This document shows, piece by piece, positions 1 through 64,000 of a stretch of 64,000 nt of DNA. The notes beneath the pieces were generated by a model that searched no databases, was not told the origin of the DNA, and saw nothing but the letters and a program-made list of their open reading frames with translations. The position numbers were made by a program, and so were the translations under genes. Position 1 is the first letter of the stretch. Every line of letters begins with the position of its first letter. This DNA is from Gemmatimonadota bacterium (lineage in GTDB: Bacteria; Gemmatimonadota; Gemmatimonadetes; Gemmatimonadales; Gemmatimonadaceae), in assembly GCA_026387915.1 (NCBI GenBank), contig JAPLKS010000017.1:248001-312000 (forward strand), read 5' to 3'.

Positions 1-231
1 ATATCGCTTGAACAGCTCGGGGGTGACCATGTTGACGCGCTTATCCGTGCATTGCGCGCTCAGGATGGTGGCCTCGAGCAGTTGCAGCGGCGTGGCGAAG
101 TCGAGTTCGCAGTGCGCGTCGGGGTACTCCACGAGCAATCGCCGTTCGATTTCTGCCGCGTGCGAGAACAGCGCGGCGGCGCCCATCGGGCGGCCTTTGC
201 TTCGCGCCGACGCTTTGCGATGTGGTGACAT
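1..231 (-). CDS. nth: Endonuclease III (nth), N-terminal part, cut by window edge
   Basis: Reading the minus strand from an ATG at 229-231 gives 77 open codons running off the left edge. The stretch LLEATILSAQCTDKRVN is the conserved N-terminal helix of endonuclease III, the DNA glycosylase/AP lyase that removes oxidised pyrimidines in base excision repair. The helix-hairpin-helix, catalytic Lys/Asp and Fe-S cysteines would lie outside the window. The start is 8 bp after the polX stop, so the two genes are probably cotranscribed. Identity is firm from the diagnostic block; a MutY-type relative is unlikely because of the LSAQCTD signature. The first 15 codons are basic and may be extra, since a second in-frame ATG follows at codon 16. 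Confidence 0.85.
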   Translation of the reverse strand, partial: MSPHRKASARSKGRPMGAAALFSHAAEIERRLLVEYPDAHCELDFATPLQLLEATILSAQCTDKRVNMVTPELFKRY

Positions 232-239
232 GCGTCGCC

Positions 240-1877
240 TTAGTGCGCGGCCACCGCGCGAGCGCGGCGGGTGCGAGAAAAATCGAGCACGGCGTCGGCG
301 TCACCGGCGTTGAGAATGTCGCGGGCGGTCAGCCATCCCTTGCGGGCGATGTCCACGCCGAGTGCGGCGTGGTCGAGGCCTTGGCGCGAGTGTGCGTCGG
401 GGCCGATTTCAATGCGCACGCCATGGCGGCGTGCGTCGCGGCAGAGGCGCCAGTCGAGGTCGAGACGATGCGGGTCGGCGTTGAGCTCCACGGCCACACC
501 GTCGGCACCGGCTTTGGCGAGTACCGCCTGCATGTCGATGGGGTACGCCTCGCGTGTGAGCAAGAGTCGGCCCGTGGGATGCCCGAGGATGGTCACGCGG
601 GGATCGTCGAGCGCTTTGAGCACGCGTTCGGTCATCTGCTCTTCGTTCATCCCGAATCGCGAATGCACCGACGCAATGACGTAATCAAATCCGTCGGTCA
701 CATCGGTGGGGTAGTCCACATCGCCCGAGGGAAGAATGTCCGCTTCGATCCCTTTCAATACGCGCATGCCGTCGAGGCGTGCGTTGAGTTCGTCAATTTC
801 CGCGTGCTGGCGATCAATAGACTCGCGCGTGAGGCCGCCCGTGTAAAACGCCGACTGCGAGTGGTCGCTGATGCCGATGTATGACCAGCCGCGGCGCTTG
901 GCGTCGTCGGCGAGTTCGGCGATCGTCGTGCCGCCATCGGAGTATTGCGAATGGCAATGCAGCACGCCGCGCAGGTCGGCGAGCGTAACGAGCGTGGGCA
1001 GCGTGCGTGACGCCGCCGCATTGGTTTCGCCGAGTCCCTCGCGCATTTCGGGCGGAACATAGGCGAGGCCAATGGTGGTGTAGAGCGCTGGCTCATCGGC
1101 GAGTGGTACGGTGCTGCCGAGCGCATCCGTGAGCACGTCGCCGAGGCGGAACCCCATTGCCGCGGCGTGGGTGACGACCGAGGCCACGTGCGCTTCGTTG
1201 CCCGTGGCGCGCCAGAGTGCCACTACGAATTCACGAGCCGGAACGCAGTGGAGGTTGAGCCGCGTGCCGTCGTTGAACCGGATGGTGACGCGTGGTGTGC
1301 CGTTGCCAAGCGATGACCGCACGGCGTCGCCACGGGCGAACTGCGCGGCCGCGGCACTCGGATCGCCGACGCACTCGGCGACGATGTCGAGGTCGCGCAC
1401 GACTTCGCAGCGCCGTCGGACGGCGCCGGCCACGGCCGCGCGTTCCACTGCGGGAAGGGCGCGCACCATCGCCAACAGGCGTTCGGCTTCGGCGCTGGCG
1501 TGGGGGAGCAGAAACGCGGTGCCGGTCTCGCGTAATCCGCTGATGCCGCGAAGAATCTGCTCGGCCATCGCGCTGCCAAACCGTGGGAGCCTCGCGAGGC
1601 GGCCGTCGCGGGCGGCCGCTTCGAGTCCTTGTAAGGAGTCGATGCCGAGCCCTTCGTGCAGCCGACGGATGCGCGACGGGCCGAGCCCTGGAATCCGTAG
1701 CATCTCAAAGAGCCCTTCGGGCGTGGACTCACGCAGTCGGTCGAGCAGGGTGCACTCGCCGTCGCGTTCCAGTTCGGCAACGGCTTGGCTGACGTCGGGG
1801 GTGTGCGTGTCAACGCCCTGCAGTTCGAGCAGGGCGTGGAGCTCGGCCACGAGGTGGGAAGCGTGCGGCAGTGGCAC
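240..1877 (-). CDS. polX: PolX-type protein with PHP nuclease domain; polymerase palm looks degenerate
   Basis: This is a 545-residue bacterial X-family polymerase/3'-5' exonuclease. Order: N-terminal 8-kDa-like region, helix-hairpin-helix (IPGLGPSRIRRL, about 62-73), palm (about 145-290), then a C-terminal PHP phosphoesterase from about 300. The PHP metal ligands are intact: HCH at 307-309, DH at 338-339, a later GHP and IGPDAHS. In the palm the first two acidic residues survive (D162 and D164 in RDLDIV). The usual Gly-Ser motif reads Gly-Ala (151-152), the third carboxylate of the family's VDLR block is replaced by N208 in LNLH, and the TGSK motif reads TGNE. Polymerase activity is therefore doubtful while the nuclease looks active. 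The start is GTG; a stop lies two codons upstream. It sits between an unknown gene and nth, suggesting base excision repair. Confidence 0.85.
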   Translation of the reverse strand: MPLPHASHLVAELHALLELQGVDTHTPDVSQAVAELERDGECTLLDRLRESTPEGLFEMLRIPGLGPSRIRRLHEGLGIDSLQGLEAAARDGRLARLPRFGSAMAEQILRGISGLRETGTAFLLPHASAEAERLLAMVRALPAVERAAVAGAVRRRCEVVRDLDIVAECVGDPSAAAAQFARGDAVRSSLGNGTPRVTIRFNDGTRLNLHCVPAREFVVALWRATGNEAHVASVVTHAAAMGFRLGDVLTDALGSTVPLADEPALYTTIGLAYVPPEMREGLGETNAAASRTLPTLVTLADLRGVLHCHSQYSDGGTTIAELADDAKRRGWSYIGISDHSQSAFYTGGLTRESIDRQHAEIDELNARLDGMRVLKGIEADILPSGDVDYPTDVTDGFDYVIASVHSRFGMNEEQMTERVLKALDDPRVTILGHPTGRLLLTREAYPIDMQAVLAKAGADGVAVELNADPHRLDLDWRLCRDARRHGVRIEIGPDAHSRQGLDHAALGVDIARKGWLTARDILNAGDADAVLDFSRTRRARAVAAH

Positions 1878-1891
1878 GCGTCAGGGCGCGA

Positions 1892-2347
1892 TCAGTCTTC
1901 GATGCCCGCGAACGCGGCGAGGCGATCGATGAGGGAGTGCAGCTGCTTCTCCGTGAGGTCGATTTCCTGCGCAGCGCCCTCGACATCGAGAAGGCCAGCG
2001 CGCATGGAGATGGCGACCTGATTGAGATAGCGGATCTTGGCGAGAATGTCGTCCGTTGCTTTCCGAAGTCCGTGGAAGCGCCGTTTTTCGGAGAGGGCGC
2101 GCCGATGGCGCTTGACGAGATCTTCCGTTGTCAGGCGATGTGCCGCCGTGAGGACTTCTTCTTTGGTGCGTCCCGGGAGGGCACCGCGGTCTGGGAGACC
2201 GAGGTCGTCCCACGACTCGTCGGCAAACCAAAGGCGACCGACGTACTCCACGCCATCGTAACCGACGCGCACGGTCACATTATACCGTCGACCTTCGCTG
2301 TCGATGGTGGCCAAATGCGGTTGTGAGATTTCGTCGAAAGAGGCCAT
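1892..2347 (-). CDS. Conserved unknown protein, 151 aa
   Basis: A soluble 151-residue protein with no signal peptide or membrane segment. The first half looks beta-rich (short strands around YNVTVRVGYDGVEYVGRLWF). The second half is charged and helical (about 60-150) with heptad-like spacing, so it may form a coiled coil or a helical bundle. It lies 36 bp after the alpha/beta hydrolase and 14 bp before polX on the same strand, so it is probably part of that transcript. I recognise no catalytic motif and do not assign a function. It reads like a small lineage-specific conserved protein. Confidence 0.6.
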   Translation of the reverse strand: MASFDEISQPHLATIDSEGRRYNVTVRVGYDGVEYVGRLWFADESWDDLGLPDRGALPGRTKEEVLTAAHRLTTEDLVKRHRRALSEKRRFHGLRKATDDILAKIRYLNQVAISMRAGLLDVEGAAQEIDLTEKQLHSLIDRLAAFAGIED

Positions 2348-2383
2348 AGGGGCGTGTGCTGTCGGGTCAAATCGGCGGCGTCG

Positions 2384-3271
2384 TTAGACGGCATCCGGTC
2401 GCCGGAGGAACCGCCTCAGCGCGGTCATCAGGGAGCTACGTGCTTCAACATACGGTACGTGGCCGCAGTCCTCCAGCACCACCAGCTCCGCCCCAAGGGC
2501 GCGGGCCGCCGCTTCGGAGGACGCGAGCGGGATCGGATCCTGCCGTCCGTGGACAATTTGGACGTCGATGGGCACGGTGGCGAGGGCGGGAATGAGGTCA
2601 AACTCCCCAAGGCTTTCCCACACCGATTGCTGGACCCGCCCGGTGACTCGAAATGGAGTAAGGTCAGTGGCGCGTCGGGGGTCGGCAAAGTAGCCGGCCA
2701 CACTGAGTTCGAAGGTGCGCTGGCGATACGCCACGGGGTCGCTTTCGCGGAGTCCGGAGGCGGCGAGGGCGCTGCGCAGGGTCTGTACTTCGCTGCTCGT
2801 CTGGCGGCGCGCAAATTCGGCTTCGAACTCGGACCGCCACTGTCGGGAGAGCGGAGCGGGGTCAACGAGGGCGAGTCGCGAGGGGGCGGGGGTCACCCGC
2901 CCGGCAGCTGCCTCCACGGCGTAGAGAAGCGCGAGCATCCCGCCCCAGGAATAACCGAGGATCGTCGGCGTCGCGGGCTCGAGCTCTGTGAGCACAGCGG
3001 CGAGGTCCGCCACGTGCGTCTGCCAGGTGATGGGGGTGCGATCGTCGGTCTTGGACTGGCCCCCTCCGCGCTGATCGTAAAAGAGCAGGTCAAAGGTGTC
3101 GGCGAGGTCGAGCAGCTGCGGGAGCAGGTAATCGTGGTGCGCTCCGGGGCCGCCGTGCAGTACGACGATGGGCGGCGCGCCGGCGCTGCCGTAGCGGCAC
3201 CAATAAAGCGGCGTGTCGGTGTGCTGCGTAAAGCCGTGGATGCGAGGTTCGGGAATGGCGGCGGGAGACAT
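2384..3271 (-). CDS. Alpha/beta hydrolase, proline iminopeptidase-like (S33)
   Basis: A 295-residue cytosolic alpha/beta hydrolase. The oxyanion segment HGGPGAHHDY (39-48) and DQRGGGQS are typical of the proline iminopeptidase group. The nucleophile elbow GYSWGG places the catalytic serine at about 108. The acid is probably in HGRQDPI and the histidine in DCGHVPY near the C-terminus, so the triad is complete. Family members release N-terminal proline or hydrolyse small esters and amides; the substrate cannot be read from sequence. It follows the histone-deacetylase-like gene by 17 bp and probably shares its message. Confidence 0.8.
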   Translation of the reverse strand: MSPAAIPEPRIHGFTQHTDTPLYWCRYGSAGAPPIVVLHGGPGAHHDYLLPQLLDLADTFDLLFYDQRGGGQSKTDDRTPITWQTHVADLAAVLTELEPATPTILGYSWGGMLALLYAVEAAAGRVTPAPSRLALVDPAPLSRQWRSEFEAEFARRQTSSEVQTLRSALAASGLRESDPVAYRQRTFELSVAGYFADPRRATDLTPFRVTGRVQQSVWESLGEFDLIPALATVPIDVQIVHGRQDPIPLASSEAAARALGAELVVLEDCGHVPYVEARSSLMTALRRFLRRPDAV

Positions 3272-3288
3272 AGCCGAATCCTAACCGA

Positions 3289-4197
3289 TTACGCGAATGT
3301 CGCGGCAATGCGTACGGTGTTGAGATGCACACGCACGGTGTCGTCGATGTTGCGACCGTAGCCGCCGGCGATGGTGACGCACACGGGGAGTCCGATCTCA
3401 CGACAGGCGCTCAGCACCATGGTGTCGCGCCGCTGGAGTCCGTCGAAGGTGAGGGCCAGTCTGCCGAGCGCGTCGCCCTCGTGGGGGTCCGCGCCGGCAA
3501 GGTAGAACACGACGTCGGCCTTCGCGTGCACAAGCACGCGCGGCAAATGCTCGGCGAGGAGTGTCAGGTACGCGTCGTCGCCAGCGCCATCCGGAAGTTC
3601 GACGTCGAGCGAGCCGGGGACTTTCCGAAATGGGTAGTTGCGTCCACCGTGCATGGAGAAGGTGAACACGTCAGGGTCGCCGGAAAAAATGGCGTGCGTG
3701 CCGTTGCCCTGATGGACGTCGAGGTCGATGATAGCCACCCGGTGCGTGCGTGCGTCAGGCCGCGCTTGCAGCAGGCGTGCGGCCACCGCCACATCGTTGA
3801 AGACGCAAAATCCCTCGCCGTGCGAGGCGAAGGCGTGATGGGTGCCTCCGGCGAGATTCACGGCGATGCCGTGTTCGAGGGCTGCAGCGGCGGCCTCGCA
3901 GGTCCCCCCGACGGCGCGGAAGGCGCGTTCCACGAGCAGCGGCGACCACGGGAACCCGACGAGGCGCACAGCGGCGGCGTCGAGGGTGCCCTGTTCGACC
4001 GCGTCGACCCACGCCGCGCTGTGCACGCGCAGCAGATCGTCGCGCGACACGCGGGCGGGATCGTGGAGGTGGGTTGCTGGCACCAGTCCGCCATCGATGA
4101 CCGCATCGCGAAGCTTCTGGTACTTGGCGATGGGAAAGCGATGCCCGTCCGGAAGCGGAACGGTGTGGCGGGCGCTCGACCAAGCGTGCAGCGGCAC
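3289..4197 (-). CDS. Histone-deacetylase-family amidohydrolase
   Basis: A zinc-dependent deacetylase of the arginase/HDAC fold. GGTHHAF carries the paired active-site histidines, GEGFCVFND follows, and DLDVHQGNGT supplies zinc ligands. The arrangement resembles class IV (HDAC11-like) bacterial enzymes. In bacteria such proteins deacetylate acetyl-lysine, acetylpolyamines or small molecules. I place the start at a GTG (4195-4197) preceded by AGGGA, giving PLHAWSSARH as the normal family N-terminus and 302 residues. The longer open frame to 4347 would add about 50 unrelated residues and overlap the divergent HEAT gene. It heads the five-gene minus-strand run that ends in nth. Confidence 0.85.
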   Translation of the reverse strand: MPLHAWSSARHTVPLPDGHRFPIAKYQKLRDAVIDGGLVPATHLHDPARVSRDDLLRVHSAAWVDAVEQGTLDAAAVRLVGFPWSPLLVERAFRAVGGTCEAAAAALEHGIAVNLAGGTHHAFASHGEGFCVFNDVAVAARLLQARPDARTHRVAIIDLDVHQGNGTHAIFSGDPDVFTFSMHGGRNYPFRKVPGSLDVELPDGAGDDAYLTLLAEHLPRVLVHAKADVVFYLAGADPHEGDALGRLALTFDGLQRRDTMVLSACREIGLPVCVTIAGGYGRNIDDTVRVHLNTVRIAATFA

Positions 4198-4330
4198 GGC
4201 GTCCCTGGGGGCTGGTGGTGGCGAAGGCTGGCGACGGTCGCCGGCGCGCGCGACGCTGTAGTGTGAAACCGATATTCGGCTTATGTTATGCGAGTGCCGC
4301 AGGTGGCACCAGCATCGCCCTCCGAGACGC

Positions 4331-5785
4331 ATGGAAAACGCACTCACTCTCGCCCGTCATTTTGCTCGCCTCGTCTGGCTGTTGATCCACGAGCCGGACT
4401 CCGTGGATGAGCAGAAGGCAGCGCTGCGTGCCGTGGTGACCGTGTCCAAGGACAAGGCGGCGCGCTTGTCGGTGACCGACGGCCGGCTCATGGTGAATGA
4501 CGTGGAACTCCCGAATGCGCTCTCCGGAGCCAGCGAACTCATCGACCGGTTGGGTCGACACGGTATTGCGGAACTCGAGATTGCTGAGCACGCGGTGGCT
4601 GCCGACCTGCTGACGATTGCGCGATTGCTGGCCGAGGGCAGCGGAAACGATGGGGTGGGGGCGGAGGCGGCGCGGCAGCTGCTGGTGTTTGAAGCGCCGA
4701 CGGTGCGCCTGATGCGCGAGGCGGCGACGGCGCCGGTCGAGGTGGCTCGCGCTCCTGCCACCGTGACCCTCTCGGCGTTTGCGCCGGATTCCCCGGAGCG
4801 CGCGACACTCCAGCAGTTGGCGGAGGCGACCGACCCACAGGTGGCATCGGGGATGCTCGACAACCTGATGTTTGTGGCGGAGACGGCGTTCCGTGAGGGG
4901 CGCGTCGTGGATGCAGCGTTGCTGTGCGCGGCGCTGCAGGAAATTGAAGCGCAGATGATCGAAATCGAAGTGCGACGGTTCTTTCTCGTGGCGCTGCGTC
5001 GGTTGACCAAGCCGAATTTTCTGCGACCGATCGCGAATCTCGTGGCGACGAATCCTGAGCACGCCGTGATGGCCGCAAACATCCTCGACCGGTTTGGGCA
5101 GGACGGCGTCGACGCCCTCGTGGATCAGTATATCAACGCGCATGCAGACGCCGAGCGCGAGTTGTATCGCGCCGCGCTGGTGTCGCTACCCGGGGTGCGC
5201 AGCGCGCTCACGCAAATGCTGAGCGACCCTCGGTGGTTTATGGCGCGCCACGCCGTGCTGCTGCTCGGTGATCTCGGCGCGGCACAGAGCGAGCGTGCGG
5301 TGGCCGAGTTGCTCAATCATGCCGACGAACGCGTGCGACGCGCGGCGGTGCGTACGCTGGCGCGCGCGGAAACGGCGTTCGTGTTCGACGCCATGGCGCG
5401 CGCGCTTGCCGACGCCTCACCCAGCGTGCGATTGGCAGCGATTGCCGCGCTCGTAGCGCGCAAGAGTACGCGCTCCGCGACGCTGTTGAGTGCGGCAATC
5501 GACGACGAAGAGCAGCTCGAGGTGCAGTTTGCGCTGTTGGCGGCGCTGGGTCGCATCGCGACGCCGGACTCGGTGCAAAAGCTGATCAAAGCCACGGAGT
5601 CGGGCGGTGGCTTGTTCAAGACCAAGAAGAATGCCGGGCTACGGGTGGCCGCCGTGCACGCGCTCGCCGAAGCGCGCACGCCGAACGCCACCAATGCGCT
5701 CCGTTCGTTGCAGAGCGACCGGGATAAAGAAGTCGCGGAGGCCGCACGACTCGCGCTGGCTGCTCCGCGCCCGTCTGCGGCGTAA
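4331..5785 (+). CDS. HEAT-repeat protein
   Basis: A 484-residue soluble protein. The C-terminal half (about 285-480) contains repeated paired helices typical of HEAT/PBS-lyase-like repeats: blocks such as HADERVRRAAVRTLARA, DASPSVRLAAIAALVAR and RDKEVAEAARLALA. The N-terminal half is also helical but without clear repeats. HEAT scaffolds bind other proteins; no enzyme motif is present. I take the ATG at 4331 (MENALTLARHF) rather than an upstream in-frame start at 4283, since the extra 16 residues look non-native. It is transcribed away from the HDAC-like gene, and its end meets the M42 gene tail-to-tail with 24 bp between the stops. Confidence 0.7.
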   Translation: MENALTLARHFARLVWLLIHEPDSVDEQKAALRAVVTVSKDKAARLSVTDGRLMVNDVELPNALSGASELIDRLGRHGIAELEIAEHAVAADLLTIARLLAEGSGNDGVGAEAARQLLVFEAPTVRLMREAATAPVEVARAPATVTLSAFAPDSPERATLQQLAEATDPQVASGMLDNLMFVAETAFREGRVVDAALLCAALQEIEAQMIEIEVRRFFLVALRRLTKPNFLRPIANLVATNPEHAVMAANILDRFGQDGVDALVDQYINAHADAERELYRAALVSLPGVRSALTQMLSDPRWFMARHAVLLLGDLGAAQSERAVAELLNHADERVRRAAVRTLARAETAFVFDAMARALADASPSVRLAAIAALVARKSTRSATLLSAAIDDEEQLEVQFALLAALGRIATPDSVQKLIKATESGGGLFKTKKNAGLRVAAVHALAEARTPNATNALRSLQSDRDKEVAEAARLALAAPRPSAA

Positions 5786-5809
5786 GCCCAGCCGGTCCGC
5801 TGTCGCGCG

Positions 5810-6877
5810 TTAGCGCGCGGTAAAATCCGTCGCCGGCGTGATTGCTTTGCACGCGGCAGCAATCAGCGTTGCCGCGCGATCGAGATCGACGAGACTCACC
5901 ATTTCATTGGGTGAGTGCATGTAGCGGTTCGGCACCGAGAGTAACGCGGTGGCCACGCCCTCGCGCGCGAGATGGATTGCGTCGGCGTCCGTGCTCGTGT
6001 CGCGTCCGGCGGCGTGGAGGCTGTACGGAATGCGCAGTGACTCGGCGGTGTCACGCAGAATGCGAAACGCGACCGGCGACACCACCGATCCGCGCGTGAG
6101 CACGGGCCCGCCGCCGAGTTTGTGCTCGCCGAGTTCCTTCTTTTCCATCGAGGGGTGATCGGTGGCAAAGGTGACGTCCACGACGATCGCCATCGCGGGG
6201 TTCACCCGTGCGCCAGCCACGAGGGCACCGCCGCCCATGTACGCGATCTCTTCCTGTGTGGTGGCGACGGCCACGACGCGCGCATCGCCCGGATCAGCGG
6301 CGTAGCGCCGCAGCGCTTCGAGCACCACGAAGGCACCGATGCGATCGTCGATGGAACGCGACACAATACGGTCGTTGGGAAAGTCGAGCGCGCGCGAATC
6401 GATGACGCCAGCGTCACCAATGGAGAGCATCGCTTCGGCTTGCGCACGCGAGCTGGCGCCGACGTCCACCCAGAGGTCCGTGATCTTCGACGCTTTTTCG
6501 CGGTCCTCTGTTTTCATAAGGTGAATCGGTTTCTTTCCGACCACCCCGAGCACGTCACCGTCGCGTCCGGCAAATCGAAGGCGCTGGCCCACGAGCACCT
6601 GCGGGTCCCAACCGCCGATTGGACCGATGTATACAAACCCGTCGTCGTCGATCCACGTGACGATCACGCCAATCTCGTCGATATGGCCCGCGAGCATTAC
6701 CGTGGGTGACCCGCCTGGGTTCACGACGGCAATCGAGTTGCCGTGTACGTCGCCCGTGACCTCGGCGAAGGTGCGGGCTTCCTCGCGCCAAACGCGCGCA
6801 GGGGCCGACTCGAATCCCGATGGGCCGGGCGTGTCGAGAAGGCGCTTGAGCAGGGCAACGGCGTCGGGTTTGAGCAT
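5810..6877 (-). CDS. M42-family aminopeptidase
   Basis: A 355-residue M42 (glutamyl aminopeptidase/endoglucanase-like) metalloenzyme, normally a cytosolic tetrahedral dodecamer that trims peptides. Metal-site residues appear in order: AGHIDEIG, SIDDRIGAF, TQEEIAYMGGG with catalytic Glu-Glu, VVDVTFATDHP, and a C-terminal RYMHSPNEM histidine. The ATG at 6875-6877 gives the usual MLKPDAVALLKRLLD start; an upstream extension would be a Pro/Ser-rich non-family sequence. The preceding gene stops 1 bp before it, so translation is likely coupled. The unit is amidohydrolase, small membrane protein, M42 peptidase. Confidence 0.88.
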   Translation of the reverse strand: MLKPDAVALLKRLLDTPGPSGFESAPARVWREEARTFAEVTGDVHGNSIAVVNPGGSPTVMLAGHIDEIGVIVTWIDDDGFVYIGPIGGWDPQVLVGQRLRFAGRDGDVLGVVGKKPIHLMKTEDREKASKITDLWVDVGASSRAQAEAMLSIGDAGVIDSRALDFPNDRIVSRSIDDRIGAFVVLEALRRYAADPGDARVVAVATTQEEIAYMGGGALVAGARVNPAMAIVVDVTFATDHPSMEKKELGEHKLGGGPVLTRGSVVSPVAFRILRDTAESLRIPYSLHAAGRDTSTDADAIHLAREGVATALLSVPNRYMHSPNEMVSLVDLDRAATLIAAACKAITPATDFTAR

Positions 6878-6878
6878 A

Positions 6879-7256
6879 TCAGTCGCGCGGTACGGGGAAG
6901 AGAACAAGTGAAAGCGCGAACACGGTGAGCCCGGGCGCCGCGGCCGCGTCGGCGCCGGTGAGGAGCACGGCCACGAGTCCGAAGATGGCGGCAAACTCAC
7001 CGCTCGCCCACGCAATGATGCGCATGGTGCTATCGCGTGACGGTGCGACGGCCGAGAGCCGAGTCCGCATGGCAATAAGTGCAATGCCAGCAATCAGCGC
7101 GGCCACGGATGCCATCATCCGAAGCGTGTCGGCGCGGTCGGTGGCAGCGGTGACGGCGCCCTGACGGCGCGTCACGATCACCGCGACTGCCATAGCGAGC
7201 ACGCCGGTGATCATCGCCGTGCGAATCAGGAACAGGGCCCGCTTTGGTGCAGCCAC
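6879..7256 (-). CDS. Small membrane protein with about four TM helices
   Basis: A 125-residue protein with four hydrophobic segments (starting near residues 9, 44, 81 and 103) separated by short basic loops. I choose a GTG start at 7254-7256, whose first base is the last base of the upstream TAG stop (TAGTG). This is a typical translational-coupling junction. The longer frame starting at 7499 is inside the amidohydrolase gene. No family is recognisable; the fold could be a DUF-type four-helix membrane protein. The tight packing between an amidohydrolase and an M42 peptidase suggests a shared role in peptide or amide use. Confidence 0.65.
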   Translation of the reverse strand: MAAPKRALFLIRTAMITGVLAMAVAVIVTRRQGAVTAATDRADTLRMMASVAALIAGIALIAMRTRLSAVAPSRDSTMRIIAWASGEFAAIFGLVAVLLTGADAAAAPGLTVFALSLVLFPVPRD

Positions 7257-8923
7257 TACTTGTGCTCGTACACGACTTTGCCGCCGACCCAGGTGCTGAG
7301 CACGCGCGTCTTCAACACGAGTTCCGCCGGCACGCGCATGATGTCTTGATCGAGGACCACAAAATCGGCGTATTTTCCGGGTGAGAGCGAGCCCAGTTCT
7401 TTTTCTTGGAACGCAGAGTAGGCCGGCCAGATCGTCATGGAGCGCAGCGCTTCGTCGCGCGTCATGCGTTGTTCGGGATACCATCCACCGGCGGGCCAAT
7501 TTTCCGCGTCCTGTCGGGAAATGGACGCGTGAAACGAGATAATCGGATTCACCTGCTCCACCGGAAAATCACTGCCGTTGGGGACGACCACGCCAGCGTC
7601 GATTAGCGAACGCCATGCATAGGCGCCCGGCAGACGCGACACGCCGAGTCGCGTGCCAGCCCAGTACATATCGCTGGTTTGGTGACTCGCCTGCATTGAC
7701 GGAATGACACCCAGCTTGGCGAAGCGCGTGATGTCGGCAAAGTTCAAAATCTGCGCGTGCTCAACGCGGAAGCGATGATCTGCCACGGGCACTGCTTTGA
7801 GCGCCGCTTCGTACGCGTCGAGCGACACGCGATTACCGCGGTCGCCGATGGCGTGCGTGTTCACCTGAAAGCCGGCCTTGAGCGCCTTGATGGCGATTTC
7901 CTGAATAAACGCCGGCGGCGAGACGAGCAGTCCGTTGTTGTGCGGATCGTCGGTGTAGGGGTCGAGCAGCGCCGCGCCGCGCGAGCCGAGTGCACCGTCG
8001 GCGTAGAGCTTGATACTGCGCACCCAGAGCGTGCCGTCGTACAATCCGCTCTGCGGGCCGCGGGCGAGCCATTGGTCGACGACGGCGGATTCTTCACGTC
8101 CGCCGCTAATCATGGCGTACATGCGGAAATTCATTTGCCCAGCTTTGCCGAGCTCTTCGTAAATGTCGAGCACCTGAGCGCTCGACCCCGCATCGTGCAC
8201 GCCGGTGAGTCCCCAGCGCTGGGCCTCAGCGATGGCGGCGAGAATCTGCTTTTTTTCGTCGTCGCGTGTCGTGCGCGGGAGCACGCGCGTCACGAGCCCC
8301 ATCGCATTGTCCACGAACACGCCCGCCGGCGCGCCGTTCGCGTCACGCTCCATGTGCCCGCCCGAAGGATCCTTGGTGGCGGCGCTCAGCTGCGCGGCGT
8401 CCATCGCCTTTTTGTTCGCGAGGTAGGCGTGACCGTCTACGCGCTGGAGCAGCACCGGATTGTTCGGCACCGCCGCGGTGAGTTTGTCGTGCGTCGGAAA
8501 GCGCGTGTCGCCCCAGCGGTTCTGGTCCCAGCCGCGTCCTGTGATCCACTGGCCGGGCTGCGCGCTCTTGGCCTTGGCAACAACGCGCGCGATGATCTCG
8601 TCGTAACTCGAGGCGCCTGTGAGGTCGACGATCGCGAGGGCGGAGCCGAGTCCGGACACATGCCCGTGCGCATCCACCATGCCCGGGATGACGGTGCGAC
8701 CGTCGAGATCGATGACGCGCGTTTGCGGTCCGCGAAGCGCGAGCGCGCCACGGGTGTCGCCTACGAACAGCACGCGGCCGCCTCGCACGGCAATGGCATC
8801 GGCCAGGGGATGGGCGTCGTCCACGGTGTAGACGCGCGCATTGGTGACGATGAGATCGGCCGTTGGTTTCTGCTGCGCGACGAGCGGAGCGGCGGCCACA
8901 AGAAACGCGAGAATGCGACGCAT
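7256..8923 (-). CDS. Secreted amidohydrolase, YtcJ-like
   Basis: A metal-dependent amidohydrolase of the YtcJ/AepA type, about 555 residues, with an N-terminal signal peptide (MRRILAFLVAAAPLVAQQ). TIM-barrel metal residues are visible: VDAHGHV (HxH), NTHAIGDRGN, VEHAQI and NGSDFPVEQVNP. This class hydrolyses N-acyl or cyclic amides; the substrate is unknown. Two starts are possible: GTG at 8932 and ATG at 8923. I prefer the ATG because it begins the signal peptide. It is the first gene of a coupled three-gene unit with the small membrane protein and M42 peptidase. Confidence 0.85.
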   Translation of the reverse strand: MRRILAFLVAAAPLVAQQKPTADLIVTNARVYTVDDAHPLADAIAVRGGRVLFVGDTRGALALRGPQTRVIDLDGRTVIPGMVDAHGHVSGLGSALAIVDLTGASSYDEIIARVVAKAKSAQPGQWITGRGWDQNRWGDTRFPTHDKLTAAVPNNPVLLQRVDGHAYLANKKAMDAAQLSAATKDPSGGHMERDANGAPAGVFVDNAMGLVTRVLPRTTRDDEKKQILAAIAEAQRWGLTGVHDAGSSAQVLDIYEELGKAGQMNFRMYAMISGGREESAVVDQWLARGPQSGLYDGTLWVRSIKLYADGALGSRGAALLDPYTDDPHNNGLLVSPPAFIQEIAIKALKAGFQVNTHAIGDRGNRVSLDAYEAALKAVPVADHRFRVEHAQILNFADITRFAKLGVIPSMQASHQTSDMYWAGTRLGVSRLPGAYAWRSLIDAGVVVPNGSDFPVEQVNPIISFHASISRQDAENWPAGGWYPEQRMTRDEALRSMTIWPAYSAFQEKELGSLSPGKYADFVVLDQDIMRVPAELVLKTRVLSTWVGGKVVYEHK

Positions 8924-9081
8924 GTTCAGCACGGGTGGAAGGAGCCGGACGGGACGAGCAACCCTATGAAGTTCGCCCTCGCGCGAACGTCCGTCCAGCC
9001 GTGGCGCGCTTGTGGCGCGTTTGTGACGCGGATTCGCGTGGCACCCGTAGCGTGGCCAGACCGGAGCGAATATCGTCCGTT

Positions 9082-9957
9082 ATGCCCTTTGCACTCCTAC
9101 CGCTCTGGTTGGCCGCGGCGTTGCTCGCTTTCAGTGCCCGCCCCGTCGTCATCGCCCACCGGGGAGCTTCGGGTACGAATCCCGAGCATACGTTCGCGTC
9201 GTACGACCGCGCGATAGCGATGGGCGCCGATTATATCGAGCAGGATTTGCAGATGACGAGCGATTCCGTGCTCGTCGTGCTCCACGATCCGACGCTCAAT
9301 CGCACCGCGCGCGGCGATGCGGCCGACTGCACGGGGCGCGTCATCGACCACACCCTTGCGCAGCTACGGCGCTGCAGCGCTGGCCAGTGGTTCAACGAGC
9401 GGCAGCCGACGCTCGCCACTCCCGCATTTGCCGATGCACGCATTCCGACCCTCGAGGAGTTGTTTCAGCGGTACGGCGCACGGGCGAACTACTACATCGA
9501 AACCAAAAACCCCGAAGACGCGCCCGGGATGGAGCGGCGACTCCTTGGCCTGGTGCGTCAGTACCGACTGATGCCGGGCGAGGCGCCGCGTGGGCAGGTG
9601 GTGGTGCAGTCGTTCAGCCAGCGCAGTTTGCGACTCGTGCATGAACTCGCGCCCACGCTGCCGCTGGTGCAGTTGCTGAGTGAGCCGATTCCGCGCGCGG
9701 CCCTCGATTCCGCATTCACCGAGATTGCCCGCTACGCCGACGGCGTGGGTCCCGACCGCAAACTGGTGGACAGCGCCTTTGTGGCGTCGGCGCACGCGCA
9801 CTGTCTGGCGATACATCCCTACACCGTGGACGACGAGCGCGACATGCGCCGACTTCTCGCACTCGGCGTAGACGGACTGTTCACGAATTTCGCCGACCGT
9901 CTGCGCGCGCTCGCCCCTGGCGCGCCGGCGCCCATGACGCCGCGCTGCACGCGATAA
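9082..9957 (+). CDS. Secreted glycerophosphodiester phosphodiesterase
   Basis: A 291-residue GDPD-family enzyme that hydrolyses glycerophosphodiesters to sn-glycerol-3-phosphate and an alcohol. Catalytic elements are in order: IAHRGASGTNPEHT, EQDLQMTSD and LHDPTLNRT, then YIETKNPE, with GVDGLFTNF near the end as usual for the family. The hydrophobic leader (MPFALLPLWLAAALLAFSA) directs export, so it likely acts in the periplasm on phospholipid breakdown products. I start at the ATG at 9082; the open frame extends upstream but contains no leader-like sequence. It diverges from the amidohydrolase gene. Confidence 0.88.
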   Translation: MPFALLPLWLAAALLAFSARPVVIAHRGASGTNPEHTFASYDRAIAMGADYIEQDLQMTSDSVLVVLHDPTLNRTARGDAADCTGRVIDHTLAQLRRCSAGQWFNERQPTLATPAFADARIPTLEELFQRYGARANYYIETKNPEDAPGMERRLLGLVRQYRLMPGEAPRGQVVVQSFSQRSLRLVHELAPTLPLVQLLSEPIPRAALDSAFTEIARYADGVGPDRKLVDSAFVASAHAHCLAIHPYTVDDERDMRRLLALGVDGLFTNFADRLRALAPGAPAPMTPRCTR

Positions 9958-9987
9958 CCAGCGGCGGGTATGGCGCCGCCGAACGCG

Positions 9988-10521
9988 CTAGAGTTCCGGC
10001 CCGGACAGTCCTTCGTCGATCGGTGCCGCGTCGCGCAGGTCGCGTAGCAAGGCAATCGCACCAGCGTTGAGCGCCAAGTCACCGAGCGCGCGACCGTCGG
10101 CGAGCGTCGCGCGCGTGAGGCCTATGAACTTTCCGTAGGCGGCGATCACGTCGGAGAGGCGTTGCTGCGGGCCGGCAGGCAGGTGGCCGCGAATAGTGTG
10201 ACCTCCCACCAGCACGACTTCTACTGGGCGCTCCTCCGCGCCGGGCGCGCTCGTCACCATAACGCCACCATCGGGTGCCGACGCCATCACCACGTGCTCG
10301 GACTGCACGATGATGTGACCCGGCGCATCGTCGGTGCGCGTGCGCCGCGCGCGGGTGACGTTCATCCACCCGCCGCGCCGCGAGTTGAAGTACTGGACCA
10401 GCGACTGGTCCTCGCCAATGTGGATGTGCCCCTCAATTACGATCGAGTCGCGCAACACGATGTTCAGCCGGCGCGGTTGCGCAGGCCGAAGGCGACTCGA
10501 GAGTGATCCGAGACTGGTCAT
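9988..10521 (-). CDS. Unknown protein with internally duplicated beta-rich domain
   Basis: A 177-residue soluble protein made of two similar halves. VLRDSIVIEGHIHIGEDQSL and FNSRRGGWMNVTRAR (about 22-60) match VLVGGHTIRGHLPAGPQQRL and YGKFIGLTRATL (about 107-147) in spacing and hydrophobic pattern. This suggests a duplicated small beta-barrel domain. Its ATG overlaps the OPT transporter stop by 4 nt (ATGA), so the two are translated together. The function is unknown; co-translation hints that it regulates or assists the transporter. No DNA-binding or catalytic motif is seen. Confidence 0.6.
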   Translation of the reverse strand: MTSLGSLSSRLRPAQPRRLNIVLRDSIVIEGHIHIGEDQSLVQYFNSRRGGWMNVTRARRTRTDDAPGHIIVQSEHVVMASAPDGGVMVTSAPGAEERPVEVVLVGGHTIRGHLPAGPQQRLSDVIAAYGKFIGLTRATLADGRALGDLALNAGAIALLRDLRDAAPIDEGLSGPEL

Positions 10522-12647
10522 ACGGGGGGGCGGCGTGCGATGCGGTACAGGGGGACGGCGAGCAATAGCACGTAAGCTGCCATTGCTACGATCGGATTTT
10601 CTGTGATCGCCGTCACACCCGGACCAAACCACTTCTCGGCGTTGATCGCGCCGTCGAGTTGCAACGCCTGGAGCGCGGCGATCGCCACGCCGAGAATGGC
10701 GCCACCAGCGATGAGGCCGGAGGAGAAGAGTACGCCCGGGCCGCTGTCTTCGCTCTCGGACGTTTCGCCGCGCTTGATGGCGGCACGATCAATCAGCCAG
10801 CGGACGACGCCACCCATGAACATCGTGGCCGAGGTCGAGATGGGGAGGTACACGCCGACGCATACGGCCAACGACGGGAGTCCAAAGATCTCCATCGCAA
10901 TGGCAATAAAGGCGCCAATAAGAATGAGCCCCCACGGCAGCTTTTGCGTGAGAATGCCGTCCACGACGAGTGCCATGATCTGGGACTTGGGCGAGTCGAG
11001 TTTGTCGACCGTGTGCCCCTTGTAGTCGGTGGCCTCGCGGCCGCCGATGCCCGGATCCACGAGGAACTTCACGGCGCCCGCATCGTCGAGCAGGTAACGG
11101 CCGGCCGGCGCGTCGCCGGTACGTTCGTCGAGACGCCCAACCTTGTACGCTACGCCGTCGAGCGAAATGCGCTCGGTGGGTTCGACGTACGACATCGCGA
11201 CCCCAGGATAGTTGCGGATGACATACGTCGTCTTGGCGGTATTCAAGAATGAGATCATGCCGCCGATGACCAGCGCGGACGTCGTCACGCCAAAGATCAG
11301 GCCAATCTGCTGACTCTTCGGCGTGGCACCCACCAGGAAGCCGGTCTTGAGATCTTGCGACGTGGCGCCCGCCACGGCGGCCGCGATGCAGACCACGCCG
11401 CCAATCGAGAGCGCGAGCACGCGATGTTCAATGCCCTTCCAGCCAACCGCGAGAAAGAGCAGCGCGGTCAGGAGTACGGTGGCAACGGTCATACCAGAAA
11501 TCGGATTCGCCGAAGCGCCGATCTGTCCGGTGATGCGGCTCGACACCGATACAAACAGGAATGCGAAGGCGACCGCGAGCACCGCGCCAACGAGTGGCAT
11601 GCGGATCTGCGGCAAGAACACAATCGCAGCAACGCACGCCAGCACGCCGATCGCCACGACTTTCATAGAGAGTTCACGTTCGGTGCGCACGGTATTGTCG
11701 CCGCCGCCGCCGATCGAGAAGCCGGCCTTCATTGCGGCGAGAATCATCGGCATCGCACGGCCGAGCGACATCAGGCCGGCCGCAGTCACCGCGCCGGCGC
11801 CGATGTAATAGACGTAGTTCGCGCGCACTTCCATCGGCGACATGTCGGCGATGAGTTTGGTGGCTGGGAAGATCGCGTTCGTCAGCCCAGCGCCAAACAG
11901 TTTGATCGCTGGAATGAGCACAAAGAACGACAACAACCCGCCGCCAAAGAGCAGTCCGGAGATGCGCGGTCCAATGATGTAGCCGACACCGGTCAGCTCC
12001 GGACTGACTTCGGCGCGAATCTCGCCGATCAGCTCCGGCTTGGCCGCGCTGGTGACGCGCTGGAAAATCTTGGCGGGCACTTCGGCCCACAGGTGCATGC
12101 CGCCATTGAGCAGTTTGTACAACGCGCCGAGGCCGAAGCCGAGGAACACGGTCTTGGCCTGCACGCCGCGCTCTTCGCCGACGATCAGGACTTCGGCGCA
12201 CGCGGTGCCCTCGGGATACTTGAGTGCCGCGTGCTCCTTGACGATGAGCGACCGGCGCAGGGGCACCATCAGCAGCACGCCGAGAATGCCTCCGACCACC
12301 GCAATCGCCGCGACCTTGGCCCACGGCAGTTCATAGCCGAGGAGCAAGAGTGCGGGGAGTGTGAAGACCGTGCCAGCCGCGATGGACTCGCCGGCTGAGC
12401 CCGTGGTCTGCACCATGTTGTTGCGCAGGATGCGCGGCTCGGTGGAGCGCGACAACGCGCGGAAGATCGTGATCGAGAGCACCGCGATTGGAATCGAGGC
12501 GCTGACGGTCAAGCCGACCTTGAGGGCGAGGTAGACGCTCGACGCGGCAAAGACGAGGCCGAGGAGCGAACCGAGGACGATGGCGCCGACGGTCAGCTCG
12601 GTGAGCGACTGCGACGCGGGGATGTAGGGATCGTTAGGTGAGCGCAT
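10518..12647 (-). CDS. OPT-family oligopeptide/metal-chelate transporter
   Basis: A 709-residue inner-membrane carrier with some 14-16 predicted TM helices. The N-terminal pattern (LTELTVGAIVLGSLLGLVFA, then LALKVGLTVSASIPIAVLS) and the ALKYPEGTACAEVL motif identify the bacterial OPT family. Members import oligopeptides or metal-siderophore complexes using the proton gradient. A hydrophilic stretch of about 110 residues (roughly 470-560, including SYVEPTERISLDGVAYKVG) interrupts the TM region and is probably a soluble loop domain. The gene overlaps the following unknown gene by 4 nt. Next to many exopeptidases, peptide uptake is a sensible role. Confidence 0.88.
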   Translation of the reverse strand: MRSPNDPYIPASQSLTELTVGAIVLGSLLGLVFAASSVYLALKVGLTVSASIPIAVLSITIFRALSRSTEPRILRNNMVQTTGSAGESIAAGTVFTLPALLLLGYELPWAKVAAIAVVGGILGVLLMVPLRRSLIVKEHAALKYPEGTACAEVLIVGEERGVQAKTVFLGFGLGALYKLLNGGMHLWAEVPAKIFQRVTSAAKPELIGEIRAEVSPELTGVGYIIGPRISGLLFGGGLLSFFVLIPAIKLFGAGLTNAIFPATKLIADMSPMEVRANYVYYIGAGAVTAAGLMSLGRAMPMILAAMKAGFSIGGGGDNTVRTERELSMKVVAIGVLACVAAIVFLPQIRMPLVGAVLAVAFAFLFVSVSSRITGQIGASANPISGMTVATVLLTALLFLAVGWKGIEHRVLALSIGGVVCIAAAVAGATSQDLKTGFLVGATPKSQQIGLIFGVTTSALVIGGMISFLNTAKTTYVIRNYPGVAMSYVEPTERISLDGVAYKVGRLDERTGDAPAGRYLLDDAGAVKFLVDPGIGGREATDYKGHTVDKLDSPKSQIMALVVDGILTQKLPWGLILIGAFIAIAMEIFGLPSLAVCVGVYLPISTSATMFMGGVVRWLIDRAAIKRGETSESEDSGPGVLFSSGLIAGGAILGVAIAALQALQLDGAINAEKWFGPGVTAITENPIVAMAAYVLLLAVPLYRIARRPPV

Positions 12648-12744
12648 ACGAAGAATATGGGGCGTCGGGCGCGACTTGTCAGGTTATACTGGTGGCAGTG
12701 GCTGGCGGGGCAGGGGTCAGTCCATCACCATGAGGTAGATCGCA

Positions 12745-14562
12745 ATGCGAGTTCGTCGTTGGATGGCCGCAGGACTGGCGAGCCTCACCGCTTCGGCGGT
12801 TGGGGCGCAAACGCGCGCGCCGCAGCGGTCCGCGCCGATTACTGATGTGCAATATTCGGTCACCTTCAAGGCCGCGAACGGTGTGGACCGCATGCTGGAC
12901 GTGTCGATGCGGTTTACCGTTTCCGGACACGAGCCGGTATTGCTCTCGCTGCCCGTGTGGACGCCGGGTGCGTACGAGGTGAGCAATTTTGCGCGGAACG
13001 TCTCGAAGTTCAGCGCGGTGGAGGGCGCCAAGCTGCTTACGTGGGATAAAGCCGACCCCGACACCTGGCGCGTCATCCCGGATGCCGCCGGCGAAGTGCG
13101 GGTGAGTTTTCGCGTGAAGGCCGACACGCTCGACAACGCTGGGAGTTGGGCGCGCGACGAATTCGCATTTTTCAACGGGACGAACGTCTTTTTGTATCCG
13201 GAGGGGCGCCCAGCGGAGTTTGCCTCCATCGTGACGGTGCAAACCGAACCGGCGTGGCGTGTGGTCACGGGACTACCGTCGGCCTCGCGCGCGAGTTGGA
13301 AAGCCACCACGTACCACGAGTTGGTGGACCATCCATTCTTCGTGGGGCGCTTCGACCTCGACAGCGCGATCGTGGACGGGATCTGGTTCCGGTTGTCGGC
13401 GTATCCCGCAGGCACGATGAGCGCTGAACGAAAAGCGCGGCTCTTTGATCAAATGGCGCGGGTCGTCCCAAAGCAGACGGCGGCCATCGGCGATCACCCG
13501 TGGACGCGCTATGACCTGATGCAGATTGCCGATTCTATGGTCGGCGGCATGAGCGCGCTCGAACATGAAAACTCGAATGTCGCGGTGATCGGCGCGGACA
13601 TGCTCGACGAAGATTTTGTGCCATCGGTGTATGCGCACGAAATTTTTCACGCGTTCAATGTGAAGCGGCTGCGTCCCCTCGACCTCTGGCCCTACCGCTA
13701 CGACGCGGCGCAGCCCACCGGTTGGCTCTGGGTGAGCGAGGGCATCACGGACTACTATGCCGATCTCTCGCTGGTGCGCGGGGGCGTGATCAACGCGCAG
13801 GGATTCCTTGGCACCACCCAGCGGAAGATGGATCATGTGACGCAGCTCGATCCCGTTTCGCTCGAGGACGCCTCGTTGCAAACGTGGCTGCATATGAGCG
13901 ACGGGACCGCCGACATTTATTACGACAAAGGATCGTTGGCCGGCCTCGCGCTCGACATTTTAATTCGCGATGCCAGCAATAACGCCGCCGGACTCGACGA
14001 CGTGATGCGCGATCTCTATCACGCAAACTTCAAGAACGGTCGCGGCTTTACGGGCGATGATTGGTGGAACGCCGTCTCGCGTGCGGCCAAGGGGATGAAG
14101 TTCAACGACTTTGCCGCCAGGTACATCGACGGCCGCGAGCCATACCCGTGGAAGGCCTGGCTGGCCAAAGCCGGTTGGTATGTGCGGAGCGACACTACGC
14201 GCGAACCGCGGCTCGGCGTCAGCCTGCAAAGTGACTCCGCTGGACTGCGTGTGATGGTGGTGGACCCCACGAGTGTCGCGGCGAGCGCTGGCATTCAGCC
14301 CGGCGACATTCTCGCGTCCGTAGACGGTGTCTCCACCAACGATCCGGCGTGGCAGGCGTGGCGCGTGAAGTTCGCGAAGCAGGAAGGGGCGTCGCTCGCG
14401 GTTGGGATCGTGCGCAACCGGCGGCCGATGCAGCTCACGGTGAAAGTGAAGCTCGCCGTGCTGATCGAGCAGCGGCTAGAAGCAGATCCGGCGGCCTCTG
14501 AGAAGGCGAGGCGGATACGAGAAGGGATATTGAAGGGCGAGACGACGGCCGCGAAAAAGTAA
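12745..14562 (+). CDS. Secreted M61-family metallopeptidase with PDZ domain
   Basis: A 605-residue glycyl-aminopeptidase-like enzyme. It has a signal peptide (MRVRRWMAAGLASLTASAVGAQ), an N-terminal beta domain, then a gluzincin core with HEIFHAFNVKR (HExxH at about 298) and the downstream zinc ligand in WVSEGITDYYADL. A PDZ domain (about 500-580, LGVSLQ, then AGIQPGDILASVDG) ends the protein. Members cleave N-terminal glycine or alanine residues; this copy is exported. The stop lies just before a long hairpin shared with the convergent M24 gene. Confidence 0.88.
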   Translation: MRVRRWMAAGLASLTASAVGAQTRAPQRSAPITDVQYSVTFKAANGVDRMLDVSMRFTVSGHEPVLLSLPVWTPGAYEVSNFARNVSKFSAVEGAKLLTWDKADPDTWRVIPDAAGEVRVSFRVKADTLDNAGSWARDEFAFFNGTNVFLYPEGRPAEFASIVTVQTEPAWRVVTGLPSASRASWKATTYHELVDHPFFVGRFDLDSAIVDGIWFRLSAYPAGTMSAERKARLFDQMARVVPKQTAAIGDHPWTRYDLMQIADSMVGGMSALEHENSNVAVIGADMLDEDFVPSVYAHEIFHAFNVKRLRPLDLWPYRYDAAQPTGWLWVSEGITDYYADLSLVRGGVINAQGFLGTTQRKMDHVTQLDPVSLEDASLQTWLHMSDGTADIYYDKGSLAGLALDILIRDASNNAAGLDDVMRDLYHANFKNGRGFTGDDWWNAVSRAAKGMKFNDFAARYIDGREPYPWKAWLAKAGWYVRSDTTREPRLGVSLQSDSAGLRVMVVDPTSVAASAGIQPGDILASVDGVSTNDPAWQAWRVKFAKQEGASLAVGIVRNRRPMQLTVKVKLAVLIEQRLEADPAASEKARRIREGILKGETTAAKK

Positions 14563-14567
14563 ACTGT

Positions 14568-14624
14568 GTTCAGTCGTGGCTTGTTTACCGTTCACGGTTA
14601 ACCGTAAACAAGCCACGACTGAAC
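14568..14624. terminator. Bidirectional hairpin terminator between convergent peptidase genes
   Basis: Two perfect 21-nt arms (14568-14588 and 14604-14624) flank a 15-nt loop containing the palindrome GGTTAACC. It lies between the M61 stop (14562) and the M24 stop (14635), so it can end transcripts from both strands. The loop sequence resembles words found in the 31621-31674 repeat. Confidence 0.7.
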
Positions 14625-14634
14625 ATCGGCAGTT

Positions 14635-16128
14635 CTACGGCTTCTTGTACGCCTCCACCTGCTTCGCATCCCGCGGCGAGACCCCTGTCTTCTTGGCCAT
14701 CTCGCGCTCAATCTCGTCCATCTCTCGCGGTGCGTCGGCGGTGAGGCGGTCAAAGCCCTTGGCCGTGACGATGTAATCGTCCTCGATCCGCACGCCGACA
14801 TTCGCGTACTTCTTCACGGCCGGCGTGATCTTGGCCTTCAACGCCGCGTTCTTGGGATCATTCGAGATGATGTCCACGGTGTTCGCGCGCACGTACAGGC
14901 CAGGCTCAATCGTGAAGGCGCTTCCTTCGACGAGGGGGCCGCTGGTATACACGTCAACATCGTGCACATCGAGACCGATCGGATGCCCGAGGCCATGCAT
15001 GTAGTACAGCGTGTACTGCGGACAACTGCGCGCGCGCCCATCGCTGCCACACTCGTACGTGGCGTTCGCGGACTCAATCAATCCCAGCGCGGCGAGCCCG
15101 TTCTTCAGCACCGCCACTGCGGAATCATTGGCTAGGCGAAAATAATTCCCGACCTTCACCTGTCGCTCGGCGGCGGCCTGCGCGTTGTACACAACCGTGT
15201 ACACGTCGCGCTGCTCGGGCGAGAACTTGCCGTTCACCGGCACCGTACGCGTGATGTCGGCCGAGTAGCCGGCATAGTACGCCGCCATATCCATGTTGAC
15301 GACTTCGCCCGCATTCATAAAGCGGTCGTCCTTGTTGTAGTGCAGCGTCGTGGAGTTGGGGCCGGATCCAACAATCGATCCATACGACGGTCCGTCTGCG
15401 CCATTGCGACGGAACGTGTACTCGGCGAGCGCCTGGATCTCGAACTCGGCCATTCCAGGTGCGACGGCGTGGAGCACCTCGCGATGCGCGGCCGCGCTCA
15501 CTTTGGCCGCGGTGCGAATCAGCGCGAGCTCCGCGGGCGATTTCTTGGCGCGGAGCCGCATCACGTTGGCCGCGACATCGGCGACCTTCACGTCTTTGTG
15601 GCGCGCTTTGAGCGCGTCGAGGAACTGATCGTCCATCGTGCGCGGCTTGAGCGAGCCGGGGACATCGGCGCCGCCGCCGGCGGAGAAATCACCCACGGCG
15701 TACAGCGCACTCCCTGCGGAAAGCAGGGAGTCGAGTACCCCGCGGAGCGTGCTGCTCTCACGCCCTTCCATTCCGGTTTTGGGCTTGACCCCTTCGAGTC
15801 CCAGTCGTTCGCCGGTCCATACCTCGCGGGCGGGGTCGCGCGGCTCGACAAAGAGGAACTGCTCGGTTTTGTCGCCCTTGCGTACGATGATCAGGGCTCC
15901 GCTGGGCTCGAGAAAACCGGTGAGGTACCGAAAGTTTTCGGTCTGCCAGAAATTTTGGAAGTTTTCCTTGGGTTCCGGCGCGCCGATCACGAGGAGGACG
16001 CCGTCGGTCGGCAGGCTGGCGGCCAGCGCCGCACGGCGTGTGGCGTATTCGGCAGGCGCAATCTGGGCGGCGAGCGGGGCGGCCGCGGCCAGCGAGGCGA
16101 CGAGCGGCAAAAGACGCAGCAGCTTCAC
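14635..16128 (-). CDS. Secreted M24 Xaa-Pro aminopeptidase-type enzyme
   Basis: A 497-residue aminopeptidase P-like pita-bread enzyme. The creatinase-like N-domain (about 25-180) is followed by the M24 core with metal ligands: VVNMDMAAYY and SADITRT (two Asp), LGHPIGLDVHD (His), FTIEPGLYV and VRIEDDYIV (two Glu). A GTG at 16126-16128, preceded by GAGG, gives the signal peptide MKLLRLLPLVASLAAAAPLAAQ. The open frame runs upstream to 16200 but has no leader there. It would remove N-terminal residues before proline outside the cytoplasm, complementing the M61 and M14 enzymes beside it. Confidence 0.85.
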   Translation of the reverse strand: MKLLRLLPLVASLAAAAPLAAQIAPAEYATRRAALAASLPTDGVLLVIGAPEPKENFQNFWQTENFRYLTGFLEPSGALIIVRKGDKTEQFLFVEPRDPAREVWTGERLGLEGVKPKTGMEGRESSTLRGVLDSLLSAGSALYAVGDFSAGGGADVPGSLKPRTMDDQFLDALKARHKDVKVADVAANVMRLRAKKSPAELALIRTAAKVSAAAHREVLHAVAPGMAEFEIQALAEYTFRRNGADGPSYGSIVGSGPNSTTLHYNKDDRFMNAGEVVNMDMAAYYAGYSADITRTVPVNGKFSPEQRDVYTVVYNAQAAAERQVKVGNYFRLANDSAVAVLKNGLAALGLIESANATYECGSDGRARSCPQYTLYYMHGLGHPIGLDVHDVDVYTSGPLVEGSAFTIEPGLYVRANTVDIISNDPKNAALKAKITPAVKKYANVGVRIEDDYIVTAKGFDRLTADAPREMDEIEREMAKKTGVSPRDAKQVEAYKKP

Positions 16129-16276
16129 GGAATCCTCAGGGATGGGAGTGCACGGTCCGGCGCGGGGCGCCGACGCCGGGGGGCATATATTTCTCCCCAA
16201 TGTAACCCCTCAACGTTGGCTCCCAGACGTCCGTAGCACAACATTAGAGCAGTCTTCCACCCAATCCCCGGTTCCC

Positions 16277-19108
16277 ATGCGACTTTCCACGTTCCGCCGC
16301 CTGGCCGCGTCTGCTGTCGTGCTGACGCTGTTCGCGACGCCGCTCGTCGCCCAGGGTCACGTCACGTCTCCGAAGGAATTCTTCGGGCACGATATCGGCG
16401 ACGACTACTGGCTCCCGAATTACACGCAGTTCCAAGCCTATTGGCAGAAGATCGCCAAGGAATCGCCTCGTGCGCATCTCGACACGATCGGGATGACCGC
16501 CGAAGGGCGTCCGCAGCTCTCGATGATTGTGTCGAGTCCGGAGAACATGGCGAAGCTCGCGCACTACAAAAACATCGCGAAGCGGCTCGCCTATGCGGAC
16601 ATCAGCGAAGCCGAGGCCAAGGCCTTCGCGAAGGAAGGGAAGGCTGTGGTGTGGATCGATGGCGGCTTGCACGCGACCGAGGTCCTCGGCGCGAACCAGC
16701 TCATCGAGACGAACTGGCAGTTCCTGTCGCGGAGTGATGAAGAAACGATGCGCATCCTCAAGGATGTGATCATCGTTTTTGTCCACGCGAATCCGGACGG
16801 CATGCAGCTCGTCGCCGACTGGTATATGCAGGAGAAGGATCCGCTCAAACGCAACATGAACATCCCGCGCCTGTACCAGAAGTACATCGGGCACGACGAC
16901 AATCGCGATTTCTATATTGCGAACCAGAACGAAAGCACCAACATGAACAAGTGGATGTACCTGACCTGGTTCCCGCAGATCATGTACAACCATCACCAGA
17001 CCGGCCCCACGGGCACCGTGATGTTCGCACCGCCGTTCCGTGATCCGGCGAGCTACAACTTCCACGAATCGATCATTACGGGCATCGATGTGGTGGGCGC
17101 CGCGATTCACGCGCGCATGGAAGCGGAGCACAAGCCGGGCGTCGTGTCGCGCTCGCTGTCTTCGTACTCCACGTGGTGGAACGGCGGGCTCCGCACGATG
17201 GCCTACTTCCACAACATGATCGGCATTCTCACGGAGACCATCGGCAATCCCACGCCGATGAACATTCCGTTCCTCCCCGAACGGCAGCTTCGCTTTGCCG
17301 ACATGCCGTATCCGCTCGCGCCGCTGCAGGAGTGGCACTTCCGTCAGTCCATCGACTATTCGGTGACGTCGAACAAGGCGATCCTCGACTACGCCTCGCG
17401 GTACCGCGAGACGGTGCTCTGGAATATCTACCGCATGGGCCGCGATGAAATCGCGCGCGGCAACAGCGATGACTGGATTGTCACGCCCAAGATTCTGGCC
17501 GAGGCTCAGGCCAAGATGGGTGCCGGCCGCGGTGGCCGCGGTGGCGCCCCGCTCGATGCGATGGCCAATGCCGACTTTGGTCGTGGCGGTGGCGGCACCA
17601 AAGAGCAGTACGAAGAGAATTTCCGGAAAAAGGAAAATCGTTCTTCGCGCGGGTATATCATTCCGGCGAACCAGTCCGATTTTCTGACCGCGCAAAAGTT
17701 CCTCGTCGCGTTGCAGAAAGCCGGCATCCTCATTCACCGCGCGACGGCGACATTCACCGTCAACGGCAAGAACTATCCCGCGGGCTCGTACGTGGTGAAG
17801 AGCAGTCAGGCGTTCCGCGCGCACGTATTGGATATGTTCGAGCCGCAGGATCACCCGAACGACTTCCCGTATCCGGGTGCCCCGCCGAGTCGCCCGTACG
17901 ACAACGCCGGCTGGACCTTGGCGATGCAGATGGGCGTAAAGTTTGATCGCGTGCTCGAGGCCTTTGATGGACCGTTCAAACTGCTGGACCCGCTTGCCGA
18001 CCGCATCAAGCCGGATCCGACCACGGTCGCAGCTGGCGGCGCTGGCTGGGTGATGAGCCCCAAGCAGAACGATGGGTTCCATGTCGTCGCGCGTCTCTGG
18101 GAAGCTGGCGCCGACGTCTATCGTCTCAACCGCGCCACGACCGTTAACGGCAAGTCCTACGCGGCGGGGAGCTGGTATGTGCCAGCCAACGCCAAGAGCA
18201 CGCCGGTGGTGCAGAAGTCGGCCAAGGATATCGGTGTGGAGTTCGCATCGACGAGCGACCTCTCGGCGAGCAGCGACAAAACGCCCCCCGCCCGGATTGG
18301 CCTCTGGGATCGCTTTGGCGGTTCGATGCCGAGCGGGCACATCCGTTGGCTGCTTGAGCAGTACGAACTGCCCTACAAGGTGGTCTATCCGCAGGAACTC
18401 GACGCCGGGAATCTGCGGGCGAAGTTTGATGTCATCATCTTCCCGGAATCTGCGATTCCAGGGACGGGCGCCGGTCGCGGCGGTCGTGGTGGTGGTGGCG
18501 CCGGTCGCGGCGGTGCCGCGGCAGCTGAAACAGTCCCCGCCGAGTTTCAGGCGTGGCAGGGCAGCGTGAGCGCGGATCGCACCATACCCAAGCTGAAGGA
18601 GTTCGTGCAGCAGGGCGGGCGCATCGTCGCCATTGGGCCGTCGTCGATCAACATTGGTCAGCAGTTTGGCTTCCCGATCACGAGCCATCTCGTGGAACGC
18701 ACCCCGACGGGTACGGTGGGGACGGCGCTGCCGAGCGAAAAATTCTACGTACCGGGGTCGTTGCTCGAAGTGGCGTACGATACCACGTCCGCTGTGGCGC
18801 GCGGTCAGGATGCGCGCGGCATCGTGTTCTATGACAACAGCCCAGTGTTCCGCCTTGGACCCGATGCCGCAGCCAAGGGGCTGAAGCCGGTCGCGTGGTT
18901 TGAGTCGGCCACGCCACTCCGCTCGGGGTGGGCGTGGGGCCAGAACTATTTGGATCAGGGTGTCGCGATGGCCGAGGGCACGTACGGTCAGGGCTACGTC
19001 TATATGTTTGGCCCAGAGATCACCTTCCGTGCGCAGCCGCACGGCACGTTCAAACTGCTCTTCAACGCGATCACGGGTCCACCACCGGCCCCGCGCATCG
19101 TGCCGTAG
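16277..19108 (+). CDS. Large secreted M14 zinc carboxypeptidase-like protein
   Basis: A 943-residue secreted protein: signal peptide (MRLSTFRRLAASAVVLTLFA to Ala25), then an M14 domain (about 45-330). The zinc HxxE is in GGLHATEV (His132), the third ligand is probably in NHHQTGPTG, and the catalytic Glu in GILTETIGNP. The C-terminal 600 residues include Gly/Arg-rich low-complexity islands (about 414-440 and 733-755) and a GATase-like beta/alpha region. Large M14 proteins of this form are common in Gemmatimonadota and Acidobacteriota. The exact cleavage specificity is unknown. A hairpin at 19143-19180 follows. Confidence 0.85.
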   Translation: MRLSTFRRLAASAVVLTLFATPLVAQGHVTSPKEFFGHDIGDDYWLPNYTQFQAYWQKIAKESPRAHLDTIGMTAEGRPQLSMIVSSPENMAKLAHYKNIAKRLAYADISEAEAKAFAKEGKAVVWIDGGLHATEVLGANQLIETNWQFLSRSDEETMRILKDVIIVFVHANPDGMQLVADWYMQEKDPLKRNMNIPRLYQKYIGHDDNRDFYIANQNESTNMNKWMYLTWFPQIMYNHHQTGPTGTVMFAPPFRDPASYNFHESIITGIDVVGAAIHARMEAEHKPGVVSRSLSSYSTWWNGGLRTMAYFHNMIGILTETIGNPTPMNIPFLPERQLRFADMPYPLAPLQEWHFRQSIDYSVTSNKAILDYASRYRETVLWNIYRMGRDEIARGNSDDWIVTPKILAEAQAKMGAGRGGRGGAPLDAMANADFGRGGGGTKEQYEENFRKKENRSSRGYIIPANQSDFLTAQKFLVALQKAGILIHRATATFTVNGKNYPAGSYVVKSSQAFRAHVLDMFEPQDHPNDFPYPGAPPSRPYDNAGWTLAMQMGVKFDRVLEAFDGPFKLLDPLADRIKPDPTTVAAGGAGWVMSPKQNDGFHVVARLWEAGADVYRLNRATTVNGKSYAAGSWYVPANAKSTPVVQKSAKDIGVEFASTSDLSASSDKTPPARIGLWDRFGGSMPSGHIRWLLEQYELPYKVVYPQELDAGNLRAKFDVIIFPESAIPGTGAGRGGRGGGGAGRGGAAAAETVPAEFQAWQGSVSADRTIPKLKEFVQQGGRIVAIGPSSINIGQQFGFPITSHLVERTPTGTVGTALPSEKFYVPGSLLEVAYDTTSAVARGQDARGIVFYDNSPVFRLGPDAAAKGLKPVAWFESATPLRSGWAWGQNYLDQGVAMAEGTYGQGYVYMFGPEITFRAQPHGTFKLLFNAITGPPPAPRIVP

Positions 19109-19142
19109 TTGACAGAGTTCAATTTCTATTCACGTGTGTGCA

Positions 19143-19180
19143 AACCAACGGGCGGCCCAGTCACGGGCCGCCCGTTGGTT
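19143..19180 (+). terminator. Terminator hairpin after M14 gene
   Basis: Two perfect 16-nt arms (19143-19158, 19165-19180) with a 6-nt loop, 35 bp after the M14 stop. The stem is very G+C-rich and followed by ATAT rather than a T-run. Confidence 0.7.
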
Positions 19181-19297
19181 ATATGCGACGTAGCGCACTG
19201 CGCATCCCGCCCGTCGGTTACTGTGACGTAGCCCACCGCGCATCATAGATTTTGTGCGTAATCTTCGTTCGTCCCCGCACTGGAGTAGCACCGCGCG

Positions 19298-20413
19298 ATG
19301 CCCCCCACCCGACGTTCCTCCGCTCGCCATCGCGCCGCGCGTGATTCTGGTGGCACCTATGCGCCGCTCGGGCGCTTGTTTCTCTGGCTGCCCGCTCCGC
19401 AGACGCAGGCCAAACTCGTCGCCTTCCTGCACGACAGTGGGATTGAGCACACGATCGCTGACGGGCCGTGCGTGATTGTGGAGCTCGAATGGCAGCCGAT
19501 GCGCGATCTCGTGATTCCCATGCGACGGATGCTCACGCACAGCGAGTCGGACGAGTTGCGCGTCCTCTACAAGCCAGCCGGCGGTGAACTGACCACGGCG
19601 GATATTCCGAAAGTGCAATCCTACACGCAGTTCTCGTTGGTCAGTCAGTCCACGTGGCTGGGCGAGATGCTGTCGGAAGAACGGTTCACGTCGGTGCTCC
19701 AGCCGATCGTCTACGCGAAGGAGCCTGAGCGCGTCTTTGCGCGCGAGGCGTTGCTGCGCGGTATCGGCCGCGACGATGTGATCGTCTATCCGAACTACAT
19801 GTTTGACGTGGCTCGCGGCTGTGGCATGCTGCTGCAACTCGACCTCGCGGCGCGCAAGTCGGCCATCGACCGTATGGTGGCCGACAAAATGGACGAGACG
19901 CTCTTTGTGAATCTGACGCCCAGTGCCATCGACGATCCGTTCTCAAGTCTGGAGCGGACGGTGGAGATGATCGATGCGGCCAAGATTCCGCACGAGCGCA
20001 TTGTGTTTGAAATTGTAGAGAGCGACCAGTCGCACGAACTCCACCATATGCGCGGCCTCCTCCGGTTCTATCGTGACGCGGGGTTCCGCGTGGCGCTCGA
20101 CGACGTCGGCGCCGGTTACTCGTCGCTCAACGTGCTCCATCAACTGCGCCCAGATTTCGTCAAACTCGACATGGACCTCATTCGCGGCGTCCACCTCGAT
20201 CCGTACAAAGCCCTTATCGCCCAGAAGATCATTGAGATCGCAGCCGCCCTCGGTGTCGAGACGATCGCTGAGGGGGTGGAGGTGCCGGAGGAACTGGCCT
20301 GGGTGCAGGCGCACGGCGCCACGTATGCGCAGGGTTTTGGCATTGCGCGGCCGAGCGTCGCCACGGGTGCCGTCGGACGGATGGCTCCTTTTTCGCGGGC
20401 CGGGGTATCCTGA
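19298..20413 (+). CDS. EAL-domain cyclic-di-GMP phosphodiesterase
   Basis: A 371-residue protein with a unique N-terminal region (about 20-115) and an EAL domain (about 128-360). Catalytic residues look intact: REALLRG (Glu150), FVNLTPS, FEIVES, ALDDVGAGYSSL, FVKLD and ETIAEGVE. It should hydrolyse c-di-GMP to pGpG. The N-terminal part is not a receiver or a PAS domain that I can recognise, and may be its sensory module. The protein is cytosolic. The first 18 residues are basic and poorly conserved-looking, so the true start may be slightly downstream. Confidence 0.85.
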   Translation: MPPTRRSSARHRAARDSGGTYAPLGRLFLWLPAPQTQAKLVAFLHDSGIEHTIADGPCVIVELEWQPMRDLVIPMRRMLTHSESDELRVLYKPAGGELTTADIPKVQSYTQFSLVSQSTWLGEMLSEERFTSVLQPIVYAKEPERVFAREALLRGIGRDDVIVYPNYMFDVARGCGMLLQLDLAARKSAIDRMVADKMDETLFVNLTPSAIDDPFSSLERTVEMIDAAKIPHERIVFEIVESDQSHELHHMRGLLRFYRDAGFRVALDDVGAGYSSLNVLHQLRPDFVKLDMDLIRGVHLDPYKALIAQKIIEIAAALGVETIAEGVEVPEELAWVQAHGATYAQGFGIARPSVATGAVGRMAPFSRAGVS

Positions 20414-20416
20414 GAC

Positions 20417-20423
20417 AAGGAGG
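20417..20423 (+). promoter_or_regulatory. Strong Shine-Dalgarno AAGGAGG
   Basis: A near-perfect anti-SD match 7 nt before the ATG at 20431. Few genes in this window have one this strong, so the small secreted protein downstream is probably made in quantity. Confidence 0.8.
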
Positions 20424-20430
20424 AATCACC

Positions 20431-21033
20431 ATGATGAACCTGTCTCACACCTCACGGCACGCCATTGGTGCCATCGCGCTCGCCTTCGTGAGCGCGCCCC
20501 TCGCCGCCCAGCAGGCGGCAAAAGTACAGCTGGCCTTCGGGTATCAGTGCGACTCCAAGTTCGCGCTGCGTAACGAAGGAGCCGCGGCCGTCACGGTGGA
20601 GTATGTCGTTGCCGGAACGAACGAGCGTGGCAAGGTGACTGTGCAGCCGAATGAGCTGGTCGAGCTCGAGTCGGCCACCAACAACGACGTGCAGCTGTTC
20701 GTTCAGGGCAAGCTGGTGGCGTCGGAACACAAGGGTGATCGCTCGTGCGCGGCGGCGGCCGGAACGGTGACGGTACGTCATCTCGACCCAGCCGGCACGG
20801 CGGCTCAGCAAACGGTTGTTGAGCAGACGGTCGTGATGGAACCGGTGTATGTCGAACCTCGCCGCGTGGTGTACGTGCGGCCGTACGACTACTACGACTA
20901 TTACCGGCCGCGGGTAAGCCTCAACTTTGGCTTCCCCTTGTTTGGCGGTCATAGCCGCATGCCGTACTATCCGCCGCCGCGTCGCGGTGGTGGTGGCGGT
21001 GGTGGTGGCGGTGGCGGGCATCACCGGCGCTAG
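20431..21033 (+). CDS. Secreted protein with Tyr/Arg-rich and polyglycine tail
   Basis: A 200-residue exported protein (leader MMNLSHTSRHAIGAIALAF to AAQQ). The middle (about 30-115) is a predicted beta-sandwich with two cysteines (about 37 and 110). The C-terminal 70 residues are unusual: EPRRVVYVRPYDYYDYYRP, then a proline stretch and a run of 11 glycines ending HHRR. Such Tyr/Gly-rich tails occur in surface or matrix-associated proteins. The function is unknown. It follows the EAL gene by 17 bp with a very strong ribosome-binding site, so surface or biofilm roles linked to c-di-GMP are possible but speculative. Confidence 0.65.
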   Translation: MMNLSHTSRHAIGAIALAFVSAPLAAQQAAKVQLAFGYQCDSKFALRNEGAAAVTVEYVVAGTNERGKVTVQPNELVELESATNNDVQLFVQGKLVASEHKGDRSCAAAAGTVTVRHLDPAGTAAQQTVVEQTVVMEPVYVEPRRVVYVRPYDYYDYYRPRVSLNFGFPLFGGHSRMPYYPPPRRGGGGGGGGGGGHHRR

Positions 21034-21061
21034 CCGGCCAGCGTAGGTGCTTGGCAAGAGG

Positions 21062-21089
21062 GCCGCGTCGGGTGGGGCGCGGCTTTTTT
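21062..21089 (+). terminator. Rho-independent terminator
   Basis: A GCCGCG/CGCGGC stem (21062-21067 with 21078-21083) is followed by six Ts, 28 bp after the stop of the Gly-rich secreted protein. The remaining bases to 21289 hold no gene that I can see, only presumptive promoter DNA for the symporter unit. Confidence 0.8.
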
Positions 21090-21289
21090 GTTTTCGCTGT
21101 CGCCGATATGAAAGGCGCGCGGAAACTGTCCGAGCCGCCGTCCCTTGGCACTCCGCACCAACGAGGCGCAGAAGCTACACTTCAGGCGCGCGATCTTTCG
21201 GCCGCCAATCCGGTGGTCGTTCCCGGTGACGCCGCGCGCTCCTGCATTGAGCGCGCCTGCTCTAGAGACCTTCTGGCCACGGACGCCAC

Positions 21290-21745
21290 TTGAAACGAAT
21301 GCTGCTCGGTTGCGTCGTGGCGTCGTGTGCGCTGGCGGGCGTCGGCTATGCCGGCGTGATCGTTGCTACCCTCACGCCCGTGTGGGCCCCGTGGTGTCTC
21401 GCGATGGGCGCAAATGGCGCGGTCATGTCACTCATGGCGCTCGGCGCCTCGCGACGCGGCACGCTCGCGCCTGCGCTCCGATGGACATTCCTCACTGTCT
21501 TTGTGTTGTGCGCCGCATCGTTTGGCGCCGCGTTGGCGATGCCGGCCAATGAAGGCGCGGCGGCACCGTTGCTGCTCGGATTTCCGGTGCGGACCGCGAT
21601 ACTCCTGTACGGCGTAGGTGTGGTGCCGATGTTCATCCTCCCCTTTGCCTACGCGCTGACGTTCGACGCATCCACACTCAGCGATGACGACCTGGCCCGC
21701 GTCCGAGCGGCGCACCGCGCCCAGTCGCACGAGGAGCGCGTCTGA
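21290..21745 (+). CDS. Small membrane protein paired with the sodium symporter
   Basis: A 151-residue protein with four predicted TM helices (about 5-25, 33-52, 62-82, 95-120) and a charged cytosolic tail. Its TGA stop overlaps the symporter ATG by one base (TGATG). The start is uncertain: TTG at 21290 or ATG at 21299; neither has a clear ribosome-binding site. Small four-helix proteins often accompany sodium:solute symporters as accessory subunits. I infer that role from position and topology, not from a recognised family. Confidence 0.65.
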   Translation: MKRMLLGCVVASCALAGVGYAGVIVATLTPVWAPWCLAMGANGAVMSLMALGASRRGTLAPALRWTFLTVFVLCAASFGAALAMPANEGAAAPLLLGFPVRTAILLYGVGVVPMFILPFAYALTFDASTLSDDDLARVRAAHRAQSHEERV

Positions 21746-23250
21746 TGCCACCGTTGCTCCTGCAGGCCGCACTGCCAGCGCTTGCGCAGCCGACGATTGT
21801 CAGCGTGGCCGTGGCGTATTTCGTGGTGGTGGCGGCGATCGCGGTGTGGGCCACGCGCCGTATGCGCAATGCGAGTGATTTCTTTGTCGCGGGCGCTGGG
21901 GTGGGACTCTTTACGCTCGCCATCGCCAAAACGGCGGCAACGCTCTCCGGGTTCGCATTTATCGGCGGGCCAGGGCTCGTCTACACGATTGGCATCGGCG
22001 CCGTGATGATCATTCTCCCGGGCGCACTCACCAACTCCCTCGGCGCCTGGGTGCTGGCCAAGAAGATGCGCCTCCTCGGTGAAGTGCGCGGACTGATGAC
22101 TGTGCCCGACGCCATTGGCGCGCGGTATCGTTCGAGAGCGGCGCAGGGGCTGAGTGCGGTGGCCATTCTCATTGCCGTCGTCGGCTACATGGCCACCAAT
22201 CTGCTCGCGCTCGGCCTCGTGATTGATGCGATCTTCTCTACCGGACTCGGCGCCGGTATTTGGATGGGCGCCGCAATTATTCTTGCGTACTCGGTGGCGG
22301 GCGGAATTCTGGCAGGGATTTACACCGACGTCTTTCAAGGATCGGTGATGGCCGCCGCGTCGCTCGTCGTATTTGGATTCGCGATGAAGAGCGGCGGCGG
22401 GCTTGGCCATATTTCGCACACCATTATGGCAGCCGACGCCACCTACCTCGGCCCTTGGGGCACCATTGGGCCGATGGCCGCGATCTCCTATTTCTTTGTG
22501 TTCAGTATGGGCTCGCTCGGGCAGCCGCATGTGATTCACAAGTTCTACATGTTGCGCGACCCGCGGCAGCTCAAGTGGTATCCCGTGCTGATGACCATCG
22601 CGCTCGCGGCGATCGTGTTGCTGTACATCGGAGTGGGATTGGCCGTGAAAGCATTGGTGGTGCAGGGCGCACTGCCCCCGCTCACGAATGCCGATCACGC
22701 CACGCCGACCTTTCTCCTGCACTACGCGCCGTCGATGGTGGCAGGGCTCGTCTTCTCCGGCGTGATCGCGGCGATCATGGCCACGGTCAACTCGTTCATC
22801 AGCGTCGGCGCGGCCGCGTTGACGCACGACCTTCCCAAGGCCTTTGGTCGGCCGGTGACGAACGAATTGTTTGTGGGGCGCCTGACCACCGTGGGGCTGA
22901 CGGTGGTCGCCGCCGCAGTCGCGCAGGCCTCGGGAACGCTCGTCGCGTTCCTTGGAATTTTCGGTTGGGGGCTCTTTGCCTCGACGATCGTGCCAGCGCT
23001 GGCGATTGGACTCAACTGGGATGGCGCCACCCGCGCCGGCGCCATTGCGTCGATGGCCACCGGCCTCGTCGTCACCCTGCTCGGCGAGACTCTGCGCTAC
23101 TTCACCGTCTACTCGCTGCCGGTGGGTGTGACGGTATCCGGGCTCTCGCTCGTCGCGTCATTGCTCGTGTTCTTTGCCGTGTCGCTCCTCACGCGCGCGA
23201 ACGCGCCGAGCGAAATCGACGCGGATATTCGGCTGGTGATGGACGCGTAA
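21745..23250 (+). CDS. Sodium:solute symporter (SSS family)
   Basis: A 501-residue carrier with about 13 TM helices. The first helices and the loop RRMRNASDFFVAG, then GFAFIGGPGLVYTIG, GLMTVPDAIGARY and YSVAGGILAGIYTDVFQG, match the SSS fold (PutP/PanF/acetate-permease type). The substrate is not readable; organic acids, amino acids or pantothenate are candidates. It is cotranslated with the small membrane protein upstream. Its stop is 7 bp from the convergent acyl-CoA dehydrogenase stop. Confidence 0.88.
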   Translation: MPPLLLQAALPALAQPTIVSVAVAYFVVVAAIAVWATRRMRNASDFFVAGAGVGLFTLAIAKTAATLSGFAFIGGPGLVYTIGIGAVMIILPGALTNSLGAWVLAKKMRLLGEVRGLMTVPDAIGARYRSRAAQGLSAVAILIAVVGYMATNLLALGLVIDAIFSTGLGAGIWMGAAIILAYSVAGGILAGIYTDVFQGSVMAAASLVVFGFAMKSGGGLGHISHTIMAADATYLGPWGTIGPMAAISYFFVFSMGSLGQPHVIHKFYMLRDPRQLKWYPVLMTIALAAIVLLYIGVGLAVKALVVQGALPPLTNADHATPTFLLHYAPSMVAGLVFSGVIAAIMATVNSFISVGAAALTHDLPKAFGRPVTNELFVGRLTTVGLTVVAAAVAQASGTLVAFLGIFGWGLFASTIVPALAIGLNWDGATRAGAIASMATGLVVTLLGETLRYFTVYSLPVGVTVSGLSLVASLLVFFAVSLLTRANAPSEIDADIRLVMDA

Positions 23251-23257
23251 CCCAGAA

Positions 23258-24418
23258 CTACTTGAGCAGCGCCTTGGCGATGGTCTGCAACTGCATGTTC
23301 GACGTGCCTTCGTAAATCGCGCCAATCTTCGCGTCGCGGTAGAACTTCTCCACCGGGTAGTCTTTGGTGTAGCCAGCGCCGCCGAACAGTTCTACGGCGA
23401 GTGATGTCACCCGCTCACACACCTGACTCGCGAACAGCTTGGCCATCGCGCCCACTACGGCCACATCCTGACCGGCATCCTTGAGCCGCGTGGCGTTGTA
23501 CACCATCAAGCGCGCCGCCTCAAGTTCGGTGGCCACCTGCGCGAGCTGGAACTGAATACCCTGAAATTCGCGCAGCGCACGGCCGAACTGTTTGCGCTCC
23601 TTTACATACGCGACCGTCGCATCAAGTGCGCCCTGCGCGTTGCCGATCATTTGCGCGCCAATGCCAATGCGCCCTTCGTTGAGTGTCTCGATGGCCACTT
23701 TGTAGCCCTGCCCAACGGGACCGAGCACGTTTGCCGCCGGCACCGGGACGTTATCGAGAATCAACTCACAGGTGCTCGACGCGCGAATGCCGAGTTTGTC
23801 TTCCTTTTTGCCGACACTAAAACCATCGAAGCCGCGCTCCACGATGAACGCCGTGATTCCCTTGTAGCCCTTGGCCGGATCGGTTGTGGCGAACACAATG
23901 AAAATGCCAGCTTCGGCACCGTTGGTAATCCACAGTTTCCGCCCCGTGAGATACCAGGTTCCGTCACGCAACTCGGCGCGCGTGGAGAGCGCGAAGGCAT
24001 CAGAACCCGAATCGGCCTCGGAGAGCGCGTAGGCGCCCACCACGCTGCTCGTGAGCTGCGGAAGATATTTGGCCTTCTGCGCGTCCGTGGCGTAGGTGAG
24101 CAGCGGATAAAACACGAGCGTGTTCTGCACATCCACCATGATCGCCGCGGCCGCATCAATTTTGCTGATTTCTTCGACGGCAATCGTCACCATCATCAAG
24201 TTGCCGCCCGCGCCGCCGTACTCCTCAGGAACCTGAATTCCCATCAACCCAAGTTCGAAATACTTCGGAATGAGCGTGGGGTCGAGTTTGGCGTTGCGCT
24301 CCATCTCGGCGACACGCGGCTGCACTTCACCACGCGCAAATTCGGCGACCGCGTCGCGGAAGGCGGATTCGTCCTCAGAGAGCTGCGTCAGGGGCTGCGC
24401 GGAATGTTCGGAGGACAT
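23258..24418 (-). CDS. Acyl-CoA dehydrogenase
   Basis: A 386-residue FAD enzyme of the short/medium-chain acyl-CoA dehydrogenase type. Conserved segments: QVPEEYGGAG, ALSEADSGSD, WITNGAEA, the middle-domain VPAANVLG, and the catalytic Glu in YEGTSNMQL near the end. It introduces the alpha-beta double bond of acyl-CoA in fatty or branched-chain acid oxidation and would pass electrons to ETF. It appears monocistronic: a hairpin at 24492-24533 separates it from the hydrolase gene upstream. Confidence 0.92.
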   Translation of the reverse strand: MSSEHSAQPLTQLSEDESAFRDAVAEFARGEVQPRVAEMERNAKLDPTLIPKYFELGLMGIQVPEEYGGAGGNLMMVTIAVEEISKIDAAAAIMVDVQNTLVFYPLLTYATDAQKAKYLPQLTSSVVGAYALSEADSGSDAFALSTRAELRDGTWYLTGRKLWITNGAEAGIFIVFATTDPAKGYKGITAFIVERGFDGFSVGKKEDKLGIRASSTCELILDNVPVPAANVLGPVGQGYKVAIETLNEGRIGIGAQMIGNAQGALDATVAYVKERKQFGRALREFQGIQFQLAQVATELEAARLMVYNATRLKDAGQDVAVVGAMAKLFASQVCERVTSLAVELFGGAGYTKDYPVEKFYRDAKIGAIYEGTSNMQLQTIAKALLK

Positions 24419-24491
24419 GGTCGGAAAACCTGGCGGAACGTGGAGTGCCTACGGTGCACTCTGGAACTTAGCCACCTCCCGCCGTGGCGAA

Positions 24492-24533
24492 CACCGACCA
24501 GCGACGGGCGGACTGCCCCGTCGCTGGTCGGTG
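24492..24533 (-). terminator. Hairpin terminator after serine hydrolase gene
   Basis: Perfect 17-nt arms (24492-24508, 24517-24533) with an 8-nt loop, 8 bp beyond the serine hydrolase stop. The core GCGACGGG/CCCGTCGC resembles the terminators at 49829 and 57501. Confidence 0.75.
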
Positions 24534-24541
24534 GGTAACCG

Positions 24542-26518
24542 CTACATACGCCAGCCGAGCAAGTTCCACATGTTGAGCGACCAGAAGAAGATCACCGCAA
24601 TCGCCACCGCGCCGCTGTGGCGGAGCCGCATCCAGATGGTGCCTTCCGAGGCGCGCCACTGGGCGACCGCCAGCCACGCCGCCCAAATCACCAACAGACA
24701 GCTGATCACCGGGAAGGCCAAGGCGACTTTGAGGGAGGTTGGCGTATCACCCGTCATGATGCTCGGGTCTGACGCGATTCCGACGACCATCGCCACGAAC
24801 ACACCAAGCACGAGTCCCGCCCACGTCATACTGCGGCGACCGCCAACCACCAGCGCCGGTGCGGCGATACGCCCCGGGGTCTTCCGCAAGAAGAACCGGA
24901 CGACCGTGGTGACCACGATGCCGAGGAATAGCAGCAGTCCGCCAATCAGGATGATGCGATGCAGCGACGGCGCCGAGAGCGGTGACATTTTTTCCATCAC
25001 CATCATCGGCAGCATGGCGAGAAAGCCGTGGGTGATGTTTCCCTGCGCATCGGCCCGGAACGCCACGAGCGAGCCGTTGTTCACGTCGCGGAAGAGCAGG
25101 GAGTCCACCGACACGAGGCGCATCGAGCCGAGTGGCGATTCCACCAACAAGGAACCGTCGTCCATTGCCTTGACGGGGATGCTGCCGAAGAGGGTCGCCA
25201 CTTTCTGATACGTGGAGTAGCTCATCCGGTTGAACACATACTCGCCTTCAAAGCGCTTGGCGGTCTGCTTGGCCGCGGCGCTCGGCGTGATCACGGGATA
25301 CGATTCAGGATAGTAGTGATCCAGAAATGCCGTGAGGAACGGTTCAAAACTGATCGCACTGCCCTTGTCGGTGTTCGTGGAGATGAACACGCCAACTTTG
25401 TCGTCTGGAATCAGGGCGAGATCGGAGTGGAAGTACTGTGTGTCGCCGCCATGCCCAATAAGCCGCATGCCGTGGCTCGACTGCTCATAGAAGCCGTAGG
25501 CAAAGCCGGGAATACGCGGATCGTGTCCGCGGACGCGCGTGTGCATGAACTCGGATTGTTTCTCACCGAGAATGCGCACGCTGCCGAGCACGCCGTTGTT
25601 GAGGTGCGTGATCATGAAGCGCGCCATGTCAGTGGCCGACGCGCCAATCGAGCCGGCCGGCGCCGCGCCGGTGATGATCTCGAACTTCTGCGGCACGAAC
25701 TCACCGTTTTTGTACTCGTAGCCCACCGACATGTCGTCGGCGAATTGCGCGGGCAGCGGTTGGCGCCCAGTGGTATGCGTCATGCCCAGCGGTTCGTAGA
25801 TGTGCTTTTCGAGGTATTCGTCCCAGCTCTTTTCGCCGCCCTGTCGTTCGACGATGTAGCCGGCCGTGGCGGTGGCCCAGTTTGAATACGACGCGAAGGT
25901 GGCCGGCGGCCGTACGCGCGCCGGCATGTGCGCGGGGAGCCACTTGGACATCGGGGTGATGTGTGCTGGGTCGAAACTAAAGAGATCGCGCCCGTCCTCT
26001 TCGAGTCCGGGTGTGTGCGTCATCACGTCGGTGAGCGTGATCGGCTGTGGATAGGTCGCCGGAATCTTGAAGTCGAGATACTCGTTGATGTCTTTATTGA
26101 GGTCGAGTTTCCCGATCTCATTGAGCTGCATCACGGCAGTCCAGGTGAAGAGCTTGGAGATGGAGCCAATACGGAAGAGCGTTTTGTCGGGGTCCACCGG
26201 TTTGCGCTTGGCGACGTCGGCGAAACCATAGCCCTTGGCGAGCAACACGCGGCCGTCGCGCACCACCGACAGCGTGATGCCGGCAATGTGCTTGTCGCGC
26301 ATGTAGGCGCCGAGGAGGCCGTCGACGAACGCTTCGACTTCGGCTTTATCCACCGGTCCGCGCGCGTGCGCGGCGGCGACCGGCGCGGACGCCTTCGATG
26401 CTGCCTTCGCCGGAGCAGCCGCAACCTGAGCGGCTTTCGCGGCCACCGGTGCCTGCGGCGGGAGCGGGGTGGCCGACACGGATCCGGCCCACAGTGCGAA
26501 CAGTATCGGCAACGTCAC
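24542..26518 (-). CDS. Exported beta-lactamase-fold serine hydrolase with C-terminal membrane domain
   Basis: A 658-residue S12/class C beta-lactamase-related protein. It has a signal peptide (MTLPILFALWAGSVSA), an Ala/Pro-rich linker (about 20-55), and a hydrolase domain (about 60-400). The catalytic SxxK is in GSISKLF, the Tyr-x-Asn in YSNW, and HGGDT is the third motif. After a beta domain, four TM helices close the protein, so the enzyme is anchored with its catalytic part outside. The GTG start at 26518 is set by GGAGG 5 nt upstream; longer starts lack a leader. Likely roles are peptidoglycan or D-amino-acid peptide hydrolysis. A palindromic operator lies just upstream. Confidence 0.85.
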   Translation of the reverse strand: MTLPILFALWAGSVSATPLPPQAPVAAKAAQVAAAPAKAASKASAPVAAAHARGPVDKAEVEAFVDGLLGAYMRDKHIAGITLSVVRDGRVLLAKGYGFADVAKRKPVDPDKTLFRIGSISKLFTWTAVMQLNEIGKLDLNKDINEYLDFKIPATYPQPITLTDVMTHTPGLEEDGRDLFSFDPAHITPMSKWLPAHMPARVRPPATFASYSNWATATAGYIVERQGGEKSWDEYLEKHIYEPLGMTHTTGRQPLPAQFADDMSVGYEYKNGEFVPQKFEIITGAAPAGSIGASATDMARFMITHLNNGVLGSVRILGEKQSEFMHTRVRGHDPRIPGFAYGFYEQSSHGMRLIGHGGDTQYFHSDLALIPDDKVGVFISTNTDKGSAISFEPFLTAFLDHYYPESYPVITPSAAAKQTAKRFEGEYVFNRMSYSTYQKVATLFGSIPVKAMDDGSLLVESPLGSMRLVSVDSLLFRDVNNGSLVAFRADAQGNITHGFLAMLPMMVMEKMSPLSAPSLHRIILIGGLLLFLGIVVTTVVRFFLRKTPGRIAAPALVVGGRRSMTWAGLVLGVFVAMVVGIASDPSIMTGDTPTSLKVALAFPVISCLLVIWAAWLAVAQWRASEGTIWMRLRHSGAVAIAVIFFWSLNMWNLLGWRM

Positions 26519-26532
26519 GTCAGCCTCCAAGG

Positions 26533-26575
26533 TTGGTATGCAGACTTGTATACAAACAAAATCTACGCATACCAA
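26533..26575 (-). promoter_or_regulatory. Nested palindromes upstream of serine hydrolase: likely repressor operator
   Basis: TTGTATACAA (26546-26555) is a perfect 10-bp palindrome. It is enclosed by the inverted pair TTGGTATGC (26533-26541) and GCATACCAA (26567-26575). The set lies 15-57 bp before the GTG start, next to the GGAGG site, in A/T-rich DNA unlike its surroundings. Palindromes of this kind are typical of GntR-type operators, but no regulator gene is adjacent. Confidence 0.5.
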
Positions 26576-26669
26576 GGCTAGGAGCGCCAGAACGGACACC
26601 GCCGAGGCACGCGCCGGCTACCCGCAGCACTGGGTTGCGGTCAACGGGCCAGCGGTTGGGACGGTCGAG

Positions 26670-27860
26670 CTACCCGAGAACCGGCGCCACAAACCCCGAC
26701 GCGGGAGCGCCGAACAGGTTGCCCTGCGCCAAGTCCGCACCCATCGCGAGGAGTGCGTCGCGTTCCCCGGCGCTCTCCACCCCTTCGGCGATCATCGGGA
26801 TGCCGAGTTCGCGGACGAGCGCATACATCCCTGCCACGGCGCGGCGGCGCGGCTCGTCCTTGTCGAGCCCGGCGAGCACCGTACGGTCGAGCTTCACATA
26901 GTCCGGCGCCATGCGGATGAACGCCAAGAGCCCAGACGGGCCAGTGCCAAGATCGTCCACGGCCACGCGGAAGCCCGCGCCGCGAAGATTCGCCAGCTGC
27001 GACGCCATCGAGTCGAACTGCTGCGTCGAGGTGTTCTCGCTCACCTCAAGCACCACGCTGCGCGCAATCGGCTCCAGCGGCGCTTCAGGGCCCGCGAGTA
27101 ATCCTTCCTGCGCGTCGTTCGGGTGCACGTTCACGAAGAGCAAGGCGCCTTCTGGTAGTTCGGTGCAGGCCGCCGCAATGCGCTGATAAATGGTGCGCGA
27201 CAGTGTTGTGCGCCAGCCAATCCGATCCGCCGCCGCGAGCAAGGCGCCGTACGAGGCGAACAGCGCTTCGTCGCACCGCATGAGTGCCTCATAGCCAATC
27301 AGGCGCTTTTCACGCAGCGATACCAGCGGCTGAAAGACCACCCGAATGGTGCCGAACGCCTGGTTGAGCACCTTCTCGAGGGTTGGCCGGTCGCCGTACG
27401 GCATCGATTCCGACGATGCCTTGGCATACGCATTGCGCTTGAACCGCGCGAGTTCGCCGAGCGCGGCGGCGCGCCCCACGGCGCGCACGAGGGCTTCCGG
27501 TTCCACCGGCTTGAGCAAATACTGCTGCGCGCCGTATTCAATGGCTTCGATAGCCGAGTCGAGGGTCGGGCCGGCGGTCATCAGAATGACCGGCACGTCG
27601 AGGTCGTGGCGGCGCAACTCGCGGAGGAACTCCACACCCGACAACTCGGGCATGATGATGTCCGTGAGGATGGCGTGGTATTTGTCCTTTTCCACCAGCT
27701 TGAGGGCGGCGTGTGCGCTGTCAGCGCTCTCGACGGAAAAGCCGCTTCGTTCGAGCAACATGCCGACGACACGGAGTACGGCCGGTTCATCGTCAATGAC
27801 GAGAATTCGGCGTCCGTTGGATGGAATCGACTTCGATTGGGGGGCTGCGGCAGTAGCCAT
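26670..27860 (-). CDS. Response regulator: receiver plus EAL phosphodiesterase
   Basis: A 396-residue two-domain protein. The receiver domain (about 17-130) has the acidic pair D23/D24, phosphorylation site D67 (LTDIIMPELSG), T95 and K117. The EAL domain (about 160-390) has YEALMR, FVNVHP, LEVSEN, VDDLGTG, YVKLD and MIAEGVES, so phosphodiesterase activity is plausible. It should lower c-di-GMP on phosphorylation by an unlinked kinase. The start is only 6 bp beyond the metH stop on the same strand, so it is probably transcribed with metF-metH, an unusual link between one-carbon metabolism and c-di-GMP. Confidence 0.88.
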   Translation of the reverse strand: MATAAAPQSKSIPSNGRRILVIDDEPAVLRVVGMLLERSGFSVESADSAHAALKLVEKDKYHAILTDIIMPELSGVEFLRELRRHDLDVPVILMTAGPTLDSAIEAIEYGAQQYLLKPVEPEALVRAVGRAAALGELARFKRNAYAKASSESMPYGDRPTLEKVLNQAFGTIRVVFQPLVSLREKRLIGYEALMRCDEALFASYGALLAAADRIGWRTTLSRTIYQRIAAACTELPEGALLFVNVHPNDAQEGLLAGPEAPLEPIARSVVLEVSENTSTQQFDSMASQLANLRGAGFRVAVDDLGTGPSGLLAFIRMAPDYVKLDRTVLAGLDKDEPRRRAVAGMYALVRELGIPMIAEGVESAGERDALLAMGADLAQGNLFGAPASGFVAPVLG

Positions 27861-27866
27861 ATCTAA

Positions 27867-30800
27867 TTATCGGTCATAGGCAAGGATTGGCGCCAGCCAT
27901 CGCTCCGTATCGGCCAGCGACATGGTTTTTCGGACTGCGTAGTCCTGTACCTGGTCCTTCTCAATCTTTCCCACTCCAAAATACGACGATTCAGGGCGCC
28001 AAAAGTAGTATCCGCTAACCGCTGAGGTCGGGAGCATCGCAAAACTCTCCGTCAATGTAATGCCGGTCCGCGCGGTGGCGTCGAGCAACGCAAACAGCGT
28101 CGCCTTCTCCGTATGGTCAGGGCAGGCGGGGTACCCCGGCGCGGGGCGGATGCCTTGGTACTGCTCCCGAATGATGGCCGCGTTGTCCAGCTGTTCCTGC
28201 GGCGCGTACCCCCACAGCTCGCGCCGCGTCCGCTCGTGCAAATATTCCGCAAACGCCTCGGCGAGCCGATCCGCGAGTGCTTTGAGCAAAATCGAGTTGT
28301 AGTCGTCGTGTGCGGCTTCGTACGCTGCCACCCGCTCGTCGAGCCCGAGCCCGGTGGTCACGGCGAAGAGTCCCATCCAGTCGCACACACCGCTCGTGGC
28401 ATCCGCCACAAAATCGGCGAGCGCCATATTGGGGCGGCCGTCGGGCTTCACCATCTGCTGGCGGATGGTGTGAATCGTAGCGAGCGGAGCCGCGCCCGCC
28501 GCGCGCGCCGCTTCGTCGGCCCACACCGAAATATCTTCGGCGCCATTGGAGTTGGCGGGAAAGAATCCCACCACGGCCCGGGCGCGAAGCCACTGTTCGT
28601 CCACAATGCGGCGGAGCATGGCCTGCGCGTCATCAAAGAGATTCTTCGCGGCGGCGCCTACCGTGGCATCCTCAAAAATTTCCGGATAATGCCCGGCGAG
28701 TTCCCACGTCTGGAAGAAAGGCGTCCAGTCAATGCGCGGCACGAGGTCGCTGAGTGCTACGTCGTCGAAGGTGCGCACGCCGGTGAAGGTCGGGCGCGGC
28801 ACCGGAACCTGCAGGTTGAGCGCGGGGCGTTTGGCGCGCGCTTCGGCGAGCGACTGCTTGGTGACTTCCTTGCGGCGTTCGGCGCGGGCGACGCGCACCT
28901 CTTCGTACTCCGTGGCGAGGTCGCGCACGAATCCGTCGCGCTGCGTGGCACTGAGTAAGGCGCCCGCCACGCCCACGGCGCGCGAGGCGTCGTGCACGTG
29001 CACCACCGGCCCCGAATAGCCGGGCGCAATTTTCACGGCTGTGTGCACCTTGCTCGTGGTGGCACCACCAATGAGCAGCGGAATCGTGAATCCCTGCCGT
29101 TCCATTTCCTGAGCCACAAACGCCATTTCTTCGAGGGAGGGCGTGATGAGGCCCGAGAGCCCGATGATGTCGGCCTTGGCGTCCACGGCCGCTTCGAGAA
29201 TCTTTGCGCACGGCGTCATGACGCCGAGGTCAATGACTTCGTAGTCGTTGCACTGCAGGACGACGCCCACAATGTTCTTGCCGATGTCGTGCACGTCGCC
29301 CTTGACGGTGGCCATGATGATGCGCCCTTTGGCCTTGTGCTCCGCGCCGCCCGCCGCGAGCCGCGCCGCCTCGATGTAGGGCACAAGGTGGGCCACGGCG
29401 CGCTTCATGACGCGCGCGCTCTTGACCACCTGCGGCAAGAACATCTTGCCGCTGCCGAAGAGATCGCCGACGACGTTCATCCCCGCCATCAGCGGGCCTT
29501 CAATCACATCAATCGGCTGTTCGGCGAGATGGCGCGCTTCTTCGGTGTCGTCCACCACAAAATCGGCGATGCCATGTACCAGTGCGTAGGTGAGCCGCTC
29601 GTGCACTGGCGCGTTGCGCCAGGTGAGATCGGCTCCCTTCTTGCTGGCTTCGCCCTTGACGGAGTCGGCCACTTCGAGCAACCGCTCGGTGGCGTCGGGG
29701 CGGCGGTTGAGGACCACGTCCTCAACACGTTCGAGCACCTGCGGCGGAATATCGGAGTAGAGGGTGAGCGCGCCCGCGTTCACAATCCCCATGTCCATGC
29801 CAGCCGCCACGGCGTGATACAAGAACACCGCGTGGATGGCTTCGCGCACCGGGTTGTTGCCGCGGAACGAAAAACTCACGTTGCTCACGCCGCCGCTCAC
29901 TTTGGCGTATGGCAGCGTGGCTTTGATCTGCCGCGTGGCTTCAATAAAGTCGACGGCGTAGTTGTTGTGCTCTTCGATCCCCGTGCCAATCGCAAAGATG
30001 TTCGGGTCGAAGATGATGTCTTCGGCGGGGAAGCCGACTTGCTCGGTGAGAATCTTGTAGGCGCGCGTGCAGATGGACACTTTGCGCGCGACCGTGTCGG
30101 CCTGCCCCTGCTCGTCGAACGCCATCACAATCACGGCGGCGCCGTAGCGGCGTACGAGCTTGGCCTGCGCAATGAAGGCGTCCTCCCCTTCCTTGAGCGA
30201 GATGGAGTTCACGACCCCTTTGCCCTGCAGGCACTTGAGCCCGGTCTCGATCACGCGCCACTTCGACGAGTCGATCATCACCGGCACGCGCGAGATGGAT
30301 GGCTCGCTCGCTACGAGATTCAGGAAAGTCTGCATGGCGAGCTCGCTGTCGAGCATCGCCTCATCAAAATTGATATCGATGATTACGGCGCCGGCGTCTA
30401 CCTGCTGACGTGCCACCTTGAGTGCGGCGTCGTACTGTCCTTCGAGAATCAGCGTTTTGAACTTGGCGGAGCCCGTAACGTTGGTGCGTTCGCCGATATT
30501 CACAAATGTGGAATCGGCTCCAATAACAAACGGTTCAAGCCCGCTCAGTCGCAGGCGCGGCTCCGGCGCAGCCGGGACGTGCGGCGCCACCCCACGCATC
30601 GACTCGGCGATCGCGCGAATGTGCGCCGGCGTGGTACCGCAGCAACCGCCAACGATGTTGAGCATCCCCGCATCGGCGAACTCTTTCAACACGCCAGCGG
30701 TGAAGGCGGGCGTTTCGTCGTAGCCGCCCATTTCGTTGGGGAGCCCGGCGTTGGGATGCACACTGATGCGGCACGGCGCTACGCGTGCCAGCTCCTGCAC

Positions 30801-31583
30801 GTAGGCGCGCAAATCTTTGGCGCCAAGGGCGCAGTTGAGGCCAATCGAAAATGGATTGGCGTGTGCCAGCGAGGTGAAGAACGCTTCGGTGGTCTGCCCC
30901 GAGAGCGTGCGTCCGCTCGCGTCGGTGATCGTGCCGCTGATCATCACGGGCACACGTTCGCCGAGCGCGTCGAACACTTGCTCAATGGCAAAGAGTGCGG
31001 CCTTGGCGTTGAGCGTGTCGAAGATGGTCTCGACCATCAAGAGGTCGGCACCGCCCGCAAGGAGGGCGCGCGTCGCTTGGTCGTACGCCGTGACGAGGTC
31101 GTCCCAGGTGACGTTGCGGAAGCCCGCGTCTTCGATCTTGGGGGAGATGGACGCCGAGCGCGAGGTCGGGCCAAGGATGCCTGCGACGTAGCGCGGCCGA
31201 CCGTCGCGGGCTTCGAACTCGTCGCAGACGGCGCGTGCGAGGCGTGCACCCGTCTCATTCAACTCGCTGACAATGTCTTCCATGCCGTAGTCGGCCATGG
31301 AAATAGTGGTGGAGTTGAAGGTGCTCGTTTCGATGATGTCCGAGCCCGCTTCGAGATACGAGGCGTGAATGGCGCGGATGGCGTCGGGGCGAGTGAGGAG
31401 CAGGAGATCGTTGTTGCCGCGCAGTTCGCGATGCCAGTTGGCAAAGCGCGCGCCCCGATAGTCGGCCTCGGTAAGGCGGAGTTTCTGGACTTCGGTGCCC
31501 ATGGCGCCGTCGAGCAAGAGGATACGGTCTTGCGCGAGGGCGGGGAGCAGGGCGAGGCGGGTGGCGCGTGTGAAGGCGGTCAT
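27867..31583 (-). CDS. metH: Cobalamin-dependent methionine synthase
   Basis: A full-length 1238-residue MetH. The N-terminal homocysteine domain ends with the zinc cysteines of [14 protein letters not shown]. The pterin-binding domain (about 350-620) has [12 protein letters not shown]. The cobalamin module shows [12 protein letters not shown] (the DxHxxG corrin ligand), and the C-terminal region carries the activation domain that uses SAM and flavodoxin. It methylates homocysteine using methyltetrahydrofolate made by MetF, encoded 57 bp upstream. All five domains appear intact. No cobalamin or SAM riboswitch is evident upstream. Confidence 0.95.
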
Positions 31584-31620
31584 TGCGTCTCAGCTGTGCC
31601 GACGCGTCGTCGGCAAACAC

Positions 31621-31674
31621 CCGTTCACTGTCGTGAACGGTTAACGGTTGACCGTTAACGGTTGACCGTTAACG
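31621..31674. repeat. Hairpin plus tandem 14-bp repeat at metF end
   Basis: CCGTTCAC/GTGAACGG forms a perfect 8-bp stem (31621-31640). It abuts two exact copies of TTAACGGTTGACCG (31641-31654, 31655-31668) and a partial third. The repeat encodes the last ten residues and stop of MetF. Related words occur in the hairpin loop at 14589-14603. Confidence 0.75.
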
Positions 31675-32546
31675 TCGGGTGTCGTTGGGCGCAGCCCAAG
31701 GATATGGCACAGCGCGTACGTCAGGTCCGCGCGGTTGAGCGTGTAGAAGTGGAACTCGGTCACGCCCGAGTCGGCGAGCCGTTGGCACTGTTCGGCCGCA
31801 TACGTCGCGGCGACCAGTTTGCGCGTTTCGGTGTCGTGCTCGAGCCCTTCGAACAGCGTAGCCATGGCGCGCGGCACACTCGCGCCAGCGCTGGCCGCAA
31901 ATTTCTGCATCGAGGCAAAGTTCGTGACCGGCATAATCCCCGGCACAATCGGCACGGTGATCCCCGCTTTGCGAGCGCGGTCGACAAACTTGATATAGGT
32001 CCAGTTATCGAAGAAAAACTGGGTGATCGCACGCGTAGCACCCGCGTCGATTTTGCGTTTGAGATTGTCGAGCTCGCGATCGAGCGAGGTGGAGTCCGGG
32101 TGCCCTTCGGGGAAGGTGGCCACGCTGATTTCAAAATCGTGGCGCGCCTTGAGTCCGCTCACGAGGTCTGAGGCGTAGGCGTAGCCGTTCGGCGTGGGCG
32201 TATAGTGCGGCTCAGAAGAGGCCGGCGGGTCGCCGCGCAGCGCCACAATGTGGCGCACGCCGCTCGTCCAGTAGTCGTCGGCGACCTCGTCCAACTCGGC
32301 GCGCGTGGCGCCCACGCAGGTGAGATGCGCGGCCGGCTGCAGTGTGGTTTCGCTGAGTATGCGGTGCACGGTGTTGTGCGTGCGTTCGCGCGTGGAGCCA
32401 CCCGCCCCGTAGGTGACCGACACAAAGCGTGGCGCGAGTGGCTCAAGCCGTTTGACGGCGCGCCAGAGGTTCTCTTCCATCTCCGCAGTTTTGGGAGGGA
32501 AGAACTCGAAGGAGACCTGAAACGGCTGGCTGAGCGGAAGCGACAT
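31641..32546 (-). CDS. metF: 5,10-methylenetetrahydrofolate reductase
   Basis: A 301-residue MetF that reduces methylene-THF to methyl-THF for MetH, using bound FAD. The N-terminus VSFEFFPPKTAEMEENLW, then VSVTYGAGGSTRERT, LTCVGATRAELD and ALRGDPP are diagnostic. The ATG at 32544-32546 is chosen because the upstream extension to 32645 lacks family similarity. The last residues (VNGQPLTVNR) come from a 14-bp tandem repeat and are probably not ancestral. The gene heads a metF-metH-EAL transcript. Its upstream region shares 286 bp with a divergent MFS gene. Confidence 0.93.
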   Translation of the reverse strand: MSLPLSQPFQVSFEFFPPKTAEMEENLWRAVKRLEPLAPRFVSVTYGAGGSTRERTHNTVHRILSETTLQPAAHLTCVGATRAELDEVADDYWTSGVRHIVALRGDPPASSEPHYTPTPNGYAYASDLVSGLKARHDFEISVATFPEGHPDSTSLDRELDNLKRKIDAGATRAITQFFFDNWTYIKFVDRARKAGITVPIVPGIMPVTNFASMQKFAASAGASVPRAMATLFEGLEHDTETRKLVAATYAAEQCQRLADSGVTEFHFYTLNRADLTYALCHILGLRPTTPDVNGQPLTVNR

Positions 32547-32668
32547 GGCGGATACCGACGAAAAATGCCCGGTGCGATGAGGCGCCACGGGCTGGCGCTT
32601 TAGCAGAATATTTAACGTGGCCGCAAGTTGCCTCGAAATCGCCACGAATCAATTGTCTATATCAATAT

Positions 32669-32684
32669 ATCCGGATGAACGGAT
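32669..32684. promoter_or_regulatory. Inverted repeat ATCCG-N6-CGGAT, possible methionine-regulon operator
   Basis: This imperfect palindrome sits in the metF/MFS divergent region in an otherwise A/T-rich segment. The minus strand also reads two direct TCATCCG words 8 bp apart. Many bacteria regulate metF/metH with ArsR-type SahR or other repressors; whether this is such a site is inference. Confidence 0.35.
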
Positions 32685-32694
32685 GATGCAAGGG

Positions 32695-32748
32695 GGCAGG
32701 CGGCGGGCGAACCCGAGTCGCTCTGCCGCAGGACCAAAATGCAGGTCC
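32695..32748 (+). ncRNA. Candidate structured leader RNA upstream of MFS gene
   Basis: Read on the plus strand, GGCAG (32695-32699) pairs with CTGCC (32723-32727), enclosing CGGG-CGAA-CCCG (32704-32715). A second stem, GGACC/GGTCC (32731-32748), follows with an 8-nt loop. The 3' boundary lies 83 bp before the MFS ATG. It matches no riboswitch class I know. It could also be chance pairing in G+C-rich DNA. Confidence 0.3.
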
Positions 32749-32831
32749 CTGAGCGATGACCACACACTGCGGTAACTGGCGCAGGGCGATCCGACGCCGC
32801 AGAATACCGTCTAAAACCTCAATCAGCTTAA

Positions 32832-34118
32832 ATGAAACACGTCCCCGCCAAAGCTCGGCGTCATCTGATTCCCTTCATGTTCCTGCTGTATGTCGTCTCG
32901 TACCTCGACCGGATCAACGTCGGGTTCGCGGCGCTCCGGATGAACGCTGACCTTGGGTTTACGCCGGCCGTCTATGGGCTCGGCGCCGGGATCTTCTTCC
33001 TCGGCTACAGCTTGCTCGAGGTGCCGAGCAATCTGATCCTCGAGCGGGTGGGAGCGAGGGCGTGGATCGCGCGTATCATGATCACCTGGGGCGTGATCTC
33101 TGCTGGCATGATGTTCGTCACGACCCCCGCGAGCTTCTATGCTCTCCGATTGCTGCTCGGAATTGCGGAGGCTGGTTTTTTTCCAGGGATGATCCTCTAC
33201 CTGACCTATTGGTTTCCGGCCGCCGAGCGTGCGCGGGCCATGGCGCTGTTTATTACGTCGACGGCCATGGCTGGAATCATTGGCGGGCCGATTTCAGGAT
33301 TTCTCCTGTCGATGGACGGTGCGTTGGGACTGAGGGGATGGCAGTTGCTCTTCCTTGCTGAGGGGCTTCCGGCCGTGCTGCTCGGGTTCGTCGTGTGGCG
33401 GGTGCTGCCCAATGGTCCAGCAGAAGCGACGTGGCTCACGACGGAGGAGAAAGCGTGGCTCATCGAACGACTCAGGACCGAGCGAGAGGCGAAAGACAAC
33501 ACGCGCCATTTCACCTTACGCGAGGCATTGCTGGAGCCCCGCGTGTTCCTGCTCGGTCTCCTGTACTTTTGCTTGACCATGGGGATCTACGGAATTGGTT
33601 TTTGGCTGCCGCAGCTCCTCAGGCAGTTCTCCCAAGGAGGAGATGCCGCGATCGGCGTATTGTCGGCGATTCCGTATATCGCGGCAGCGGTGGCCATGGT
33701 GGTTATTGCCCGACACTCGGATAAAACCGGGGAGCGGCGATGGCACATCGCCTTGTCAGCCTTTGCCGGTTCACTCGGCATGGCGATCAGTGCAGTGGCA
33801 ACGACGCCCACGGTGGTGCTTGCCGCCATCTCGCTCGCCGCGATTGGGATTTGGGGCGCGCTCGGTACCTTCTGGACTCTGCCGACGGCTTTTCTTAGTG
33901 GAACCGCGGCTGCCGGTGCCATTGCCTTGATTAATGCGATCGGCAATATCGGCGGCTTTGCGAGCCCGTATCTGATCGGGCTGGTGCGTGGTCAAACCGA
34001 CTCGTTCACCGCCGCGTGGCTACTGCTGAGCGCGTGCCTTGGGGTCGGTGGAGTGTTGGTGCTCAACATCCGACTCGGGGGTGCTGGGCCATCGAGGAGG
34101 GAGGCAGGAAGCCGCTAG
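32832..34118 (+). CDS. MFS transporter, anion:cation symporter type
   Basis: A 428-residue carrier with 12 TM helices. The opening helix with YVVSYLDRINVGFAAL, the loop FFLGYSLLEVPSNLILERVG, and RLLLGIAEAGFFPGMI are the signature of the ACS (phthalate/tartrate/glucarate-like) subfamily, which imports organic anions. No catabolic genes lie beside it, so the substrate is unknown. It is divergent from metF. The ATG at 32832 follows an A/T-rich leader with a weak ribosome-binding site. Its codon choice looks a little less uniform than neighbouring genes, which may hint at transfer, but this is an impression. Confidence 0.88.
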   Translation: MKHVPAKARRHLIPFMFLLYVVSYLDRINVGFAALRMNADLGFTPAVYGLGAGIFFLGYSLLEVPSNLILERVGARAWIARIMITWGVISAGMMFVTTPASFYALRLLLGIAEAGFFPGMILYLTYWFPAAERARAMALFITSTAMAGIIGGPISGFLLSMDGALGLRGWQLLFLAEGLPAVLLGFVVWRVLPNGPAEATWLTTEEKAWLIERLRTEREAKDNTRHFTLREALLEPRVFLLGLLYFCLTMGIYGIGFWLPQLLRQFSQGGDAAIGVLSAIPYIAAAVAMVVIARHSDKTGERRWHIALSAFAGSLGMAISAVATTPTVVLAAISLAAIGIWGALGTFWTLPTAFLSGTAAAGAIALINAIGNIGGFASPYLIGLVRGQTDSFTAAWLLLSACLGVGGVLVLNIRLGGAGPSRREAGSR

Positions 34119-34239
34119 GCATCTGGAGTCAGCTGGGGCTCTTCAAACAGTGACACCGTTTGCCCTGTCCAACCGTACTGGTACCAAGCTGGCCCCGCCA
34201 CACACCTTCCGGTGCGTGGCTTCTCCCCCGCCACCACCC

Positions 34240-36705
34240 ATGCCTGACTCCCAGACGAGCGCCCTCTTTTCCCTGTCGGCGCTGCGCCAAGATCTGCGGT
34301 TCGCCCGACGGATGCTGGTGAAGAGTCCGCTCTTTACCGGCATTGTTGTGCTCACGCTGGCGCTCGGTATTGGGCTCAATGCGGCCGTGTTTTCGGCGGT
34401 GGAAGCGTTGCTCCTGCGCCCGCTCCCCGGCGCGCGGGAAGCCAGCGAACTCGTGCAAGTGTATCGTAGTTGGCCCAACGAACCGTACGGCAGCAACAGC
34501 GTCCTGCACTTTTGGGACGTTCGCCGCCGTGCCACCGATGTGTTCGCGGGCACGGCCGCTTGGTCTTTCGGCTACATGAACGTCTCGACCGGTGAGCGGC
34601 CGGTGCGGCTGCTCGGTCAGATCGTGTCAGCCGATTTTTTCTCGGTGCTTGGCGTGAATGCGGTGCGTGGTCGCACGTTCGTCCCAGCGGAGGATGAGGG
34701 ACGTGGCGCCCATCCGGTGGCGGTGCTGAGCGACGGCGGATGGCAATCGATTTTCGGTGGCGATCCCAATGTGGTGGGACGCAAATTGCTGGTGAACGGG
34801 CAGAGTACCGAGATTATTGGTGTTGCGCCACCGGACTTCCGCGGGCCGCTCCCGCTCGCCATGCCGGCGCTCTGGATGCCGTTGATGCAGCTCAAACAAC
34901 TGCAGCCTGCAGCCGAATTTGATAGCCGCGGCAATAATTTTATGAACATAATTGCGCGGTTGCGGCCCGGCATCTCGTTGGCGCAGGGGCGCGCGCGCAT
35001 GAGTGCGATTAGCCGCGACCTGCGCACGGAGTTTCCGGAGGAGTATGAGAAGAGTGACATTCTTCTCGTGCGGCAAGTTGACGCCGGGATTCATCCGTCA
35101 ATGCGCGACGCACAGGTTGGGATGAGCGCGGTCGTGATGGTTGTCGTTTTCCTGCTCCTCCTCATTGCGTGTGTGAATGTGGCGAACCTGTTTCTGGCGC
35201 GTGCGCGCGACCGTGCCCGTGAAATGGCCATTCGTCTCGCGCTCGGCGCTCGGCGTAGCGCGTTGGTGCGACAGTTGCTCGTGGAGAGCCTGCTCTTTTC
35301 GGTGGTCGCGGGCGCGGCGGGTTTGTTGCTGGCCTGGGGAACGATCACCCTCGGCAACGGCATCACGTTGCCCGTCGATGCGGATTTTCGTCCTGATTTT
35401 CGACTGAGCCCGCTGGTGCTGACCTTTTCGCTCGCCGTGACGATGCTGACCGGCGTGCTGTTTGGTCTCGCACCCGCGCTGCAGGCCACGCGCCCCGAAC
35501 TCATTCCGGCACTCAAGGGAGAGGCTCCCGCCGGCGGCGGTCGTTCTCGGATGACGCGAGGGCTCGTGGTGGCGCAGATGGCGCTCTCGATGGTGCTGCT
35601 TGTCTGCTCAGGGCTCTTCCTCGCGAATCTCCGCAACGCGACGAGCGTGGACAAAGGATTTCAGGGCGGGAATCTGTTGCTGGGCGATCTCGACCCAGGG
35701 TTACAGGGGTACTCGCGCTCCGCCACGGAAATTTTCTACCGGCAGCTCACCGAACGGCTCGCGGCAAATCCCGCGATTCGCTCGGTGGGAATGGCCGATG
35801 TCATGCCGCTCGGAACGTCGAACGACACGCGTGGTGTCGAGATCCCCGGCTACGTGCCGGCCAAGGGTGAAGGGATGTCGATCGCGACGTCTGCTGTGAG
35901 TCCCGGCTATTTCCGCACGATGGGGATTCCGTTGACCAAGGGGCGGGAGTTTACCCCGCAGGATGACAGCAACGCGGTGCACGCCCTCGTGGTGAACCAG
36001 CGATTTGCCGATCGCTTTTGGCCAGGCCAAGACGCGTTAGGGCGCACCGTGCACAACGGCAGGCGCGACTACACGGTCATCGGCGTGGTGCCCACGGGGC
36101 GCTACCGGAGCCTCGGCGAGGCCCCGACGGAGTTCATGTGGTTCGCGCAGGCGCAGAGTTGGTCATCGCATATGACAGTCGTGCTACGCACGGTCGGCGA
36201 GCCGAATTCAATGATCGCGACGCTCCGCAATGAAGTAACCGCGCTCGACGCGAATCTTCCCTTGAGCGACATTCGTTCTATGGATCGGCACCTCGGCTAC
36301 ACCATGCTTCCCGCACGCGTCACCGGCGCGGCGCTCGGCGTGTTCGGCGTGCTCGGGCTGCTCCTGGCCTCTGTTGGCATGTACGGCGTGATGGCATACT
36401 CGGTGTCGCAGCGGACGCGAGAGATTGGGATTCGCATGGCCATCGGCGCGTCGCCGGCGGATGTGATTCGGCTGGTGATGCGGCAGGGTCTCACGCTTGT
36501 ATTGATTGGCACTGCGATTGGTCTTGTTGGCGCGTTAGGCGCATCGCGACTGCTCGGGAGCATTCTCTACGGTGGCAGTGCGCTCGATCCGCTGACGTTC
36601 GTATTGGTACCGCTCGTGCTCATTGGTGTGGCCGCCGCCGCGACATACGTGCCTGCTCGTCGCGCTGCGGCGGTTGACCCCGCCATCACTCTTCGGTCGG
36701 ACTAA
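34240..36705 (+). CDS. Duplicated MacB/FtsX-type ABC permease (ADOP family)
   Basis: An 821-residue permease of the Acidobacterial duplicated orphan type. A MacB periplasmic core plus FtsX domain (about 20-440) is followed by a second copy (about 450-821). Motifs: DLRFARRMLVKSPLFTGIVV at the start, NVANLFLARARDRAREMAIR before the first FtsX core, SQRTREIGIRMAIGA in the second, and ARRAAAVDPAITLRSD at the end. These exporters need a separate ATPase and often an adaptor. Here none is adjacent; an adaptor-ATPase pair occurs at 40764-42732. An IS begins one base after its stop. The start at 34240 (MPDSQTSALFSL) is preferred to an upstream frame. Confidence 0.9.
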   Translation: MPDSQTSALFSLSALRQDLRFARRMLVKSPLFTGIVVLTLALGIGLNAAVFSAVEALLLRPLPGAREASELVQVYRSWPNEPYGSNSVLHFWDVRRRATDVFAGTAAWSFGYMNVSTGERPVRLLGQIVSADFFSVLGVNAVRGRTFVPAEDEGRGAHPVAVLSDGGWQSIFGGDPNVVGRKLLVNGQSTEIIGVAPPDFRGPLPLAMPALWMPLMQLKQLQPAAEFDSRGNNFMNIIARLRPGISLAQGRARMSAISRDLRTEFPEEYEKSDILLVRQVDAGIHPSMRDAQVGMSAVVMVVVFLLLLIACVNVANLFLARARDRAREMAIRLALGARRSALVRQLLVESLLFSVVAGAAGLLLAWGTITLGNGITLPVDADFRPDFRLSPLVLTFSLAVTMLTGVLFGLAPALQATRPELIPALKGEAPAGGGRSRMTRGLVVAQMALSMVLLVCSGLFLANLRNATSVDKGFQGGNLLLGDLDPGLQGYSRSATEIFYRQLTERLAANPAIRSVGMADVMPLGTSNDTRGVEIPGYVPAKGEGMSIATSAVSPGYFRTMGIPLTKGREFTPQDDSNAVHALVVNQRFADRFWPGQDALGRTVHNGRRDYTVIGVVPTGRYRSLGEAPTEFMWFAQAQSWSSHMTVVLRTVGEPNSMIATLRNEVTALDANLPLSDIRSMDRHLGYTMLPARVTGAALGVFGVLGLLLASVGMYGVMAYSVSQRTREIGIRMAIGASPADVIRLVMRQGLTLVLIGTAIGLVGALGASRLLGSILYGGSALDPLTFVLVPLVLIGVAAAATYVPARRAAAVDPAITLRSD

Positions 36706-37520
36706 GAGCGCATTTCATAACTTCGCGACGTAGTACCAGCAGATGAGCGCGCAGCCGAGATGCAGGAAGCCCGAGTAGTGCGAGGCCCAGCGGTCGTAGC
36801 GCAAGATGAGGCGCCGTTGCCGATTGAGCCACGCAAAAGTGCGCTCGACGACCCAGCGATGCCGACCTAGGCGCTCCCTCGACTCGATGCCCCGACGAGC
36901 GATGCGGTGCTTGATGCCGCGCGTCCGGCACGCGTCCCGACACTTCCGGAAGTCGTAGCCCTTGTCCGCATGGGCCTTGCCCGGACGGTGGCGCGGTCGA
37001 CCGGGGCCGCGACGTTTCAGGGCGGGAATCGCTTCCAGCATTTCCTCGAACAACTGGCAATCGTTGACGTTCGCCTTGGTCAGGCGGACCGCGAGGGGAA
37101 CGCCTTTGGCGTCGACCACAAGATGGCGTTTGCAGCCCGGACGGCCCTTGTCCGTCGGGTTCGGGCCGGTGATGTTGCCCCCCTTTTCGCCGCCACCGTC
37201 GAGCTGTCGATGGCCACGCGGTCCCAGTCGATCTCGTCCGCCCACGCCAACTCCTGCAACAGCAGCGCATGGAGTCGTCGCCAAATCCCGCGCTTCGTCC
37301 AACTCCGAAACCGCCGCCAGCACGTCGACCCACTCCCGCACCCCATTTCCAGCGGGAGCAACTGCCACGGCAGCCCGGTGCGCAGCACGAAGAGAATACC
37401 GGTGAAGACTTGCTTGTTGCTCACGCGCGGTCGTCCGCCCGCCTTGCCCGGCTTCCGTTCCTTGGGCAACAACGGCTCTACGACCGCCCACAGCGCATCG
37501 TCGAGAAGAGGTTTCATATC
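36706..37520 (-). mobile_element. IS5-family (IS427-like) insertion sequence
   Basis: The element contains one transposase gene needing a -1 frameshift. Its downstream end reads GAGCGCATTTCATAAC on the plus strand from 36706, typical of IS427-group termini, and it abuts the TAA stop of the permease. I could not find a matching inverted terminus beyond the transposase start, so the right boundary is approximate and may be degraded. Confidence 0.7.
36715..37517 (-). CDS. IS5-family transposase expressed by -1 frameshift
   Basis: Two overlapping frames together make a 267-residue DDE transposase. Frame A starts at the ATG 37515-37517 (MKPLLDDALWAVVEPLLP) and contains the first catalytic Asp in VAIDSST. 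Frame B supplies GPNPTDKGRPG, HADKGYD (second Asp) and VVERTFAWLNR (Glu). The switch is at an A4G6 run (37178-37187 on the plus strand). After the GGG codon the ribosome must slip back one base, giving AAKRG-GN. This is the standard IS427-group expression mode rather than a disabling mutation, and both frames are otherwise open. It is probably functional if the termini are intact. Confidence 0.8.
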
Positions 37521-37616
37521 CTACTGACGACGCACGGGTTACTTCTGCACGACTCTCGCTGCGGATGCTCGTGGCGGCGCGACAGGGGCGCCGCGCCGCC
37601 ACGACCTGCATTCCGA

Positions 37617-39977
37617 TCAGATGCCCACGTTCACTCGCAACTGCACGCTCCGCGGCCGCCCCACCGACGCCCCACTGAAGAACGTCCCCTTCAACAAATA
37701 GTGTGAGTCGAACAGGTTGTCGACGTACACCTCCGGCCTCACTGTTGTCTCGCCGACGACGAACGTGAGCCCCGCGCTCGCATTCACGACGAAGTTCGGC
37801 TTCACTTTGATGCCCGAGTTGAAGTCGAACAACCCGCGCCCGTACGTGCAAGCGCAATCACTGGGCGCGACGCCGTTCGTGAGCCCGCTCCCGTAGATCC
37901 CCGTCGCGCTCACAAAATACCTCCCCTCCGTGTACGCCACGTTGCCGAGGACCGAGAGGCGCTGGTCGTGGTCGAGGTCGAAATAGCCCTTCGGAGGCGC
38001 GTCAGGGAAGAAACCGCCTGTGATCGTGCCGCTTCCGTAGGCGTGCGAGATCGCGACGTTGAGGTTCGCCGAGAGCGGCGAGTCCTCGGGATGCACCTCC
38101 AGCACCGCCTCGAGCCCGTCGATGCGCACCTGCTCGATGTTCACCGACGTCACAATCGCCGAGCCCGGGACCGTGTTGTCGTCGATGCCCGGCGAGCTCT
38201 CCTTGTGGTAGCCCGAGAGCTTCGCCACGACGCCCTGCGGGAACCGATGGATGAGGCCAGCCTCGAAGAAGTGGTCGCGCTCCGGCAGGGTCGGCAGCGC
38301 CGGGACGCCCCCCTGCGCGACACTCGTGATGGCGCGCAGGTCCTCGACGTTCGTCGGCACGAACAGCCGGCCGTAGTATGCGTAGAAAGTGTTCGACTGA
38401 TCGAGATAGTAGTTGAGCTTTATACGCGGGCTGAGCTGCGACTGCGTCCCTGCGAACGGCGCCGTGTGCGCGTCGTAGCGCGCGCCGGCGCGCAACTCGA
38501 GTTGCTCGGTGAGCGACCAGGCGATCTGCGCGTAGCCGCCGATGTCGCTGCCGTTGAGCGCCGAGTTCGACGCCGGACCGTCCTTGCCCGCCGGCGTGAA
38601 GGTGGAAAACGACTCCGATCCGTTCGTGAACTGCGCGAGCACGCCGGTCTTGAACTCAAACTCGTGGTCCGGCCGGTAGCTGTAGTCGAGCTTCAGCCCG
38701 TCCGTCGTGAACGAACGGTTCTCTCGGAGGCTGTACACCGTGGGATCGGGATAGAACGAGAACTGCGGGTCGTCAGCCAATCCAGGAACGAACTTCAGGC
38801 TCCCGGTCCGGTGGAAGAGCCCGGCGAACAGCTCGCCGCCCTTCGCCTCGTCGGCATCCTTGGCCGTCACGTCGCCGAACCGGTGCCGCCAGCCCAGGTT
38901 CACGAAGGCGTTCATGTCTTCCTGGTTGTCGTCGGCGCTCACGCCGCCCGCCGTGTCGAACGGCACCTGGAACTTCGTGCGCGACCAGTTCGCCTCGAGA
39001 TTCACGAGGTCGGTGTTCGACGCGCTGATCTGCAGCTTGGCGAAGCCGAAGAGGTCCTCGCCGTGGTTGTGGAAGTTGTACGGCTTGAACGACACGGTGT
39101 CGAACGCCACCGGTTCCTTGCGCATATCGGTGCCCTGCCGCGAGAACGACGCGAAGAATCCGACCTTGCCGCTGTTGGTGCTCGCGCTCAGCGACTGGCC
39201 GTTCGTGTTGAAGGCGCCGTCGAACGCTGACGCGTTCAGGTGGAACCCACCCGACGGCACGCGCGTCGTGACGTCGATCACGGCGGCGTTCTTGTTGCCG
39301 TACTCGGCGTCCCACCCGCCCGTCTTGAACTTGATGTTGTTCACGATCTTCGGGTCGAACAGTTCGTTGAGACTCCCCGAGATGCCGCTCGGCACCGGCA
39401 CGCCATCCACGTAGTACGTGTACTCGGCATGTTGCCCGCGGATGTGCACCTCGCCCGAAGGCGCGCGTACCGCGCCCGCCACCGACTGCTGGATGATCTG
39501 CGACGACGACGTCGTGGGGGCCTCGTGGGCGCGTTCCTCGGTGTACGTCTGGTCGCCGGTGCGCGTATCCACCGCTATCGGCGCCTGCGCGCTGATCTGC
39601 ACGGCGGATAGCGTCACCACGGCTGCCGTGAGTGCGATGGAAAGGCGCGGTGTGGTGCCGCCGCGAACGACGACCGTCCGTTCCGCGGGACGGAACCCGA
39701 TGAAGTGCACGACGAGCTTGTAGGTCCCGTCGGCGAGGTTGTGTACGAGGAATCGACCGAAGGCGTCGGATTGCGTAGCGGCCACCACGCGGCCGTCACG
39801 CGTCACCGCGATCTCGGCCGACCCGATGGGTGAGCCCGACGCGCTGTCAGTGACAGTTCCGTGCAGGTCGGCCATCGGAGCGCCGGGCGCCGAATGGGCG
39901 GAGGCGCGGGCAACGGTGGACGTGAGCACTAGGAGGACAAGGGGCAGCAGTGCCCGAATGGAGTGACGGAGGTTCAC
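37617..39977 (-). CDS. TonB-dependent receptor with carboxypeptidase-regulatory-like N-domain
   Basis: A 786-residue outer-membrane receptor. It has a signal peptide (MNLRHSIRALLPLVLLVLTS), a carboxypeptidase-regulatory-like beta domain (about 38-115, LHGTVTDSASGSPIGSAEI), a plug (about 130-250, VHIRGQHAEYTYYVDGVPVP) and a beta-barrel ending in a terminal aromatic-rich strand. The ligand is unknown. Proximity to SCO1/PCuAC genes suggests copper or a chelate, but plant-polymer ligands are equally possible for this receptor class. The coding strand looks more G+C-rich at third positions than its neighbours, and an IS lies 97 bp away, so transfer is possible. The Cys/His protein upstream shares its strand. 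Confidence 0.88.
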   Translation of the reverse strand: MNLRHSIRALLPLVLLVLTSTVARASAHSAPGAPMADLHGTVTDSASGSPIGSAEIAVTRDGRVVAATQSDAFGRFLVHNLADGTYKLVVHFIGFRPAERTVVVRGGTTPRLSIALTAAVVTLSAVQISAQAPIAVDTRTGDQTYTEERAHEAPTTSSSQIIQQSVAGAVRAPSGEVHIRGQHAEYTYYVDGVPVPSGISGSLNELFDPKIVNNIKFKTGGWDAEYGNKNAAVIDVTTRVPSGGFHLNASAFDGAFNTNGQSLSASTNSGKVGFFASFSRQGTDMRKEPVAFDTVSFKPYNFHNHGEDLFGFAKLQISASNTDLVNLEANWSRTKFQVPFDTAGGVSADDNQEDMNAFVNLGWRHRFGDVTAKDADEAKGGELFAGLFHRTGSLKFVPGLADDPQFSFYPDPTVYSLRENRSFTTDGLKLDYSYRPDHEFEFKTGVLAQFTNGSESFSTFTPAGKDGPASNSALNGSDIGGYAQIAWSLTEQLELRAGARYDAHTAPFAGTQSQLSPRIKLNYYLDQSNTFYAYYGRLFVPTNVEDLRAITSVAQGGVPALPTLPERDHFFEAGLIHRFPQGVVAKLSGYHKESSPGIDDNTVPGSAIVTSVNIEQVRIDGLEAVLEVHPEDSPLSANLNVAISHAYGSGTITGGFFPDAPPKGYFDLDHDQRLSVLGNVAYTEGRYFVSATGIYGSGLTNGVAPSDCACTYGRGLFDFNSGIKVKPNFVVNASAGLTFVVGETTVRPEVYVDNLFDSHYLLKGTFFSGASVGRPRSVQLRVNVGI

Positions 39978-40155
39978 GGGAGAATCCTCGATGCGATAGT
40001 GGAGAGGCCGAGGCGCAACTGCGGCGCCGGTCGGCTCGCGAATAGTCGGAGATGCGTGGACAGCACGCCCGACCGACCTCCGCGTGACCGCGAGGTGTCA
40101 GGGACGAGCTGCGAGGGGCCAGTGGCGAGCGCCATGGCTCGCGATCCGGCGGTGC

Positions 40156-40509
40156 TCAGGCCAGGGTCGGCGGGGCCCGGGGCTGTTCGGCCGCGCGTGC
40201 GCGCGGCCCTGCGAAGGCGACACAGTCTTGCGTCGAGCCGAGGAGCAGAGCGCGACGGGGGACTCGCGGCGCGGGAGCTTCGCCCGGTGTCGCCGCGCCA
40301 TGCGACAGGAGCTGGCACAGCACGCAGTCGTCGGCATGCGTCGCCGCGCACCGAGGATGCGTGTGATCTTCGACGTGCGTCCGGAACGCGACGTCAGTCG
40401 TCCGCGCCGCAAGAGAGGCGTCGGCCACGGACGCCAGCGCGGGCGCTCCCATCTGCACGATGGCAAGCGCCAAGAACAGCACACGCTGGAGGAGGCTCCG
40501 GGACCGCAT
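40156..40509 (-). CDS. Short exported Cys/His protein, DUF2946-like
   Basis: A 117-residue protein with a hydrophobic leader (MRSRSLLQRVLFLALAIVQM) and a metal-ligand-like motif HADDCVLCQLLSHG around residue 60, plus other histidines (HVEDHTHPRC). The tail is Ala/Arg/Pro-rich. Proteins of DUF2946 type have this layout and often precede TonB receptors or copper genes; here the receptor lies 178 bp downstream on the same strand. Two start codons abut (GTG 40512, ATG 40509). A role in metal homeostasis is inferred from motif and neighbours only. Confidence 0.55.
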   Translation of the reverse strand: MRSRSLLQRVLFLALAIVQMGAPALASVADASLAARTTDVAFRTHVEDHTHPRCAATHADDCVLCQLLSHGAATPGEAPAPRVPRRALLLGSTQDCVAFAGPRARAAEQPRAPPTLA

Positions 40510-40763
40510 CACGGCGGAATGTACACATAACCCGCGCGTCTGTCACCGGCTGGCTTCGAGGCGCTCGCGCGCAGGCGGTGGCCGTGCGACCGCGTTAGGT
40601 CAACGACCCAACGGAGCCCCTCCCGGCGCAACGTACAGCGTCACGCGGCAGTAGCTGATGCCGGGCGCGCAGCGAGTTCGGTACTCCCGTCGTCGCGACC
40701 GAATGCGTCTCTCGACGCAGCCTGCGTGCGGGTTCGAGGTTATGAAACGCTCTCTTCTCTAAG

Positions 40764-42008
40764 ATGGACATCGCTCGAACTCCGCCTAGCAAGACACGCC
40801 GCAACCGGTTGATCGCGGCTGGTGTCGTTGCGCTTGTGCTTGTCAGCGTGTGGCTGATGCGCCTCGGCCCCGCCTCGCAGAGCGTGGACCGCTCGGCGGT
40901 GCTGATTGACAGCGTACGCAAAGGCGACGTGGTGCGCGACGTGCGTGGCCCCGGCACGCTGGTGCCGGAGCACATTCGCTGGATCACAGCGCAGGCGAGC
41001 GCACGTGTGGAACGGCTCGCGAGCGAGAGTGGCAAGCATGTGGGCACTGGGGAATTGTTGCTCGAGTTGAGCAACCCCGACTTGCAGATTCAAACGATGC
41101 AAGCCGAGCAGCAGGTGCGGCAAGCGCAGATTGAGTTGCTGAATTTAAAGACCAATCTGCGCGGGCAACTCCTCTCGCAGCAGGGCGTGGTGGCCACCAC
41201 GCACACGCAATATGTGAGTGCGACACAGGAAGCGATGGCTGCCGACTCGCTGTCCAAGCGCAAGCTGGTGTCGAGTTTTGAACTCGCCAACCGCACCGCG
41301 CTCGCCGAGGAATACACGACGCGCCTCCGGGTGGAGCAGTCGCGGTTGAAGCTGATGGAGCAGGCCATCGATTCGCAGATCGCGACGCAGGCGAGTCAGG
41401 TGGTGCAGCTCCGTGCGATTGCGGACAATCAGCAGGAGCGGTTGCGGTCATTGATGGTACGGGCGCCTGAGGGCGGCGTGCTGCAAGATCTCACGTTACA
41501 ACTCGGGCAGTGGGTGCCGGCAGGCGCGACGCTCGCGAAAGTGGTGCAACCTGGCACGCTGAAAGCCGTCTTGCGCATTCCTGAGGGGCAGGCCAAGGAT
41601 GTGGCTATCGGCCAGAAGGCGAGCGTGGACACGCGCAATGGCATTGTGGCCGGGCATGTGACGCGCAAAGATCCGTCCGCGCAGAATGGCACCGTGACGG
41701 TGGATGTGTCGCTGGACGGTGCATTGCCAAAAGGCGCCGTGCCCGATTTGAGTGTGGATGGCACCATTGTGATCGAGAAACTCACCAACGTCATGTACAG
41801 CGGCCGTCCGTCCTTTGGCACAGGCGCTGGCACGGCCTCGCTCTTCAAGTTGGTGGACGGCGGCAGGGCGGCCGTGCGCGTGTCGGTGGAGCTGGGGCGA
41901 AGCTCGGTAAACGTTATCGAGATCATTCGCGGGCTCGAGGTGGGAGACAAAATCATCGTATCCGACATGTCGCAGTACGCGAATGCGGCTCGTCTGCGCC
42001 TCAAGTAG
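40764..42008 (+). CDS. MacA/HlyD-type periplasmic adaptor
   Basis: A 414-residue membrane-fusion protein: N-terminal TM anchor (about 16-32), lipoyl/barrel-sandwich halves (about 60-100 and 230-260), a long coiled-coil hairpin (about 105-225, rich in Gln/Glu and heptads), and a beta-barrel/proximal domain. Adaptors of this type join an inner-membrane pump to an outer-membrane channel. The partner ATPase follows 25 bp later, but no permease is adjacent. The nearest same-strand candidate is the duplicated permease at 34240-36705. The 254 bp before this gene hold no other gene that I see. Confidence 0.85.
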   Translation: MDIARTPPSKTRRNRLIAAGVVALVLVSVWLMRLGPASQSVDRSAVLIDSVRKGDVVRDVRGPGTLVPEHIRWITAQASARVERLASESGKHVGTGELLLELSNPDLQIQTMQAEQQVRQAQIELLNLKTNLRGQLLSQQGVVATTHTQYVSATQEAMAADSLSKRKLVSSFELANRTALAEEYTTRLRVEQSRLKLMEQAIDSQIATQASQVVQLRAIADNQQERLRSLMVRAPEGGVLQDLTLQLGQWVPAGATLAKVVQPGTLKAVLRIPEGQAKDVAIGQKASVDTRNGIVAGHVTRKDPSAQNGTVTVDVSLDGALPKGAVPDLSVDGTIVIEKLTNVMYSGRPSFGTGAGTASLFKLVDGGRAAVRVSVELGRSSVNVIEIIRGLEVGDKIIVSDMSQYANAARLRLK

Positions 42009-42033
42009 TCCTGACCTTCAACGGAACTAGACG

Positions 42034-42732
<699 letters not shown>

Positions 42733-42777
42733 GTGGGTGTTGGCGCACTGCGCTTCGAATAGCGCGGTGCGGCATGC

Positions 42778-43380
42778 TTACGGTTCCGCCGCAAGAATGG
42801 CCTTGAGGCCGGCGACGATCTCGTCGACGCTGGCCTCGTAGCGGAACTGGAGTCGCACCCGTCCTTTTGTGTCGAGTGCGTACAGGGTGGTGGTGTGCGT
42901 CACCGAGTACCGTGCGGCGGATTCCGGTTTCGGGACGATTTCATAACTGGCGCCATACATTTTAAGCACACGATCGATGTCGGCGCGCGAGCCCGTCAGC
43001 CCCACCGCGTCGAGGTCGAAGCTGGCGAGGTCCACCTTGAGGACTTCGGGTGTGTCGCGCTCGGGATCGACGGTGATGTAGAGCGTTGTGATCTTCGTGC
43101 GCTCATCGCCGAGCCGGCGAACGACGGACGACAGCTTGGAGAGTGTCGTGGGGCAGACGTCGGGGCAGAGGCTGTACCCAAAGAAGATGAGCACCACCTT
43201 GCCGCGGAGCGATGTTAACGCGAACGGCGTGCTGTTGTGGTCGGTGAGCGTGAAGTCGCCGCCCGTGGACTGCACCGGAAGCGACTGGGCCGGTTGGCCC
43301 AGTCGCGACACGGCGACCCATGCGACGACGAGGAGGAGTGGGGCCAGCGTCACCCACCACCACCGCGTGCGGCGACTCAC
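42778..43380 (-). CDS. SCO1/SenC copper chaperone for cytochrome oxidase
   Basis: A 200-residue SCO-family protein with an N-terminal membrane anchor (about 8-25) and a thioredoxin-fold domain outside. Copper ligands are C72 and C76 (LCPDVCPTT) and H161 (SVTHTTTLY). SCO proteins deliver copper to the CuA site of cytochrome c oxidase or act as thiol reductants. Its start overlaps the PCuAC stop by 4 nt, making a three-gene coupled unit: PCuAC-cytochrome c, PCuAC, SCO1. Confidence 0.92.
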   Translation of the reverse strand: MSRRTRWWWVTLAPLLLVVAWVAVSRLGQPAQSLPVQSTGGDFTLTDHNSTPFALTSLRGKVVLIFFGYSLCPDVCPTTLSKLSSVVRRLGDERTKITTLYITVDPERDTPEVLKVDLASFDLDAVGLTGSRADIDRVLKMYGASYEIVPKPESAARYSVTHTTTLYALDTKGRVRLQFRYEASVDEIVAGLKAILAAEP

Positions 43381-43856
43381 TTCATCCCTTCCATCTTTCG
43401 CACCGGCGCCGCGACGGAAAGCTTGGTGCCGTCATCAAGCGTAAGCGTCATCTTCACGGTGTCACCCGTCGTGAGTGGCTTCTTGAGGCCGAAGAGCATG
43501 ATGTGCAGGCTCCCTGGCTTGAGTTCCACTTTGCCGTGTGCGGGGACGTCGATCGATTTGACCGGTGACATTTGCATCATGGAGCCGTTGGCTTTCATCT
43601 CGTGGAGTTCGAGGGTGTCGGCCACATCGGTCTTTCCGCTCACGATGGAACGGCGTGTCGCGCCACTGTTCTCGACGGTGACAAAGACGGCCGTCACTGT
43701 GCGACCTGCGGCGGCTTCGCGCGCCCACGCATCGTGGGCGGTGATGGCGGTGTTCTGGGCGAGGAGGGCATTGGTGATGGCGGGCGCAGCGCTACTCGCG
43801 AGCGCGACGGTAGCGCTAAGGAGCGCGACGTGGAAGAGGCGGGCGGTCGGCATCAT
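43377..43856 (-). CDS. Periplasmic copper chaperone PCuAC
   Basis: A 159-residue secreted protein of the PCuAC (DUF461) family. It has an N-terminal signal peptide (about 1-33) and a cupredoxin-like domain with ligands in LELHEMKANGSMMQM and PGSLHIML (the H...M...HxM arrangement). PCuAC hands Cu(I) to the CuA centre, usually with SCO1, which overlaps it downstream by 4 nt. Upstream it overlaps a second PCuAC-like protein by 4 nt. The family assignment is firm; target specificity is inferred from the operon. Confidence 0.9.
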   Translation of the reverse strand: MMPTARLFHVALLSATVALASSAAPAITNALLAQNTAITAHDAWAREAAAGRTVTAVFVTVENSGATRRSIVSGKTDVADTLELHEMKANGSMMQMSPVKSIDVPAHGKVELKPGSLHIMLFGLKKPLTTGDTVKMTLTLDDGTKLSVAAPVRKMEGMK

Positions 43857-44749
43857 GGTTGGGATTTCCTTTCGTAGGTCGTATGGCGCAGCGACGTCAC
43901 ATACAGCGCGAGCGAGAGTCGCTCGTCGTTGGTGAGGTGTGCGAAGAGCGGCATGGCTCCGCCTTGTGCGATGCCCACGGCAATCGTGTGGGCAACGGCA
44001 GCAGGGTCGGTTCCATTCTTGAATGCAGCGCTGTCACGAAAATTGCGCGGTTGAGGGTCGAGTGTTTTGCCAATAGGGCCGTCGCCCTGGCCTGTGGGGC
44101 CGTGGCAGGTGGCGCATCCGTTTGCCAAATACAGCGTGCGTCCCTCCGCGACGGATGGAGCCGGAGCGGTGTTCCGTGTTCGACCGCTCACGGCGGCGAA
44201 CGCGCGAGCGAAGGCGGCTCGCATGGGTTGAGCCGTGGAAGTGGGGGCAAGCGCACTGTCGAGATCGTCGTAGGTCACGACGTGCGCAACGGAGAACGTC
44301 GCCCGCCCGCCGGAGAGTCGCACCGTTGCCCGCACGGTGTCGCCTCGCACGATCGGCCGACGAAAGTTTTCGACCATGGCATGAAACCCGCCGGGGGAAA
44401 AGCGAAGCGCTTCCCCCGAGGCAATCGGCACCGCTTCGACAGGGGTCATGAGTGCAAGCGATCCGCCGCTGGACGGCATGCGGTGTTGTTGCTGCGTGTG
44501 CATCGTGGTCTGGCTGGCAACGTCGACCGCGACGCCGAGGATCGTATCAGGGGCGGCGCCCCGGTTGTGCGCCGTGAAGTACACGGCCGCCGGCGCGCCG
44601 CCGATCGGTAGTACGAGCACCGCCTGCTCAATTGTCACGCCGCCACCCGCTGGCGCGCACGCAACGGTGAGCAGCGTGCAGAGCACGGCGCCGCTACGCC
44701 GGAAAAGTCTCCGTCGCGTCGGCCCGCGTGCTACGGACGAACGATTCAT
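43853..44749 (-). CDS. PCuAC domain fused to cytochrome c
   Basis: A 298-residue exported protein with two modules. After a basic N-terminus and a likely lipobox (TVAC, Cys31), residues about 38-160 form a PCuAC-like copper domain with H84, M101 and GFHAM (H123, M125). After a linker rich in Ala/Thr/Pro, residues about 200-290 are a class I cytochrome c with CATCH (C212, C215, H216), GDGPIGKTLDPQPRNF and a distal Met in GGAMPLF. Such a fusion links copper delivery and electron transfer at the membrane. It is the first gene of the coupled PCuAC/SCO1 unit. I know of both families separately; the fusion itself is unusual. Confidence 0.85.
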   Translation of the reverse strand: MNRSSVARGPTRRRLFRRSGAVLCTLLTVACAPAGGGVTIEQAVLVLPIGGAPAAVYFTAHNRGAAPDTILGVAVDVASQTTMHTQQQHRMPSSGGSLALMTPVEAVPIASGEALRFSPGGFHAMVENFRRPIVRGDTVRATVRLSGGRATFSVAHVVTYDDLDSALAPTSTAQPMRAAFARAFAAVSGRTRNTAPAPSVAEGRTLYLANGCATCHGPTGQGDGPIGKTLDPQPRNFRDSAAFKNGTDPAAVAHTIAVGIAQGGAMPLFAHLTNDERLSLALYVTSLRHTTYERKSQP

Positions 44750-44894
44750 ATATGCGACACCGGATTAACCGTCGGCCGCGCCACGCGCCGCCGAGCGTTG
44801 TGAGAGGTGTGCTGTCACGGAAACGGCGTATGCCAAGCGCAGGCACCGCTTCGTTACGTGACCGATGAGCAGTACGGTGGACTGACGCGAGGCG

Positions 44895-45320
44895 TCAGTC
44901 GGCGAGCGCGGCGGGTGGGCCGTTCGCAAAGGGGAGCAGCCGATCGCGCGACGGTGCACGGCGTGGTGCGGACTCGATGCTCGTCGCGTCCGCGTCGCGG
45001 ACCGGCGGCGTTGGCAGCAGGCCGATCACACTGAGGAGCGCCACGGTCGGCGCACCGCAACAGTTCGTGGGACAGTCGCAGGGGTGCGCCGGCATTGGCG
45101 TCCCTGGGCGCGTAGGCATCGGCGCCTTTGCTGATCCCGCCCCCATTTCGTGATCACAGGGCATGCTCGCCGTGTGATTAGCATTCACTGCCTGCCCTGC
45201 CGTATGGGCGGCGCCGTGCATTGGGCAGGGACGCCACGCGCTCGGCATCGCGCTGAACAGCGCAAAGAATGCGCTCAACAGCGTGCTAAAGACGCGATGC
45301 GAACGGGAGCGTCGGAGCAT
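44895..45320 (-). CDS. Secreted Cys/His/Met-rich protein, likely metal-binding
   Basis: A 141-residue protein with a hydrophobic leader (MLRRSRSHRVFSTLLSAFFALF) and a dense series of candidate ligands: CPMHGAAH, MPCDHEMG, and CDCPTNCCG around residue 90. A second hydrophobic patch (VALLSVIGLLP) follows. The ATG at 45318-45320 begins the leader; the longer frame adds 12 residues without leader character. It precedes the PCuAC/SCO1 unit by 145 bp on the same strand. It resembles small periplasmic copper-resistance proteins, but I recognise no exact family. Confidence 0.6.
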   Translation of the reverse strand: MLRRSRSHRVFSTLLSAFFALFSAMPSAWRPCPMHGAAHTAGQAVNANHTASMPCDHEMGAGSAKAPMPTRPGTPMPAHPCDCPTNCCGAPTVALLSVIGLLPTPPVRDADATSIESAPRRAPSRDRLLPFANGPPAALAD

Positions 45321-45446
45321 GTACTCTGAAGCTACTCGCCTCAATGGGGCGTGCAACTCCCGACCAGTCGCTACGCGGTTCGCTAACCCGTCAGTATTTC
45401 GGCGCCACGATTCGTTATCGCCACCCTCGGACGTGGTTACCGCACG

Positions 45447-46859
45447 TTACGGAACCTTCGGTTCCTTGCCCCCAGCCTTCGGCGGCGGCACCGGTTCATG
45501 TCGCGGCACCACGATTTGCCCGCGCTGCACCTGCAGGCGCCCATCGCGAATGACGAGGTCTACATTCGCGATGTCATCCAACACCACATCAGGACGGCCA
45601 GCCACCACGAGCACGTCGGCGAGTTTGCCGCGTTCGAGGGTGCCGAGTTTGTCGCCCATGTCGAGCAACTGCGCGTTCACGCGCGTGGCAATGCCGAGGA
45701 CTTCGGGCACGGTGTAACCGAGCCGGACGAACTGGCGCATCTCCTCGTGATAGGGCCACGGGAGGTAGCGATACCAGTCGGAGACGAGGTCGGTGCCGAT
45801 GCCGAGCGTAATGCCCGCGTCCTTCATCTTCTTGACGAGCGTAAAGTTTGCGGAGTCAGAGAATGTGAAGCGGCGGCTGGTGGAGCCGAAGTAGCCACCG
45901 CTCAGGCGGAAGATGATCGAGTACGGGATGAGCGTTGGGTCTGAGGCCACTTTGCGCTCTGCCATCAGCTTGATCGTTTCGTCGGTGCGGGGGAGCGGGT
46001 GTTCGATCATGTCGACGCCCGCGCGGACGGCCCGCTCGATGTAGAACGTCTCGGCGTCGGCGATGATCTTCACGCCGAGTTCGTGCGCTTCGGTGACGGC
46101 GGCGCGGATTTCTTCGTCGGAGAAGTGGCTTGCCACTTTGATGAAATCGGCGCCTTTGCGCACCTGATCGCGTACGGCGTCGCGCCACGCATCGGCTCCG
46201 GATGCTTCGCGCACGCTCGGGAGGGCGCGCGCGCCGTCAATCTCGACTTCGCCGCCATGACCGCCGCGGCCAACGATCAGTGAGCCCGCCGCAAAAATGC
46301 GTGGTCCGGCGAGCCGCCCTTCGGTGATCCACTGCTTGAGCACAAAGGGGGTTTCGCGATCGGAGCCCGTGTCGCGAATGGTGGTGATGCCCCCTTCGAT
46401 GTAGTATCGCAGCCGCTCGACGCCGCGCAACGCGCCGTCGGCCAAGCTGAAGGCTTGCGCATCGGAGTTGCCTGGGTTGCGATAATCGATGTGCGTGTGG
46501 AGGTCGATGAGCCCCGGCATGACGGTTTTGCCAGCGACGTCGATGACGCGTGCGTCCTTGGGCCAGTTGGTGCTACCGGGCGGAAGGATGGCGGCAATCT
46601 GGTTGCCGGTGATTACGACCGTCGCATTCCGGGCCGGAGCGCCGGTGCCGTCCCAGAGGCGACCGCCGGTGAGGACGATGCTGCCGGTGGGGGCGTAGTA
46701 ACCGGGCGGCATCGGAACGCGGCGCGGGTCGTTACTCGTGGCGGTGCTTGAGTCGAGCCACCGCCAGCGTTCCGTGCGTGGCGTCTGCGCGGCAGCGGTT
46801 GCGGTGAGCGTGGCGAGCGCAACAAGCGAAAGCGCGTGGAGCTCAAGACGACGACGCAT
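45447..46859 (-). CDS. Secreted amidohydrolase, imidazolonepropionase-like
   Basis: A 470-residue amidohydrolase with a signal peptide (MRRRLELHALSLVALATLTATAAA). Metal residues of the TIM barrel: LIDLHTHID (HxH), the bridging-Lys region in DFIKVASH, DAETF replacing the usual His-rich strand, MIEHPLPR (His), and GIGTDLVSD (Asp). Members act on imidazolonepropionate, Xaa-Pro dipeptides or related cyclic amides. Its export argues for peptide or xenobiotic hydrolysis. It stands alone, with the copper genes downstream. Confidence 0.85.
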   Translation of the reverse strand: MRRRLELHALSLVALATLTATAAAQTPRTERWRWLDSSTATSNDPRRVPMPPGYYAPTGSIVLTGGRLWDGTGAPARNATVVITGNQIAAILPPGSTNWPKDARVIDVAGKTVMPGLIDLHTHIDYRNPGNSDAQAFSLADGALRGVERLRYYIEGGITTIRDTGSDRETPFVLKQWITEGRLAGPRIFAAGSLIVGRGGHGGEVEIDGARALPSVREASGADAWRDAVRDQVRKGADFIKVASHFSDEEIRAAVTEAHELGVKIIADAETFYIERAVRAGVDMIEHPLPRTDETIKLMAERKVASDPTLIPYSIIFRLSGGYFGSTSRRFTFSDSANFTLVKKMKDAGITLGIGTDLVSDWYRYLPWPYHEEMRQFVRLGYTVPEVLGIATRVNAQLLDMGDKLGTLERGKLADVLVVAGRPDVVLDDIANVDLVIRDGRLQVQRGQIVVPRHEPVPPPKAGGKEPKVP

Positions 46860-47039
46860 ACGACAATCTCCGAATGATGGCGGGAGCGACAGCGCGGGAT
46901 TCTCTGGCGTGCGAATGGCACGAGTCCGGCAGTTGCGAGAAACTTACCGCCGAATGCGTGCTCCCGCTCCTCGGTACTCTCCGTGGTGCGAAGGGCCGAC
47001 TGTTCGCGGCGGAAAGCCCAACCCAGTATTGTTCATTTA

Positions 47040-47702
47040 ATGGCGACTCCTCAGAAACGCCGCCGGCGCTCCGGCGGTGGCGGCGGAAAACCCCGCATCG
47101 AACACACGTCGGTCCCCACGGGGCGCGCGGCCTACGCCGAAACGCGCGAGTGGTTGCTCCACTCGCATGGTCCGGTGTGCGCGTACTGTGGCCGCACTTT
47201 CCCTGCGCTCACACTGACGCTCGACCACGTGACGCCGCGCCGAGGCCAGTCGGCATATGATCGGCGCGACAACCTTGTGCTCGCCTGCAAAACGTGCAAC
47301 ACCGCCAAAGCCGACAAATCCTTCCTCGCCTGGGTACTCGGCGGACGGGCGCGTGCGCGGCACCTCTTTATGTACGGGCAGCATCTGAGCGACGGCATTC
47401 TCGATATTCTCCGGCCGATGGTTGGGGACGAAGTTGTATTGCCGACCCCAAAGCCAGCGAAGCGCCCGCGCAAGAAGTCGGCGAAGGAGCTCTTTGGTGC
47501 GCAGCCGCATGATGGCGGGGAGTCGCCGTACGGGGAGCCGTCTCCCTACAGCGATGCGGAGCCGCTCCCACCGCGCAAACCGATTCGGACTGTTGGCGCG
47601 CGTACGCCGGCAAAGCCGGTCGTGAAGGCGCCCGCAGCCGCTGCGGCTCCTGCAAAACGTCGGCGCCGTCGTGGCGGCCGCGGTCGAGGCGGCGCCAAGT
47701 AA
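47040..47702 (+). CDS. HNH endonuclease with long basic tail
   Basis: A 220-residue protein. The HNH core (about 30-100) shows CAYCGRTFP, LTLDHVTPRRG, and LACKTCNTAKADKSFLAWV: paired CxxC motifs plus the catalytic DH. Both termini are basic low-complexity: QKRRRRSGGGGGK at the start and a C-terminal tail (about 140-220) of Pro/Ala/Lys ending KRRRRRGGRGRGGAK. The tail probably binds nucleic acid nonspecifically. Solitary HNH proteins of this type are common and mostly uncharacterised; no methylase or phage genes adjoin. The start is the ATG at 47040; longer frames lack similarity. Confidence 0.8.
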   Translation: MATPQKRRRRSGGGGGKPRIEHTSVPTGRAAYAETREWLLHSHGPVCAYCGRTFPALTLTLDHVTPRRGQSAYDRRDNLVLACKTCNTAKADKSFLAWVLGGRARARHLFMYGQHLSDGILDILRPMVGDEVVLPTPKPAKRPRKKSAKELFGAQPHDGGESPYGEPSPYSDAEPLPPRKPIRTVGARTPAKPVVKAPAAAAAPAKRRRRRGGRGRGGAK

Positions 47703-47872
47703 CGAGCCTCGCGCAGTTGGCGGCCTGCCGACTCGTGCGCGAGTGACGTTGGTGTGACGGCAACGTTCAGATTCGGCCAGCGTGTATTCGATGCCGCGCC
47801 GCGCCCCAGTTCGCACTATCCTCCCGTCCGTGCTCGGAATGGGTCTGCGATCCCGCCGAGTGAAACGGGGGG

Positions 47873-48592
47873 ATGCGCGTCATGTGCGAGCGTGCCGATG
47901 GTCGTGGGGAGTGGCGAGTGCAGCGGGAGGTGCGAGAGAGGTTCGGTGTGCGGGCGCCGGTTCTGATGGGTGGCGCGCTGGTGGTGCCGCTTGTGGTGGT
48001 GGCTCCGTACATCATTCGATCGCTTGCAAACCAGCTTCATTCGGCGAATTCCGCGACGTTGCAACTGCTGTGCGCTGCTGCATTTGTCGCGGTGGTGCAG
48101 GCCGCCGCTTGGTGCGTGCGCCGCAGTGCGGGCTGGCCGATGCACATGGCGAACTCCCGTGCGTGGATGCGGGGTGCTGTGCGCTTCGTCCTCGCCGGCG
48201 TCCCCCTCGTGGTTCTACTGTCCGCTCGCACCAGCTCGGCGACGCCCCTGATCGACGGCGCGCGTGCCCAATGGCTGATGCTCACCGCGCTCCTGCCGGC
48301 CCTGACCGAGGAGCTCGCATTCCGGGGACTGCTCACGGAGACCGTCAGTGCGGCGGTCGCGGAGCTGGTCGGGCGCGTCCGCGTGCGCGCGGGCGTGACG
48401 TTGGTGGTTGTGTCGCTGACATTCGCTCTCGCGCACGGGGGCATCACCAGGCCCGCCCTGGGGTGGTCGCTCATCGCCGCGCGGTTCGCGGCGGGGCTCG
48501 TCTTCGGTTCGTTGGCATTCGGCGATCGCTCGTTGCTCGCCCCGATGCTGGCGCACGCGATGTACGACGCTGCCGTCGCCCACTGCTGGTAA
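47873..48592 (+). CDS. CPBP-family intramembrane glutamic protease
   Basis: A 239-residue membrane protein with about seven hydrophobic segments. ALTEELAFRGLL (Glu146/Glu147 and Arg151) is motif 1 of the CAAX-protease/bacteriocin-processing (CPBP) family, FALAHGG is motif 2 and HAMYDAA is motif 3. Members cleave within membranes, mature bacteriocins or confer self-immunity. It is followed 53 bp later by a lipoprotein and a 61-residue membrane peptide on the same strand. Confidence 0.85.
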   Translation: MRVMCERADGRGEWRVQREVRERFGVRAPVLMGGALVVPLVVVAPYIIRSLANQLHSANSATLQLLCAAAFVAVVQAAAWCVRRSAGWPMHMANSRAWMRGAVRFVLAGVPLVVLLSARTSSATPLIDGARAQWLMLTALLPALTEELAFRGLLTETVSAAVAELVGRVRVRAGVTLVVVSLTFALAHGGITRPALGWSLIAARFAAGLVFGSLAFGDRSLLAPMLAHAMYDAAVAHCW

Positions 48593-48645
48593 CGGAGGGG
48601 CCGCCACGGGCGGCCTCCATCCAGCAGCAAGGGAGAACCATTGCC

Positions 48646-49569
48646 ATGAATACCAAACGCTTTGCCATTGTCGGCGTTGTTGTCGCCGTGTTGACCGCCG
48701 CGACTGTTGTGGCGTGCAGCGATACGCGTTCGCCCGCGAGTCCGGTCGGTCCCGCGCCGACGCCAGATCTCTCGTCCATTATTGGTCCGCGCAGCGCCGA
48801 CGTAGTGGCCAACGAAGATCCCACGGTGTGGCGCCGCATTCCGTCGCGGTCGCGGTGGGTAGGGCAGGAGCACAACCGGTTGTTGAATCTCGCGCTGCAG
48901 AAGTACGCCGCAGTGAAAGCGTCCGATCCTGTTGCCGCGCAGGCGATGCGCCATGACTGCAACTGGGTGTTAGCGGTGATCAAGGGCAATCTTGCCGCCA
49001 CGGCGCAACACGGCGGCTTTGAGGCATCGCAGGAGCGCGCGTTCTTCATGGCGAGCGACATTGCGCCCCGGACGGCGCAGTGCCGCGCGATCGCGCAGCC
49101 GATGGCGCTGTTTGCGAGCGCGGCGACGGCCCGCTCCGTGGCGGCGGACGTCGCGCCGTTCAGCTCGGCGACGTTCGACGATGAAGCCGCAGCCATCAGC
49201 ATTGTGGAGCGGATGGCGAATGAAATCGGCAGTGCAGGTTCGCCGAGTGACATGGATGGCGCCATCAATCGCGCCGTGAATGCGGCCGGTTCGCTTGAGA
49301 GCGCGGAGCTTGTGTATGCGGCGGCGTCGGTGGCGGCGGGGAGTTCCGGCTACTGGGGTTCGGTGGGTGGCGATGCGCTCGCGATGAATGTGATGGCAGA
49401 TCCGCGCAGCGACTGGAACCGCTTTGCCCGTTTTGTGAGTGCTGACGCCGGTGGCGCCGCGGCGGCGCTTCGCGCCATGCAGGGACTGCCGATTCCGTGG
49501 CAGTTGAAGGGCGCGGTTGCGGCCTTGGTAGCAGTCGGGGCGAGTCTTTTTCAGTTTTTTGCCATCTAA
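48646..49569 (+). CDS. Lineage-specific lipoprotein, 307 aa
   Basis: The leader MNTKRFAIVGVVVAVLTAATVVACS ends in a lipobox-like VVAC, so this is probably a lipoprotein. The mature part is Ala/Ser-rich and helical (about 60-270). It ends in a hydrophobic stretch (PWQLKGAVAALVAVGASLFQFFAI) that could insert in a membrane. No family is recognised. Ribosome-binding AAGGGAG lies upstream. It sits between the CPBP protease and a 61-residue membrane protein, and may be the protease's substrate or partner; that is inference. Confidence 0.6.
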   Translation: MNTKRFAIVGVVVAVLTAATVVACSDTRSPASPVGPAPTPDLSSIIGPRSADVVANEDPTVWRRIPSRSRWVGQEHNRLLNLALQKYAAVKASDPVAAQAMRHDCNWVLAVIKGNLAATAQHGGFEASQERAFFMASDIAPRTAQCRAIAQPMALFASAATARSVAADVAPFSSATFDDEAAAISIVERMANEIGSAGSPSDMDGAINRAVNAAGSLESAELVYAAASVAAGSSGYWGSVGGDALAMNVMADPRSDWNRFARFVSADAGGAAAALRAMQGLPIPWQLKGAVAALVAVGASLFQFFAI

Positions 49570-49586
49570 ATCTCGGAGGACGTGCG

Positions 49587-49772
49587 ATGCCCAAGTTGGC
49601 GAAGGTATCGGAGTTCGTGTTTTCGGCGGTCTGGAATTTTCTCGCAGTGTATGGGCTGATGTCGCTGAGTGGGAATACGCGGATCAGAGACTCCGTCGCC
49701 GTTATGGTCATCAGCACCAGCGTCTCATTGGGTGCCGCGTGGCTGTACATGCGGCGCGTGGGCAAGGCGTAG
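49587..49772 (+). CDS. 61-residue membrane peptide
   Basis: The ATG at 49587 is placed by GGAGGA 6 nt upstream (49575-49580). The product has two hydrophobic helices (about 8-26 and 37-55) and a basic tail MRRVGKA. It follows the lipoprotein by 17 bp. It is too short for confident family assignment; possibilities are a subunit of a membrane complex, a small regulator, or a peptide acted on by the CPBP protease. Confidence 0.55.
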   Translation: MPKLAKVSEFVFSAVWNFLAVYGLMSLSGNTRIRDSVAVMVISTSVSLGAAWLYMRRVGKA

Positions 49773-49773
49773 C

Positions 49774-49801
49774 ACGCAGGACGCAGGACGCAGGACGCAG
49801 C
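49774..49801. repeat. Four tandem copies of a 7-bp unit (ACGCAGG)
   Basis: Three exact ACGCAGG copies and one ACGCAGC directly follow the 61-residue gene stop. A short simple repeat outside any gene, possibly variable in length between strains. Confidence 0.8.
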
Positions 49802-49828
49802 ACGTAGTTGAGCGGAGCAGAGCGTAAA

Positions 49829-49866
49829 CCAAGCGGGGCGACGGCATCTGCCGTCGCCCCGCTTGG
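49829..49866. terminator. Strong hairpin terminator
   Basis: Perfect 18-nt arms (49829-49846, 49849-49866) with a core GGGGCGACGGCA, followed by GTTTCTT. It lies between the plus-strand peptide gene and the minus-strand YggU gene and can serve both. The core is shared with the hairpin at 57501. Confidence 0.8.
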
Positions 49867-49891
49867 CGTTTCTTCCGATGCACGGCCGCGC

Positions 49892-50173
49892 TCATTCCAG
49901 CGCCCGCACCTGCGCCACGCTCACGCCGTCCACCTCCACCACTTTCGATCGTGAGCTGTCGCCACTCACAATGCGGACCGCGCGCTTGGGCACGCCCAGC
50001 GCGTCGGCAATCACCTCGATCACCGCGGCGTTCGCGGCGCCGTCCACAGGTGGTGCATGCACGCGCACCTTCAGCGCGTCGCCGTACAACCCATCCACGC
50101 CCACTCGGCTGGCCTTGGGTTGCACGCGCACGGCAAAACGCACGGCGTCCCCGCGCGGCGTCACCGTCAGCAT
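49892..50173 (-). CDS. DUF167/YggU-family protein
   Basis: A 93-residue small protein with the family's RVQPKASR, then VHAPPVDGAANAAVIE and GDSSRSKVVEV blocks. The function is not established; the fold is a small alpha/beta domain. It lies 13 bp after the YggT-like gene, a very common bacterial pairing. Confidence 0.88.
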   Translation of the reverse strand: MLTVTPRGDAVRFAVRVQPKASRVGVDGLYGDALKVRVHAPPVDGAANAAVIEVIADALGVPKRAVRIVSGDSSRSKVVEVDGVSVAQVRALE

Positions 50174-50186
50174 GACGGCGCCTGCG

Positions 50187-50777
50187 CTACCACAGTCGCA
50201 GGAAGAAACTCTGCAGCAGGTTCAGCAGCAGATAGCCAATGATCGGCGTGATGTCCATCATGCCGAGTGGCGGAATGAGGCGGCGGAGCGGACGCAGAAG
50301 CGGCTCGCTCAGATTGTAGCTCCAGCGCACGATCCAGTGCCCTGGGCGCACACGCACCCACGAGAGAATCACGCGCACAATGAGCGCGAGCTGCAGAATC
50401 GCAAACGACCACGCCACCAGCACGCGGTAGATACCGCGTGGTCCGCTGTCGATGGAGAACAACAGGAACGCGACTTGGTTGCGGATGAACTCGAGCAGCG
50501 AAATGAGCACGATGCCGGCGAGGATCACGAAGACCAGCGCCCACCACGGTGTGGCCTGCGGGACCCCGCCCGCGCGCACCACGCGTGCTTCGATAGGAGC
50601 GATAAGCGGGTCCACCGTGCCGCGCATGAACCGTGCGAGCGCACTGAACTGATTCACCTTGCGGGCGCGCACGAGCCAGTCGAGCGCGCACACACCGGCG
50701 AGCACGAGTGCGACGACAAAAAAACCGCCGCGAATGAAACCGAGCGTGAGATCCAGAGTTTGCACAACGCCAGCCAC
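50187..50777 (-). CDS. Double YggT-domain membrane protein
   Basis: A 196-residue inner-membrane protein with two YggT-like halves (about 10-70 and 115-195). ARFMRGTVDPLIAPIEARV and NLSEPLLRPLRRLIPPLGMMDITP are the equivalent amphipathic/proline-containing segments. YggT proteins help shape the envelope or osmotic tolerance; the exact role is unclear. I choose the GTG at 50775-50777, preceded by GGAGA; the frame continues to 51152 inside the aldehyde dehydrogenase but with no membrane sequence. Confidence 0.8.
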   Translation of the reverse strand: MAGVVQTLDLTLGFIRGGFFVVALVLAGVCALDWLVRARKVNQFSALARFMRGTVDPLIAPIEARVVRAGGVPQATPWWALVFVILAGIVLISLLEFIRNQVAFLLFSIDSGPRGIYRVLVAWSFAILQLALIVRVILSWVRVRPGHWIVRWSYNLSEPLLRPLRRLIPPLGMMDITPIIGYLLLNLLQSFFLRLW

Positions 50778-50791
50778 GATGCGTTCTCCGG

Positions 50792-52411
50792 TTACAGGGG
50801 GCGTCGCGGCGAAAACAACAGCCGGACCACAGCGGGAATGGCGGCGAGTCGTTCGAGTACGCTCTTGCTGTGGGCGAGGCGCACAAAGGCGTCGAGCCCG
50901 TCTGCATGCTCGCGCGAGTAGCCAAACCACCACGCCTGTCGCCAGCCGGTGAACTGATCGGCAATCACGGCCTTGGGACGTACGCACTCTTCCAGCCCCG
51001 CTATGCCGTGCGTGCGACCGATGCCACTCGACTTCACGCCGCCGTGCGGCACTTCTACCATACCAGGCGAAACAATCGCGTCGTTGAGCGTCACGCTGCC
51101 GGTTTCGATGCGCGCGGCCACGGCGGCGGCATGTGCGGTGTTCCGGCTCCACACGCTCGCCGACAATCCAAAATTACTCGCATTGGCGCGAGCCACGGCT
51201 TCGTTGTCGTCGCGAACCTTTACCACGGGAAGCAGCGGACCAAACGTTTCTTCGGTCAGCACCTTCGCGTCGGCCGGCACGTCCACCAGAACCGTGGGGG
51301 CGAAGTAGCTGCCCGTGGATCCCACCGGTGCTGCGGCACTCGCGGCAACGCGACTACCGCGCGCGATGGCATCGTCGCGCTGCTCGGTGAGCGTCGTGAC
51401 CGATGACGGGCGAATGACCGCCACGACATCGGTGTCCACCGACGAACCGGCACCCACCCGCAGCGCGCCGACAATCCGCGACATCTCCGACACGAGTTCG
51501 TCGTACACGTCGGCGTGGGCAAACACACGCTTTGGCGCCACGCACGTTTGGCCCGCGTTGCTAAATCGGCCCCAGAGAATGCCGCGCGCGGCGTGCGCCA
51601 CATTGGCGTCGGCAAGCACGATCGCGGCGTCGCTACCGCCGAGTTCGAGCGAGCAGGGCACCAGTCGGTTGCCGCAGGCGGACGCCACTTTGCGCCCAGT
51701 CGCCACACTGCCGGTAAAGAAAATCTTGTCGACCGGCGCGCCAGACAGTGCGGCGCCAGTGGAGCCATCGCCCTGTAGCACCGTCAGCACGTCGGCCGGC
51801 ACGCCGGCCTCGGCGAAGAGCGTGCCGATCATCGCGCCGCACGACGGGGTGAACTCGCTCGGCTTGAGGAGCACGGTGTTGCCCGTGACGAGGGCGGGGA
51901 AAATTTCGACCGTCGCCAGCATGAACGGGTAGTTCCACGGCGAGATAATGCCGACCACGCCGTAGGGGTCGTGCAGAATCTTGACCCGCTTTCGCATCAT
52001 CCCCATGGTCGCGCCGGTGCGCCACTTGCCGCGGAGGAACCGTGGGGCCTCGGCGGCGTAGAAATTCGCGAAGTCCATCGCGATGGTGATTTCGGTGCTG
52101 AGTGCCTCCGCGAGCGGTTTTCCGTTTTCGCGGGTAATGATGTCAGCCACCTCGTGGCGGCGGCGGTAGAGCACGTCGTGAAAGCGCCGCAGCATCTGGA
52201 TCCGGTCACCCAGGGGGGTGGCCGCCCAGGCCGGCTGGGCCTGTCTGGCCCGGGCGACGGCGGCCTCGACGTCAGCCGCCGAGGTGGTGGGGAATGACCG
52301 CCAGAGCTCGCCGGTGGCCGGGTCGCGGGATTCAACGGGCCGCCCCCCTAACGAAGGGGGGGAAGCTGTGGTCTCACTGTTGCTTAGCGTCGGGGGCAAG
52401 GTGGAGGTCAT
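50792..52411 (-). CDS. Aldehyde dehydrogenase family enzyme
   Basis: A 539-residue NAD(P)-dependent dehydrogenase. Features: ISPWNYPFML, FTGSVATGRKV (cofactor loop), LELGGSDAAIVLADANV (catalytic Glu), and SNAGQTCVAPKRV (catalytic Cys). The C-terminus has FGLSASVWSRN and an extra basic region of about 60 residues beyond the usual end, resembling succinate-semialdehyde or long-chain types. The ATG at 52409-52411 gives a typical N-terminus. It is followed by the YggT and YggU genes on the same strand. The substrate cannot be assigned. Confidence 0.88.
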   Translation of the reverse strand: MTSTLPPTLSNSETTASPPSLGGRPVESRDPATGELWRSFPTTSAADVEAAVARARQAQPAWAATPLGDRIQMLRRFHDVLYRRRHEVADIITRENGKPLAEALSTEITIAMDFANFYAAEAPRFLRGKWRTGATMGMMRKRVKILHDPYGVVGIISPWNYPFMLATVEIFPALVTGNTVLLKPSEFTPSCGAMIGTLFAEAGVPADVLTVLQGDGSTGAALSGAPVDKIFFTGSVATGRKVASACGNRLVPCSLELGGSDAAIVLADANVAHAARGILWGRFSNAGQTCVAPKRVFAHADVYDELVSEMSRIVGALRVGAGSSVDTDVVAVIRPSSVTTLTEQRDDAIARGSRVAASAAAPVGSTGSYFAPTVLVDVPADAKVLTEETFGPLLPVVKVRDDNEAVARANASNFGLSASVWSRNTAHAAAVAARIETGSVTLNDAIVSPGMVEVPHGGVKSSGIGRTHGIAGLEECVRPKAVIADQFTGWRQAWWFGYSREHADGLDAFVRLAHSKSVLERLAAIPAVVRLLFSPRRPL

Positions 52412-52615
52412 CTGCGTCGCTCGCTCGGCCAAAGGAATGTCAGAAAAGTGCCGCAATAGCGCCCCGGAGGCGAGCGGAGGGGGCTTTGGTGACGCCGCCC
52501 GCGCCCACGGGGTAATAGATAATGAAGTGTGGGGCGCATGGCGCGGGGGGGCTTCGGGTGGCGCCTTGTTCGACGGCTGGGTAACGTCCGGAATGCATTC
52601 CAGACCAGGCACAGC

Positions 52616-53158
52616 GTGAACGAGATCGATCCAGCCGTTCCCCTGCGGGCCAGAGCCGGCGATGAGAAGGCGTTCATCGAGATCGTGGAGTACTACTATC
52701 CGCGGTGTCTCCGGTTTGCGCGCAACATGTTGGGGAGTGACCAGGACGCCGAAGAGGCCGTGCAGGATGCGTTCGTGCGGGTGTTCGACAGTTTCCCGCG
52801 GTTTCGGGAAGACGCCCGGTTCGATCCGTGGCTTTTTCGCATTTTGGCCAATCGGTGCCGCACGATCCACGCTCGTTCGCGGCGGCATCAGTCGATGATC
52901 GAGTACGGCGATCTGCCCCTGTCGGCGGCGGCGGCGCCCGAGGAAGAAGAGTTCGGCGCGGATTGGGCCGAAGAAGTGCGGGTGATTTTGGAAACGCTCC
53001 CGGTGGAGCAGAAGGAAGCGTTCCTGCTGCGTCACGTCGAGGATTTGTCATACGAAGACATCGCCGCAGTGACCGGAGTCGGTCTCTCGGCATTACGAAT
53101 GCGGGTGAAGCGCGCGTGTGATACGCTGCGCGCCCGGCTGACCAAGGTGGAGAAATGA
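52616..53158 (+). CDS. ECF-type RNA polymerase sigma factor
   Basis: A 180-residue sigma-70-family protein. Region 2 (about 20-85) has YYPRCLRFARNMLGSDQDAE and AFVRVFDSFPRF with WLFRILANRCRT. Region 4 (about 120-178) has LPVEQKEAFLLRHVEDLSYE and GVGLSALRMRVKRACDTL, the -35-binding helix-turn-helix. There is no region 3 or 1.1. I start at the GTG 52616-52618 because AGG lies upstream and residues before it look non-native. It overlaps the following membrane protein by 4 nt (ATGA), the standard layout of a sigma/anti-sigma pair. Confidence 0.9.
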   Translation: MNEIDPAVPLRARAGDEKAFIEIVEYYYPRCLRFARNMLGSDQDAEEAVQDAFVRVFDSFPRFREDARFDPWLFRILANRCRTIHARSRRHQSMIEYGDLPLSAAAAPEEEEFGADWAEEVRVILETLPVEQKEAFLLRHVEDLSYEDIAAVTGVGLSALRMRVKRACDTLRARLTKVEK

Positions 53159-53751
53159 TCACGGACGAGCGGGACGAGGTGATTGACAGAGCGGCGCGTT
53201 CACTGTCGGCATTGCCGATGGTGAATCCGATGGCCGTGCTCGAAATCACATCGGCGGCTGCGGTGCACCGGTCCATGCGACCGGCGCGCGCGCGCGCGGT
53301 TTTGGGTTGGTTCCGTCGACCGTCGCTCTCTCTGGCTTCAACTGGGCTTCTGATGGCGGCCGCGCTGGTCATTGGGTTTGTAACGCGCGCCGCGATGACG
53401 GGCGCCGCAGAGACGCTTGGCACGCAGACGTCGGAGCATCCGGTGCTGACGCCGGCCGCCGATGCCGGAGCCGCCTCGCGCGGTGTGCCGGTGCCGATGG
53501 TGTACGACGCCAAGAATGCGCGCTCGGTGACCATCGTCGGTGATTTCAATAGTTGGGACCCCTCGGCTACCCCCATGACGCGTGTGGGAGTGGATGGTCC
53601 GTGGGCGGCGACGGTGCTCGCAAAGCCCGGCCGCCATGTGTACGCGTTCCTGGTCGACGGTACGACGCTGGTCGCCGACCCACGCTCCCCCAAGGCGCGC
53701 GACAACGATTACGGGGGCGACGCCTCCGTGCTGATGGTACCTACGCCATGA
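53155..53751 (+). CDS. Single-pass membrane protein with external CBM48 domain; anti-sigma candidate
   Basis: A 198-residue protein. Residues 1-55 are cytosolic and charged (MITDERDEVIDRAARSLSAL), about 57-76 is one TM helix, and the remainder is outside. Residues about 115-198 form a CBM48/AMPK-type glycogen-binding domain: SVTIVGDFNSWDPSATPM, then GRHVYAFLVDGTTLVADP. The topology and 4-nt overlap with the sigma gene match an anti-sigma factor, but the zinc-finger (HxxxCxxC) typical of many anti-sigmas is absent. An ECF regulator using a CBM48 sensor is not something I know as described. The glucan-sensing role is inference. Confidence 0.7.
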   Translation: MITDERDEVIDRAARSLSALPMVNPMAVLEITSAAAVHRSMRPARARAVLGWFRRPSLSLASTGLLMAAALVIGFVTRAAMTGAAETLGTQTSEHPVLTPAADAGAASRGVPVPMVYDAKNARSVTIVGDFNSWDPSATPMTRVGVDGPWAATVLAKPGRHVYAFLVDGTTLVADPRSPKARDNDYGGDASVLMVPTP

Positions 53752-54386
53752 CCTCACGCACTTCATTTCTGACGATTGCCGCGCTGCTGGTTGCGGCGGC
53801 GGGCGTTGCGGGCGCGCAGGACGCGCGGCTCTCGCTCATTCGCGATAACGCCACGCGCGACGTGGTGAATGCCCATTTGGTCAGCGCCTCGTCGCTGCGT
53901 CTGCCGGCGGAGCCCTTTGTTTCCAAGGCGCTCGAAGGCGTGGCCAAAAAGGCCACAATTAAGAGCATCCGCTCGGCGATGGCCGCGCTCGAAAAGCGCA
54001 TGAAGACGGCGTACGACCTGCTTGGTCCCACGGCGACGGTGGATGAACTCGCCGCCGGTGCAGACGCGATTTCGATGGGCGTCTCGGAAAAAACCATCAA
54101 GCAGATGCGGGATCGGGCACCCAACCGCTCGATCGCGATGGAACTCGGTGTGATTACCGAGCTGGTGGCCCGTGGCGTCCCCGCCAAAAAGGCCGCCGCA
54201 ATGATGCTCGACCTGATGGCGCGGGGCGCGACCGGTGTGCAACTTACGGCACTGGGTCGGGACGTGCAGGGCGATGTGGCTGCCGGGCTGAAGCCCGATG
54301 TAGCGCTCGATCTGCGCGGCCGAGGAGTCCTTTCACTCTTGCCGCCGCCGCCACCTGTGTCGAACGTCAATGTTCGCCCTCGGTAA
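53748..54386 (+). CDS. Secreted helical unknown protein
   Basis: A 212-residue protein with a clear signal peptide (MTSRTSFLTIAALLVAAAGVAGA) and a mostly helical mature part with regular Ala/Leu/Val spacing (about 35-190). It ends in a proline run (LLPPPPPVSNVNVRPR). Its ATG overlaps the CBM48 gene stop by 4 nt, so it is part of the sigma operon. No family is recognised. It could be a periplasmic partner that transmits a signal between the outer-membrane barrel encoded next and the membrane CBM48 protein. Confidence 0.6.
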   Translation: MTSRTSFLTIAALLVAAAGVAGAQDARLSLIRDNATRDVVNAHLVSASSLRLPAEPFVSKALEGVAKKATIKSIRSAMAALEKRMKTAYDLLGPTATVDELAAGADAISMGVSEKTIKQMRDRAPNRSIAMELGVITELVARGVPAKKAAAMMLDLMARGATGVQLTALGRDVQGDVAAGLKPDVALDLRGRGVLSLLPPPPPVSNVNVRPR

Positions 54387-54401
54387 GGCCACACGCATGG
54401 C

Positions 54402-55541
54402 ATGAGTCCACGCTTCATTGCGTGGGCTTTCTTGCTGGCGGCTGTTCGCGCCGCCGAGGCCCAATCACCGCAGGAAGTCGAGGTCGGCGTCGGGGTGGCG
54501 CGCGTGCAGCAGCGCGCGCGCGACGAGCGTCAGGCCGCGGTGGTGAATGCCACGTGGCGTTCCTCCGATCCGCGCTACGCCTTTCTCGTATCGGGCGCAC
54601 TCACCAACACCGGTGATCGTTCGTCGGCGGCCCAGATTGCGAGCGGCGTGGCGTGGCGCCCAGATCCCAGCGCGTGGTTTGTGCTGGAGGGGGGCGCCGG
54701 ACTCAATATTTTTGGCGTGTCAAACGTGGGTCGCGGCGGCAACGTGTACGGTGTGGTTCGGCCGCGCGTGCTCTGGGGCCCCGGTGGCGCGTGGATGAGC
54801 CTGGCAGAGGGGCAGACACTGCGCGACCTCGACCCGAGCCACGGCACGGCGGTCGAGGGCGGTGCGTGGATACAGGGCGGTGGATGGACGGCCTCTGTGT
54901 CGGGCAGCCACCTGCGCACCGACGATTGGCCGCTGTTTGAAGCGGCCGGAATATTTCTGAATCGCGACGCGTCGAGCTACGACGTGGACGATGTCATGGC
55001 CTCGCTCCGCTGGGTGAACGGTCCGTTCACGGCGGATGTGCAGAAAACGTGGCGTGTGGGACGTCGCGCCACGAACGCCGCTCAGCAGGCCGTGCTCTGG
55101 AGCGCCAGTTGGGCTGTCTCCGACCGTGTGGCGTTGGCGCTGACGGGCGGGCGCGTGCTGGCCGACCCTGTTCGCGGCACACCGGACGCGACGATCGCAT
55201 CGGCTACCGTGCGTCTCACGTGGCGGCCGTCGCGCAGTGAAGCCGACGTTCCAGGGGTGAACTCGTTTGCCCGCCTTGTACCGCAACCGGGTGGCGCGCT
55301 CCTTCTCGTAGCGGTGAACGTGCCCGATGGGGTGTCGGTGGATATTGCCGGCGATTTCAGTGGCTGGGAGCCGGCGCCGCTTCACCGCACGGCCAACGGT
55401 TGGGAGCTCGAGGTGCGGCTCCCCTCAGGACGGCATCGCGTGGCGGTACGGTTCGACGGCGGGGCGTGGCGCTCGCCGGGGAACTTGGCGAAGATGAAGG
55501 ATGAATTCGGTGGTGAATACGGCTTGATCATCGTACCCTGA
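54402..55541 (+). CDS. Putative outer-membrane beta-barrel with C-terminal CBM48
   Basis: A 379-residue exported protein (leader MSPRFIAWAFLLAAVRAAEA). Residues about 22-280 alternate polar and hydrophobic residues in the manner of beta strands (for example VEGGAWIQGGGWTASVSGS). This suggests a surface barrel, though I cannot prove it by eye. Residues about 295-375 are a second CBM48 domain: GVSVDIAGDFSGWEPAPLHR, then ELEVRLPSGRHRVAVRFDG. The gene starts 15 bp after the helical protein. Two glycogen-binding domains in one sigma-factor operon, one at each membrane, are the main feature of this region. Confidence 0.65.
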   Translation: MSPRFIAWAFLLAAVRAAEAQSPQEVEVGVGVARVQQRARDERQAAVVNATWRSSDPRYAFLVSGALTNTGDRSSAAQIASGVAWRPDPSAWFVLEGGAGLNIFGVSNVGRGGNVYGVVRPRVLWGPGGAWMSLAEGQTLRDLDPSHGTAVEGGAWIQGGGWTASVSGSHLRTDDWPLFEAAGIFLNRDASSYDVDDVMASLRWVNGPFTADVQKTWRVGRRATNAAQQAVLWSASWAVSDRVALALTGGRVLADPVRGTPDATIASATVRLTWRPSRSEADVPGVNSFARLVPQPGGALLLVAVNVPDGVSVDIAGDFSGWEPAPLHRTANGWELEVRLPSGRHRVAVRFDGGAWRSPGNLAKMKDEFGGEYGLIIVP

Positions 55542-55548
55542 GGATGCC

Positions 55549-56841
55549 ATGACCGATCGTCGCACGTTCGTGAAGAGCCTGGCCGGCGCGGGTGTCTCGT
55601 TGCCGATGATGCGCGACAATGCCTTTGCGCGATTGTTCAAGGCGAACGCGATTGCTGGCGAACGGTCGCCGCTCGAGGTGGCGGAGGACGAGACGTACTG
55701 GAGTCAGATCCAGCGCGCCTTCGACGCCGACCGCACGATGATCAACTTGAACAACGGCGGCATTTCGCCGACGCCGAGCCATGTGCTCGAGCAGTTGTTC
55801 CGCGATCTGCGCTTTACCAACGAGCTGCCGGTGGAGCACATGTGGCGCGTGCTCGAGCCGCGCATGGAGAGCACGCGACGCGATCTCGCCAAGGAATTCG
55901 GATGCGACCCCGAAGAAATGGCCGTCGTGCGCAACGCCAGCGAAGCGAACGAGATCATGATTTTCGGTCTCGACCTCAAGCGCGGCGACGAAGTGTTGCT
56001 CACTAACCAGAACTATCCGCGCATGATCACCTCGTGGGAGCAGCGCGTGCGCCGCGAGGGGATTGTGCTCAAGCAGATCTCCTTCAAGGTGCCGCCGCCG
56101 AGCGACGAGTATATCGTCGAGCAGTTCCGGCAGGCGATTACGCCGCGCACCAAGGTGATTGAGGTCACGCACATCACCAACCTCACGGGCCAGATTTTGC
56201 CGGTGCGCAAGATTGTGGACATGGCGCGCCCGCTTGGCATCGAGGTGTTTGTGGACGGCGCGCACGCGTTCAATCACTTCCCGTTCAAGCGCGACGATCT
56301 CGACTGCGACTACTACGGCACGAGTTTGCATAAATGGACGCTGGCGCCGATCGGTACCGGATTCCTCTATGTGCGTCAGTCGAAGATTGCGAAGCTCTGG
56401 TCGCTGATGGGCTCAGTGAGCGCCAATCAGGCGAACATTCGCAAGTACGAAGAGATTGGCACGCACCCGCAGGCCAACTTCAATGCCGTGAGCGCGGCCG
56501 TCGCGTTCAGTCGCGGGATTGGCGCCGAACGCAAGATTGCACGGTTGCGGTATCTGCGAAATCGTTGGGCCAACCGACTCCTTGCCGAGAGCGATCGCGT
56601 GGAAGTGCTGACGCCGCTCACCGGCGAGAAGAGCGGCGCCATCTGCTTGTTCAATGTGAAGGGGATTGAGCCTGGTAAACTCGGCGGCTGGCTTCTCGAT
56701 AAGTACAAGATTGTAAACACGCCCATTGTGCATCCGGAGTTTCGGGGCATTCGCATTACGCCCAACGTGTACACGATGGTGGAGGAGATTGACACGTTTG
56801 CGGATGCGGTCACGAAGGCGATCAAGAAAGGCATTGTATAA
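55549..56841 (+). CDS. Class V aminotransferase-fold enzyme with Tat-like leader
   Basis: A 430-residue PLP enzyme of the isopenicillin-N epimerase/cysteine-desulfurase-like class V group. The PLP lysine is about 262 in GTSLHKWTLAP; the aspartate is in VDGAHAFNHF, and NNGGISPTP and NASEANE fit the family. The N-terminus DRRTFVKSLAGAGVSLP resembles a twin-arginine signal (RRxFVK plus weak hydrophobic stretch), so it may be exported folded with its cofactor. The reaction (epimerase, lyase or transaminase) cannot be fixed. It begins 7 bp after the CBM48-barrel gene. Confidence 0.85.
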   Translation: MTDRRTFVKSLAGAGVSLPMMRDNAFARLFKANAIAGERSPLEVAEDETYWSQIQRAFDADRTMINLNNGGISPTPSHVLEQLFRDLRFTNELPVEHMWRVLEPRMESTRRDLAKEFGCDPEEMAVVRNASEANEIMIFGLDLKRGDEVLLTNQNYPRMITSWEQRVRREGIVLKQISFKVPPPSDEYIVEQFRQAITPRTKVIEVTHITNLTGQILPVRKIVDMARPLGIEVFVDGAHAFNHFPFKRDDLDCDYYGTSLHKWTLAPIGTGFLYVRQSKIAKLWSLMGSVSANQANIRKYEEIGTHPQANFNAVSAAVAFSRGIGAERKIARLRYLRNRWANRLLAESDRVEVLTPLTGEKSGAICLFNVKGIEPGKLGGWLLDKYKIVNTPIVHPEFRGIRITPNVYTMVEEIDTFADAVTKAIKKGIV

Positions 56842-56864
56842 GCGTTGTTCTTTTCAGGAGTGAG

Positions 56865-57488
56865 ATGGCGGCGAAAAAGAAGGCGCTGAAGGCGAAAGGC
56901 GCGAAGGCAAAAACCGTTGCAGCGGGGAAAACTGTGAAGCGTGCCGTGCCCGCCGCCAAGGCTCAGCCGGCTGGCGGGCCGTGGGGCGCGGTGTTCTCGC
57001 CGCGCGCGAAAGGCGAGCGACGCTATTGGTTAGTGAAAAGCGAGCCCGAGGTCTTTTCGTTTGACGATCTACTCGCGGCGCCCGCGCGCACTACGTGCTG
57101 GGACGGCGTGCGCAACTATGCGGCGCGTAACTTTATGCGCGACGGCATGAAGAAGGGCGACATGGCTTTTTACTACCACTCCAACGCCGATCCGCAGGTC
57201 ATTGCCGGCATCTGCGAAGTGGTGCGCGAGGGCTACGCGGACCACACCGCCACGACGCGCGGTCACGATCACTTCGATCCCGACAGCGACGCGGCGAATC
57301 CCACCTGGATGATGGTGGATGTGCGCGCGATCGCGAAAATCCCGCAGCCGGTCTCGCTGAAAGCCATCAAGGCGCGCGCCGATCTCGCGACGATGGCGCT
57401 CATTCGCGTGAGTCGTCTGTCGGTGGTGCCGGTGACGGCGGCGGAGTGGCGCACCATCTGCATGATGGGCGGCGTGCGCGGCGAGTAA
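56865..57488 (+). CDS. EVE-domain protein with histone-H1-like tail
   Basis: A 207-residue protein. Residues about 50-205 are an EVE (PUA-like) domain: RRYWLVKSEPEVFSFDDL, WDGVRNYAARNFMRDGMKKGD, MAFYYHSN, then NPTWMMVDV. EVE domains read modified bases or RNA. The N-terminal 40 residues are Lys/Ala-rich (AAKKKALKAKGAKAKT) like a histone H1 tail and probably bind nucleic acid. It is the last gene before the 57501 terminator, 23 bp after the aminotransferase. Confidence 0.85.
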   Translation: MAAKKKALKAKGAKAKTVAAGKTVKRAVPAAKAQPAGGPWGAVFSPRAKGERRYWLVKSEPEVFSFDDLLAAPARTTCWDGVRNYAARNFMRDGMKKGDMAFYYHSNADPQVIAGICEVVREGYADHTATTRGHDHFDPDSDAANPTWMMVDVRAIAKIPQPVSLKAIKARADLATMALIRVSRLSVVPVTAAEWRTICMMGGVRGE

Positions 57489-57500
57489 GCGGTGTAGCAA

Positions 57501-57545
57501 CGACACGGGGGCGACGGCAGCAGCCGTCGCCCCCGTGTCGTTTTT
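57501..57545. terminator. Rho-independent terminator closing the sigma operon
   Basis: Perfect 18-nt arms (57501-57518, 57523-57540) with a 4-nt loop, followed by five Ts. It lies 12 bp after the EVE stop and just before the convergent decarboxylase stop. Confidence 0.9.
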
Positions 57546-57555
57546 CTGACGGATG

Positions 57556-59031
57556 TTAAGCGCTGCGTTCTGACAGCATCTCGCGCGTGATCCGAGCCAC
57601 ACCGTCGAGCAGCGTTTCGAAATCCGCCCAGGTGCTGCGATGATTCGAGCAGGCCACGCGAATGATGTAGCGTCCGCCGAGCTGTGAACCGCTTGGGACT
57701 GCGACACCGCCTTCCTGAATACGAAGCAACAGTTCTTTATTGAAATCGTCGGCTTCGCTATCCGTCGCGTTCGGCGGAATCGCGCGCCAGCAGACCACGT
57801 TGAGTGACACCGGTGCTACGACCACGACGTGCGGAATGCGCGCGAGGCGTTCTGCGAAGGCCACGGCCTGCGCCACGTTCTGCTCAATCACGTCGGCAAT
57901 GCGCGCCACCCCTTCGGCCTTGAACGTCATCCAGACCTTGAGCGCCTTGAACCCACGCGTGAGCTCGGGGCCGCGATCGGCAAAGGGCAGTCCGCCGGCA
58001 ATCACGCCACGGCCTTCGTCGCGCAAATAGGTGGGCGTAACGGCGAACGTTGACCGATGCGCCTCGGCGTCTCGTACAAGAAAGCAGGCAATCTCATAGG
58101 GGAGATAGCCCCATTTATGGAGATCAAACGCCACGGAGTCGGCGCGTTCCATGCCGGCGACGCGCGGTTTGAGCGCTGGCGAAAGCGCGGCGAGCGCGCC
58201 AAAGGCACCGTCCACGTGGAACCAGAGTTTTTCGCTCGCGGCGAGATCGGCGAGTGCGTTGAGATCGTCAATCGCACCACTGTTCACCGTGCCGGCGGAG
58301 CCAATCACGCAGATGGGACGCATGCCGGCGGCGCGATCGGCGGCAATCATGGTGCGCATGGCGTCGACATTCACGCGCAGGTCGTCGTTGACCGGCACTC
58401 GGCGCAGCGAAGCGTTCCCCATGCCGAACAGTTCGACGGCTTTTTGTGCCCAGCTGTGGATTTCGCTTGAGGTGTATACGGTGAGTCGCGGACTGTTGTG
58501 CAGTCCGGCTTCGCGCACGTCAAAGCCACAGGTGGCGTGGCGCGCCACGGCGAGTGCGAGGATGTTCGCCATGGAGCCGCCGCTGACGAGCAGCCCCGAT
58601 GAATCTTTGGGGAATCCCATCAACTCGGCGAGCCAGGCAATCACCTGCATCTCCACAAGCTTCGGTGCTTGGTCGAGCCCGGCGAGATGCGCGTTCATGC
58701 CAGCGGCCAGCATGTCGGCCATCATGCCGAGCGGCGTGCCGTTGCCTTGAATCCAACCGAAGAAGCGCGGGTGGCGATTGCCATTGGTGTACGGCAGCAC
58801 GCGCTCGGCGAACTCGGCGTACACACGTTCAATGCCCTGCGGCGTGTGCGGCACGGGCTCGGTGGTCAGCGCCTGACGCACGGCGGGCGGCAACGGCGTC
58901 CACGGGGCGCGCTCACTGAGTGTGGACATGTGGTCGAGTGCGTCATCGACCATGCGATGGGCGATGGCGCGAAACTCGTCCCAGTTGGCGGGGTCGAGCG
59001 TGAGGTCGGATTTGTGGTTGGGCGTTTGCAT
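57556..59031 (-). CDS. PLP-dependent group II decarboxylase
   Basis: A 491-residue enzyme like aromatic-L-amino-acid or tyrosine decarboxylase. It has the PxxxGxxxGNGTP-type start (PRFFGWIQGNGTPLG), LLVSGGSMANILAL, the His/Asp of WFHVDGAFGAL, and the PLP-lysine motif SVAFDLHKWGYLPYE. It decarboxylates an aromatic amino acid or related substrate to an amine. It is cytosolic and appears to be transcribed alone. The substrate (Trp, Tyr, DOPA, Phe, His or Glu) cannot be chosen. Confidence 0.9.
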   Translation of the reverse strand: MQTPNHKSDLTLDPANWDEFRAIAHRMVDDALDHMSTLSERAPWTPLPPAVRQALTTEPVPHTPQGIERVYAEFAERVLPYTNGNRHPRFFGWIQGNGTPLGMMADMLAAGMNAHLAGLDQAPKLVEMQVIAWLAELMGFPKDSSGLLVSGGSMANILALAVARHATCGFDVREAGLHNSPRLTVYTSSEIHSWAQKAVELFGMGNASLRRVPVNDDLRVNVDAMRTMIAADRAAGMRPICVIGSAGTVNSGAIDDLNALADLAASEKLWFHVDGAFGALAALSPALKPRVAGMERADSVAFDLHKWGYLPYEIACFLVRDAEAHRSTFAVTPTYLRDEGRGVIAGGLPFADRGPELTRGFKALKVWMTFKAEGVARIADVIEQNVAQAVAFAERLARIPHVVVVAPVSLNVVCWRAIPPNATDSEADDFNKELLLRIQEGGVAVPSGSQLGGRYIIRVACSNHRSTWADFETLLDGVARITREMLSERSA

Positions 59032-59188
59032 GGCGGGAACTCTAGCGATGGTTCAGGGGCGAAGCGACTTGAAGTTGGCTCGGGGGCATGTCGGCGTGAC
59101 TTTCCATTTGTCACCAGCATACAGGTTACGTAGTTTACAGAAGTCTGTTCGCCGAGTCGGCTGTATAACACCCCCCGTCGGAGGATTT

Positions 59189-59749
59189 ATGACAGGTCTT
59201 CACGCGCTGTGGTTGCCGATTGTGTTGTCGGCTGTGGCGGTATTCGTGTTGAGTTCGCTGGTGCACATGGTGCTGCCCTGGCACAAAAGCGACTATCGCA
59301 CGCTGGAGCGGGAAGCGGACGTGATGTCGGCACTGCGCCCATTCAATCTGAGCGCTGGTGACTATATGGCACCGCGGCCCTCGTCGATGGCCGATATGAA
59401 GTCGCCGGAGTTCCAGGCGAAAGCCAAGCAGGGGCCACGGTTCATACTGACGATGTTGCCACCGGGCGATTTTGGCATGGCGAGTCAACTGGCGACGTGG
59501 TTTGTGTATTCGCTCGTGATCGGCACGCTGGCCGCGTATGTGACGGGGCGCGCCTTGCCGCCCGGTGCTTCGTACCTCGAGGTGTTTCGCTTTGCCGGCG
59601 TGACGACCTTCAGCTGCTACGCCATGGCGCTGCCGCAGACGTCCATCTGGTACGGTCGCGCCTGGCGAATCACGCTCGCGTCGGCGGCGGACGGGTTACT
59701 CTACGCGCTGTTTACCGCCGGGATCTTTGGTTGGCTCTGGCCCAGATAA
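59189..59749 (+). CDS. Membrane protein with about four TM helices
   Basis: A 186-residue protein with TM segments near residues 5-25, 95-115, 130-148 and 165-183. A hydrophilic loop (about 30-90) includes HMVLPWHKSDYRTLEREADV. GGAGG 4 nt before the ATG at 59189 sets the start. No family is recognised. It lies alone between the divergent decarboxylase and the VPS10-type gene; a hairpin at 59787-59815 follows it. Confidence 0.65.
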   Translation: MTGLHALWLPIVLSAVAVFVLSSLVHMVLPWHKSDYRTLEREADVMSALRPFNLSAGDYMAPRPSSMADMKSPEFQAKAKQGPRFILTMLPPGDFGMASQLATWFVYSLVIGTLAAYVTGRALPPGASYLEVFRFAGVTTFSCYAMALPQTSIWYGRAWRITLASAADGLLYALFTAGIFGWLWPR

Positions 59750-59786
59750 CGGGCGGCAGAGTGGGTGGTAGGGGGAAGTACGGGTG

Positions 59787-59815
59787 CGGGCGCGTAGCCA
59801 CCGGCTGCGCGCCCG
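59787..59815 (+). terminator. Hairpin after membrane-protein gene
   Basis: Two 13-nt arms (59787-59799, 59803-59815) with one wobble pair and a 3-nt loop, 37 bp after the stop. The T-run is weak (GTTTGTG). Confidence 0.5.
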
Positions 59816-59890
59816 TGCCGCGTTTGTGACAATGCCGTACATTCTCTGCCGTCGCTCAAACCGTCGAACGGCCCATTCCGAGGCAATCTG

Positions 59891-62800
59891 ATGCGTGCTT
59901 TCTCGTGTGTGCGTGTAGTGTCCGCGCTGGTTCTGTCGGCGTGTATCGCCGTTCCCGCGCTCGCGCAGCGCGGCGGTGGGCGCGGCGGTAGTGGTGGCGC
60001 ACAGGCGGTGCAGCCGCCGCGCTTCGACTATGTGGGACCCGACAACGGCGGGCGCATTGCATCGGTGGCGGGCATCCCCGGCGATTCCATGACCTACTAC
60101 TTCGGTGCGGCCTCCGGTGGCGTGTGGAAGACCACCGACGGCGCGCGCACTTTTCAGCCGATCTTTGACGACCAGTCGTCGCAGGCCATTGGCGCGCTCG
60201 CCGTGGCACCGTCCAACTCACGTGTGGTGTGGGCGGGGACCGGTGAAGCGTGGGCCATTCGCGACGCCGACGTCATGGGCGACGGCGTGTACAAATCCAA
60301 CGACGCTGGCGCGACGTGGACGAACATGGGGCTCAAGGAAACGGGGCGCATTGGCAAAATCATTGTGCATCCCACCAACCCCAACATCGTCTACGTCTGC
60401 GCACTCGGCCGCGCGACGGGGCCGCAGCAGGAGCGCGGCGTGTATCGCACCACGGACGGCGGCACCAACTGGCAACGGGTGCTTTTTGTCAATGAAAACA
60501 CAGGCTGCTCTGGGTTATCGATCGACAAGAGCGATCCGAAAAATCTTATTGCTGGCACGTGGGAAGTGGTGATGCACACGTACGCCATGTACAGCGGCGG
60601 CGCGGGCAGTGGTGTGTACGTCTCGCACGACAGCGGTTCCACCTGGGCACGGCAGTCTGATGCGGCGGGGATGCCCAAGTCGCCACTCGGCAAAGTGGAT
60701 GTGGCCATCGCGCCGTCGAACGGCAAGCGGATGTACGCGCTCATTCAAACGCCCACGCAGGGCTCCGTGTGGCGCAGCGACGACGGCGGCAAGAAGTGGA
60801 AAGTGGTGAGTTGGGATCGCTCGCTCATTGGGCGCGCGGGCTACTACATCCGTATTGACGTCAATCCGCAGAACGATCTCGAAGTGTTGATTGCCAACTC
60901 CACCTTCAAGCGCTCGTACGACGGCGGCGAAACGTGGCCGCTCAGCGATCGCGGGTGTGGCGATTGCCACGATATCTGGATGGATCCGCGCAATCCGTCG
61001 CACTGGGTGACCACGGGTGACGGCGGCGCCGGCATCACGCGCAATCACGGCGTGAGCTTCAATCAGTTCTCGCTCCCCGTGGGGCAGATGTACCACGTGG
61101 CGATCGACGACCAAATGCCGTACTGGATCTACAGCAACAAGCAAGACGACAGCCGCTCGGTGCGCGCCTCGAGCGCGGCGCAGATGACGGTGAGCAATGT
61201 GCCTGGCTATGGGCGCGGCGGTGCGCGCGGAGCAGGGGCGGGGCGTGGCGGTGCGGCCAGTGCCCCTGACGGAGACAACGCGGCTGCAGACTTCGGCGGC
61301 TTCGGGGCTCGAGGCGGTGGCGTATCGCCATGGCAGGGACCGCTCGGTGGCTGCGAATCGGGTTTCACGATTCCAACGCCTGGCAACACCGACGTCGTGT
61401 GGGCCACCTGCTACGGAAACACGGTCACGCGTTACGATCATAAAATGGGGCAGGTGCGTTCGGTGAGTCCGTGGCGGCACACGCTCGACTTTGAACCGAA
61501 CAATTCCAAGTATCGCTGCCACTGGACGCCGCCACTCGCCATTGATCCGTTCGATCCGCAGACCGTGTACTACGGCTGTCAGGTGATTTTCAAAACGTCG
61601 AACGGCGGACAGAGCTGGAACGTGATCAGTCCCGATTTGTCCACCAACGATCCCACGCGCATCGTCTCGAGCGGCGGCATCATCGGCGACAACCTCGGCC
61701 AGTTCTACGGCGAAGTGGTCTTTTCGATTGCGCCAAGTGAGATCAAGCGCGGCTTGGTGTGGGCTGGCACGAACGACGGCAAGATCTGGTACACCGCCGA
61801 CGGCGGCAAGCAGTGGAACGATGTGAGCAAGAACGTCACGGGGATGGCGCCGTGGGCCACGATTCGTCGCATTGAACCGTCGCGCTTCGATGCCGGCACC
61901 GCGTATGTGGTGGCGGATTACCACATGATGGACGACCGCAAGCCGTACATCTTCAAGACCGCCGACTTTGGCAAGACGTGGACGCGCATCAGCGACGGGC
62001 TTCCACAGGATCATCCGCTCGCGTACGCCATGAGCATTGCCGAAAACCCGAATCGCAAGGGTATGCTCTTTGCGAGCACGGGGCACGAAATATTCTATTC
62101 GCTCAACGATGGTGCCAAGTGGACGAAGCTCGACGCCGGGCTTCCGGCGGCGCCGGCGTCGTGGATCACCATCAACAAGCACCAGCACGATGTGGTCGTC
62201 TCGACCTATGGGCGCGGGCTCTGGGTGCTGCGCGACATCACGCTGTTGGAGCAATCGGACAAGCAGGTGGCCGACGCCCCGATTCGTATTTTTGAACCGC
62301 GTCCCGGCCTTCGCACGGCGCGCGGTGGAAGTGCGGATGTCACCTTCACGCTCAAGGACGCGCCGCGCGATTCGCTCGCCATTGAGATTGTGGACTCGGC
62401 TGGTACGGTGGTGCGCACCCTGCGGACGCTGGCGCGTGCCGGCACCAATCGCGTGACGTGGGATCTGCGGCACGAAGGGCCCAAACAGCCGGAGTTGCGC
62501 ACGACGCCGCCCGATAACCCGCGCATTTGGGACGAGCCGCGCTTCAAGAACAAAGACACGCGCATTGTCGATCACTGGGGCATTCAGCAACCGCAGCGCG
62601 CGGGTGCCTTGGCGGCGCCGGGGCGGTATTCCGTGAAAATCGTGTCAGGTAACGCCACGGCGACGCAGGCATTCACGGTGGCCAAGGATCCCTCGTTGCC
62701 GAGCAACATCGCGGATTTGCAGGCGGCCACGTCGGCGCAGGTGCGGGCGGTGAGCGCCATTAATGGCACGGTGGATCTCATCAACCGGCTTGAGGTGTTG

Positions 62801-63208
62801 CGTAAGCAGATCGAGGATCTCACTGCGGCCGACGGCACGAGCGCAGCCACCAAGGCGCGACTCGCGGAGGTGGAGGCGAAAGCGCTCGAAGTGGAGCTGC
62901 AGTTACTGTCGCGCACTGAGCTCCACAGCGACGACAAGTGGTTCACCGAACGGCACAAACTCTACCTCGGGTTGATCTGGCTGTCGGCCGAGGTGGGTAC
63001 GGGCGGCGGCGACGTGGCGGGCGGCGCTGAGTATCGGCCGACGGACGCGCAGGCGGCCACGCTCGGGGAGCTCGAAAAGGATCTGAGCGTGGCGAAAGCC
63101 GCGTTCACGAAGCTGATGGAGAAGGACGTGAAGGCCTTCAACGCGGCAAAGGGACCACAGTTGTCCGACATTCTGGCCAAAAAGGCGGTGCCGGCGATCC
63201 TGCCGTAG
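59891..63208 (+). CDS. Secreted VPS10/BNR-repeat exoprotein, 1105 aa
   Basis: A very large exported protein: signal peptide (MRAFSCVRVVSALVLSACIAV to about residue 26), a Gly/Arg-rich linker (RGGGRGGSGG), then many BNR/sortilin-type blades. Repeats of the form GGVWKTTDGARTF, GVYKSNDAGATWTN, VYRTTDGGTNWQRV, SHDSGSTWARQ and WRSDDGGKKWKV run to about residue 780. A Gly/Arg-rich insert (about 436-485) interrupts the propeller. The C-terminal part has Fn3-like and coiled-coil segments (about 800-1070). Proteins of this type are common in Gemmatimonadota and related phyla; glycan or peptide binding is likely but catalysis is unproven. Confidence 0.85.
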   Translation: MRAFSCVRVVSALVLSACIAVPALAQRGGGRGGSGGAQAVQPPRFDYVGPDNGGRIASVAGIPGDSMTYYFGAASGGVWKTTDGARTFQPIFDDQSSQAIGALAVAPSNSRVVWAGTGEAWAIRDADVMGDGVYKSNDAGATWTNMGLKETGRIGKIIVHPTNPNIVYVCALGRATGPQQERGVYRTTDGGTNWQRVLFVNENTGCSGLSIDKSDPKNLIAGTWEVVMHTYAMYSGGAGSGVYVSHDSGSTWARQSDAAGMPKSPLGKVDVAIAPSNGKRMYALIQTPTQGSVWRSDDGGKKWKVVSWDRSLIGRAGYYIRIDVNPQNDLEVLIANSTFKRSYDGGETWPLSDRGCGDCHDIWMDPRNPSHWVTTGDGGAGITRNHGVSFNQFSLPVGQMYHVAIDDQMPYWIYSNKQDDSRSVRASSAAQMTVSNVPGYGRGGARGAGAGRGGAASAPDGDNAAADFGGFGARGGGVSPWQGPLGGCESGFTIPTPGNTDVVWATCYGNTVTRYDHKMGQVRSVSPWRHTLDFEPNNSKYRCHWTPPLAIDPFDPQTVYYGCQVIFKTSNGGQSWNVISPDLSTNDPTRIVSSGGIIGDNLGQFYGEVVFSIAPSEIKRGLVWAGTNDGKIWYTADGGKQWNDVSKNVTGMAPWATIRRIEPSRFDAGTAYVVADYHMMDDRKPYIFKTADFGKTWTRISDGLPQDHPLAYAMSIAENPNRKGMLFASTGHEIFYSLNDGAKWTKLDAGLPAAPASWITINKHQHDVVVSTYGRGLWVLRDITLLEQSDKQVADAPIRIFEPRPGLRTARGGSADVTFTLKDAPRDSLAIEIVDSAGTVVRTLRTLARAGTNRVTWDLRHEGPKQPELRTTPPDNPRIWDEPRFKNKDTRIVDHWGIQQPQRAGALAAPGRYSVKIVSGNATATQAFTVAKDPSLPSNIADLQAATSAQVRAVSAINGTVDLINRLEVLRKQIEDLTAADGTSAATKARLAEVEAKALEVELQLLSRTELHSDDKWFTERHKLYLGLIWLSAEVGTGGGDVAGGAEYRPTDAQAATLGELEKDLSVAKAAFTKLMEKDVKAFNAAKGPQLSDILAKKAVPAILP

Positions 63209-63245
63209 CTGCGGGGGTGGGGAAATCAGGGAATTTGAGGGTATT

Positions 63246-63276
63246 TTGAACCCGATTCCGACCTGCTGCGTATATA
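63246..63276 (+). promoter_or_regulatory. Candidate -35/-10 promoter before TonB receptor
   Basis: TTGAAC (63246-63251) and TATATA (63271-63276) are separated by 19 bp, in a region otherwise poor in A/T. A transcript starting here would open almost directly with the 63286 hairpin and have a 5' leader of about 130 nt. The spacing is long, so support is moderate. Confidence 0.35.
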
Positions 63277-63285
63277 GGTTAAGGA

Positions 63286-63315
63286 GCCGCCGGTTCCCCG
63301 AGGGGGACCGGCGGC
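63286..63315 (+). terminator. Hairpin between VPS10-type gene and TonB receptor
   Basis: Two 14-nt arms (63286-63299, 63302-63315) with one G.T wobble and a very short loop, followed by CCTTTTA. It may end the VPS10-type transcript, or form the 5' end of the receptor mRNA given the promoter just upstream. Confidence 0.55.
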
Positions 63316-63416
63316 AACCTTTTACTAGCCTCGTGGTGTCTCACTACTCGCAGGAACCACGGGCCTCAGGGGCAGAGGACCGCCCCCCGCTCTATCCACT
63401 ATCCGCCCCTCCCTCC

Positions 63417-64000
63417 GTGTCGTTGCGCCGCCTGCAGTTTCTGCTCTGCGTGTTATTCCTGATTGCCGCCAAGCCGCTCGCCGCCCAAACGGACGTGATC
63501 CGCGGCAAGGTGATCAACCAAGATTCGGTCCCGATCGAAGGGGTGCGGGTCACTGTCACGTCGATCTCTGGCGCGGTGAACCGGCAGGCCCGTACCGATA
63601 AGGGCGGCCGCTTTACCGTCACCTTTCCGAATGGCGAGGGCGACTATTTCGTCACCTTCAATCAGATCGGCTACGCGCAGAAGCGATTTGAGGTCAAGCG
63701 CACGGCGGATCAGGATATCCTGATCGCCGACGCCAAGTTGAGTCGCTCGCAGGAGCTCGACGCGATGCGCATTACCGGCTCTCGCGATCGTGTAGATCGC
63801 AACGATGCCAACAAAGACATCTCCGGGACGGAGAAGGCCGTCAACACGTCGGCGCTCGCGGCCGACCAACTCGGCAACTTGGCCGCGATGGCGGCGTCGC
63901 TTCCCGGCGTGACGCTCATTCCCGGCGCTGACGGCGATCCGTCGGGCTTCTCCGTGCTCGGCCTCTCCGCCGATCAGAGCAGCACGACGCTGAACGGCGC
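63417..64000 (+). CDS. TonB-dependent receptor, N-terminal part, cut by window edge
   Basis: From a GTG at 63417-63419 the frame is open to the end of the window (194 codons). It encodes a signal peptide (SLRRLQFLLCVLFLIAAKPL, then AAQ) and a carboxypeptidase-regulatory-like domain: VIRGKVINQDSVPIEGVRVT, then RTDKGGRFTV and YFVTFNQIGYAQKRFEV. The start of the plug domain (MAASLPGVTLIPGADG, SVLGLSADQSSTTLNG) follows. The order is the same as in the receptor at 37617-39977. The ligand is unknown. A hairpin and a candidate promoter lie in the 208 bp upstream. Confidence 0.85.
   Translation, partial: MSLRRLQFLLCVLFLIAAKPLAAQTDVIRGKVINQDSVPIEGVRVTVTSISGAVNRQARTDKGGRFTVTFPNGEGDYFVTFNQIGYAQKRFEVKRTADQDILIADAKLSRSQELDAMRITGSRDRVDRNDANKDISGTEKAVNTSALAADQLGNLAAMAASLPGVTLIPGADGDPSGFSVLGLSADQSSTTLNG

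Follow-up and report, generated by a model that had tools for sequence, protein, structure and literature searches.

A PCuAC domain joined to cytochrome c, mostly without its copper ligands, in a conserved PCuAC-SCO operon of Gemmatimonadota

Two redox questions are unsettled in the assembly of CuA centres, namely how periplasmic Cu(II) becomes Cu(I) for PCuAC and SCO, and how the final oxidation state of the mixed-valence CuA pair is attained. In vitro work supplies ascorbate for copper reduction (PMC13006917). A 64,000-nucleotide stretch of a Gemmatimonadota genome (contig JAPLKS010000017.1, positions 248,001 to 312,000; hereafter the window) encodes a single polypeptide in which a class I cytochrome c comes after a PCuAC copper chaperone domain, and a protein linking heme c to the copper machinery in this way gives genetics and biochemistry a direct way into the redox step. 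A first-pass annotation of the sequence had proposed a tethered heme reductant beside a Cu(I) carrier. We asked whether the fusion is genuine, whether its PCuAC domain can be expected to carry copper and what its heme might do. The features of the gene are as follows.

43853..44749, minus strand: PCuAC-cytochrome c fusion, a probable lipoprotein of 298 aa (ORF matching PF04314 and PF00034; full-length homologues in 13 other genomes)
44657..44749, minus strand: predicted signal sequence and lipobox LTVAC, ending in C31 (from sequence; Cys invariant in 14/14)
44303..44611, minus strand: PCuAC domain, residues 47-149 (Pfam 66.8 bits; AF2 model, VIA Z 16 against solved PCuAC domains)
44498..44500, minus strand: H84, canonical Cu(I) ligand 1 (His in only 3/14 homologues)
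44483..44485, minus strand: H89, hairpin His (invariant in the 14/14 cytochrome-fused domains; not family-wide in other PCuAC domains)
44447..44449, minus strand: M101, canonical Cu(I) ligand (Met in 9/14)
44375..44383, minus strand: H123-A-M125, canonical Cu(I) ligands (His in 5/14, Met in 6/14)
44153..44302, minus strand: end of the PCuAC region and variable linker, residues 150-199 (length differs among homologues)
43889..44152, minus strand: class I cytochrome c domain, residues 200-287 (Pfam 40.7 bits; in 14/14 members)
44102..44116, minus strand: heme c attachment motif CATCH, residues 212-216 (from sequence; CXXCH invariant in 14/14)
43952..43954, minus strand: M266, presumed distal heme ligand (invariant in 14/14; role by analogy with class I cytochromes c)

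The reading frame is uninterrupted by stop codons, and both domains score well above their Pfam cut-offs on the same polypeptide (29.4 bits for PF04314, 21.3 bits for PF00034, Cytochrom_C); no NCBIfam model rose above its own cut-off for the protein. The PCuAC ligands and the CATCH motif lie exactly where the first-pass annotation had placed them, and both domain identities thus held. All four ligands of the primary Cu(I) site are present in the window protein, arranged as H84-X16-M101-X21-H123-X-M125. The textbook His-to-Met spacing in PCuAC is 10, and the larger value of 16 found here reflects an enlarged hairpin in the fusion. An X16 spacing still fits the definition of the primary site, HXnMX21/22HXM (PMC13006917). 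As C31 is invariant in the alignment and the residue before it is mostly Ala or Gly, the lipobox proposed earlier is plausible despite a non-ideal Thr at -3, and the exported protein is probably anchored through a lipid on C31, facing the periplasm.

A profile built from three fusions recovered full-length copies in 14 of the 288 genomes of the order, at 226-545 bits, whereas the next matches fell to 120 bits and lacked the cytochrome. These 14 genomes represent two families and eight genera. With 14 carriers among 288 genomes, the distribution of the module within the order is sporadic. All 14 aligned fusions match both Pfam families (PCuAC at E <= 0.001), and the 13 homologues are 38-50% identical to the window protein. 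The first-pass annotation had itself raised the possibility of a sequencing frameshift joining two genes; the recurrence of the joined form in 13 other genomes excludes this, together with mis-joined genes and assembly artefacts. It had also pointed to a possible internal start near 44200. Translation from there would have to yield a cytochrome c with a signal peptide of its own, but the Met in question ('QPMRAAF') is followed by no evident one, is absent from most relatives and lies in the linker of variable length, and a separate start was accordingly rejected. No further fusions were found in 395 evenly drawn genomes of the phylum beyond those of the order, nor any in 398 Pseudomonadota genomes, both searches being based on homology, which an unrelated fusion made independently would escape. 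Among 72,556 plasmids, 59 records matched in part and none reached 80% coverage, and scans of viral contigs returned no homologues. No description of a PCuAC-cytochrome c protein was found in the openly licensed papers searched.

The fold of the N-terminal domain was assessed from an AF2 model, in which this domain reached a pLDDT of ~85-95, with ~62 at the hairpin tip, while the cytochrome half was poorly modelled (~60; 6 rows). The modelled domain has a cupredoxin-like fold with a protruding beta-hairpin, and its VIA-align scores are highest to ECuC (3zja, Z 16.2, 2.0 A across 113 residues), PmoF2 (6p1g, 16.0), AccA (9yah, 15.6) and TtPCuAC (15.5), which disposes of the earlier concern that it might lack the PCuAC fold. 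With the PCuAC chaperones as a group (TtPCuAC, DR1885, AccA, ECuC/SCO3965; Z 13.6-16.2) the fusion has in common the fold, PF04314, a neighbouring SCO and, in the window protein, the HXnMX21HXM motif; it differs in its probable lipid anchor, its cytochrome c, its enlarged hairpin with an invariant His and the loss of ligands in most homologues. According to earlier work cited in PMC13006917, the PCuAC domains of the methanotroph proteins PmoF1 and PmoF2 have the fold but lack the canonical primary site, a ligand turnover of the kind found in most fusions; they use a His brace and have no cytochrome. The model also aligns with 7qhm_U, 7q21_L and 8ovd_W (VIA Z ~11, 109 residues), chains of actinobacterial III2-IV2 supercomplexes that, judging from entry titles and papers, correspond to P29/LpqE. 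No PDB sequence among the matches listed combined PCuAC with cytochrome c. In Proteobacteria, PCuAC is joined to another periplasmic copper-related domain, DUF1775 (YcnI), with no heme (PMC8424229).

Three genes, all on the same strand, make up the immediate setting of the fusion.

43377..43856, minus strand: free PCuAC chaperone, 159 aa, with four Cu(I) ligands and no His-rich tail (Pfam 127.7 bits)
42778..43380, minus strand: SCO1/SenC, 200 aa, with CPDVC (Pfam 138.2 bits)
44895..45320, minus strand: small exported Cys/His/Met-rich protein, 141 aa, with weak resemblance to DUF2946 (homologues directly upstream in 11/13 other fusion operons)

The order is thus Cys-rich small protein, PCuAC-cytochrome c, PCuAC and SCO, and the translational coupling claimed at first reading corresponds to four-nucleotide overlaps at both junctions, between the fusion stop and the free PCuAC start (43853-43856) and between the free PCuAC stop and the SCO start (43377-43380). 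When 6-15 kb around each copy was searched with phmmer, PCuAC and SCO followed the fusion in 14/14 genomes, and a Cys-rich ORF preceded it in 12/14, the window included. In an all-against-all comparison of ORFs, no other flanking gene was common to more than a few genomes. A ligand-complete free PCuAC and SCO, the CuA-assembly factors named in the first-pass annotation, therefore share an operon with the fusion. A sigma-70 promoter scan found nothing. A functional link to the efflux genes at 40764-42732 or to the amidohydrolase at 45447-46859 was set aside because these flanks are not conserved. Since the free PCuAC lacks a His-rich Cu(II) tail it should carry Cu(I) only, and something must then generate that Cu(I) or later oxidise it.

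Whether the fused domain itself carries copper is a separate matter. All four ligands are found in only two of the 14 cytochrome-fused domains, those of the window protein and of genome G241; at least one is lost in 12/14 and at least two in 11/14. In contrast, the 35 PCuAC domains without a cytochrome (26 free, 9 SCO-fused) all keep four, a difference with a Fisher p of ~1e-9 over rows that are not phylogenetically independent, and the free PCuAC next door does so in every scored case. The primary-site ligands are thus not conserved across the orthologous fusion family, whereas CXXCH, M266, C31 and H89 are invariant in 14/14, as are E41, P119 and V157 of the fused PCuAC domain. Over 13 genomes mean pairwise identity was 61% for SCO, 59% for the cytochrome c, 54% for the free PCuAC and 36% for the fused PCuAC, which was less conserved than its free counterpart in 77 of 78 genome pairs. 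In a tree of 49 PCuAC domains the cytochrome-fused ones formed one clade (93/95), and ligand-complete domains, from SCO-PCuAC proteins and free lipoproteins, stood near but outside it. From this comparison the ancestor of the fused domain was probably a copper-binding PCuAC, ligand loss being derived. AccA shows a null phenotype once two or more residues of its primary site are mutated (PMC13006917), and most members of the family are therefore unlikely to be classical Cu(I) chaperones. Because the enlarged hairpin cannot be aligned with certainty, H89 might stand in for H84, and H89 with M101 could form an alternative site; methanotroph PCuAC domains show that another copper site is possible in this fold (PMC13006917, PMC8424229).

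These results bear directly on the proposal that the fusion is a genuine metallochaperone for Cu(I), with the heme tethered to it reducing the copper from Cu(II) within the one polypeptide ahead of delivery. In its favour, the four ligands of the window protein show the X21 and HXM spacings, G241 has four as well, and the extra H89 and M91 close by recall the 'track' described in AccA (PMC13006917). However, such a mechanism works only if Cu(I) is carried by the fused domain, and the extent of ligand loss, set against the AccA null phenotype, together with a next gene that already encodes a fully competent PCuAC, makes this proposal unlikely. The reductant idea of the first-pass annotation may thus hold for this organism and was not upheld as a general mechanism.

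The fusion is a new combination of domains in a known pathway, with the twist that the copper ligands are mostly lost and the heme is kept. The explanation we prefer, and hold tentatively, is that the protein is a heme-bearing accessory factor of a compact CuA-assembly module in which the PCuAC-derived domain serves mostly as a docking scaffold; it would probably dock to the copper carriers and help them with redox chemistry instead of carrying copper of its own. A pseudo-chaperone that has abandoned copper carriage and presents a heme to the hand-over machinery, with CuA metallation or PCuAC/SCO loading being redox-gated, is conceivable though on the unlikely side. If true, it would give heme c a role in copper-site assembly that is undescribed in the literature searched.

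Fusions of PCuAC to SCO provided a further indication of the pathway. Six same-genus genomes without the cytochrome fusion carry SCO-PCuAC as a single chain (L007-L010, L012 and L013), and genome G046 has the reversed PCuAC-SCO arrangement (L014), which is an independent functional link to SCO. In the same-genus genomes without the cytochrome fusion, the closest PCuAC domain is the SCO-fused one. SCO-PCuAC and PCuAC-SCO proteins have the PCuAC domains closest in sequence to that of the window (~31-44% identity) and share with the fusion a C-terminal 'YxDLDxA'-like tail; unlike the fusion they have SCO in place of cytochrome c, and every one keeps all four ligands. PCuAC of this type thus stands before or after SCO in one chain, or else is fused to cytochrome c with SCO encoded nearby, a pattern that speaks for PCuAC, SCO and the cytochrome acting in one pathway. 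A related genome (L055) also encodes a single-chain SCO-PCuAC fusion.

The genomes were also inspected for proteins that would receive a CuA centre. COX2 was present in 27/27 genomes checked. In the window genome it has the CuA motif CVEYCGTSHANM and a fused cytochrome c of its own (caa3 type), and lies ~90 kb from the fusion operon on the same contig, while a full-length nosZ is found on another contig; the genome thus has CuA targets, both encoded outside the operon. With a cytochrome c built into COX2, there is no obvious need for a bulk electron donor. nosZ occurs in 12 of the 14 fusion genomes (two as fragments) against 126/288 overall (Fisher p 0.0015, uncorrected for relatedness), yet genome G169, which is a single contig, has the operon and no nosZ. 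A role for NosZ only is weakened by this genome, the target is not fixed by the enrichment, and CuA in general is our best guess. Genome G239 has three nosZ-like genes (756-920 bits).

The nosZ association would also suit a subunit associated with the oxidase or N2O reductase, in which the PCuAC fold docks like LpqE and the cytochrome c feeds CuA during respiration. The alignments to 8ovd_W, 7qhm_U and 7q21_L mentioned above agree with this, and LpqE keeps cytochrome cc closed beside CuA (PMC8523172). LpqE/P29 is a structural subunit with no covalently attached heme domain, and its likeness to the fusion is one of fold, not sequence; it sets a precedent for docking by a PCuAC-like lipoprotein beside heme c and CuA. 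We nevertheless consider it improbable that the fusion is such a subunit: its gene keeps company with those for assembly factors rather than with oxidase or nosZ genes, a cytochrome c is already part of the oxidase polypeptide, and G169 maintains the operon without nosZ. Still less likely is a redox sensor or a metal reductase/oxidase acting, by analogy with the cytochrome c domain of FTR1-type iron permeases, in general periplasmic copper (or iron) homeostasis rather than in CuA assembly. The cytochrome domain of the fusion is close to 6h5l_B and to those of cytochrome c-FTR1 permeases, which are among its closest relatives outside the family and set a precedent for heme c in metal handling. 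These are iron membrane permeases without a PCuAC domain, and in the fusion PF03239 is absent and the ORF ends after the cytochrome. Against a general homeostatic role, the constant SCO and PCuAC partners point to CuA assembly, and the operon has no conserved permease, sensor kinase or regulator. An ordinary cytochrome c bearing PCuAC as an evolutionary passenger with no specific role would be in line with the fused domain diverging fastest, but is highly improbable given a PCuAC match in 14/14, with no member having lost the domain, and the invariant E41, H89, P119 and V157.

A working scheme for the accessory factor can be put forward on this basis. The exported protein, held by its C31 lipid, would face the periplasm, where in most of the family the N-terminal domain, once a Cu(I)-binding PCuAC, would dock to partner chaperones, the apo CuA protein or both, and the flexible linker would let the cytochrome c reach copper as it is handed over. 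The predicted heme would then give or take one electron, setting the right oxidation state of copper on PCuAC/SCO or at the CuA site, the target being the CuA of the caa3 oxidase and possibly that of NosZ as well. One option is that the heme would reduce Cu(II) on its way to a Met/His site for Cu(I), a reaction within reach of a His/Met cytochrome c with an ordinary potential; in the other it would accept the electron freed when a site filled with Cu(I) turns into mixed-valence CuA. Counting against the scheme, Thermus CuA was assembled in vitro by PCuAC and SCO without a cytochrome (PMC6696091), the window protein itself keeps its four ligands, the operon contains no oxidase or nosZ gene, and the module occurs only sporadically in the order. 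The natural series of homologues, from ligand-complete to ligand-free, would allow copper binding to be told apart from heme function without mutagenesis.

Several minor observations were made in and around these operons. The 44895-45320 product matched no Pfam family; it carries CPMH, CDC...CCG and a C-terminal RLLPFANGPP, and is a candidate for a new copper-handling family. At 40156-40512 on the minus strand an ORF matching DUF2946 (23.8 bits) lies beside genes for an HlyD-type membrane-fusion protein and an ABC ATPase (40764-42732), and is possibly a second copper-related gene. In the G241 operon (L035) the free PCuAC is interrupted by an in-frame TAG in the hairpin region (L035:4680-4710), either a MAG error or a broken gene, and the fusion linker has an extra CXXC-type CASCD just before CATCH that is absent from the other 13 fusions.
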